Source: Planctomycetota bacterium
GTDB taxonomy: Bacteria > Planctomycetota > Phycisphaerae > WQYP01
NCBI GenBank assembly: GCA_021785435.1
Contig: JAJYFE010000029.1
Coordinates: forward strand, 1-36,727
DNA: 36,727 bases
Direction: 5' to 3'
Positions 1 to 36,727 of this stretch are shown here, piece after piece (the stretch's first letter is position 1; every line of letters starts with the position of its first letter). Made by a program: the position numbers and the translations under genes. The notes under the pieces were generated by a model, which was given only the letters and a program-made list of their open reading frames with translations, ran no database searches and was not told the DNA's origin.

Positions 1-142
1 CCGGCGCGCCGCAGGGAGTCCCCGTCCACCCCGCCGAAAAACGCCCCTGCGAATCTGCCTCTGGCCTCAAAACCGCCCAACCCGCTGTCCTGTCGGCTTT
101 AGCGACCCGCCCTGCGGAATCGCTGGCGGCACCGGCCGTTTC

Positions 143-189
143 TTGACGTTTCCGCGCAACCTACCTATAGTTACGCACTGAAACGTTTC
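143..189 (+). promoter_or_regulatory. sigma70-like promoter of sod with palindromic operator-like site
   Basis: TTGACG (143-148), 17-bp spacer, TATAGT (166-171), followed by perfect 10-bp palindrome GAAACGTTTC (180-189), 18 bp before ATG. Confidence 0.7.
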
Positions 190-207
190 TAGGCAAGGAG
201 TTTACCC

Positions 208-843
208 ATGGCTCACAGCTTACCCGCTTTGCCCTATGATTTCGCGGCACTGGAACCGGTGATCGATACTCAAACCATGCAGATTCACCATGGCAAACAT
301 CACGGCGGCTACGTGACAAATCTGAATAACGCCATTTCCGGCCAACCAGCTCTGGAGGCGAAATCCGCCGAGGCGCTTATCGCTGACCTGTCCGCGGCGC
401 CCGAAGCGGTCCGGACCGCGGTCCGCAACAATGGCGGCGGGCACGTTAATCACAGCATGTTCTGGCGGATCATGGCGCCCCAGGGCAAAGGAGGGGGCGG
501 CGAGCCGACGGGGGACCTTGCCGCAGCGCTTAAATCCACCTTCGGATCCTTTGCCGACTTCAAGACGCGGTTTATGGATGCCGGCGCCAAACGGTTCGGT
601 TCGGGCTGGGTCTGGTTGGTGCTACGGGATGGCAAGCTGGCGATCGGCTCCACGGCCAACCAGGACAATCCCCTGATGGGGCAGGCGGTCACGGGCCTGG
701 CGGGCAAACCCGTGCTGGGTCTGGACGTGTGGGAACACGCCTATTATTTGAAATACCAGAACCGCCGGGCGGACTATATGACTGCCTGGTGGAACGTGGT
801 GAACTGGACGAAAGTCGCAGAGCTTTATCGCGCGGCGCGGTAG
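208..843 (+). CDS. sodB: Superoxide dismutase (Fe/Mn family)
   Basis: N-term '[41 protein letters not shown]', '[13 protein letters not shown]' and C-term '[30 protein letters not shown]' are canonical Fe/Mn SOD motifs; SD-like AAGGAG upstream of ATG 208. Confidence 0.97.
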
Positions 844-1028
844 CTTAAGGCGAAGACAAATCTCGGTTCTGCAAATGGAGGGCGCAGGCACATCCGCAGC
901 AGGTCGCCGCGGGCGACTAAACTGTTGGGACATTGCCGGCTATCCCGAGGGCCGTCGGGAGCTCTGGCGGCGGCAGTACCCCATGTTCCGGTGTCGTGAA
1001 AATCGCCGGGGTCTGAGGTTGGTCTAAG

Positions 1029-1058
1029 ACACCGCCCCCCTACAAGTGGGGGGTGATA
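1029..1058. terminator. GC-rich hairpin between convergent sod and DUF4838 genes
   Basis: Inverted repeat CCCCCC-TACAAGT-GGGGGG between the 3' ends of convergent genes; no strong U tract seen. Confidence 0.4.
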
Positions 1059-1083
1059 TATGGGTAGGGGGACGCCAATTTCG

Positions 1084-3573
1084 TTATCGGCGGGCGCCCG
1101 CAGGGCTTGAGCGGCGGGCCGCTTGTACCCGCAGCAACAGAACCCCGCCATCGATTCCGCTCAGGTAAATCAGTTTCTTGACCCGCACGGCTATCACATT
1201 GGGTTGTCCGCGGACCAGACGCCTGGTGATGTTGAAGTAGAACGGCTTATCCCAGCCGAAACCGTTGGCCAGCAGGCGATGCACGCCAATTGGTTTGCCG
1301 TTCAGGAACACCCTGGCGTTGCCGTCGACCGCGCCAAAATAAAGAATAATCTGCTGCGTACCGTGATGGGCGGGCGGCTGGATCGACCGGCGATACCAGG
1401 CCACCCCGTGATAAGCGGGGTAACCCTGATCCTGCCAAGGCAGATCGGCGGTTACCCGTGGCCAATGGACAGCGTGAAAGGTTGGCTTCATCCAGCCTTG
1501 CTGAAGCCCCAGATTCCGCGGATCGATATGAAAAAGCCACCCCTTGTCGCAACTTTCCACAATCCGCGGATGCTTGAAAACGCCGAACAGGACACGTTCC
1601 TGGGTGTGGAGTTTCCGGCCCCAGGTGCGCATGGTTCCGGAAATGGACGGCCAGGCGACCGGCCCATTATCGAACACCCAGCCGCCCTTGAAGCTTTGGA
1701 TAAAATGTTCCAAGCCTTGTAATTCCTGCGTCGCCTGCAGGAATTGGCCCTCCAGCCGCAAGTCCAGAAAGCGGCGCGTGCGCAGGGCGACCTGATAGCC
1801 GGCCCAGACACCTTCCAGGCGCTGGGCATAGAGTTTGCGATCGCGCACCAGCGCCCGGGCCTGGGTCATGTCGCGTCCGAGTTGGCGCAGCAGGGCGTCG
1901 GTGAAAAGATTCCAGGCGTCGTAGCCGCCGCTGCCAAAATACGGCCCGGTTTCCGCCGCTTTTTCCATGGTCTGGTAATATCGCTTCATCGGTGCCGCGG
2001 CGGGACCGAAATAATTATGGTAATACAAGTCCAGTTCCTTGTGAACGTTCATATTGGGATTCCACAGGAGCTGGCAGTACATATAGAGATCCAACCCCTG
2101 CGGCCCCCAGCTGGGATGCGATTCGTTGTACACGCCGACCACGTGATAGCGGCGGTAGGCACGCAAGCGATTGACCATGGTATGAATAATGGGCAGCGGG
2201 CCGTACCAGCAGTAGCCGGACCAATATTCATAGGTCATCAGTTCTTTCGAAAGCCGGCTGTAGCCCCGCAGCGAACGCAAAAAATTGGCGTTCTGCACGC
2301 TGGCCGGGTCATCCAAATTTCTGGAGTAATCGCTGTAACCAGCGGCATAAGGAGACAGCATGACCACTAAATTGGGCGCTAGAGCCTTAATCAAAGTGGG
2401 GACTTCGGTGTAATCCCAATAAGCTAAACAGCCAATTTTCGCCCGTGGCGCGGCCTGGGCCACCAGCCGGGCCACGATGTTATTAAATTCGCAGACACGG
2501 TTGGACATAGATACCCCGCCAAAAACCGCCTTGAGCTTGGGATCATCCATGGCGCGTTCGCGCGGGCCTTGGCCCCACAGGCCGCCATCATTGGGTGAAA
2601 CCGAGATGATCCGTTGTTCGGGGTTGGCCCGGGCTTGGGCAATAACTTTCGCGGCGACAAGTCTTTGCACCGCGGGATTGGCCAAGTCCAACTGGCCGTG
2701 CGGGTCGCGTTGGCCATTGATCAAAGCATAATAGTCAGGATGTTTGGCAAAATACTCCTTAGGCGGCAGCAAATACTGGTAACACTGGTCGAAATCGACA
2801 TAGTAATAGCCACCGTATTTCATGGGCGTCCACAGATCCGTGTTCAAACGGTTGCGCGTCGCCCACAAGTGGGTACGTGCCCGCTGCCGGGCGGTTTCAT
2901 CCTGCCAATCCACGTAATCATCGATTCCCCAGCGATATTTATACGCGGGACGATACGTTTTGCGGCCCAGCGGCAGAACAATCCGTTTCAACTTCGGTAC
3001 ATATTCACCCCAGCGCTCCGGCCGATACCAGCGCACCCCCAGGTTTTCCAGAAACTGGTAAACCCCATACAGGGTGCCACGCTCCTGTACAAAGACCTGC
3101 CCCTTGGCGTTCTGGACCGTCGGGCCGATGCCGCCGGCAATCCGCAGGCGATGGGGACCTGCCGCGATGACAAACGAATCAGGATCCAGTTTTTGCCAGC
3201 CCAGATCCTGGTTATACGGATGCGGCCCCAGGATAATCAGGGGGGCGCCTTGCGGCGCCGCGGTTCGTTCAAGGTGGAGCTTCTTACCCGTCATCCGCCG
3301 CAGATAAGTCTGTAGTTGCCGGGCTGCGAAGTTTTCCACCGGCGTGGGTGTTGGCGGCAGAACAATCGTTGGGGTCCGCCGGGCGCTAAGCAGGATCAGT
3401 CTGGCCGCAGCGCGCCGCGCCGGTATCCTGCCGGCACCGGCCAGGCCCACAACGGCAGGCGGGACGCCCGCGGTACGGGGCGCTGGGACAGCCAAGACCG
3501 GGTGATTGACGACCAGTCCCAGAAACAAAACGCCAATGGCGCTGCGAGAATAAAGTCGCCGCATATACCGCAT
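1084..3573 (-). CDS. Secreted DUF4838-type (alpha-glucuronidase-like N-terminal domain) putative glycoside hydrolase with C-terminal GH2-like jelly-roll domain
   Basis: Signal peptide at N-term; 'ILLPPTPTPVENFAARQLQTYLRRMTGKKL', 'GTLYGVYQFLENLGVRWYRPERWGEYVP', 'ISVSPNDGG', C-term 'GVAWYRRSIQPP...LYFGAVDGNARVFLNGKPIG'. Confidence 0.85.
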   Translation of the reverse strand: MRYMRRLYSRSAIGVLFLGLVVNHPVLAVPAPRTAGVPPAVVGLAGAGRIPARRAAARLILLSARRTPTIVLPPTPTPVENFAARQLQTYLRRMTGKKLHLERTAAPQGAPLIILGPHPYNQDLGWQKLDPDSFVIAAGPHRLRIAGGIGPTVQNAKGQVFVQERGTLYGVYQFLENLGVRWYRPERWGEYVPKLKRIVLPLGRKTYRPAYKYRWGIDDYVDWQDETARQRARTHLWATRNRLNTDLWTPMKYGGYYYVDFDQCYQYLLPPKEYFAKHPDYYALINGQRDPHGQLDLANPAVQRLVAAKVIAQARANPEQRIISVSPNDGGLWGQGPRERAMDDPKLKAVFGGVSMSNRVCEFNNIVARLVAQAAPRAKIGCLAYWDYTEVPTLIKALAPNLVVMLSPYAAGYSDYSRNLDDPASVQNANFLRSLRGYSRLSKELMTYEYWSGYCWYGPLPIIHTMVNRLRAYRRYHVVGVYNESHPSWGPQGLDLYMYCQLLWNPNMNVHKELDLYYHNYFGPAAAPMKRYYQTMEKAAETGPYFGSGGYDAWNLFTDALLRQLGRDMTQARALVRDRKLYAQRLEGVWAGYQVALRTRRFLDLRLEGQFLQATQELQGLEHFIQSFKGGWVFDNGPVAWPSISGTMRTWGRKLHTQERVLFGVFKHPRIVESCDKGWLFHIDPRNLGLQQGWMKPTFHAVHWPRVTADLPWQDQGYPAYHGVAWYRRSIQPPAHHGTQQIILYFGAVDGNARVFLNGKPIGVHRLLANGFGWDKPFYFNITRRLVRGQPNVIAVRVKKLIYLSGIDGGVLLLRVQAARRSSPAGARR

Positions 3574-3650
3574 GGTTTGCTCCTACCAGCCTAACGAGCC
3601 TTATCCGCGAAACGAGGTTGTATGCCACGATAGCGGTTCGCCCGTGGCGT

Positions 3651-3681
3651 GTCTTTAGCGATTTTCACAAATTATTTCGCA
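3651..3681 (-). promoter_or_regulatory. 31-bp motif copy B, upstream of the DUF4838 gene
   Basis: Reverse complement TGCGAAATAATTTGTGAAAATCGCTAAAGAC; matches copies at 5709-5739 and 7298-7328. Confidence 0.75.
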
Positions 3682-3911
3682 GTTTCCAGGAACCGTCGTC
3701 CCACGGCAAACGTGGTTGAGGCAGGGCTTCGCGGTCGTATGGGCCGTGCCGCCGTGGAGCGCCAGCACCATACCGCTGGCCCGGAAACCGCTGCCAGCCT
3801 GATCTGGCTGCACCGGCGGACGTGGTTGCGGGCGCCGGAAGGCGCGTGGTAAAGTTGAGGTGCGGAGCAACTACGGGTCAGGCTCTGCCTGAAAACAGCG
3901 GAATGTAAATC

Positions 3912-4751
3912 ATGGCTAAGCAACCGCCAGCCATTGTGACGGCGCATCCGGCGGTCGGTGCGTCGCCTATTGAACGCGTGCTTGATTGCCAGCGTTACCC
4001 GCGTCCGATCAGCGGCGCGGTGATCGTCAGCCAAGGCGTGCCGGGTCACCTGCTGCAGCTGGCGGTGCGGGGGCAGGTGGAATACGAGGTGGCCGGGCGC
4101 ACGTACCTTCTGCAGCCGGGAGACTTGATTTGGCACCATAATATGGAGACGGTTCGGCGACGGGCGGTCCGGGGATACTGGGAATGCTACGCCGTGAACT
4201 TTTTGGCCGCGGATTTGCCGCCGCCGCCGTTCGATCGCCGGGTGCAACGCGTCGATAGCAGCATCGAGCGGCGATTCGCGGCGCTGCTGGAGGCCTGGCG
4301 CGAGACGACGGTCCCACCGCTGTGGCGGGAGTTGCGGGTTCGGGCCAGGCTGGAACTGTTGCTGGCGGATTTGCTGGAGGATTCAGCGGGGGCGCTGCCC
4401 GAGCGCGGTTTTCGGACGGATTCGCCGGCCTGGTTGTGGTGGGCGTTGGAAAGCCGGCTGCGCGATAAATTAGCCGAGCCGATGAGTTTACAGCGCATGG
4501 TGGAATTGGCCGGTTACAGCGCCGCGACCGTCACGGCCGCGTGCCATGCCGCGGTGGGTCAGTCGCCCATGAAGCGTTTCAAGCAACTTCGCCTGACCCT
4601 GGCCCGCAGCCTGGTGGAACGTTCGCGGATGAACTTCTGGGAAATTGCCGAACATGTCGGCTACCAGCGCCAGCACGAGTTCAGCCGCGATTACCATAAA
4701 GCGTTCGGCGTGGCGCCGCGGGAGCACCGCCGCGCGGCCATGCCGCGCTGA
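3912..4751 (+). CDS. AraC family transcriptional regulator
   Basis: C-terminal double HTH 'SLQRMVELAGYSAATVTAACHAAVGQSPMKRFKQLRLTLARSLVERSRMNFWEIAEHVGYQRQHEFSRDYHKAFGVAPREHRR'; N-terminal cupin-like 'GQVEYEVAGRTYLLQPGDLIWH'. Confidence 0.95.
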   Translation: MAKQPPAIVTAHPAVGASPIERVLDCQRYPRPISGAVIVSQGVPGHLLQLAVRGQVEYEVAGRTYLLQPGDLIWHHNMETVRRRAVRGYWECYAVNFLAADLPPPPFDRRVQRVDSSIERRFAALLEAWRETTVPPLWRELRVRARLELLLADLLEDSAGALPERGFRTDSPAWLWWALESRLRDKLAEPMSLQRMVELAGYSAATVTAACHAAVGQSPMKRFKQLRLTLARSLVERSRMNFWEIAEHVGYQRQHEFSRDYHKAFGVAPREHRRAAMPR

Positions 4752-4920
4752 CGTTCGGGGGGTTGCTAAGAAATAACGTGCACGATCCGGCTGGTTCTTT
4801 TGGCTACTGGGTGCGTGGCGCGCTTCTTACAGACCCACTGGGCGGGGTAGGCTCATCGCCGGCGTCTCGCCAGCGGCCAAAATTTCCGGGGCATTTGTAC
4901 AGGTTATTTCCTGGCGTCCC

Positions 4921-5193
4921 CTAACCGTGCCCGCAACCGGTTCCAACGGGGTCGGCAGCGGGGATGGGGACCGATTCCACATCAAGCGATTCCGGCCCAA
5001 AGTCCTGCTCGTGCGGCCAGGCGATGCTGCCAAAACCCAGGCGAACCGAGCGAAAGTATGTCACGCCCTTTAATGCGGTGAAGATACTTTTGTCCAGGTG
5101 GGGCCGGACATCGAAGCGTCGGGTCTTGCCGGTGCTAAAGGCAAGCTCCAGTTGGTAGTTATCCAGCGGATGCACACCGGTCACGGTGATCAT
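4921..5193 (-). CDS. DUF2442 domain-containing protein
   Basis: 'MITVTGVHPLDNYQLELAFSTGKTRRFDVRPHLDKSIFTALKGVTYFRSVRLGFGSIAWPHEQDFGPESL' typical of DUF2442; ATG 5193 preceded by AGGAGG. The ORF stays open upstream to 5295. Confidence 0.85.
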   Translation of the reverse strand: MITVTGVHPLDNYQLELAFSTGKTRRFDVRPHLDKSIFTALKGVTYFRSVRLGFGSIAWPHEQDFGPESLDVESVPIPAADPVGTGCGHG

Positions 5194-5267
5194 CACGCTG
5201 CCTCCTAATTTCAGCGGTTCAATGCGAAAAGGCCGTTCGCCATTGACGACAAGCTGCCAGTCGGCCG

Positions 5268-5474
5268 TCAGTTCCTTCGGGTGAATTCCGTCCACGCCTG
5301 CACAAGCTTCAGCCGCGAGGCAGGTATGGCTCCCGCGAGAACCTCCCCGGAGGGGATTGCCAACAGCGCCGTTCCCTCGGCGTACTTGACATGAATGCGT
5401 GGTGAATAATGCCGCTTGTCATCGAAAAAGTACAGCATGACGATGAGGCCATAAAACATGGAAATAACAGGCAT
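5268..5474 (-). CDS. DUF4160 domain-containing protein (apparently frameshifted at C-terminus)
   Basis: 'MPVISMFYGLIVMLYFFDDKRHYSPRIHVKYAEGTALLAIPSGEVLAGAIPASRLKLVQAWTEF' matches DUF4160; start CAT at 5472-5474 with GGGAG upstream; expected C-term 'HPKELTADWQLVVNGERPFRIEPLK' lies in another frame. Confidence 0.8.
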   Translation of the reverse strand: MPVISMFYGLIVMLYFFDDKRHYSPRIHVKYAEGTALLAIPSGEVLAGAIPASRLKLVQAWTEFTRRN

Positions 5475-5708
5475 CGAACGCTCCCTTTTCAAAATTATTC
5501 CAGCGTACCATGCATCGTTTGTCGTGCCTGGTGTAAGGGGTGCGGCAAGATTCCAGATGGGGCCGCGGTGAGCGTTGGTGGAAGCACCCCGAATAGCCCG
5601 AGATGGCGGACCGCGGGAGGCGGCCCCAACGCTCGGGATGGCCACCATGTTGTTCGCCCATGCTGGGATACCCATCATTGCGGGTCCTCCGCCGGCCGCT
5701 GCCCAACC

Positions 5709-5739
5709 CGCGAAATAATTTTTCAAAATTGCTAAAGGC
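5709..5739 (+). promoter_or_regulatory. 31-bp motif copy C, upstream of the MFS gene
   Basis: CGCGAAATAATTTTTCAAAATTGCTAAAGGC, followed by a small hairpin CCCTGTTTCAGGG and a CATAAT -10-like hexamer. Confidence 0.7.
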
Positions 5740-5854
5740 GCGCCCTGTTTCAGGGGCATAATGAAGCCACATGCGGCTGCAACCCGTGGCCACAGCACCA
5801 CCATGTAAAAAAGTGAATTTATGATGGCTGTATACTAACGCGGATATTTTCAGG

Positions 5855-7273
5855 GTGCGTGCCGGAATGGTTGAACAGGATTTAGCGACGCCCGGAGGGA
5901 ACGGTCAAGTCAGCGGCGTCGGCGGCGCGGGTCGCCGCGCCACCTTCACCGTGGGGACGCTGGTCTACCACCGGGCCAACCTGGTTACACTTTTCGCCTG
6001 GCTGCTCTGGGGTGATTTCATCTTCAACCTGATGCAGACGGTGATGCCGTCGCTATTGCCTTTGATCCTTAAGCGGCATCACGCCACCGACAGCCAGATC
6101 GCCATCATCGTCAACAGTTTGTTCATGTTGATGAATATGCTGCTCAATCCCGTGATCAGTTATCGATCAGACCGAACCCGCACCCGCTGGGGCCGCCGCC
6201 GGCCCTATATTCTGCTGACCACCCCGCTGGTGGTGCTTTTTCTGGCCCTGATTCCCTACGCGCCAAACCTTCTGAAAATAGTCGAACGGATTCCCGGTGC
6301 GGCGGGGCTGTTGGCGCTAAGTCCGATTTCCACGGTTATCTTGATGTTTGGCGTACTGGTGGTGGGATTTCAACTCTTCAACATGTTTATCAGCTCGGTC
6401 TACTACTATCTGATCGTGGACGTCGTTCCGGCCCCGCTGATCGGCCGGTTTTATGGTTTATTCCGCTTTTTTGGCTCGCTGGCGGGCGTATTTTACAGCT
6501 TTTTCATCTTTCCCCTGGCCAAAACCCACATGGCGATGATTTTCCTGGTCACCGCTCTGCTCTACGGCGTATGTATCATGCTGATGGCCTGGCGCGTGAA
6601 AGAGGGCCAATATCCGCCCCCGGAGAAGGAAGAGCATGGCAACTGGTACAGCGGAATCAAAAACTACGCCCGGGAATGTTTTGGCTGCCCGTACTATTGG
6701 TGGGTGTTCCTGGTGTATGGCTGCTACACTTGGGCTGGGGCGGCCAACGTATTTGGGATATTTTTCTTTCGCGATGAGATCGGTTTATCCCTGGCCCAGA
6801 TCGGAAAAATCGGCGCGATCGGCGGCCTGATCTGCATGGCGGCGGCGTATCCGGTCGGCGTGCTGATCGATCGCTGGGGCAGCCACAAAACGCTATTCAT
6901 CGGCTTTACAGCGGTGCCGATCTGCAGCCTCGCCACCGCCTTGTTGGCGCACGGATTCTGGAGCGCGGTATTGCTCGGCGTACCGGCGACTCTGGCCACG
7001 TACACGGTGGGCGCCGCCATACTGAACTGGACCGTGGCGGTCTATCCGCGGGCGCGCTACGGTCAGTTTGGATCAGCGGGCGCCATGTCCTCATCGCTGG
7101 TGGCCGCCGGGTTAAGCCCGCTGGCCGGGTGGTTGATCGACTACGTGCACAGTTACCGGCTGGTGGTCTGCCTGTGGCCGGCGGCTTTCAGCCTGCTGGG
7201 ACTGGCCGCGGCGCTGGTCGTCTACCAGCGCTGGAAGGCCCTGGGCGCTCCGGATCATTATCAGCCGCCGTAA
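5855..7273 (+). CDS. MFS transporter, GPH/SLC45-like sugar symporter family
   Basis: Polytopic protein; 'NPVISYRSDRTRTRWGRRRPYILLTTPLVVLFLALIPYAP' typical of GPH/SLC45-type permeases; GTG start at 5855 or ATG at 5867. Confidence 0.9.
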   Translation: MRAGMVEQDLATPGGNGQVSGVGGAGRRATFTVGTLVYHRANLVTLFAWLLWGDFIFNLMQTVMPSLLPLILKRHHATDSQIAIIVNSLFMLMNMLLNPVISYRSDRTRTRWGRRRPYILLTTPLVVLFLALIPYAPNLLKIVERIPGAAGLLALSPISTVILMFGVLVVGFQLFNMFISSVYYYLIVDVVPAPLIGRFYGLFRFFGSLAGVFYSFFIFPLAKTHMAMIFLVTALLYGVCIMLMAWRVKEGQYPPPEKEEHGNWYSGIKNYARECFGCPYYWWVFLVYGCYTWAGAANVFGIFFFRDEIGLSLAQIGKIGAIGGLICMAAAYPVGVLIDRWGSHKTLFIGFTAVPICSLATALLAHGFWSAVLLGVPATLATYTVGAAILNWTVAVYPRARYGQFGSAGAMSSSLVAAGLSPLAGWLIDYVHSYRLVVCLWPAAFSLLGLAAALVVYQRWKALGAPDHYQPP

Positions 7274-7297
7274 GGCGCTCCTGGCAGCCATTGGAAT

Positions 7298-7328
7298 TGC
7301 GAAATGTTTTGTGAAAATTGCTAAAGAC
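7298..7328 (+). promoter_or_regulatory. 31-bp motif copy A, upstream of the first prepilin-like gene
   Basis: TGCGAAATGTTTTGTGAAAATTGCTAAAGAC. Confidence 0.75.
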
Positions 7329-7501
7329 ATCGGGCGGGTGCCAGAATAGCATGAGAACAGAGGTCGTTTTCAGTTGGTGGATTGTCTAAAGTTTTTTAGG
7401 GGAGGAGCCATTATGCAAGGCCCAATGGGATTACAGGTTTCAAGTTACAGGGGACTGGAGGGAAAAGGTGGAAGGTCTCTGGAGGCCGGGCGCGGCGGCG
7501 G

Positions 7502-7690
7502 GATGAAGGACGAAGGGTCGCCCTTGGCGACGTCTCGTTCGGCGGTGGTCCACCTTTCGCCTAGCGAGCCTGTTATCTTCAGCCCGCTGAGAACCGATCG
7601 CGGAGTGGCCCCGGCGGCAAGCCTATCCCTGGAAACTGGTAATACTGGCTCTCTTTTAAAGGAGATTAGCATGAGAGCGTATCACGTCTC
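7502..7690 (+). repeat. Duplicated leader, copy 1 (partner 13924-14113)
   Basis: 'GGAAACTGGTAATACTGGCTCTCTTTTAAAGGAGATTAGCATGAGAGCGTATCA' vs 'GGAAACGGGTAGTACTGGCCCTCTTTTAGAGGAGGTTACGATGCGAGCGTATCA', with weaker similarity extending upstream. Confidence 0.7.
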
Positions 7691-8978
7691 GACTCGCCCC
7701 CGGCGAGCCATCCAATCCGTAGCCGCAGCCGTGTTGTCCCCGGTTGCGTGGCTGCTTGCTGCGGTGGCCCTGCTGCTCAATTCCATGGTGCTGAGCCTGG
7801 CCCGGGGGCTGGGCGCCTATGGCGACCTGGAATCCCTGGTCAGCCGCGCCGGATTGCGGTCGTGGCGACGCCGTTTCAAAGGCGCGTCAGCGTTTACCCT
7901 GATTGAGCTGCTGGTGGTGATATCGATCATAGCTATTCTCATATCTATATTGCTACCAGCGTTGGCGAAAGCCCGGGAACTGGCCAACCGCGCGGTGTGC
8001 ATGGCCAATATCCGCGGGGTCATCCAGTCCATGGTGACGTATGCTCAGTCGAACAACGGCACGTTCCCGGTGACGGTTAATCAACCCGGCGCGAGCCCGG
8101 GCGCCTACGACAACGCACCCGGCACACCCTACAGTTACACTACCAGCGAGGCAGGTACCGGCGCCAACGTGGTGCAGGCCTGGTACAGGGCGGGCTACAC
8201 CATCTACCCCGATCCGTCGGCGGGCCTGTGGATGCTGGTGCTGCAAGGCTACGCCACGCCAGCCAGTTTCATCTGCCCGTCGGATCCACTGGCGGTGGGT
8301 CCTTCGCTGGAGTACTTCAACAATGCGGGAACGCCGGCGTATTATCCCAATTTCGGGTTTCTGCCGTCTAAGTCCGTTCTTGGCGGCGGTGAACATACCA
8401 ACACCAATGGCCAAGGCATAAGCTATTCCTCCGCTTTTCCGTACCCGTGGCTAAATAATGGGGCGGGCAACACGGGGCCCCTGGCCGCAGGGGCATGGTG
8501 GACTACCACGGACGCCAACACGGAAGTTCCGCTGGTCAGCGACATGACCCCCATGACCGGCGATGCGACCTATGATCCCGGCGACGGGCCGGGCATGGGT
8601 GTGTTTCAGCGGATCGTTACCACGCTGCCGACGGCCAACACCTATGGGCCATATATTTATAATTCCGGCAACCATGCCGGCGACGGGCAGAATGTGGGTT
8701 TTGGCGATGATCATGTAACCTGGGAAATCTCACCTTACGTGGGCCAGAACGGTGACAATATTTTCACCTTCCACAACTACCAAAGCAACCCGGTAGTCCC
8801 AGTTAATGGCACGACGGATACCAGTCAGTATCAATTTGAGGGTCCATGGGACCAATTTACCCAGCCGTTAGTTAAGACATTGTCCGCTCCGTTCGATATC
8901 TGCATGGAGCCTGAGCGGGTTGTGAACCCCACCTACGCCGCCGATACCAGCTTGCCCGATAATGGTGGTGCATGGTGA
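7671..8978 (+). CDS. Type II secretion/prepilin-type N-terminal cleavage/methylation domain protein (paralog 1)
   Basis: 'FTLIELLVVISIIAILISILLPALAKARELANRAVCMANIRGVIQSMVTYAQSNNGTFP' and C-term 'NHAGDGQNVGFGDDHVTWE'; AAAGGAG before ATG 7671. The frame is open from 7374, so an upstream start is possible. Confidence 0.9.
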   Translation: MRAYHVSTRPRRAIQSVAAAVLSPVAWLLAAVALLLNSMVLSLARGLGAYGDLESLVSRAGLRSWRRRFKGASAFTLIELLVVISIIAILISILLPALAKARELANRAVCMANIRGVIQSMVTYAQSNNGTFPVTVNQPGASPGAYDNAPGTPYSYTTSEAGTGANVVQAWYRAGYTIYPDPSAGLWMLVLQGYATPASFICPSDPLAVGPSLEYFNNAGTPAYYPNFGFLPSKSVLGGGEHTNTNGQGISYSSAFPYPWLNNGAGNTGPLAAGAWWTTTDANTEVPLVSDMTPMTGDATYDPGDGPGMGVFQRIVTTLPTANTYGPYIYNSGNHAGDGQNVGFGDDHVTWEISPYVGQNGDNIFTFHNYQSNPVVPVNGTTDTSQYQFEGPWDQFTQPLVKTLSAPFDICMEPERVVNPTYAADTSLPDNGGAW

Positions 8979-9487
8979 GGCGCGGCTGCGCCGCGGGACG
9001 GGAGCGGGAGGTGGACGTGGAATCCGGGGACATGACGAAGACCGATGGTCTCCGCAGGCGGCTGGCTGCGGCGAGGTGAAGGCGGGAGGAGGAAAAAGCG
9101 GGCGTGAAGTTTCGCCAGTCGGGAAGGTCCCCGCCGCTGCTGCAAACGGGACAGGTTCGCGACGGCGGCCGGTGCTGTGGTTCGCCTGTGGCTCGGCGGG
9201 GCGGCGGAACCGTCGGTGCTGCGGAAGATTTCGCCACGAAGGACACGAAGGCGACCCACGGACCGCGGTCGCGGCGGCGGCTAAACTGCGCTGCGAGGGG
9301 CGCGAAAGGAATTCGGATGACGGACGTGGGGACGGTTGAAGTGTGGTGTTCACGGTTTGGCGTGAGATAACGATGTTCGCATCTTCCGGGCGGAGGCGCG
9401 TTCGTCCGACGCGGGTTGCGTGACCCGGACGCTTCGAGAAGTCGCCTCTGGAGAGCCAGGTTAATCAGGTTAATAAGGAGGTGCCTC

Positions 9488-10744
9488 ATGGTACGGCAGG
9501 ATTTATTTTCGGATGACGGCGTTTCGGTGGTGCACTCGCACGAATTTCGACGCTTGGGCGGCGGCCGGAGGTCCGTAGTGGTCCATACCTACAGGGAGTT
9601 GGTCCGGCTGGAAACTGGAAAGCGATGGCAGCGTTCCGATCGCGGTCCAGACGCACGGGAAACCGGCTTTACCCTGATCGAGTTGCTGGTGGTGATCTCG
9701 ATCATTGCGATCCTTGTTTCCATTCTGCTGCCCGCCTTGGCGAAAGCCCGGGAACTGGCCAACCGCGCGGTGTGCATGGCCAATATCCGCGGGATCATCC
9801 AGTCCATGGTGACGTACTCACAGAGCGATGCTGGAACTTTCCCGGTTATAGGAATGCTGACCTACTGGCCCAATTCAACCGGCTACAACTCGATGTATCT
9901 CAACAACGTCTGGGCAGATAATGCGCCGGCCGCCACTGCGCCAGGGATGGTGCAGTCCTGGTACCGTTGGGTGGGCAGCAATCCCCCGGGTGCCTGGGGC
10001 GGGCCGGATGTGTGGCCGAGCATGTGGATTCCGGTGCTGGAGGGTTACACCACGCCGGCCAGCTTCATTTGCCCCTCGGATCCCCTGGCGGTGGGTCCCT
10101 CACTTGAGTCCAACCCCACTGACACCGCGATCGCGCAGGGAAGCCAGACCATTCGGCCCGGATATTACCTGCCGAATTTCGGTGCCGTTACTGTCGCCTC
10201 AGTGGGCGAGTACAATTACAGTGTCTGGGATGGCCCGGGACAGGGTGCCAGTTATTCGATCGCGTTCCCGTGGCCGTGGATCGGGGGCGTCCAGTGGATT
10301 GATACCGCTCCGGGCGACTGGTGGACCACTTCGGGCGCGAACAGCCAGGTTCCGCTGGTCAGCGACATGGCCCCGGCGGACACCGGCACCGACGCGGGCG
10401 TGTTTCAGCGCATCACCACCACCCTGCCGACGGCCAACACTTACGGCCCGTATATTTATAATTCCGGCAACCATGCCGGCGACGGGCAGAACGTCGGCTT
10501 TGGCGATGATCACGTGACGTGGGAAACATCACCGTACGTGGGCCAGAATGGTGACAATATCTTCACTTACACTACGGCCACAGGCGTGATCAACGGAACC
10601 ACGGACACCAATCAGGTAGGAATGTCCGGGGCGGGGGAACTGCCTACGCCGGAGCTACGGCCGCGGTCCGCGCCGTTTGATATTTGCATGACGCCCATCC
10701 GCACGGTGAACCCCACGACTGCAGCGCAGGGTGCGGCATGGTGA
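9488..10744 (+). CDS. Prepilin-type N-terminal cleavage/methylation domain protein (paralog 2)
   Basis: 'FTLIELLVVISIIAILVSILLPALAKARELANRAVCMANIRGIIQSMVTYSQSDAGTFP'; C-term nearly identical to paralog 1; AAGGAGG before ATG 9488. Confidence 0.9.
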   Translation: MVRQDLFSDDGVSVVHSHEFRRLGGGRRSVVVHTYRELVRLETGKRWQRSDRGPDARETGFTLIELLVVISIIAILVSILLPALAKARELANRAVCMANIRGIIQSMVTYSQSDAGTFPVIGMLTYWPNSTGYNSMYLNNVWADNAPAATAPGMVQSWYRWVGSNPPGAWGGPDVWPSMWIPVLEGYTTPASFICPSDPLAVGPSLESNPTDTAIAQGSQTIRPGYYLPNFGAVTVASVGEYNYSVWDGPGQGASYSIAFPWPWIGGVQWIDTAPGDWWTTSGANSQVPLVSDMAPADTGTDAGVFQRITTTLPTANTYGPYIYNSGNHAGDGQNVGFGDDHVTWETSPYVGQNGDNIFTYTTATGVINGTTDTNQVGMSGAGELPTPELRPRSAPFDICMTPIRTVNPTTAAQGAAW

Positions 10745-13700
10745 ACGTGGCCCAGGCAGTGGGCCTCGACCGCCGCCGCTTCGTCGCGGCCACGGCGGCC
10801 GTGCTCGGCCGGGTGGTGTTTTCCGGCCGCGCGGGGCCGGGGGCGGCGGCAATGGCCGGGCTAGGCGGCTGGGCGCGGGCCGGGCGGGGAAGGGGCGCGG
10901 ATCGACGGACCACGATCGGGGCGCAAAGCCTGTGCCTCGGCGCCAGCCAACTGCCTTTAGCGGGTTACTTTCCCCTCGGTTTCGTGCTCGGTGAGAACGG
11001 CGTCTACGAGCAGGGGTTTGAGCGCCTCATACCTCTGGGATTCAACGAATCGCAAACCATCATTGTTCCCTGGGCCGGTGGCGATTCCCCGGCCATGCCG
11101 GCGGCTTCCCGAAGCGGTCTGTGGTTGGTGTGCTGCTGGAGCGCCTACGTGCTGGGACAGATCGACCTGGCCACATTCAAGACGCGCTGGGGGAGGTTGC
11201 CTGCAGCCGTGGACGCCAACGGCCAGCCGGCGCACAGCGGAGCTTCTGTGTTCAGCCGTCGCACCCGCCGTTACCTAGTGGACCGCGACGCCAATTGCGT
11301 CGCCGCGAATTTAAAGGGCTGGAGCGGACAAAGCGACCGCGTGCGCTGCTGGGGAATAGACAACGAGTGGAACCTGCCGCTGGATTATTCGCCCGTGGCC
11401 AAGCGAGCCTTCCGCCGGTGGCTGGCCGCGACCTACCACAGCGTTGCGGCATTGAACGCGGCGTGGGGGCGACACTACAGTACCTTCGGGCAGGCCGAGC
11501 CTCCCGGTCCAGGGCCAGGCAGCACTATGTATCACTACACCAGTTTCGATCTAGCCAGCGCATGGTCCCCCAATTACGCCGCGTGGCTGGACTGGCATGC
11601 GTTCCAGGAGGCCAGCTACGCCGCGACAGTCGCCGAGCGCTTCAGCGCTATCCGGGCGGCGGATCCGGCGCGGCGCCCGGTGGTATCCAAGAACAGCGAC
11701 TGGACGATTGAAGACACCATCGTGGCCAAGGCGGCGATGGTGGACCTGGGGCTGGTGGCAGAGAAAATAAGGTCGGCCTCCGGCGGGCTGATGGCGTTGG
11801 ACTCGTACCAGACCGGTGAGGCGGCGTGCTACTTACCCAACTATGTGTTCCACTGCATTCGTCCCTTAAGCGGCGCGCCGGGCTACGGGGTGTTCCTCTC
11901 CGAAACCAACGACGGCGCCCCCAGCGGCCGGGCGTTCGCACGGACTTATTGGCGCCTGCCGTCCAACGGGCTGAAGGCCGTCAACTACTTTTGCCTCGGC
12001 GGAGTCGGGGACACCGGCGACTACGCCGCCGATGGCTTCGTAACACCCACGGGTCGGATGCTGCCGAAACTGTATTACGCGGCGCGCTGGGCTAACATGA
12101 TTCATCGGACGGAACGCTTTTGGACGGAGGCCAGGCCCAGACCGGCCGTACCGCGCGTGGCCATTCTGATGCCCCATCGTGACGTCATGATCGCCCCGAA
12201 TCCAGCCTGGCGGGACTATTCATGGGCGCCGATTCCTCCGCTGAACAACCGCATAGCCGTTTTCGGCTGGCTGCGCGAGCAGGGCTATTGGGTGGATGTT
12301 ATTCCGTACCAAAAGCTCCATCCGGGCTACCTGGCCAGCTACGGGGCGCTGTTGTTAATCGGTGCGGATCACCTGACTGCGGACGAGTGCGCCGCCATCG
12401 CCGACTACGTACGGTCCGGCGGCTGTGTGCTCGCCGACACCGCGGCCGGATACTTCGATGAGCACCACCGCGTGCATCGCGGCTTGGACGAGGTTTTGGG
12501 CGTCCAGCGCCGCGGCGTCGATATCAATAAGGTCCTCCGTTCACGATCACGGGTTGCTTTTGCTACGCGGTGGGGCCAGGTTGCTGGCGAGGGTCGGGTG
12601 CGTGCCAGCCTGACCACCGCCGAACTTCTGTATCCTTCTAGCCAGGCGGACCGGGCTAGCCAGGCGGACCGGGTAACGGCAGGGACCGGCCGAGCGACGC
12701 GAAATCGCTTCGGACGAGGGATGGGAATCTGGCTGAATACCCAGTTGGGCACGCTACGCTCTGCGGTACCGGCAGCGCCTGCGATGTGGCTGGCGGAATT
12801 GCTGCGGCGGGCTGGGGTACGGCCGGCGTATGAGGTCGCTCGCTTTGCGCATGTCCCTGCCGCCCGCGCGGCAAGGCAATTGCGCCTAGAGCAGCCGTAC
12901 GTAAATGCGGCCGGAAGCTGCGTTTTGACGGTGGCGAACGCGCGGGCACAGGCGCTTCCGGCGCTGACGGTGGAGCTGCCGCGACTCGAGGAATCCGGGG
13001 GCGCCGTCTGGTGGGCTCCCGCCGAAACTGCCAGCCTGGAAAGATTGCCGGTCGAGCCGCTCGGCGGGCCAGAACATCGCTGCACCATCGAGTTACCGGC
13101 TGTCGCCAGCGCCGGCGTAATTTACCTCCTGCGCAACGGCCCTCCCCTGTTGGGGTTCACTGATTTCACCACCGGGCAAACGGGTCGGGACGGCGCCACG
13201 CCGCTGGTCTCGCCCGGCACGGCGTTCCGGACCGCGGTGCAATTGGTGAATCCCATGGCGAGCCCCCTTCCGGCAGGTACGTTGCGGCTTGCCGTTCCGC
13301 AAGGCTGGCAGGCCGAGCCCTGTGAGATCACAACGGCACTGCTACCGGCGGATCAGGAGGCGCGGTACGGGATCACCATCACGCTTTCCCCGGAAACGCT
13401 GAATTTCCGTCCGGAGTGGCTCTATCCACTGGTGGCTCGTTGGAGTACGGGTGCATCCAGCGGTAGCCCGCCTGAGGCAATTTGCACCGCCCACGTACAG
13501 GTGCGTCTGAGCGCGGCGCAGGTGCCGCGGCTGCTCTCGGACAACCCGGGCTGGAAGAATTACCGCTATCGGATTCGCACGGGGTGCGCCCGGAAATTGC
13601 TGGTGTCGAGGGTGCACGATACGGCAGTAGTGCTTTTCGATCTCAAGCGGGTTTACGAGGTTAACCGGATCCGGATTCACTCCCGGGCGGTCTTGCATTT

Positions 13701-13929
13701 CAGCGTTGCGGCCAGCCGTGATGGGAGATGTTTCGCCCAGGTCGACGCCGGCGACGTCATGCACCCGCAGGGGTTATGGGAGGCCTGGCTCGTGTCCCGG
13801 ATTTTCCGGGCACAGGGCCGTTACCTGCGCGTGACCGCCAAGCTCCGGCCCGGCGAAAAGTTAGACCCCGCCGCCGTAGAGGTCTGGGGACGCACAAGCA
13901 CGCCCGGCCTTGGCGGTGGGGCCGGATGA
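10738..13929 (+). CDS. GH42-like (beta-galactosidase-type) secreted protein with C-terminal discoidin-like domain
   Basis: Tat-like N-term 'LDRRRFVAATAAVLG'; 'WGIDNEWNLPLDYSPVAKRAFRRWLAATYHSVAALNAAWGRHYSTF' GH42-like; trimerisation-like region 'ALLLIGADHLTADECAAIADYVRSGGCVLADTAAG'; C-term 'ILVSRVHDTAVVLFDLKRVYEVNRIRIHSRAVLHFSVAASRDGRCF...GRYLRVTAKL'. ATG 10738 overlaps the stop of paralog 2 (ATGGTGA). Confidence 0.8.
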   Translation: MVNVAQAVGLDRRRFVAATAAVLGRVVFSGRAGPGAAAMAGLGGWARAGRGRGADRRTTIGAQSLCLGASQLPLAGYFPLGFVLGENGVYEQGFERLIPLGFNESQTIIVPWAGGDSPAMPAASRSGLWLVCCWSAYVLGQIDLATFKTRWGRLPAAVDANGQPAHSGASVFSRRTRRYLVDRDANCVAANLKGWSGQSDRVRCWGIDNEWNLPLDYSPVAKRAFRRWLAATYHSVAALNAAWGRHYSTFGQAEPPGPGPGSTMYHYTSFDLASAWSPNYAAWLDWHAFQEASYAATVAERFSAIRAADPARRPVVSKNSDWTIEDTIVAKAAMVDLGLVAEKIRSASGGLMALDSYQTGEAACYLPNYVFHCIRPLSGAPGYGVFLSETNDGAPSGRAFARTYWRLPSNGLKAVNYFCLGGVGDTGDYAADGFVTPTGRMLPKLYYAARWANMIHRTERFWTEARPRPAVPRVAILMPHRDVMIAPNPAWRDYSWAPIPPLNNRIAVFGWLREQGYWVDVIPYQKLHPGYLASYGALLLIGADHLTADECAAIADYVRSGGCVLADTAAGYFDEHHRVHRGLDEVLGVQRRGVDINKVLRSRSRVAFATRWGQVAGEGRVRASLTTAELLYPSSQADRASQADRVTAGTGRATRNRFGRGMGIWLNTQLGTLRSAVPAAPAMWLAELLRRAGVRPAYEVARFAHVPAARAARQLRLEQPYVNAAGSCVLTVANARAQALPALTVELPRLEESGGAVWWAPAETASLERLPVEPLGGPEHRCTIELPAVASAGVIYLLRNGPPLLGFTDFTTGQTGRDGATPLVSPGTAFRTAVQLVNPMASPLPAGTLRLAVPQGWQAEPCEITTALLPADQEARYGITITLSPETLNFRPEWLYPLVARWSTGASSGSPPEAICTAHVQVRLSAAQVPRLLSDNPGWKNYRYRIRTGCARKLLVSRVHDTAVVLFDLKRVYEVNRIRIHSRAVLHFSVAASRDGRCFAQVDAGDVMHPQGLWEAWLVSRIFRAQGRYLRVTAKLRPGEKLDPAAVEVWGRTSTPGLGGGAG

Positions 13930-14113
13930 AGGGCGGGAGCGCCGTGGTGATACGTCGTCCGGTGGTACCCTGCCTTGTACCGGCTTGTACCGGCGAGCCG
14001 CCCTTGTTCGGCCCGCCGCAAACGGATCGGGGATCCGCCGCGACGTCAAACCCAACGCGGGAAACGGGTAGTACTGGCCCTCTTTTAGAGGAGGTTACGA
14101 TGCGAGCGTATCA
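13924..14113 (+). repeat. Duplicated leader, copy 2 (partner 7502-7690)
   Basis: See copy 1. Confidence 0.7.
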
Positions 14114-15041
14114 AAGCGGCCACGGGGAAAGCCTGGTGAGCATGAAACGTCGGGCGGGTATGGCGGCGGTGTTGGCGGCGGCGATGATGGCGGCGGGCGG
14201 TGCGGCGCTTCCCCCGCATGACCCGCCGCTGGTGCAGGAGGAATTCCACTATCCGGCGCTAAAGAATGGCGCGAATTTCGCGGGGACTGCGGCAGCCGCC
14301 GCGGGGTTAGCGGGCACCTACAGCCTGAATGCCACCCGTTCCACCGTCACTTATGATGCAACGGGCCTGAGCTTCCCCGGTTTGCAAACCAGTGGCGGAG
14401 CGGTGACCCTGTATCCCACGGGCGGGGCCACCAGCCTGTCCGTGGAACTCGCCCCGCAGGCCCTGTTGACCAGCACCAATCTTTATGGCGGCTATTTGGT
14501 GAATATTGCCACGTTGACCGCCACCAGTATCCCGGCAGTGATCGTCGGCGATAAAAATGCGCCGCAAGCCTATGACAGCCGCCTGCAAATCTATGCCGCG
14601 GCCGGAGGGTATAAGGACGCCAATGAGGGGCAAATCACGCTTTATCCGGAGAATAAAACTTACTACGACAATCACGGCGCACCGTTAAGCGCCGGAAAGA
14701 CCTATTTGGTCCTGTTCCATGTCAGCGGTGTTAACCGCACGAGCGGCCCGGTGTATATGGAGGAGTGGATTTTAAGCAATCCGCAATATCGGCATTTCGC
14801 CGCACATCTGACGCGGGGGGTGCTGAACCGGGCAGCTCTGGGCGCCGCGGCTGACGCGGTCACCGAAAAGGGCTTCATTGGTTGGGATCATGTGGCCGGG
14901 CATCCCTATTTCAACGTAGGTTCCGCCAAGGGCGACGGCCATTATCTGACGCTGTTTGACTATGGTTCGGACGCGACTATTGACGAAATTCGCCTATCCG
15001 CCCGGGATTTGGCGGCGGTAGCGCCGCGGGCCAAGCCGTAG
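14101..15041 (+). CDS. Secreted hypothetical protein, LamG/concanavalin-like
   Basis: Signal-peptide-like 'MKRRAGMAAVLAAAMMAAGGAA'; 'HYLTLFDYGSDATIDEIRLS' resembles LamG-like surface proteins; AGAGGAGG before ATG 14101. Confidence 0.65.
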
Positions 15042-15128
15042 GCCGGGCTTTCCAACAGAGTTAAGGATCCATCTGAAAACCTGGCCGGGCCAACGCGGCT
15101 GCCGCGATGTCTTGAGATGGGTGGTGAG

Positions 15129-15285
15129 GCTTGGTCACCCTTTAGCTTTCGGGTACCCCGGCCGGAAGCCGTTCACCGGGTCGCCGCGGGCGAGCCGCCG
15201 CTGGTGACTTGAAGCCCGGTGCTGCGGGTTCAGTGGCGGCTCCGAGCCTCTTTCGTCGACGGAAAATTTATAGTTTGAGAAAGCT
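15129..15285 (+). repeat. Intergenic repeat family, copy 1
   Basis: 'CTTTCGGGTACCCCGGCCGG..CCGTTCACCGGGTCGCCGCGGGCGAG...GAAGCCCGGTGCTGCGGGTTCAGTGGCGGCTCCGAGCCTCTTTCG..GAAAATTTATAG'; similar to 20425-20548, 34888-35035 and 36142-36440. Confidence 0.8.
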
Positions 15286-16809
15286 CTAATTGCGGGAAGA
15301 AGCGGTCCGTCGGGCGGCGCGATCCAGGAAATACTGTTTCGCCTCGCCGATCAGGTAAAATGAGCCGGTCACGGTCACTAGATCTTCCCGGGTGATGGCC
15401 CGGGCGGCAATGGCCATGGCTTGGCGAAAATCGGCGGCGGCCTGGGCCATCTTGCCAAACCGTTCCATATAGAGTGCCGCCAGCTGCTCCGGCGAAGCGC
15501 TCTTCGGATGGTTTATGGCCCGGGTGAAAATGACCTTATCCGCTCCCCGCGCGACCTGTTCGAGCATGCCGTCGATATCCTTGTCGCTGTTGCAGCCAAA
15601 GATCACCACCATGGAATCGTAGGAAATATACTGGCTGATACCATGAAACAGGGCCTGCATCGAGGCGGCGTTATGCGCCCCGTCGATCACCACCCGTGGA
15701 TCCCGCCAGACGGTCTCCAAGCGGCCGGGTACGCGTACCTGGCGCAAGCCCTCCACAATTTTGGCCTGGTCGAACTGCCAGCCGCGCCCCTGAAGCTTAT
15801 CGAGCATGACCAGCGCCAAGCCGCAATTCACCGCCTGGTGCTCGCCGGGCAGGGGAACGGGCAGTTGCTCGAATCGACAGCGCTCGGTGTTCAGCGTCAC
15901 CCGCACTTGGGGGCCGTCCTGCCGGGTCAGCTCAAAGCGATGGGTAAAGTCGATTTCCCGGCCCAGAAATTCCAGCGGCGCGCCCACTTTGCGGGCGACA
16001 CGCTGGAGGACTTCCTGCACCGCCGGGTCCTGTGGACAGGAAACCGCCGGCACGCCCGGTTTAAAAATGCCCGCCTTTTCTTCAGCAATTTTGGCCAGCG
16101 AATGGCCCAGCAGCGCGACATGGTCCATGCTGATACTGGTGATGGCCGTAACCTCCGGGGTAATTACGTTGGTCGAGTCGAGACGACCTCCCAGCCCGGT
16201 CTCAATCACCGCGATATCCACGGATTGATCGGCGAAATAGCGGAAACCCAAGGCGGTCAGGATCTCGAAAAAGGTCGGGGTGAGCGACATTTTGCGCAGC
16301 GCCGCCCCTACGCACCGCACCAGCCGAACCAACTCTTCCGGCGCGATAAGCTGGCCATTGATCTGAATCCGTTCGCGCAGGTCCAGCAGATGCGGGCTGG
16401 TGTACAAACCTGTTTTTAAGCCAGCGCTGCGCAGCATACCGGCGAGCATGTGGCAGGTACTGCCTTTGCCCTTGGTGCCCGCGACATGCGCGGTTTTAAA
16501 GGCCAGATGAGGATCGCCGAGCAGTTTCAGCAGTCGGCGCATCCGGTCGAGATCGAAAGTGGCGGGGTTGTAGCGGGCAATGGGAATCCGCTCGTAGTCC
16601 GGGTGGCGGCCGAGGAACTCCAGGGCGCGGAGATAATTGCCATCATTCAGGTTCAGCGCCGCCGGTACGGCACCGTGAAGCGCCGGGCCGCCATGCCCGT
16701 TGGCGCGCCAGCGGGCGGCTCGAAGGCCGCGGGATCGCACGGATTTTCGGTGACGAGCCGGGGATGCGGGTCGGGTGCGCTTGGGTTTGGTTCGATGTGC
16801 GATCGCCAT
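15286..16809 (-). CDS. folC: Bifunctional folylpolyglutamate synthase/dihydrofolate synthase
   Basis: 'LLGDPHLAFKTAHVAGTKGKGSTCHMLAGMLRSAGLKTGLYTSPHLLDLRERIQING', 'ETGLGGRLDSTNVI', 'VVIDGAHNAASMQAL'. Confidence 0.95.
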   Translation of the reverse strand: MAIAHRTKPKRTRPASPARHRKSVRSRGLRAARWRANGHGGPALHGAVPAALNLNDGNYLRALEFLGRHPDYERIPIARYNPATFDLDRMRRLLKLLGDPHLAFKTAHVAGTKGKGSTCHMLAGMLRSAGLKTGLYTSPHLLDLRERIQINGQLIAPEELVRLVRCVGAALRKMSLTPTFFEILTALGFRYFADQSVDIAVIETGLGGRLDSTNVITPEVTAITSISMDHVALLGHSLAKIAEEKAGIFKPGVPAVSCPQDPAVQEVLQRVARKVGAPLEFLGREIDFTHRFELTRQDGPQVRVTLNTERCRFEQLPVPLPGEHQAVNCGLALVMLDKLQGRGWQFDQAKIVEGLRQVRVPGRLETVWRDPRVVIDGAHNAASMQALFHGISQYISYDSMVVIFGCNSDKDIDGMLEQVARGADKVIFTRAINHPKSASPEQLAALYMERFGKMAQAAADFRQAMAIAARAITREDLVTVTGSFYLIGEAKQYFLDRAARRTASSRN

Positions 16810-16895
16810 ATTTATTCCATTGTATGGTTTTTTCGGGGAGTTTTCAAATCGACCAGGGCCAGGCAGCGATGCAAGGGCGGACAGTTAGGGCGCGG

Positions 16896-18050
16896 TCAAG
16901 GAAATACACTTTTATTGGCAGCCCCCGCGGCACGCTCCACGCGGGCCAGCGCATCCCGCGGAGAGTCGCCCGCGGCAAGCAGGTGGCCCATCTTGCGATC
17001 CGGCCGCAGCGGCCGTTTACCATACAGGCGGAGCTTAACCTGGGGATCACGGAGGGAGTGGTCGAATGGGGGATCCTCCGATTTGGCCCACCGTTGGCCG
17101 AACAAGTTTTTGATCGCGGCGGGCCGGACGATTCCGGTCCCGCCCAACGGCAGATTGCAGATAGCGCGAATGAGCTGTTCGAACTGACTGGTTTGGCAGG
17201 CGATTTCGCTGGCGTGATACGAATTATGCGGACGCGGAGCCAGCTCGTTGACCAGCAACGTACGGTCAGATCGGATAAACATTTCAATCGCCAAAAGGCC
17301 TTCCAGGTGAAACGTATTGGCCATGGCCAAAGCGATGGCACGGGCACGGTCCAGAAGATCAGGGTGGATCGGCGCGGGTAGCACCGCCCAGTCGAGAATC
17401 CGCCGGCGATGGTGGTTCAGAGCCGGCGGGAAGATGGCGATTTCGCCGGAGGGGCGGCGTGCCGCCAGTACGGAGATTTCCGCCCGCAGGGGCAAAGCAC
17501 GTTCCACGACACATGCGGTTGCGCCAAGCTCGCGCCAGAGCGAAATCGCATCAGCGGCGCCGGGGCCGACGCGGATCTGGCCGCGACCGTCATAGCCGCC
17601 CGCGGCCGCCTTGATGAAACAGTCGCCGCCCAGGCGTGTCAACGCGGTCGCCAACTGGGCGGCTGACTTCGCGGCATGATAAGGCCCCGTTGGAAATGCG
17701 TGTCGCGCCAGCCACTGCTTCTGGCGGAGCCGGTCCTGGACGATTCGCAATACCTCCGGTGACGGCCGCACCGGCGCCTTTTCCGCCATAGCCGCCAATA
17801 CCGGATAAGGCACTTTTTCAATTTCCGCGGTTATCACAGCGCATCGGCGGGCCAGTTCCAGGGCGCCGCCAACGTCGTCGAAGGGCGCCGCCACAAATAG
17901 ATCGGCCAGGGGACGCGCTGCGCAACACGGGTCGGGATCCAGCACGCCCACGCGGTATCCCATGGCCCGCGCCGCCAACGCCGCCATCAGGCCGAGTTGA
18001 CCGCCGCCAACGATTCCAATCCGGGCGCCTGGTGCAATCGCCTGGCTCAT
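16896..18050 (-). CDS. purK: N5-carboxyaminoimidazole ribonucleotide synthase
   Basis: '[38 protein letters not shown]', '[36 protein letters not shown]'. Confidence 0.95.
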
Positions 18051-18670
18051 GGCAACCTCGCGGACAGCGCTTCCGCGGTACGCTTGCGGCGATACTGGAG
18101 CAGCCGCTGGCGAAGCGCGGGATCATGGAGGGCCAGGATCGCCGCGGCGAGCAGGCCGGCGTTAACGGCGCCGGGCCGACCAATAGCCATGGTCGCCACG
18201 GGCGTTCCTTGAGGCATTTGGGCGATGGAAAGAAGGGAATCCGTTCCAGCCAGGGCGGTGGCGGGAATCGGCACGCCAATGACGGGCAGGACGGTCTTGG
18301 CGGCGAGCATACCCGGCAGGTGGGCGGCTCCGCCGGCGCCGGCGATGATGACCTGGAGGCCCTTTTCCGCGGCATGTGCGGCATAGTCGAACATCGCGTC
18401 GGGGGTGCGATGAGCGGACAGCACGCGCGCCTCATAAGCAATGGCCAGGGTTTGCAAGATCGCAGCGCATTGGCGCATATATTCGAAGTCGGTTAAGCTG
18501 CCCATCACCACTGCCACCGGAGGCTGGCCGCTTCCTCCCTGGGGGGCCGAAGCCTGAGCCCGTGCTGCCAGCGGGACCTGGACCGGCTGGGGACCATCCC
18601 GCAGGAGCGGCCGCCCCGTCGGTGCGGTACCGGAACGTGGTCGTGCGAATGCCGCCGTGTGCTTTGCCAT
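18047..18670 (-). CDS. purE: 5-(carboxyamino)imidazole ribonucleotide mutase
   Basis: '[85 protein letters not shown]'; start at 18670 chosen on GGAG; stop overlaps purK ATG (ATGA). Confidence 0.95.
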
Positions 18671-18687
18671 GTGGAGGCTCCGGTGGT

Positions 18688-20136
18688 TTATTGACCCTGG
18701 CCCAGCGAATAGCCGGGCGCGCCGTTGAAAGTGCACAGATGCTCGGTCTTGATAAAGTCGATTTGGGCTTCGGCCAGTTGCCGCAGGAGGCTGACAATTT
18801 GCGCAGGGCTTACCGCGGCGCCGGCGGGGGCGGTAAAGCGGCATCGCCAATGGTCGGTACAGAAGGTTTCAGGAATTCCGTCCGGCCACACTTTGGTGCC
18901 GCGGTTGGTGATCATCGTCAGTACCAGCCCGTGGCCGTTGACGCCGCCCAGGATGCGGGCGAGCGTATCAGGGTCGCGCTGACTCGGGCTCCATTGCACG
19001 AACACGTCCACGCCGACGGTGCGTTTAACCGCGGGCGGGGGCGGCGTCGCCGCGGGTAAAACGGGGCTTTCCTCCGCGGTGTAGACCACGGGTTGGAGCG
19101 TATGGGGCTGCTGACCGAGTCGGGCGATGACCGCGTCGGCGAATTCCCGGGTACCGACGCGGATGCGGCTGGTCCCCGCCTGGAAGATGTCGTAGGTATG
19201 GATACCCTCCTCAATGGTGCGCAGCCAGGCGTTGTGCACGGCGCCCGCTATCTCCGGCCGGCCGATATGCCGCAGCAGCATGACCGCCGCCAGGAGGAGT
19301 CCCGAGGGATTGGCGAGGTTTTGCCCGGCCCGACGGGGCGCGCTGCCGTGAATCGCCTCAAACATCGCCGCCTGGGGGCCGATATTGGCGGAGCCGGCCA
19401 GGCCGACCGAACCGGCGATTTGCGCCGCCACGTCCGAGAGAATGTCGCCGTAAAGATTCGGCATGACGAGCACGTCGAAGGCCGTGGGCGAATCGGCCAG
19501 TTTGGCCGCGCCAATATCGACGATCCAGTGTTCATGTTCCAACCCAGGGTATTCCAAGGCGATGGTCTCGAAAACCTGGTGGAACAGACCATCGGTGAGC
19601 TTCATGATGTTATCTTTGGTCAGGCAGGTCACCTTGCGCCGGCCGTTACGGCGGGCGTATTCGAAAGCGTAACGCACAATACGCTCACAACCGGGACGCG
19701 ATATGAGCTTTAAGCACTGGACCACCTCCGGCGTCTGGCGATGTTCGATGCCCCCATAGGTATCTTCCTCATTTTCCCGCACGATGACCACGTCCATGCC
19801 GGGATGGCGGGTGAACACGAAGGGGTGATAGGCGACGCAGGGGCGAACATTCGCGAACAGGCCCAGGGTCTTGCGCACCGTGACATTCAGGCTCTTGAAC
19901 CCACCACCCTGGGGCGTGGTGATGGGGGCTTTCAGAAACACCCGGGTGCGGCGCAGCGACTCCCAGGCCCGCGGGTCGATGCCGGCGCTCCAGCCGCGCT
20001 GATAAGCGGCCTGGCCGATTTCAATGGCCTCCAGGGCGAGGTCGGCGCCCGCCGCCGCCAGCACCCGCAGGGTGGCGTCCATTATTTCGGGACCGATGCC
20101 GTCGCCCCGGGCGATGGTGATGGGGATCGCCGCCAT
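18688..20136 (-). CDS. icd: NADP-dependent isocitrate dehydrogenase (Thermus-type with C-terminal extension)
   Basis: '[21 protein letters not shown]', '[37 protein letters not shown]', '[33 protein letters not shown]'; AAAGGAG before ATG 20136. Confidence 0.92.
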
Positions 20137-20154
20137 AAACCGCTCCTTTTCCAT

Positions 20155-20192
20155 ATATACGATTCATATTACACGAATTATATATCGTATAT
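20155..20192. promoter_or_regulatory. AT-rich inverted repeat in the icd promoter region
   Basis: Perfect 9-bp arms ATATACGAT (20155-20163) / ATCGTATAT (20184-20192); on the minus strand TATAAT lies between the arms. Confidence 0.55.
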
Positions 20193-20424
20193 TATCCGGC
20201 AATATAAAGCAGATCCGGCAGCCGGTCAAGCGGCCCGCTCGGGGGGCGCAACCAGCAGGGGGGAGGCGGGCGGCAGGACCGGCGGCGATGGTTTCGAGTT
20301 GACGGGCCGGTAGCACCATTTCGGTGTGTCTTGGCGCTGTGCGAAGATGGTTGTTCGTCGCAACGATTCCGAGGTTCGGCGGAGCGTTACCTCCGGCAAG
20401 GTCTCCAAAGGCGACTCTTCGATC

Positions 20425-20548
20425 CGCCCAGGGTCGCCGCGGACCACGCGCCGCCGGCGAGCGGAAGCCCGGTGCTTCCGGTTCGGCGGCGGGTCCGGGG
20501 CTGCTTCGCCAACCAGCAGTTTATCACTTGACAGAGCGCTACCGGTAT
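20425..20548 (+). repeat. Intergenic repeat family, copy 2
   Basis: 'GAAGCCCGGTGCTTCCGGTTCGGCGGCGGGTCCGGGGCTGCTTCGCCAACCAGCAGTTTATCACTTGACAGAGCGCTACCGG' from 20464, preceded by 'GGGTCGCCGCGG'. Confidence 0.8.
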
Positions 20549-20740
20549 TGGAAAAAGACGTTTTCCATGGTAAGGATAGGGGTTCGGGCCGCAGGAGCGG
20601 CGCCACGCCGCGGGCGGAACTGCGGAAGGGTCCGCCGTCGTGGTGGGTCCGGGGCGTGGCCGCGCAGGCAGCGACGGCTGGCGGGCCGGCCCCATCCGGG
20701 GCGAGCCAGCGCCGCCGGGCACGAACGGAAGAAGGGGATC

Positions 20741-21181
20741 ATGGTGACAGGCCGCCTGACCTCGCACCCGCCGCCCGGCGGGAGCCGCCGGGGTGGGCGC
20801 CGTCGTGGCCCGCGGTCGCGTGCCGCCGCGCCGGGATGGACGTTCCTTAGCAACCACGGCCATGTATTGCTATGCCTGGCGCAGGAGCCGGGGATGCGCT
20901 TACGCGAGGTGGCCGGGCGGGTGGGTATTACGGAACGCGCCGTGCAGCGGATCATCGCCGAGCTGGAGCAAGCCGGCCATCTGGTCCGGCGGCGGCAGGG
21001 ACGGCGGAACCGCTACCGCCTTCCAACCGGGTTGCGGTTGCGCCATCCGATTGAAGCGCATTGCCGCGTGGGAGAGTTAATCCAGTTCGTGTTGGGAACA
21101 CGCGGCCCGCCGGCGGCCGGCGCGGCGCCGCCGCACCGGCGCGGGGCAGCTGGACTTCGCAAACGGCGAAACCTCGGCTAG
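20741..21181 (+). CDS. Winged helix-turn-helix transcriptional regulator (MarR-like)
   Basis: 'WTFLSNHGHVLLCLAQEPGMRLREVAGRVGITERAVQRIIAELEQAGHLVRRRQGRRNRYRLP'; ATG 20741 after GAAGGGG. Confidence 0.85.
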   Translation: MVTGRLTSHPPPGGSRRGGRRRGPRSRAAAPGWTFLSNHGHVLLCLAQEPGMRLREVAGRVGITERAVQRIIAELEQAGHLVRRRQGRRNRYRLPTGLRLRHPIEAHCRVGELIQFVLGTRGPPAAGAAPPHRRGAAGLRKRRNLG

Positions 21182-21221
21182 AATCTGGCCGCTTTAAAGT
21201 CCGGCGCGGGGATCCTTATCG

Positions 21222-24200
21222 ATGAAAAAGCTGCTGGTCGCCAATCGCAGTGAAATCGCCATCCGCGTTTTCCGCGCCGCCACCGAACTGGGCCTGGCCA
21301 CGGTGGCGATCTACAGCTACGAAGACCGCTATAGCCTGCATCGCTTCAAGGCGGATGAGTCGTACCAGATCGGCGGCCCGGACGCCCCGGTCAAAAATTA
21401 CCTCAACATCGGCGCCATCGTCGAGACCGCCCGGCGCCACGGCGTCGACGCCATCCATCCCGGCTATGGGTTTCTGGCGGAAAATCCCGCCTTCGCCGCC
21501 GCCTGTGCCGAAGCCGGCATTACCTTTGTCGGCCCACCGCCGAAAATCTTAAGCGCTTTAGGCGACAAAACCGCGGCCCGGCGCATCGCCCGGCAGGCGG
21601 GCGCCCCGATCCTGCCCGGCACCGAACATGGCCTGACCGATGCCGCCGACATCCGCCGTCGCGCCCACGAAATCGGATTTCCGCTGATGATCAAAGCCAG
21701 CTTTGGCGGCGGCGGCCGCGGCATGCGGGTGGTGGCGTCCGCCGCCGAACTGACCGGACGACTGCAGGAAGCTGAGCGCGAGGCGGCCTCCGCCTTCGGC
21801 CGGCCCGAGGTATTCCTGGAACGCTATATTCCGCGGGCCAAACATATCGAGGTGCAGATCCTCGGCGATCAGCATGGTCAATTGGTGCATCTATTCGAGC
21901 GCGATTGCTCCGTGCAGCGGCGGCATCAGAAAGTCGTGGAAATCGCCCCGTGCCTCGGCCTGGACCCCCGGCTGCGGCAAAAAATGTGCGCCACCGCGCT
22001 GGCTATCGGCCGGCAGGTCGGCTATCAAAATGCCGGTACCGTGGAATTTCTGCTGGATACCAGCACCGGCGAATTTTTTTTTATCGAGGTCAATCCGCGC
22101 ATCCAAGTGGAGCATACGGTCACCGAAATTGTCACCGGCATCGATTTGGTGAAGGCCCAGATATTAATCGCCCAGGGGCACCGTCTGCATGAGGCGCCGC
22201 TGCACATTCCGCCCCAGGAACAAATCTCCGTCCGCCACGTGGCGCTGCAATGCCGCATCACCACGGAAGACCCCGCGAATCATTTCGTGCCGGATTATGG
22301 CCGCCTGAGCACCTACCGCTCTCCCGCCGGATTCGGCGTGCGCCTGGACGGCGGAACCGCCTACGCCGGGGCGGTCATTACGCCCTACTTCGATTCGCTG
22401 CTGGTAAAGCTGACCTGCTACGCACCGAATCTCCAGGAAACGGCCGCGCGGGTGCTGCGCGCGTTGGCGGAGTTCCGGGTACGCGGGGTTAAAACCAACA
22501 TTCCTTTCCTGGAGAACCTGGTCCGGCATCCCACGTTCCTTTCGGGCCAGGCCACGACGACGTTCATCGACGACACCCCGGCCTTGTTCCGCTTTGCCGC
22601 CCGCCGCGATCGCGCCACCAAATTGCTCAGCTTCCTGGGCGACCTGATGGTCAACGGCTCGCCGGACGTGAAAAAGCCGCCGGATCTTTCCAGTATGACG
22701 GCGCCGGCGCCGATACCGTATGCCGCCGCCAGTCCGCCTCCGGGACTGCGCGACCGGCTTAAAGCCATGGGGCCGCGGGCGTTCGCCCAATGGGTGCGGG
22801 GCCAAAAGCCGCTGTTTTTCACCGACACCACGATGCGCGACGCCCACCAGTCCCTGCTGGCCACACGCATGCGCACGGCGGATATGCTGGCCGCGGCCGC
22901 ACCGATCGCCCATCTTTTACCGAACCTGTTCAGTCTGGAGATGTGGGGCGGCGCCACCTTCGATTCCGCCCTGCGTTTCCTGCACGAAGACCCCTGGGAC
23001 CGCCTGGACCGCCTGCGCGGGAAAATTCCCAACATCCCGTTTCAGATGCTGCTTCGCGCCAGCAACGCCGTCGGCTATCGCAATTACCCCGACAATGTCG
23101 TGCGGTTTTTCGTGCGCACCGCGGCCGCCCACGGCATCGACATTTTCCGGGTGTTCGACTCGTTAAACTGGACGCGCAACATGCGGGTGGCCATGGACGC
23201 GGTGCTGGAGAGCGGCGCCGTGCTGGAGGCGGCGATTTGCTACACCGGTGATTTGCTGGAGGCGCGGCGTCCGAAATATGGTCTGTCCTATTACGTGAAA
23301 ATGGCCGTGGAACTGGAAAAGGCCGGCGCTCATATCCTGGCCATCAAAGATATGGCGGGTCTGTGCAAGCCGTTCGCCGCCGGCCGATTGGTCCGGGCCT
23401 TGCGCGAGCACGTCGGCCTACCCATCCATTTCCACACCCATGACACCGCGGGCGTGCAGGCGGCCAGTATTCTGTTCGCCGCCGAAGCCGGCGTGGATAT
23501 CGCCGACGCGGCCATCAGTTCCCTTAGCGGCCTGACCAGCCAGCCGAATTTGAATTCCCTGGTGGCCGCCCTGGCCGGCACAGCCCGCGCCACCGGGCTG
23601 GCCCCGAAGGCCCTGGCCCACCTGGCGGATTATTGGGAAGCCGTGCGCCGCTTTTATCAACCCTTTGAGGAAGGCATGTTGGCCGGGACCGCCTCTGTCT
23701 ATGAACACGAAATGCCCGGCGGCCAGTACACCAACCTGCGGGTGCAGGCGCGCAGCCTCGGCCTGGCCGAGCGTTGGAATGAAATCACGGCCATGTATGC
23801 CCGCGTGAATCAACTCTTTGGCGATATCGTTAAAGTGACGCCTTCCAGCAAAGTCGTCGGCGATATGGCCCTTTTCCTCATCGGGAACAATCTGAAGCCG
23901 GAGGATGTCCTGGACACCGCGCGCCACCTGGATTTTCCCACCAGTGTCGTGGAGATGTTGCATGGCGATCTGGGTCAGCCGCCTGGCGGCTGGCCGAAAA
24001 AGCTTCAGCAGATCATTCTAAAGGGGCGTAAGCCTCTGTCCGGCCGGCCCGGGGCCAATCTGAAGCCGGCGAATCTACCCGCCCTCCGCCGCCAATTGGC
24101 TGAAAAAATGCACACTGCCCCCACCGACGCCGATCTGGCCAGCTACCTGATGTACCCGGAGGTCTTCCTTAAATTCGTCCAATTCCGCCGCGACTACGAC

Positions 24201-24656
24201 GACGTCAGCGTGTTGCCGACCCCCATTTTCTTCTACCCCATGCGGCCGTACACGGAAGTGCCCATCGAATTGGAAGAAGGCAAAACGCTGCTCATTAAAT
24301 TCCTCACCATCGGCGACCCCGATGCCGAGGGCAACCGCACGGTGTTTTTTGAAGTCAACGGCCAGCCGCGCGAGGTGAAAGTGGCGGACCGCGCCTTAAG
24401 CGGCAAAGCCCGCCCCGCATTGCCGAAGGCTCAGAGCGATAATCCCGCCCATGTCGCGGCGCCCATGCCCGGTAAAATATCCGCTCTCGCGGTGAGCCTC
24501 GGCCAGAGCATCGCCCGGGGCGACCGGCTGCTGTCCATTGAAGCGATGAAAATGGAAACCGCGGTTTACAGCCCCCGCGACGGACGCATCGCCAAAATTC
24601 ACATCCATCCCGGGTTAACCGTGGCCGCGGGCGATTTGTTGCTGGAGTTTGAATAG
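21222..24656 (+). CDS. pyc: Pyruvate carboxylase
   Basis: Biotin carboxylase 'LVANRSEIAIRVFRAATELG', carboxyltransferase 'TDTTMRDAHQSLLATRMRTADMLAAA', biotinyl domain 'IEAMKMETAVYSPRDG'. Confidence 0.98.
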   Translation: MKKLLVANRSEIAIRVFRAATELGLATVAIYSYEDRYSLHRFKADESYQIGGPDAPVKNYLNIGAIVETARRHGVDAIHPGYGFLAENPAFAAACAEAGITFVGPPPKILSALGDKTAARRIARQAGAPILPGTEHGLTDAADIRRRAHEIGFPLMIKASFGGGGRGMRVVASAAELTGRLQEAEREAASAFGRPEVFLERYIPRAKHIEVQILGDQHGQLVHLFERDCSVQRRHQKVVEIAPCLGLDPRLRQKMCATALAIGRQVGYQNAGTVEFLLDTSTGEFFFIEVNPRIQVEHTVTEIVTGIDLVKAQILIAQGHRLHEAPLHIPPQEQISVRHVALQCRITTEDPANHFVPDYGRLSTYRSPAGFGVRLDGGTAYAGAVITPYFDSLLVKLTCYAPNLQETAARVLRALAEFRVRGVKTNIPFLENLVRHPTFLSGQATTTFIDDTPALFRFAARRDRATKLLSFLGDLMVNGSPDVKKPPDLSSMTAPAPIPYAAASPPPGLRDRLKAMGPRAFAQWVRGQKPLFFTDTTMRDAHQSLLATRMRTADMLAAAAPIAHLLPNLFSLEMWGGATFDSALRFLHEDPWDRLDRLRGKIPNIPFQMLLRASNAVGYRNYPDNVVRFFVRTAAAHGIDIFRVFDSLNWTRNMRVAMDAVLESGAVLEAAICYTGDLLEARRPKYGLSYYVKMAVELEKAGAHILAIKDMAGLCKPFAAGRLVRALREHVGLPIHFHTHDTAGVQAASILFAAEAGVDIADAAISSLSGLTSQPNLNSLVAALAGTARATGLAPKALAHLADYWEAVRRFYQPFEEGMLAGTASVYEHEMPGGQYTNLRVQARSLGLAERWNEITAMYARVNQLFGDIVKVTPSSKVVGDMALFLIGNNLKPEDVLDTARHLDFPTSVVEMLHGDLGQPPGGWPKKLQQIILKGRKPLSGRPGANLKPANLPALRRQLAEKMHTAPTDADLASYLMYPEVFLKFVQFRRDYDDVSVLPTPIFFYPMRPYTEVPIELEEGKTLLIKFLTIGDPDAEGNRTVFFEVNGQPREVKVADRALSGKARPALPKAQSDNPAHVAAPMPGKISALAVSLGQSIARGDRLLSIEAMKMETAVYSPRDGRIAKIHIHPGLTVAAGDLLLEFE

Positions 24657-24935
24657 CCAAGGCCTATAGCGCCTTCCGATCGCCATTTTCCCCAAGCCGG
24701 TTAAGGCACAGCGCAGACCCATCCCAAGGGGGCGGGAAACGGCCGCGCCGGGCTGGCCTGACCAGAAGGCCATTCCCGGCCCGCGCCGGGAGATGGCGCG
24801 CATTCCACGGACCGCCCCCGCCCCGCCGGCCGGCCCCCGCGCCCCGCCATGCGCCGCTCGGGCGCGATGCCAGGCCGCGGTTTAGTTCCTCGAAGCCGCT
24901 TTCCAAACGGCCGGGGTTGGGCTAATCTTGTGGTC

Positions 24936-27314
24936 ATGCCATTCGGGGAATCAGATACACGCGCCAAGTTGATTGATCCGGCGATACACGCGCGGGGCTG
25001 GACGGAGAACCTGATTCGCCGCGAGGAGACCGCCGGGGCCATTGAAATTGTTGACGGCAAGCCCCGCAAGCGCGCCAAGGGGCGGGTTGATTACACACTG
25101 CGCATCGCGGTGAACGCCGAATCCCAGCCGGTCGCTGTGGCGCTCATTGAAGCCAAGGCGGAAAATCTGCCGCCCGGCCATGGCCTGGAGCAGGCCAGGC
25201 AGTACGCCTCCTGCCAACGGCTGAATGTGCCGTTCGCCTTTTCGAGCAATGGCCACCTGTTCGTCGGATTCGATGCGCTTAGCGGCAAGACCAGCGCCCC
25301 TAAGCCGCTGGCGGAATTCCCCACGCCGGCCGAGCTGCGAACGCGTTACGAGAAGGCCCGGGGCTTTGCGCTGGACTCGCCGGCGGCCCGGCCGCTGCTG
25401 ACGCGCTACGCCGGCGGCGAGGCGACGCGGCGGTACTACCAGGATGCGGCCATCCGGGCGGTGCTGGAAAAAATCGCACGCGGCGAAAAACGCGCCCTGC
25501 TCACCCTGGCCACGGGCGCCGGCAAAACCTTTATCGCCGTCCACCTGCTTAAGCGCATCGCCGACGCCGGCCAATTGCGCCGGGCGCTATTTGTATGCGA
25601 CCGCGACGAATTGCGCAGCCAGGGGCTGGGTGCGTTTCAAAATGTGTTCGGGGCGGATGCCGCCGAGGCGTACCGGGAGCCGGATGGCTCGAACCACGCC
25701 CGCAATGCCCGCATCCACGTCGCCACCTACCAGACGCTGGATGTGGACACCGAGGAGGGCACGGCCAACTTTCTGAGCACGTTCTATCCGGAAAATTATT
25801 TCAGCCATATCATCATCGACGAATGCCATCGCTCGGCCTGGGGCAAGTGGTCGCAGGTGCTTACGCGCAATCCGGGGGCTATCCAGATCGGCCTGACGGC
25901 CACGCCGCGTAAGATCGAGGTCACCGAAAAGAGCCGCGAGGCCGTCGCCGATCAGCAGATTAACGCCGACAACCTTAAGCACTTCGGCGAGCCGGCCTAC
26001 GAGTATGACATGGCCCAGGGGATCGAGGACGGCTACCTGGCCGCGTGCGAAATCCATCGGGTGGATCTTTTTCTCGGCAATAAGGCCAAAAGCGAGCGCG
26101 TGACCGGCGTCCTGCGTGAAGACCTGGAGGGTAAAAAGCTTACTGATGCCGATACGGGGGCACTTATCGCCGCCGATGATGCGCGCCCGTATTATGCCGC
26201 ATCCGATCTGGACGACAGGCTCTTGATGCCGGAGCGCGTCGCGGCCATGACGCGCCACCTGTTCGAGCAGCTGCGCGCCACCGGCGGGCCGGAACAAAAG
26301 ACCATTATTTTCTGCGCCCGGGACCGCCATGCCGATGATGTGGCCGCGGCGATGAACAATCTTTACGCCGACTGGTATGATAAAAATAACTGGCCGCGCG
26401 GCGAGCCTTACGCCTTTAAATGCACGGCGAGCGTGGGCGGGGCGCAATACCTGGCCGACCTGCGCGGGGCCTCGCGCTCATATTTCATCGCCACCACGGT
26501 GGACCTGCTGACGACCGGCGTGGATGTGCCCGCGGTGCAGAACATTGTCTTCTTCAAATACGTACGCTCGCCGATTGCGTTTTACCAGATGGTGGGTCGC
26601 GGTACGCGGCTTAATGCCGCCACCGGCAAGTTGATGTTTCGCGTTTATGATTTCACCAACGCCACGCGGTTGTTCGGCGAGGAGTTTAAGGGCCAGTGGC
26701 AGCCGCGCCAGGGCAAGAGCGGCCCAGGGCCGTCGCAGCCGCCGGAGCCGACGCTTCAGGTTCAGGGCTTCGATGTGCGCGTGACCGATGCCGGGCGCTA
26801 TATCCTCACGCAGGTGGATGGCCGGGCGATGCCCGTCACGGTGGAGCAGTACAAGCAGCAGCTGGCGGCGCGGCTCGTCGCGGAGGCGCCGACGCTTGAG
26901 CGGTTCCGCGCCCGCTGGATTGCGCCGCCGGAGCGCCGTAAGCTGCTGGACCGCCTGCCGGGTGCGGGGCGCTCGGCATTGCTGGTGCGCAGCCTGGAGG
27001 AGATGGAGGCTTACGACCTTTACGATGTGCTCGCCGAGCTTGGCTACGGCCTGGCCCCGCGGACGCGCGTCGGCCGGGCCGACGCGTTTGCCTACAAGCA
27101 TGAACGCTGGCTGGCCGGCTTACCCGCCCCGGCGGCGAATACGCTTAAAGCGATGGCCCGGCAGTTCGCCTGCGCCGGCACGGATGGCCTGGAAAATCCG
27201 GAAATATTCCAGACCCCCGAAGTGGCCCAGGCCGGCGGCTTGGGTGCGCTTAGGGCCTTGGGCAGACCGGCGGACATTTTGCGCGAAACCAAGGCGAGGA
27301 TGTTCGCGGCATGA
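24936..27314 (+). CDS. hsdR: Type I restriction endonuclease subunit R (EcoEI-R-C type)
   Basis: 'LLTLATGAGKTFIAVHLLKRI' Walker A, 'HIIIDECHRSAWGKW' DEAD-like box, 'LTATPRK', 'DLLTTGVDVPAVQNIVFFKYVRSPIAFYQMVGRGTRL'; start 24936 chosen as 'MPFGESDTRAKLIDPAIHARGW'. Confidence 0.93.
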   Translation: MPFGESDTRAKLIDPAIHARGWTENLIRREETAGAIEIVDGKPRKRAKGRVDYTLRIAVNAESQPVAVALIEAKAENLPPGHGLEQARQYASCQRLNVPFAFSSNGHLFVGFDALSGKTSAPKPLAEFPTPAELRTRYEKARGFALDSPAARPLLTRYAGGEATRRYYQDAAIRAVLEKIARGEKRALLTLATGAGKTFIAVHLLKRIADAGQLRRALFVCDRDELRSQGLGAFQNVFGADAAEAYREPDGSNHARNARIHVATYQTLDVDTEEGTANFLSTFYPENYFSHIIIDECHRSAWGKWSQVLTRNPGAIQIGLTATPRKIEVTEKSREAVADQQINADNLKHFGEPAYEYDMAQGIEDGYLAACEIHRVDLFLGNKAKSERVTGVLREDLEGKKLTDADTGALIAADDARPYYAASDLDDRLLMPERVAAMTRHLFEQLRATGGPEQKTIIFCARDRHADDVAAAMNNLYADWYDKNNWPRGEPYAFKCTASVGGAQYLADLRGASRSYFIATTVDLLTTGVDVPAVQNIVFFKYVRSPIAFYQMVGRGTRLNAATGKLMFRVYDFTNATRLFGEEFKGQWQPRQGKSGPGPSQPPEPTLQVQGFDVRVTDAGRYILTQVDGRAMPVTVEQYKQQLAARLVAEAPTLERFRARWIAPPERRKLLDRLPGAGRSALLVRSLEEMEAYDLYDVLAELGYGLAPRTRVGRADAFAYKHERWLAGLPAPAANTLKAMARQFACAGTDGLENPEIFQTPEVAQAGGLGALRALGRPADILRETKARMFAA

Positions 27315-27979
27315 CGAAGGCGACGAGAGAAATTCCGGCCGAGAACGCGGATATGGCGAGGGCCGGCCTGCCTGACGGCTGGCGCTGGGTGAAGCTGGGC
27401 GCGTTGGTTTCCCTGGCGCAGCATGGCTTTGCGACCGGCGAACGCGACGCGGGCGGTGTTATCCAGGTCCGCATGAACAACGTCACCACGCTTGGGCAGT
27501 TCGACTGGGCCTCCCTCACCCGGGTGCCCGCGGATCCCGAATTGGTCGAGCGCTACCGACTGCAAGCGGGGGATGTACTCTTCAACAACACGAACAGCGC
27601 CGAGTTGGTTGGCAAGACGGCGCTTTTCGACGGCCACGATGAGCCGGTCGTGTTCAGCAACCACTTTACGCGTGTGCGCGCGAATCCCGAGGCGCTTAAT
27701 CCCCGCTTCCTTGCGCTGTGGCTCCAGCAGCAGTGGCAAAGCGGGGCCTTCGCCGCGATCTGTAACCGCTGGATTGGGCAATCGGCAATCCAGCGGCCTA
27801 AACTGCTTGCGCTTGAAATTCCTCTTCCCCCGCTGGCGGAGCAGAAGCGCATCGCGGAAATTTTGAAAGAGCAGATGGCCGCGACCGAGCAGCTGCGCCG
27901 GGCCTTGGCCGAGCAACTGGAAACCATCAACAAGCTGCCCGCCGCGCTGCTGCGCGAAGCATTCACCGGCGGCCTGTAG
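27311..27979 (+). CDS. hsdS: Type I restriction specificity subunit, single-TRD (half-length)
   Basis: 'LPDGWRWVKLGALVSL', 'QSAIQRPKLLALEIPLPPLAEQKRIAEILKEQMAATEQLRRALAEQLETINKLPAALLREAFTGGL'; ATGA overlap with hsdR; only 222 aa with one TRD and one coiled-coil. Confidence 0.92.
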   Translation: MTKATREIPAENADMARAGLPDGWRWVKLGALVSLAQHGFATGERDAGGVIQVRMNNVTTLGQFDWASLTRVPADPELVERYRLQAGDVLFNNTNSAELVGKTALFDGHDEPVVFSNHFTRVRANPEALNPRFLALWLQQQWQSGAFAAICNRWIGQSAIQRPKLLALEIPLPPLAEQKRIAEILKEQMAATEQLRRALAEQLETINKLPAALLREAFTGGL

Positions 27980-28018
27980 TCGCTACGAGCCCTTTGGCGT
28001 ATTCCATCGGAGGTCGAA

Positions 28019-28797
28019 ATGAGTCCGACAGCCCAGGGGACGATGACGATACCCGAGTTTACGATCCAAACCGCCTCGCAATTTGTGGCGCAAGTTGCGA
28101 ATACTAAAAGGGATCAGTTGGCGAAGGGGAACAAATCGGACCTCCTGTTCCGGGGACAACCGTGCGACAAACCGCTGCTTCCGAGGCTTGGGCGAGGCAG
28201 GTAAAGGGAAAGCTCCCGAAAGTGGAGCAGCTCCTGCTTACGGAGTTTAGCCGCCCGAGCCTGCCTTTCCGCGAGTTCGAGCCTGCGGACGAATGGGACC
28301 TTCTGGCCCTCGCCCAACACCATGGGGCGGCGACACGCCTGTTGGACTGGACCCGCAGCGCCCCCGCGGCGTTGTGGTTCGCCGTGCGAGGTCCGCCCCT
28401 AAGGACGGACGACGGAAAACGGCTCCACAATGGCGTCGTGTGGGTACTTTGTCCCCTCGTGGAGGACTTTCGGCAGGGGGTGAATCGCGAGAACCCCTTC
28501 GAGAATAAATCGCGGACCCTGATATTCAGGCCGAAGGCCGTTTCGCGTCGAATAGTCGCTCAGTCAGGTGTTTTTACAGTCCACAAAATCATTGATGGCG
28601 GACGGTTTGTCCCGCTTGAGCGGAATTCGCGCTATAAGAGTAAATTGGTTAAATTGATAATTCCGGCAACACAGTTCTCTAACCTTCGAAAGGATCTCGA
28701 CATGCTGAACGCGAACGCGGGGTTGCTGTTTCCCGATCTCGATGGGCTCGGGGAGTACCTGACGTGGAGGTTTACCAAATTTAAAGATGAGCAGTAA
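28019..28797 (+). pseudogene. FRG domain protein split by an apparent frameshift
   Basis: Frame a (28019-28204) 'LLFRGQPCDKPLLPRLGR' and frame b (open 28162-28797) 'KGKLPKVEQLLLTEFSRPSLPFREFEPADEWDLLALAQHHGAATRLLDWTRSAPAALWFAV' together form one FRG domain; GGAGG before ATG 28019. Confidence 0.8.
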
Positions 28798-28881
28798 TTT
28801 AGCGCGGCGCGCGAAAGGGCAAATGGGGACGCCGGGAGAGTCGCCCGCCGCTTTGCCGCGTGAAGCGTTATCGGGGAGATT

Positions 28882-29193
28882 ATGAAAACAATCGTGGATT
28901 GCTTTGGCCACCGGGTCCGGCTCACGGGCGAGCGCCTGGCCCATATCCTGGAACATCCGGAAATGGGGGCCATGGCGGCGGAGATTGAGTCTGTGTTGCG
29001 CCGGCCACAATTGGTGCGGCTTTCGCGTTCGGATGAGGCCGTGCGGTTGTTTTACGAGTTTTACGCCCATACGATGGTAGGTGGCAAGTGGCTATGCGTT
29101 GTGGTCAAATATGACGATGACGATGCGTTCGTGGTCACGGCTTATTTGACCGACAAACCGAAGCCCGGAGAGGATTTATGGCCGCCAAGGTAA
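28882..29193 (+). CDS. Putative PBECR2-like nuclease-fold protein (toxin candidate)
   Basis: 'FGHRVRLTGERLAHILEHPEMGAMAAEIESVLRRPQLVRLSRSDEAVRLFYEFYAHTMVGGKWLCVVVKYDDDDAFVVTAYLTDKPKPGEDLW'; adjacent to DUF2283. Confidence 0.6.
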   Translation: MKTIVDCFGHRVRLTGERLAHILEHPEMGAMAAEIESVLRRPQLVRLSRSDEAVRLFYEFYAHTMVGGKWLCVVVKYDDDDAFVVTAYLTDKPKPGEDLWPPR

Positions 29194-29387
29194 AGCTCTG
29201 GTACGACGCGGAGGCGGATTTTCTGGAAGTCCGGTTTTCCGACGCCGCCGGCTATGAAAAAGCGACCCGGCACGACGCCGTTATGCGGCGCGTGGACACC
29301 CATGGCAAGGTGATCGGCTTTAGCGTGATGGGCGTGAGCCGCTTTAAGAAGGCCAAGCCGCTGAAAGCAGATTTGGCGGCGGCTTGA
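29178..29387 (+). CDS. DUF2283 domain-containing protein (antitoxin candidate)
   Basis: 'KLWYDAEADFLEVRFSDAAGYEKATRHDAVMRRVDTHGKVIGFSVMGVSRF' DUF2283-like; overlaps the upstream gene by 16 nt. Confidence 0.85.
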   Translation: MAAKVKLWYDAEADFLEVRFSDAAGYEKATRHDAVMRRVDTHGKVIGFSVMGVSRFKKAKPLKADLAAA

Positions 29388-30919
29388 TGCCTGTTAACCA
29401 CAAACGCCACGCCACGCAGCAGTCGGTCAACAGCGCCATCAAGGCGATCTGCGACATCATGCGCCGGTCCAATTGCGCCGGGGCGCTGCAATATGTGCCG
29501 GAACTGACCTGGATTCTGTTCCTGCGCATCCTCGATGAGCGCGAAACGCACGAGGCGGAAGCCGCCGAGGCCGTCGGCGCCGAGTTCGCGCCCTCGCTGA
29601 AGGCCCCCTATCGCTGGCGCGACTGGGCCGCGCCGGGCGGCGCAAAACGCAAGGCGCTCGAAAGCGGCGCCTTGGGCGCCTTCTTCGGCTTCGTCAACGG
29701 CGAATTGATCCCACATCTCAAAAAATTGCGCGAGCGCCCCAACGCCGCGGCGCGCCAAAAAGTGATCAGTGAAATCTTTTCCGGTGTCGAACGTACCCGC
29801 ATCGACACGGAACGCAATTTCCTGGATGTGTTGGACAAGGTCCACGAAATCAGCGCCCAGACGGTAGATCCGACGCACGTGTTCACCCTGTCGCAGGTGT
29901 ACGAGGGATTGCTGCTGAAGATGGGAGAGAAGGGCAATGACGGCGGCCAGTTCTTTACGCCGCGGGAGATCATCCGGGCCATGGTGCGGGTGATCGACCC
30001 GAAAATCGGCGAGACGGTTTATGACCCCGGCTGCGGCACCGGCGGGTTTCTGGCCCAGTCGTTCGAGCACATGGCCGGGCCGAATAACTCGAAGATCAGG
30101 TCAGCCGACCAACTGGAAACGCTCAAACACCGGACGTTTTTTGGCCGGGAAAAGGACAATGCGATTTACCCCATCGCACTGGCCAACCTGGTGCTGCACA
30201 ATATCGACGAGCCGCACCTCTGGCACGGCAATACGCTCACCGGCGCGGAGACCTACGGCGGGCTGTTTCAGGATGCGCCGCCATTGCATGATGTGGTGCT
30301 CATGAATCCGCCCTTCGGTGGCAAAGAAGGCAAAGACGCCCAAACGCGATTCGCGTACAAGACCGGCGCCACGCAGGTGCTTTTTCTGCAGCACGTGATG
30401 GACAGCCTGAAGCCGGCCGGCCGCTGCGGCATCGTGTTGGATGAAGGCGTATTGTTCCGCACCAACGAAACGGCGTTTGTGCAGACCAAGCGCAAGCTGC
30501 TCGACGATTGCGATTTGTGGTGCATCGTAAGTTTCCCCGGCGGTGTATTCACCGCAGCGGGCGCGGGCGTGAAGACCAATCTGCTTTTCTTCACCAAGGG
30601 TCGGCCAACGGAAAAGATATGGTATTACGATCTGTCGGATATCAAGGTCGGCAAGCGAACGCCGTTCCTGCTGGAGCGGTTCGACGAATTTTTCCGGCTG
30701 CTGCCGGAACGCGGCGAGAGCGAACGGAGCTGGACGGTTACGCGGACGCAGATCGAAGCGAAAAATTACGACCTCAAGGCGGTGAACCCGAACCGCAATA
30801 GCACCGAGGACACGCGTACGCCGGAGGAATTGCTGGCGGTAATCGAGGCAAAAGGCAAAGAAGTGGCGGTGGCGCTGGAGGCACTGAGGGTGATTTCGCC
30901 GGCGACGGCGCGCGAGTGA
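29387..30919 (+). CDS. hsdM: Type I restriction-modification DNA methyltransferase subunit M
   Basis: 'DPGCGTGGFLAQSFEHM' motif I, 'MNPPFGGKEG' motif IV; ATG 29387 overlaps the DUF2283 stop (TGATG). Confidence 0.95.
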   Translation: MPVNHKRHATQQSVNSAIKAICDIMRRSNCAGALQYVPELTWILFLRILDERETHEAEAAEAVGAEFAPSLKAPYRWRDWAAPGGAKRKALESGALGAFFGFVNGELIPHLKKLRERPNAAARQKVISEIFSGVERTRIDTERNFLDVLDKVHEISAQTVDPTHVFTLSQVYEGLLLKMGEKGNDGGQFFTPREIIRAMVRVIDPKIGETVYDPGCGTGGFLAQSFEHMAGPNNSKIRSADQLETLKHRTFFGREKDNAIYPIALANLVLHNIDEPHLWHGNTLTGAETYGGLFQDAPPLHDVVLMNPPFGGKEGKDAQTRFAYKTGATQVLFLQHVMDSLKPAGRCGIVLDEGVLFRTNETAFVQTKRKLLDDCDLWCIVSFPGGVFTAAGAGVKTNLLFFTKGRPTEKIWYYDLSDIKVGKRTPFLLERFDEFFRLLPERGESERSWTVTRTQIEAKNYDLKAVNPNRNSTEDTRTPEELLAVIEAKGKEVAVALEALRVISPATARE

Positions 30920-31011
30920 TCCCTGCCCGTTGGCGCGGTCCAGCGACAAGCCATTTCCATTTGGCCGACCTGTGGTAAGATGGGGCGCTAGCCAAGCGAC
31001 TCGGGTGAAGT

Positions 31012-32262
31012 ATGGCTGAGTTCTACCTGCGCCCGCCGCCGGGGGCCGAAGCGCTGACGAAATTTGTTAAAGCATGCGCGGAGGCCCTTCCCACAGCGCG
31101 GTTTGAATCGCTGGACGTTACGACCAACATCTCCGAGCCGAACGCCCACCTGCACATCGGCGGGGGGCAGCCTGGGGCGTGGGCGCAACAGGCGGCGGCC
31201 CTGGAAAAAACCTTGCGGGAGTGCGCTTTCTGCTACTGCACGCGCATCCGGGCGGTGGCAGGCCGCAATTCGCAAACGGTCATCGAGTACGTCCTCGAAA
31301 ACAATAAGCTCGCCGCCAAGGTCGTATTCTCCGGCGTGGAGGGAATGGCGACGAAGGCGGATCCCATTGCTCTGGCTGACAGCCTGAATCGCGAGTTCGC
31401 CTTTTGCCGCCCGGAGGAGATATTCATCGGGGCGCTGCCGGAGGCGCAGCAGCAGCAGCTCCGCGCCTACGACCGCGCAATCTCCGACCTGACCACCCAG
31501 GCGGCAGAGATGCACCGGATGGCCGGTGAGCTCGAGCTCCAGCAGGCGGAACATTTCCGGAAGCGGCAGGAGGAGATGGATGGGGAACTCGCGGCGAGGA
31601 GGAGGGGGCTGCAGGAGGAACACGACCGGGCCATGGCGGAGGTAAAGGAGCGAGAGTCTGCCCACCAGAGGAAGGTGGAGGATTTTGAACTGCGGGAAGG
31701 CACAGCGGTCCGGCGTGACCTGGCAAAGAAGCTGCGGGAGGAGATAGCGAAAAGCCCGGCCGTCGAGATATCGCGTTCCGCACGGAGACCCAGGTGGACC
31801 GTACACGGAGTTTGTCTCGTCGTGCTTGTGCTGTCGGCTGCCCTCGCGGCCGGGGCTTACCGGGCCTTTCTCGCCGGCGCGCTGCCGGCGACGACGGCCT
31901 ACCCGGCGCTGGCCGGCGCCATGGTGATCTTCGGGAGCACGCTCTGCTTCTACCTCCGCTTCAACTACATCTGGGCGGACAGGATGGCGCAGGCGGAGCT
32001 TACGGCCCGCAAATACGCCAGCGATTTCAAACGGGCCGACTGGCTTACGGAACTGATTTGTGAATATGCCGCCGACGGAAAGCGGGAATTCCCGCCAGAG
32101 GTCGCCGCGCGACTCGCGCACGGCCTCTTTGCGGATGTGCGCTGGGGCAGGCAAAACCTGCACCCCGGCGAGGACATCGTCGATCTCGCCAGTCGTATGA
32201 AGAAGCTGAAGGTGGCCAGGGACGGGGTCGAGATCAGGCTGGGGGGCGACGGGGCGCCGTGA
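31012..32262 (+). CDS. Hypothetical coiled-coil membrane protein (two predicted TM helices)
   Basis: 416 aa; heptad-like 'QQQQLRAYDRAISDLTTQAAEMHRMAGELELQQAEHFRKRQEEMDGELAARRRGLQEEHDRAMAEVKERESAHQRKVEDF', then 'VHGVCLVVLVLSAALAAGAY' and 'YPALAGAMVIFGSTLCFYL'. Confidence 0.75.
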   Translation: MAEFYLRPPPGAEALTKFVKACAEALPTARFESLDVTTNISEPNAHLHIGGGQPGAWAQQAAALEKTLRECAFCYCTRIRAVAGRNSQTVIEYVLENNKLAAKVVFSGVEGMATKADPIALADSLNREFAFCRPEEIFIGALPEAQQQQLRAYDRAISDLTTQAAEMHRMAGELELQQAEHFRKRQEEMDGELAARRRGLQEEHDRAMAEVKERESAHQRKVEDFELREGTAVRRDLAKKLREEIAKSPAVEISRSARRPRWTVHGVCLVVLVLSAALAAGAYRAFLAGALPATTAYPALAGAMVIFGSTLCFYLRFNYIWADRMAQAELTARKYASDFKRADWLTELICEYAADGKREFPPEVAARLAHGLFADVRWGRQNLHPGEDIVDLASRMKKLKVARDGVEIRLGGDGAP

Positions 32263-32342
32263 CGGCCCCCGGGTCCGCTCGACCTCGTGGCCGGAGGAGG
32301 GCGCCCCGTCGCGCCGGGAAAATCAGGCTATCTGGCGCGTCG

Positions 32343-32531
32343 CTACGCCCCATCAAAATACCCCAGCTCCCGCAGTGACGCATAATCCTTAGTCCGGTCG
32401 GTGGTGGCCTGGCCGAGAACGATGTGGTCGAGCACATCAATCTTCATGAGTTTGCCGGCGTTGATAAGTTCGCGGGTCAGCTTGATGTCGGCTTCGCTGG
32501 GCGCGGGGTCGCCGCTGGGGTGGTTGTGCGC
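32343..32531 (-). pseudogene. Duplicated 3' end of radC (63 codons)
   Basis: 189-bp direct repeat of 33687-33875 with 7 mismatches by hand alignment; encodes 'AHNHPSGDPAPSEADIKLTRELINAGKLMKIDVLDHI..GQATTDRTKDYASLRELGYFDGA*'. Confidence 0.95.
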
Positions 32532-32872
32532 TACCCTGCATTATCGCTTACAGGAGTAAGGTCCGGAGGCTTCGGATAATGATTTAAGACTTTGGCAATT
32601 GAATCTACCAGGCCCTTCAGGTGTCCCACCGATATCTGAAACCTGACCATCTCGCTCACGAACTCGGGCGTCATAGAAAAACACCGGAGTGTTGCGGTTC
32701 CATCCGACCGAATTGCAACCTCTATGTTATCAACCCACAGCAGCGGTAAAAGAGGGTTGACTATCCGGGACGGTGTTGGAACTGTCGCTGTATCCGACGT
32801 CGGGGGCACCGGAGACAGTGGCCTGTTCGGTATAGGTCGCTTCGCTGCAGTTTTGGGTTTCTTTCTGATCAT
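32531..32872 (-). CDS. Hypothetical protein, DUF3467-like
   Basis: 'VDNIEVAIRSDGTATLRCFSMTPEFVSEMVRFQISVGHLKGLVDSIAKVLNHY'; overlaps the XRE gene out of frame. Confidence 0.5.
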   Translation of the reverse strand: MIRKKPKTAAKRPIPNRPLSPVPPTSDTATVPTPSRIVNPLLPLLWVDNIEVAIRSDGTATLRCFSMTPEFVSEMVRFQISVGHLKGLVDSIAKVLNHYPKPPDLTPVSDNAG

Positions 32873-33212
32873 AAATCATTTTCTCCACACGCGGGGCCGA
32901 ATCAAATTTATACACTTGGCACCCAACGTTGCCGTATGTCGCGTCTGCCTCGGCAAGTCTCACTTTTACACCAAGCGCAAGGAATGCTCGTCCCGCAACG
33001 TCAAAGGTACAGTTTGAAGATGAATGAATGAGGCGCGTAATAAATGGCGGCTTTACTCCCATCGCCCGCGCCAGTTGACTTTGCGTCCAATTTTTCCCGT
33101 CTAGGTGGCGCAAGATTATTTCTGCCAGATCGTTGCGCAGATCAAATCCCACTGATTGTGGGCTTTGATCGAATTTGCGCAGGTCATTGAGCAAGTCTTG
33201 GATACCGCTCAT
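32730..33212 (-). CDS. XRE-family HTH protein (putative antitoxin)
   Basis: 'LAEIILRHLDGKNWTQSQLARAMGVKPPFITRLIHSSSNCTFDVAGRAFLALGVKVRL'. Confidence 0.85.
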   Translation of the reverse strand: MSGIQDLLNDLRKFDQSPQSVGFDLRNDLAEIILRHLDGKNWTQSQLARAMGVKPPFITRLIHSSSNCTFDVAGRAFLALGVKVRLAEADATYGNVGCQVYKFDSAPRVEKMIYDQKETQNCSEATYTEQATVSGAPDVGYSDSSNTVPDSQPSFTAAVG

Positions 33213-33606
33213 CTGCCGCCTTCCTCCATAACCTATTCTTCCTTACGTTGCCTACCTCGTTAATACATTCACGATCCCTGGCGGTAAGTTTTTGCCCATG
33301 TTTAAGGCGCACGTGGATCGCGATAAAATCCTTCTTCGTTCTATCTTCGTAAAAACCAATAATTCTCACCAGGCTAAATTGAAACCCGATGCGGTACACC
33401 CCATCCCATTCACAGGTCACTATCGGTTTGCTACCACGTTCGCACATATCGAAGCCGACATTGCAACACCATCGTAACTTGCTAAGAAATCGGCCTTCGA
33501 TAACCCCCTTGGTGCGAAAATCTTTAAAATCACCCAATGCTTTGGCTGACAGCCATAAGCGCGTTTTACGATTCTCACCCAACCGCAATTCGGTTATTTC
33601 ATACAT
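33184..33606 (-). CDS. RelE/HigB-like putative toxin
   Basis: Directly upstream of and overlapping the XRE gene by 29 nt; 'YRIGFQFSLVRIIGFYEDRTKKDFIAIHVRLKHGQKLTARDRECINEVGNVRKN' resembles RelE/HigB-type toxins. Confidence 0.55.
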   Translation of the reverse strand: MYEITELRLGENRKTRLWLSAKALGDFKDFRTKGVIEGRFLSKLRWCCNVGFDMCERGSKPIVTCEWDGVYRIGFQFSLVRIIGFYEDRTKKDFIAIHVRLKHGQKLTARDRECINEVGNVRKNRLWRKAADERYPRLAQ

Positions 33607-33610
33607 GGTA

Positions 33611-33639
33611 TTTTAACTTAAAAGTTAACCCAGGTCAAG
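33611..33639 (-). promoter_or_regulatory. TA promoter with operator inverted repeat in the spacer
   Basis: Minus strand TTGACC - 17 bp - TAAAAT, with inverted repeat TTAACTT-AA-AAGTTAA (33614-33629). Confidence 0.7.
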
Positions 33640-33686
33640 AAGCCGAAAAAATTTAGTGTATACCAAATTCAGACCGAACCTATCGG

Positions 33687-34628
33687 CTACGCCGCATCAA
33701 AGCACCCCAGCTCCCGCAACGACGCATAATCCTTAGTCCGGTCGGTGGTGGCCTGGCCGAGGATGATGTGGTCGAGCACATCAATCTTCATGAGTTTGCC
33801 GGCGTTGATAAGTTCGCGGGTCAGCTTGATGTCGGCTTCGCTGGGCGCGGGGTCGCCGCTGGGGTGGTTGTGCGCCAGGATAATGGCGGCGGCGGAAGCG
33901 GAGATCGCGGCTTTGAAGACCTCGCGGGGATGCACCAGGATGGTGTCGAGCGTGCCTTGCGAGACCTGCTCAATGCGGATCAGACGGTGGCGCGTATTCA
34001 GAAGGATGATCCGGAAGGTCTCCACATCTTTGCCGCGGTTCTGGTCGCGCAAGAGCCGGGCGATGGCCGCGGGGCTATCGAGAACAGGCGATTCGTGTTG
34101 AAGCTCTTCGGCCATCCTGCCGGCCAAGGCAAACGCGGCCACCAGCGTGACCGCTTTGGCCCGGCCGATGCCGCGCACACGCCGCAGATCATCCACCGAG
34201 GCCCCAGCCATGGCCGCCAGTGAGCCAAACTTCTGGAGCAGCTGTCTGCCGATGTCGGCGGCATTGGCGCCCGGCAGACCGGTTCGGACCAGAATGGCGA
34301 TAAGCTCGGCGGAACTAAGCGCCGCGGCGCCGCGTTCCATGAGCCGCTCGCGGGGCCGTTCAGCTAAGGGCTGGTCCCGCAGCCGACTGCTCGGGCTGGA
34401 ATCGCCCGACGGACGCTCATAGGTCGTCACTTTTTTCCATTCTCCCGCGGAGGCGGACAGATCAGGTTGGCTGCGGGAGGCGTCGGCATGCTTGCGCAGC
34501 CTCCCGCCGGCTTCACGGTTAAGAAACGCGGAATCTGGCGGCGGCATGGCAAAAATTCTACCGCAGGCCAGGGGCGGGAACAACGGAGATAGAAAAGGCC
34601 GCACTGCTTCCCACAGCCATAAGTTCAA
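33687..34628 (-). CDS. radC: DNA repair protein RadC (JAB domain)
   Basis: 'RPRERLMERGAAALSSAELIAILVRTGLPGANAADIGRQLL', HhH 'RRVRGIGRAKAVTLVAAF', 'AHNHPSGDPAPSEADIKLT'; true start may be downstream (e.g. 34547). Confidence 0.95.
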   Translation of the reverse strand: MNLWLWEAVRPFLSPLFPPLACGRIFAMPPPDSAFLNREAGGRLRKHADASRSQPDLSASAGEWKKVTTYERPSGDSSPSSRLRDQPLAERPRERLMERGAAALSSAELIAILVRTGLPGANAADIGRQLLQKFGSLAAMAGASVDDLRRVRGIGRAKAVTLVAAFALAGRMAEELQHESPVLDSPAAIARLLRDQNRGKDVETFRIILLNTRHRLIRIEQVSQGTLDTILVHPREVFKAAISASAAAIILAHNHPSGDPAPSEADIKLTRELINAGKLMKIDVLDHIILGQATTDRTKDYASLRELGCFDAA

Positions 34629-34887
34629 TCAACCCCGCACCGCGGCCTGTAGAAATCCGTCTTGATCCGCGCCGTCCACGGTTTTTGGTGGCGCAGCGCC
34701 GGGTCGTGGAAAATCGCGGTTTTCGGGATAGGGGGGCGAAAACGGTCAGGAATCGGCCAATTCACCGGCCTGTGGTCCGCGCTGGGAGCAGTCGTGCGCG
34801 GTGGTGTTAGCAGCGGCCCTTGCCGCACTGGGCCAGAAGGCGCCTCAATTCTCGCCCAGCGCAGAAACCGCGGTAGCGCAGACGATT

Positions 34888-35035
34888 GCTTGGTCTGCAG
34901 CTGTCGTTCGGGTACCCCGACTGCCGTTCACCGGGTTAGCGCGGGCGACCTGAAGCCCGGTGCTGCGGGTTCGGTGGCAGGCCCCGGGCCCTTTCGCCAA
35001 GCAGAAATTTATCACCTGGCAGAGCACTAGCCAGA
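34888..35035 (+). repeat. Intergenic repeat family, copy 3
   Basis: 'TTCGGGTACCCCGACTGCCGTTCACCGGGTTAGCGCGGGCGACCTGAAGCCCGGTGCTGCGGGTTCGGTGGCAGGCCCCGGGCCCTTTCGCCAAGCAGAAATTTATCACCTGGCAGAGCACTAGCCAGAAT'. Confidence 0.85.
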
Positions 35036-35040
35036 ATCTT

Positions 35041-36090
35041 TCACGGGGGCGGTTGCGGCCGTGCCGCCGCGGCGGCTTCGTCGGCGTGGTAGCTGGAGCG
35101 CACCAGCGGGCCTGATTCCACCGCCGCGAAACCCAGTTCCAAAGCGAAGCGTTTCCACGCGGTGAACTGTTCCGGCGTGATCCAGCGCTCGACCGGTAAA
35201 TGCCGCCGCGTCGGCTGGAGATACTGCCCCAGGGTAAGAATATCCACGCCTTGGGCGCGGATGTCCCGCAGCGTCGCGGCGACTTCTTCGTCCCGCTCGC
35301 CAATACCAAGCATCAATCCCGTTTTGGTCACAAATCCCTGCGCCTTCGCCCGCCGCAACAGCTCCAGAGATCGTGGATATTTCGCCTGGGGGCGCACCCG
35401 GCGGTATTGGCCGGGCACCGTTTCCACGTTGTGCCCCAAAATATCCGGCTGGGCATCCAAGACCCGCTGCAGGTTTTCCCATTGCCCGCAAAAATCGGGA
35501 ATCAGCACCTCGACGGTGGCGCCGGGTGCGGCCGCACGGATCTCACCAATGGTGCGCGCCCAGATTTCCGCCCCGCCGTCTTTAAGCTCATCGCGGTTCA
35601 CCGAAGTGATCACGAGATGCTTTAAGCGCAGCAGCGCCGCAGTCTGACCGACCCGTTGCGGTTCATCCTGGTCCAACCCGGGCGGGCGGCCCGTGGCCAC
35701 ATTGCAAAACCCGCAGCGACGCGTGCACACGTCGCCCAAGATCATGATCGTCGCCGTTCCCCGCCCCCAGCACTCGCCCATATTCGGGCACTGCGCCGAT
35801 TCGCAGACGGTGTGCAAACGGTGCGCCGTGATCAGTTCCCGCAACCGGCGGTACCCCGGACCCGCCGGCAACTTCACCCGCAACCAGGACGGCTTGCGCC
35901 CCGGCCAGGCCTGGTCCGGTTGGCGCGAGCATGGATCGGCGCGCACGACCAAGTCGCGTGGTGCGCTGGCCAGCACGGCAGACCCGGCCGGAGCCGCGCC
36001 GGCGCCCATCGCCGCCGAGATTTCCGCAGATCCACTGGCCGTCCAGGGTGGATCGAGCACGGTCAGCGAAAGCGTGCCAAGTTTGCTCAT
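35041..36090 (-). CDS. lipA: Lipoyl synthase
   Basis: 'CESAQCPNMGECWGRGTATIMILGDVCTRRCGFCNVATGRP', 'VITSVNRDELKDGGAEIWARTI', 'GLMLGIGERDEEV', 'QYLQPTRRHLPVERWITPEQF'. Confidence 0.98.
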   Translation of the reverse strand: MSKLGTLSLTVLDPPWTASGSAEISAAMGAGAAPAGSAVLASAPRDLVVRADPCSRQPDQAWPGRKPSWLRVKLPAGPGYRRLRELITAHRLHTVCESAQCPNMGECWGRGTATIMILGDVCTRRCGFCNVATGRPPGLDQDEPQRVGQTAALLRLKHLVITSVNRDELKDGGAEIWARTIGEIRAAAPGATVEVLIPDFCGQWENLQRVLDAQPDILGHNVETVPGQYRRVRPQAKYPRSLELLRRAKAQGFVTKTGLMLGIGERDEEVAATLRDIRAQGVDILTLGQYLQPTRRHLPVERWITPEQFTAWKRFALELGFAAVESGPLVRSSYHADEAAAAARPQPPP

Positions 36091-36141
36091 GCGTTAAGTA
36101 TAGCACCCGCGTCGGTTGGTTTCGCCGCCATGGCATATCGT

Positions 36142-36440
36142 GCTTGGTCACGCTTAACTTTCGGGTACCCCGTCCGCCGCCATTCACCGGGTCGCCGTGG
36201 GCGGCTCGCCAAAGCTCGCCAGTCTGCGAGTCGTCCCCTGGCGACCTGCCCGCCCACTGCTCTCCGAAGAGGGCGACGCGACAAGGCGAGCGGAGTGACG
36301 CGAAGGATCACCGGGTCGCCGCCAGGAAACTTTAAGGCGAGTCGCCGCTGGCGACCTGAAGCCCGGTGCTGCGGGTTCGGTGGCGGGTCCGGGGCTCTTT
36401 CGCCAACCAGAAATTTATCGCTTGACAAAGTAATAGCCGG
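36142..36440 (+). repeat. Intergenic repeat family, copy 4 (expanded)
   Basis: 'CTTTCGGGTACCCCGTCCGCCGCCATTCACCGGGTCGCC' ... 'CTGAAGCCCGGTGCTGCGGGTTCGGTGGCGGGTCCGGGGCTCTTTCGCCAACCAGAAATTTATCGCTTGACAAAGTAATAGCCGG' with about 130 bp extra in the middle. Confidence 0.85.
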
Positions 36441-36640
36441 ATTTGTTGGTAAGCGCCGGCTGGCTACAAGGCGGCCGAGACGAACGGTTGCAGGAACGGC
36501 GTCGTGTCACTTTCGGCACCGATAAGCAGCGCGCCGCCGCTTCCAAGATGGTTGCCAAAAAATATGGCCACGCCGTCGTCATTTGCCGATATTGGTTATG
36601 GTGACTGTGGCGACCGGTAAGGGTTGGAGTTTGGTGGGAA

Positions 36641-36727
36641 ATGCGTATCGACCCGCGCACGGTATTGCTCGTCTTGACCCTGATTCTGGCGGTATTTGGA
36701 CTGGCGCATCTCCTATTCTATCTGGTG
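36641..36727 (+). CDS. Partial membrane protein (truncated by window end)
   Basis: ATG 36641, 'MRIDPRTVLLVLTLILAVFGLAHLLFYLV' hydrophobic N-terminus, open to the window end; GGTGGGAA upstream. Confidence 0.5.
   Translation, partial: MRIDPRTVLLVLTLILAVFGLAHLLFYLV

Follow-up and report, generated by a model that had tools for sequence, protein, structure and literature searches.

A predicted AraC-type operator in three copies at a sugar-related locus of a Planctomycetota bacterium

Three 31-bp copies of a predicted operator near an AraC-type gene

Three stretches of 31 bp, referred to as sites A, B and C, are very probably the landing sites, as predicted from their sequence and setting, of the AraC-type protein encoded alongside them. 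The system is ordinary in kind, well-defined and cleanly readable from sequence. It is highly likely that the copies are operator-promoters read by this protein and by a paralogue on contig C209, which would activate three target units together by a class-II mechanism. The window, meaning the whole stretch of 36,727 nucleotides analysed here, is contig C54 of a 4.4-Mb genome in 234 contigs, and its gene order is SOD, DUF4838, AraC, a DUF2442/DUF4160 pair, MFS, prepilin-like, second prepilin-like and GH42-like. The relevant genes and predicted sites are as follows.

1084-3573, minus: DUF4838 protein with a GH2-type sugar-binding domain, predicted target of site A (PF16126, E 5e-48; PF02837)
3912-4751, plus: AraC-type regulator, predicted binder of the sites (AraC_binding N-domain, HTH_18 C-domain)
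5855-7273, plus: MFS sugar-transporter-like protein, predicted target of site B (PF07690, E 1e-26; PF13347)
7374-8978, plus: prepilin-like protein, first gene behind site C (N_methyl motif)
9416-10744, plus: second prepilin-like gene, probably in the same operon, judging by the spacing
10684-13929, plus: GH42-like glycosidase, probably in the same operon (PF02449, E 1.6e-12)
3651-3681, minus: site A, predicted AraC operator upstream of the DUF4838 gene, TGCGAAATAATTTGTGAAAATCGCTAAAGAC; half-sites, also minus, distal TGCGAAAT (3674-3681) and proximal CGCTAAAGAC (3651-3660)
5709-5739, plus: site B, predicted AraC operator upstream of the MFS transporter gene, CGCGAAATAATTTTTCAAAATTGCTAAAGGC; half-sites distal CGCGAAAT and proximal TGCTAAAGGC
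7298-7328, plus: site C, predicted AraC operator upstream of the prepilin-like operon, TGCGAAATGTTTTGTGAAAATTGCTAAAGAC; half-sites distal TGCGAAAT and proximal TGCTAAAGAC

A reading of the window made from the sequence only had placed three copies at these coordinates and on these strands, each facing the gene given above, and both statements proved correct. The count is far above chance: a 27-base core without mismatches occurs at exactly three places in the 4.4-Mb genome, namely A, B and C, the reversed core pattern has no match in the same genome, and shuffled window sequence contains no match to the motif. The copies had been called near-identical, which is apt insofar as the sites share 25-28 of 31 bases pairwise, but not for site B, which is degraded in its middle. 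Its first base is C instead of T, its middle reads TTTTTC and its last bases are GGC, and it falls outside three mismatches of the consensus first proposed. The sequence-only reading placed the AraC gene between B and C, but it is located between A and B. The "shadow peptides" cited in that reading simply translate the reverse complement of the motif and carry no evidential weight of their own.

The 80-bp flanks of A, B and C agree at only 17-30 of 80 positions, compared to 25-28 of 31 within the sites, so the similarity does not extend to a larger repeated unit. Duplication did occur here, as the prepilin-like genes and the paralogous locus described below show, and the repeats could accordingly be imagined as functionless remnants of a recent duplication or mobile element. 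This is hardly credible, as the flanks of the three sites are unrelated, the sites stand upstream of non-homologous genes, and the half-sites persist beside diverged regulators while the middle and the flanks drift, other classes of the phylum included. In the same-genus genome G001, site A is identical at 31/31 positions and its flanks at 93.5%.

Half-site anatomy and the AraC protein

The conserved bases are YGCGAAA at the start of the site and GCTAAAGAC at its end. Together they form a direct repeat, YGCGAAA (distal) and YGCTAAAGAC (proximal), whose like parts are 21 bp, or two helical turns, apart. This is the layout of AraC-family direct-repeat operators, with half-sites about two helical turns apart, and the 21-bp spacing is found in A, B and C as well as in the C209 sites; in relatives, the spacing is 21 or 22 bp. 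The middle of the site is AT-rich in the genome of the window and unconserved elsewhere. The half-sites had previously been taken to be TGCGAAAT and TGTGAAAA, 12 bp apart, and this spacing was ruled out: B and the C209 sites have lost the middle element, which is unconserved in relatives, and the apparent third half-site TGTGAAAA is found solely in A and C. The repeat that persists across the sites is TGCGAAA / (T/C)GCTAAA at 21 bp.

Six distant subfamily members (G033, G108, G093, G469, G399 and G471) have a 22-bp version of the operator, GCTAACGAC, which ends in TAACGAC and again has a -10 downstream. Three members with the 21-bp spacing (G162, G362 and G234) branch from within the 22-bp members G033, G108 and G093 in the protein tree; consequently, the spacing has switched more than once or has reverted. 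A comparison of the helix-turn-helix residues yielded only two columns separating 21-bp from 22-bp operators, both outside the recognition helices.

The AraC protein itself has the C-terminal double helix-turn-helix of the family (HTH_18 / HTH_AraC; PF12833, E 1.5e-13, and PF00165, both above the cut-off). An N-terminal cupin-like domain is also present as a partial match (PF02311, residues 44-99, 24.8 bits against a cut-off of 21.1), and this AraC_binding domain, together with the gene content of the locus, suggests a carbohydrate-derived ligand. The protein is not an equivalog of a named regulator (AraC, RhaS, XylS or others), as all NCBIfam matches are far below their cut-offs. The one named near relative that was found is the metagenome-assembled Planctomycetota bacterium YP1.bin19, whose AraC protein is 97% identical.

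Promoter register of the sites

The sequence-only reading noted -10-like hexamers after A and C. These are present, and site B, for which none was mentioned, has one as well.

3627-3632, minus: -10 hexamer behind A, TATCGT, 19 nt past the site, placed by the conserved spacing
5757-5762, plus: -10 hexamer behind B, CATAAT, 18 nt past the site
7347-7352, plus: -10 hexamer behind C, TAGCAT, 19 nt past the site

At all 14 sites tested, a -10-like hexamer starts 18-20 nt beyond the last base of the site, and the hexamers at other sites include TATTAT, TATCAT, TATAAT and CATAAT. Summed over the 14 sites, the identity to TATAAT is 68, compared to 34.5 +/- 3.4 in shuffles, none of which (0/5000) reached 68. 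The sites were found without use of the -10 register, which entered only the model for the profile search of the genome that gave eight sites (see below). In the later-found members G399, G471 and G412b, the offset of the -10 is 17 or 21 and the site scores are lower. With a spacer of 16-18 bp, the implied -35 consists of the last bases of the site and the base that follows (AAGACA, AAGGCG, AATACA and similar), and these hexamers are poor, with 0-4 of 6 consensus bases, as is expected of activator-dependent promoters. The proximal half-site thus overlaps or abuts the -35 at a fixed distance from the -10 across the 14 sites, which is the arrangement of a class-II promoter.

The two conserved boxes at a fixed distance upstream of genes might also suggest a promoter class of an alternative (e.g., ECF) sigma factor with boxes TGCGAAA and TAAAGAC, the AraC gene being an unrelated neighbour. 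This is very unlikely. A TATAAT-like -10 lies downstream of every site in fixed register, which marks the boxes as upstream elements, and the motif follows one AraC clade across the phylum and is absent elsewhere, whereas an unlinked sigma factor would not be followed in this way. A somewhat less remote alternative, to which we give only a small chance, keeps the same operator and the same AraC protein, with the protein acting as a repressor or mainly by looping among A, B and C until released by a ligand. The proximal half-site over the -35 region could block polymerase, and three sites inside 3.7 kb would permit loops, like those of Escherichia coli AraC at araI1/araO2 (PMC4760080). However, the constant 18-20 nt from site to -10 and the weak -35 suit activator dependence better, and in relatives each promoter flanking the AraC gene has just one site, so that loops are not needed.

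Eight sites in the genome and a paralogous locus

A scan of the genome, which the sequence-only reading had proposed, showed that the motif is rare, with eight sites, each upstream of a gene. The search used a sequence-only covariance model of the site plus the -10, alongside pattern searches, and the profile found exactly eight places at E<1e-3 and no more up to E=1. A loose half-site pattern with two mismatches gave 50 matches in the same genome compared to 78 for the reversed control, and it is informative for exact matches only. The eight sites are A, B and C, three around the C209 AraC paralogue, one on C121 upstream of a GHL6-like (glycosidase-like) gene, and one on C64 upstream of a Gfo/Idh/MocA oxidoreductase gene; the last two are also conserved in G001. 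The C121 site (8712-8742) lies within a PhyH/URO-D cluster, and the AraC gene present there (5505-6380, about 3 kb away) is of a different clade.

The paralogous locus (C209:24000-43000, about 2969-8991 therein) encodes an AraC protein about 70-71% identical, a DUF4838 protein 71% identical and a prepilin 65% identical to those of the window. It has three diverged operators, upstream of the prepilin gene, the DUF4838 gene and a gene for a 386-aa protein without a Pfam match, which stands where the window has the MFS gene. Between the window and C209, the flanks of the DUF4838 promoter align at 32% and those of the prepilin promoter at 45%, while the sites themselves agree at 22/31 and 24/31 positions, respectively. 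The AraC protein of the window and its C209 paralogue may share the eight sites or divide them between them.

The site follows one AraC clade

The 30 HTH_18 matches of the genome comprise 2 subfamily members, 27 other AraC genes and 1 fragment. A site was called where the best place scored at least 15 on the two half-sites and had at least 4 of 6 -10 bases, and by this measure no site was found beside any of the 27 other AraC genes (within about 1.5 kb); the site is therefore specific to this regulator and not general to AraC genes. Among 397 genomes of the class, eight contain the strict repeat TGCGAMA-N15-GCTAAAKAC, and seven of these eight belong to the 12 with an AraC homologue at E<=1e-15. 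In the eighth (G121), the match is inside an ORF. The co-occurrence of repeat and subfamily across the 397 genomes gives a Fisher value of 2e-11, and such values are too optimistic because the genomes are related and yet treated as independent. Many of the genomes compared are MAGs.

Upstream regions in relatives, whose comparison had likewise been proposed, have the site beside 16 of 18 subfamily members, and beside 9 of 11 among the members outside the training set of the profile; of five members found later outside the class, four have it. In the tree, all 18 proteins fall on the same side of a branch whose SH-aLRT is 99. The two members without a clear site are G388, which has a diverged candidate only, and G412a, which has none. 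In G002, G041, G063, G399, G471 and G412, the site lies between the AraC gene and a divergent PhyH dioxygenase gene; in G234, G033 and G108, and weakly in G093, it lies between the AraC gene and a URO-D-type gene. Since the profile first came to light next to AraC genes, most weight falls on the rarity of the motif in the genome, the scan of 397 genomes, the members found later and the -10 register.

A gapped consensus run over 294 genomes of the phylum has a visible background; its matches other than those in the genome of the window and in G469 fall within ORFs, lack a good -10 and were set aside as chance matches, as were the G067, G121 and G270 matches of the class searches. Searches at family level, run for the families of G041 and G162, yielded no additional members of the subfamily.

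Proposed mechanism and comparison with known systems

The candidate put forward by the sequence-only reading, an operator of the adjoining AraC protein, is supported by the rarity of the motif, the C209 paralogue with its three diverged sites, the co-occurrence with the clade, the absence at other AraC genes and the fixed -10 spacing. We infer that the protein binds the sites, forms a dimer, activates rather than represses, and responds to a sugar-type ligand. An AraC dimer would place its two DNA-binding domains on the two direct-repeat half-sites, which share one face of the helix. The proximal half-site would overlap the degraded -35 (AAGACA or worse), with the -10 18-20 nt downstream, and this geometry suggests that the bound regulator, once loaded with ligand, would recruit a sigma-70-type RNA polymerase. 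Activation by the predicted operator-bound AraC is thus probably of class II, and the DUF4838 hydrolase-like gene, the MFS transporter gene and the prepilin/GH42 operon would be switched on jointly.

XylS half-sites at Pm have a centre-to-centre spacing of 21 bp. At this promoter of the TOL plasmid, two direct-repeat half-sites lie upstream of or over the -35, and the 15-bp repeats begin with a TGC(A) box (PMC5481539). In the window, too, the half-sites are direct repeats that reach or closely precede the -35; however, they have no recognisable GGTA box B, the similarity of the AraC protein to XylS is confined to the AraC domains, and the targets are sugar and oxidoreductase genes, not a meta-cleavage pathway. 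In E. coli, an AraC dimer on the adjacent half-sites araI1-araI2 recruits RNA polymerase at araBAD (PMC4760080). The E. coli AraC NCBIfam model is the best by E-value for the helix-turn-helix part of the window protein, yet it scores 43 against a cut-off of 208 bits; in addition, the half-site sequence of the window differs, and no araO2-like looping site is evident. MtlR of Pseudomonas fluorescens activates a mannitol (sugar-alcohol) operon at PmtlE from direct repeats that closely precede the -35 (PMC4514859). The site of MtlR extends over 37 bp or more on the upstream side of the -35, whereas the proximal half-site of the window runs into it. By analogy, the three systems would work in a manner similar to that predicted for the window.

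The literature searched contained no description of this operator or of any planctomycete AraC operator. It also held nothing on AraC with DUF4838, nothing on the AraC family with phytanoyl-CoA dioxygenase and Planctomycetota, and nothing relevant on regulons of planctomycetes. Planctomycetes have many AraC genes without known targets, and here the protein, the site, the promoter register and the eight-promoter set can be read jointly. A wider reading is possible but rather doubtful: an undescribed AraC lineage, spread over several Planctomycetota classes, may keep one operator-promoter module (TGCGAMA, 21 or 22 bp, GCTAAMKAC, -10) even where protein identity falls to about 30%. Elsewhere, the lineage would govern a divergent PhyH-type dioxygenase or URO-D-type gene, and in this genus a duplication would have been followed by its re-wiring into a set of eight promoters that co-induces hydrolases, a transporter and prepilin-like surface proteins. 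If this is true, the re-wired set would amount to a ligand-triggered display of pilin-like proteins along with carbohydrate breakdown. The recurrence of the module in relatives provides a testable handle on the DUF4838 and prepilin-like proteins of planctomycete glycosidase loci, and the 21- and 22-bp versions, with the paralogue pair, constitute a natural series for AraC operator evolution.

Other features of the window

The prepilin-like gene probably starts at an in-frame ATG at 7671 or 7413 rather than at 7374. In its ORF, within 7374-7900 (plus), the pilin cleavage motif is at residue 171; the ATG at 7671, with AAAGGAG just before it, may be the start, and about 70 residues would still precede the motif. 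The DUF2442 and DUF4160 genes (4921-5474, minus) are adjacent and overlapping, between the AraC gene and site B. The pair looks inserted, as the C209 locus has a site and target straight after the AraC gene. Farther along the window, type I restriction-modification genes occupy 24849-27979 (plus), with an R-like helicase subunit at 24849-27314 and a specificity subunit at 27311-27979.

Follow-up and report, generated by a model that had tools for sequence, protein, structure and literature searches.

How did three small genes come to lie between an intact radC gene and a second copy of that gene's own 3' end? The arrangement occurs in the window, by which we mean the whole 36,727-nt stretch of planctomycetal DNA that was analysed, and it raises the further question of whether the radC end serves as an entry point for such cargo.

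The duplicated 3' end of radC

Repeat search and alignment identified a direct repeat of 190 nt, identical at 183 of 190 positions (96%), with a start-to-start distance of 1,344 nt (Table 1). The repeat spans the region from the JAB motif of radC (AHNHPSGDP), where it begins in radC direction with GCG CAC AAC CAC (Ala-His-Asn-His), to one base past the stop codon. Its mismatches lie at positions 112, 114, 156, 157, 173, 174 and 182 in radC direction; all seven fall within the stop-proximal 79 bases and none in the first 111. Such clustering has a chance probability of P = 0.0018 when counted by site, and of 0.011 if the five changed codons are taken as five events. The first-pass annotation of this DNA had described a 189-bp repeat with seven stop-proximal mismatches, flanking a 1.15-kb insert that holds three minus-strand genes and no integrase, leaves radC intact and ends with a stop codon at the repeat boundary. 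This description held throughout, the repeat being one base longer than claimed and the stop codon of gene 3 including the first base of copy B. A chance origin of the repeat was ruled out, as 190 bp at 96% identity is far too long.

Table 1 Positions of the radC copies, the insert genes and neighbouring features in the window.
Feature	Position	Strand	Basis
Repeat copy A: 3' end of intact radC, JAB motif to stop plus one base	33686..33875	-	Repeat search and alignment
Repeat copy B: orphan radC 3' end, 62 codons plus stop	32342..32531	-	Repeat search; second radC match in protein search
Intact radC, 313 aa	33687..34628	-	ORF; Pfam RadC E 2e-42, UPF0758_N E 1e-24
Predicted cassette promoter/operator: TTGACC box and palindrome TTAACTTTTAAGTTAA	33613..33640 (approximate bounds)	-	Conserved before gene 1 in L096, L097 and L166
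Gene 1, putative toxin-like, 140 aa	33184..33606	-	ORF; homologues in L096, L097 and L166 at 32-46%
Gene 2, XRE-type HTH, antitoxin/repressor-like, 160 aa	32730..33212	-	Weak HTH_37/HTH_3 match
Gene 3, conserved third component, 113 aa	32531..32872	-	Same-place homologues in L096, L097 and L166
Convergent ORF on the copy-B side, 416 aa	31012..32262	+	ORF; one homologue elsewhere among 298 class genomes

Copy B, when translated, is 94% identical to radC residues 251-313, and its reading frame is intact and without decay. At the variable codons, relatives back copy B twice (a Tyr codon, TAT, and a CTG codon) and copy A once (an ATC codon). This evidence is too mixed to name the ancestral copy, and the split indicates that neither copy is simply a decayed version of the other. 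Homology between the copies stops at the stop codon, with no common downstream sequence. The junction between the insert and the JAB motif has no obvious shared sequence. A second direct repeat, of 31 nt at 84% identity (window 31363-31393 and 33533-33563), is common to the 416-aa ORF and gene 1, possibly by chance.

Could the duplication have been created during assembly? The assembler might have linked a radC locus on linear DNA to a circle bearing the three genes and one radC 3' end, through the 111-bp identity, or it might have merged two strains. The draft assembly comprises 234 contigs, the window being one of them, and 111 identical bases could form a shared node in a short-read graph, from which either pairing of the 3' variants would be possible. 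We nevertheless consider an artefact improbable. The junctions at 32531 (insert/JAB motif) and 33686 (radC/insert) are unique, and assembling them requires genuine reads that cross them. The copies, with seven differences between them, stayed separate in the assembly, and frame-intact radC 3'-end duplications are present in independent genomes too, as described below.

The three-gene insert and its predicted promoter

The insert between the repeats is a foreign cassette, 1,154 bp long, with a GC content of 48% against 62% for the window, and is nearly filled by three overlapping minus-strand ORFs of 140, 160 and 113 aa. No recombinase, transposase or integrase was found in it by inspection of the ORFs or by Pfam and NCBIfam searches. 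Two kinds of mobile element were considered for the insert and rejected: transposon ends, as no terminal inverted repeats were detected (score 8.0 versus a shuffled mean of 8.5), and a group II intron, as the three ORFs nearly fill the insert and no reverse transcriptase is present.

Searches of Pfam, NCBIfam, PADLOC, PHROGs and PDB gave no significant match for genes 1 and 3, and their AlphaFold models were too poor for fold comparison (pLDDT 42 and 56, respectively). Gene 2 showed similarity to the HigA and HipB models under their cut-offs (TIGR02607, 19.4 bits with a cut-off of 47.7; HipB, 16.9 with a cut-off of 79). The labels RelE/HigB-like and DUF3467-like, previously attached to the outer genes, were thus not backed by any of these libraries, while the XRE label of gene 2 survived as a weak XRE-type HTH assignment, stopping short of a HigA or HipB identity. 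Because genes 1 and 3 lack significant library matches and those of gene 2 are weak, the earlier family names are best taken as leads rather than findings.

The same three genes (hereafter, the trio) were found in the same order in two other genomes of the class (L096 and L097) and in one IMG/VR contig (L166). Judged by this shared order, the trio is a genuine conserved module. Identities between the L166 and window trios are 45%, 62% and 39% for genes 1, 2 and 3, the figure for gene 2 applying to 91 aa. XRE genes also follow the more distant relatives of gene 1 in another family of the phylum. No other trio copy among those examined is adjacent to radC. A tblastn search of plasmids with gene 1 gave no match, and no match of gene 2 in viral contigs was confirmed. 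In the IMG/VR contig (L166 2354-5085), the trio adjoins a DprA-like gene and a phosphoribosyltransferase-like gene.

Immediately before gene 1, all four trio copies carry a TTGAC box and the palindrome TTAACTTWTAAGTTAA (TTCACTTTTAAGTGAA in L097). Their conservation is as expected for a putative autoregulated toxin-antitoxin-like promoter. Among viral contigs, the operator pattern was seen in L166 and in no further contig.

Insertions and repeats at radC in other genomes

radC is rare in the source lineage. It is present in 4 of the 28 genomes of the family, including the source genome, in differing contexts, and protein matches were obtained in 23 of the 298 class genomes, several of them weak or partial. 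The window radC shares about 73-74% identity with its counterparts in three family members and with a Verrucomicrobia radC; outside the family the nearest genes are those of Verrucomicrobia, with up to 73% identity. Verrucomicrobia, surveyed with the radC end among the best matches listed, may also contain radC fragments. A second, partial radC copy nearby was found in the source genome alone among the 298, and no other cargo was seen at the radC 3' site in this set. Neither a donor allele nor an empty allele was found among the family and class genomes searched. The lipA neighbourhoods of 13 relatives contain neither radC nor the island, and the variable gene order around lipA meant that no empty site could be delimited. 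The 416-aa ORF is the probable native neighbour on the copy-B side.

Restriction-modification genes also lie near radC in this lineage. Just left of copy B, the window contains a type I restriction-modification island (24849-30919) consisting of hsdR, a short 222-aa hsdS, an FRG-domain gene assigned by PADLOC to PDC-S15, and hsdM, with two small genes between hsdS and hsdM. In three family members (L011, L012 and L013), radC adjoins type I hsdR, and in two of them hsdM as well, in an arrangement unlike that of the window; a conserved AAA/NUDIX-type gene separates radC from hsdR in L012 and L013.

Repeats of the radC 3' end were detected in two of the other radC loci compared (L077 and L092), and a survey of 300 genomes from the order of L077 yielded two more (L101 from G195 and L102 from G299). 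In all four loci, which are from Bacillaceae, an intact radC is followed by integrase-less cargo and then by a radC 3' fragment. The repeats measure 406 bp at 94% identity in L077, 304 bp at 74% in L092 (just before mreB), 620 bp at 96% in L101 and 192 bp at 100% in L102, and their start positions differ between loci. Two are polymorphic-toxin loci beside radC: L101 (1780-4902) has a CdiI-family immunity gene, and the repeat in L102 (1669-4619) surrounds a peptidoglycan-binding toxin-like gene and a putative immunity gene. The first-pass annotation had proposed the radC end as a swap site for minimal addiction cassettes and had suggested looking for cassettes behind radC ends. The proposal fits core radC of Bacillaceae in that similar structures occur there. 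It was not supported for the source lineage, where the fragment is found in one of 298 class genomes, radC is absent from most family members, and neither an empty site nor another trio copy beside radC was seen.

The Bacillaceae loci also bear on whether the window repeat arose locally. radC might have been doubled, with the trio between the copies or inserted into the second, and a deletion of the 5' part would then have left the last 63 codons. Tandem duplication with later deletion likewise yields a truncated copy, and a 225-bp copy of the end of nearby mreD beside the radC repeat of L102 shows that local rearrangements occur. Copy B, on the other hand, is just 190 nt long, frame-intact and undecayed, and its homology with copy A ceases at the stop codon, although tandem duplicates usually have flanking sequence in common. 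We therefore regard a local origin as improbable.

Other insertions were also observed in radC. In four Bacillales loci (L107, L108, L113 and L116), core radC is split by group II introns at the JAB motif or close to it, with two in L108 (Rfam, searched with the Bacillales loci only), and an intron of the same sort has been reported in Oceanobacillus radC (PMC4424553). Moreover, elements of 18-20 kb split Bacillales radC at the Ala/His step of the JAB motif (L103 986-19645; L105 952 to L106 2154). The L103 and L105 elements carry a PF00589 (tyrosine-recombinase-family) gene next to other long genes, together with defence-type cargo. Thus radC has been used repeatedly by mobile DNA, as seen in a survey that took in radC alone.

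These elements suggest the main rival to the reading preferred below. The window structure could be the relic or passenger of an element targeting the JAB motif: a recombinase, now lost or supplied in trans, would have integrated a circle at the JAB-motif site, and the trio would have arrived on it together with a replacement radC 3' end, copy B being the native one. The start of the repeat lies within about 3 nt of the Ala/His break hit by the L103 and L105 elements, Tn554-like transposons favour one conserved site in radC (PMC3788773, PMC3261861), and radC is intact, as with elements that restore their target. Against such an origin, the insert has no recombinase, Tn554 makes no target duplication (PMC3261861), and the Bacillaceae repeats begin at other positions. 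Furthermore, a copy A derived wholly from the donor predicts no clustering of mismatches (P about 0.01), barring later gene conversion. On balance, we judge this origin unlikely, yet clearly ahead of the other two alternatives.

Proposed capture by recombination and comparison with known systems

The best explanation, in our assessment, is RecA-anchored capture with one illegitimate junction, that is, a Kobayashi-type insertion with long target duplication, to which we assign a rough probability of 0.47. The incoming DNA would have originated in a different strain, where the trio immediately followed a near-identical radC. The donor radC 3' end may then have recombined through RecA with the resident radC, the crossover falling in the 111 identical bases or shortly before them, while the other end of the incoming DNA would have been joined illegitimately to the resident JAB motif. 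Alternatively, the incoming piece may have circularized before a single crossover integrated it. For linear DNA both routes, a homologous anchor with an illegitimate join and a circle with a single crossover, have been described (PMC3240628). Either would give an intact hybrid radC with the trio behind it and, beyond the trio, the remaining 3' end of the resident radC. We propose that the trio was retained because it is addictive or defensive, gene 1 being the putative toxin.

Capture accounts for several features: radC is whole, an orphan 3' end is present, an integrase is absent, the mismatches cluster, and homology runs out at the stop codon. A crossover in the identical part is expected to leave the first 111 bases free of mismatches and the differences in the stop-proximal 79, and donor and recipient with different downstream DNA would share homology only as far as the stop codon. 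Likewise, the varied starts and lengths of the Bacillaceae repeats fit variable illegitimate junctions better than one fixed cassette. Three points count against capture. Homology-facilitated illegitimate recombination is rare, at 3x10^-10 per recipient in E. coli experiments (PMC3240628); no donor or empty allele was found among the genomes searched; and the proximity of the repeat start to the site used by recombinase-bearing elements is a coincidence better explained by site-specific insertion.

The radC-end scar suggests that cassettes can be gained through matching gene ends without an integrase of their own. A broader reading, in which small integrase-less toxin/antidote cassettes carrying a replacement radC end dock, across phyla, at the radC 3' end from the JAB motif onwards, is doubtful; if true, cassettes would enter by recombination and leave host radC intact. 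The scar from which a gain of addiction or immunity cassettes without an integrase can be read consists of an intact gene, then cargo, then an orphan 3' end of that gene. Scars of this type are searchable in any genome, and would reveal how frequently homology alone spreads toxin and defence modules. The trio, which has a conserved operator and a conserved third component, would represent an unassigned toxin-antitoxin-like family, and one that is directly testable.

Several known systems resemble parts of the locus. In the Tn554 family (Tn554, Tn558 and Tn6188), radC is likewise the chromosomal target, with Tn6188 reported between bp 540 and 541 of Listeria radC in Listeria numbering (PMC3788773). 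These transposons carry tnpABC, disrupt radC and leave no target duplication, whereas the window has no recombinase, an intact radC and 190 duplicated bp. Minimal mobile elements are recognized by varied cargo between the same flanking genes in related strains, and the 298 class genomes provided no second cargo. HigBA-type (toxin-first) systems share with the trio a toxin-like first gene, an overlapping XRE gene and a promoter palindrome; the window differs in that gene 1 matches no toxin family, the XRE gene falls under the HigA/HipB cut-offs and a third gene is conserved.

Homology-facilitated illegitimate recombination has been proposed for the effector-immunity arrays of the Vibrio type VI secretion system (T6SS; PMC5361080), in which, as would apply to the window, one homologous anchor lies in a conserved upstream gene and resident leftovers stand downstream of the new toxin/immunity genes. 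In the window the anchor would be radC, the cargo a putative autoregulated toxin-antitoxin operon, and the event is inferred from one genome. The Bacillaceae radC-mreB polymorphic toxin-immunity loci (L101 and L102) resemble it in that toxin/antidote cargo without an integrase lies beside an intact radC, with a radC 3'-end repeat beyond the cargo; they belong to another phylum and carry peptidoglycan-binding toxin-like genes, with the CdiI-family gene in L101, rather than an XRE operon.

Insertion with long target duplication was described by Nobusato, Uchiyama, Ohashi and Kobayashi in 2000 for restriction-modification genes of H. pylori, here as described in PMC1643837 and PMC2749054. In that description, selfish-type cargo is bounded at both ends by long direct repeats of the target without a transposase, as in the window, so that the likeness drawn at first reading was apt. 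The window differs in its target, the radC end, and in its cargo, the toxin-antitoxin-like trio, and is known without an empty allele. Its structure is confirmed, and is best read as a variant of insertion with long target duplication that carries an unassigned toxin-antitoxin-like trio.
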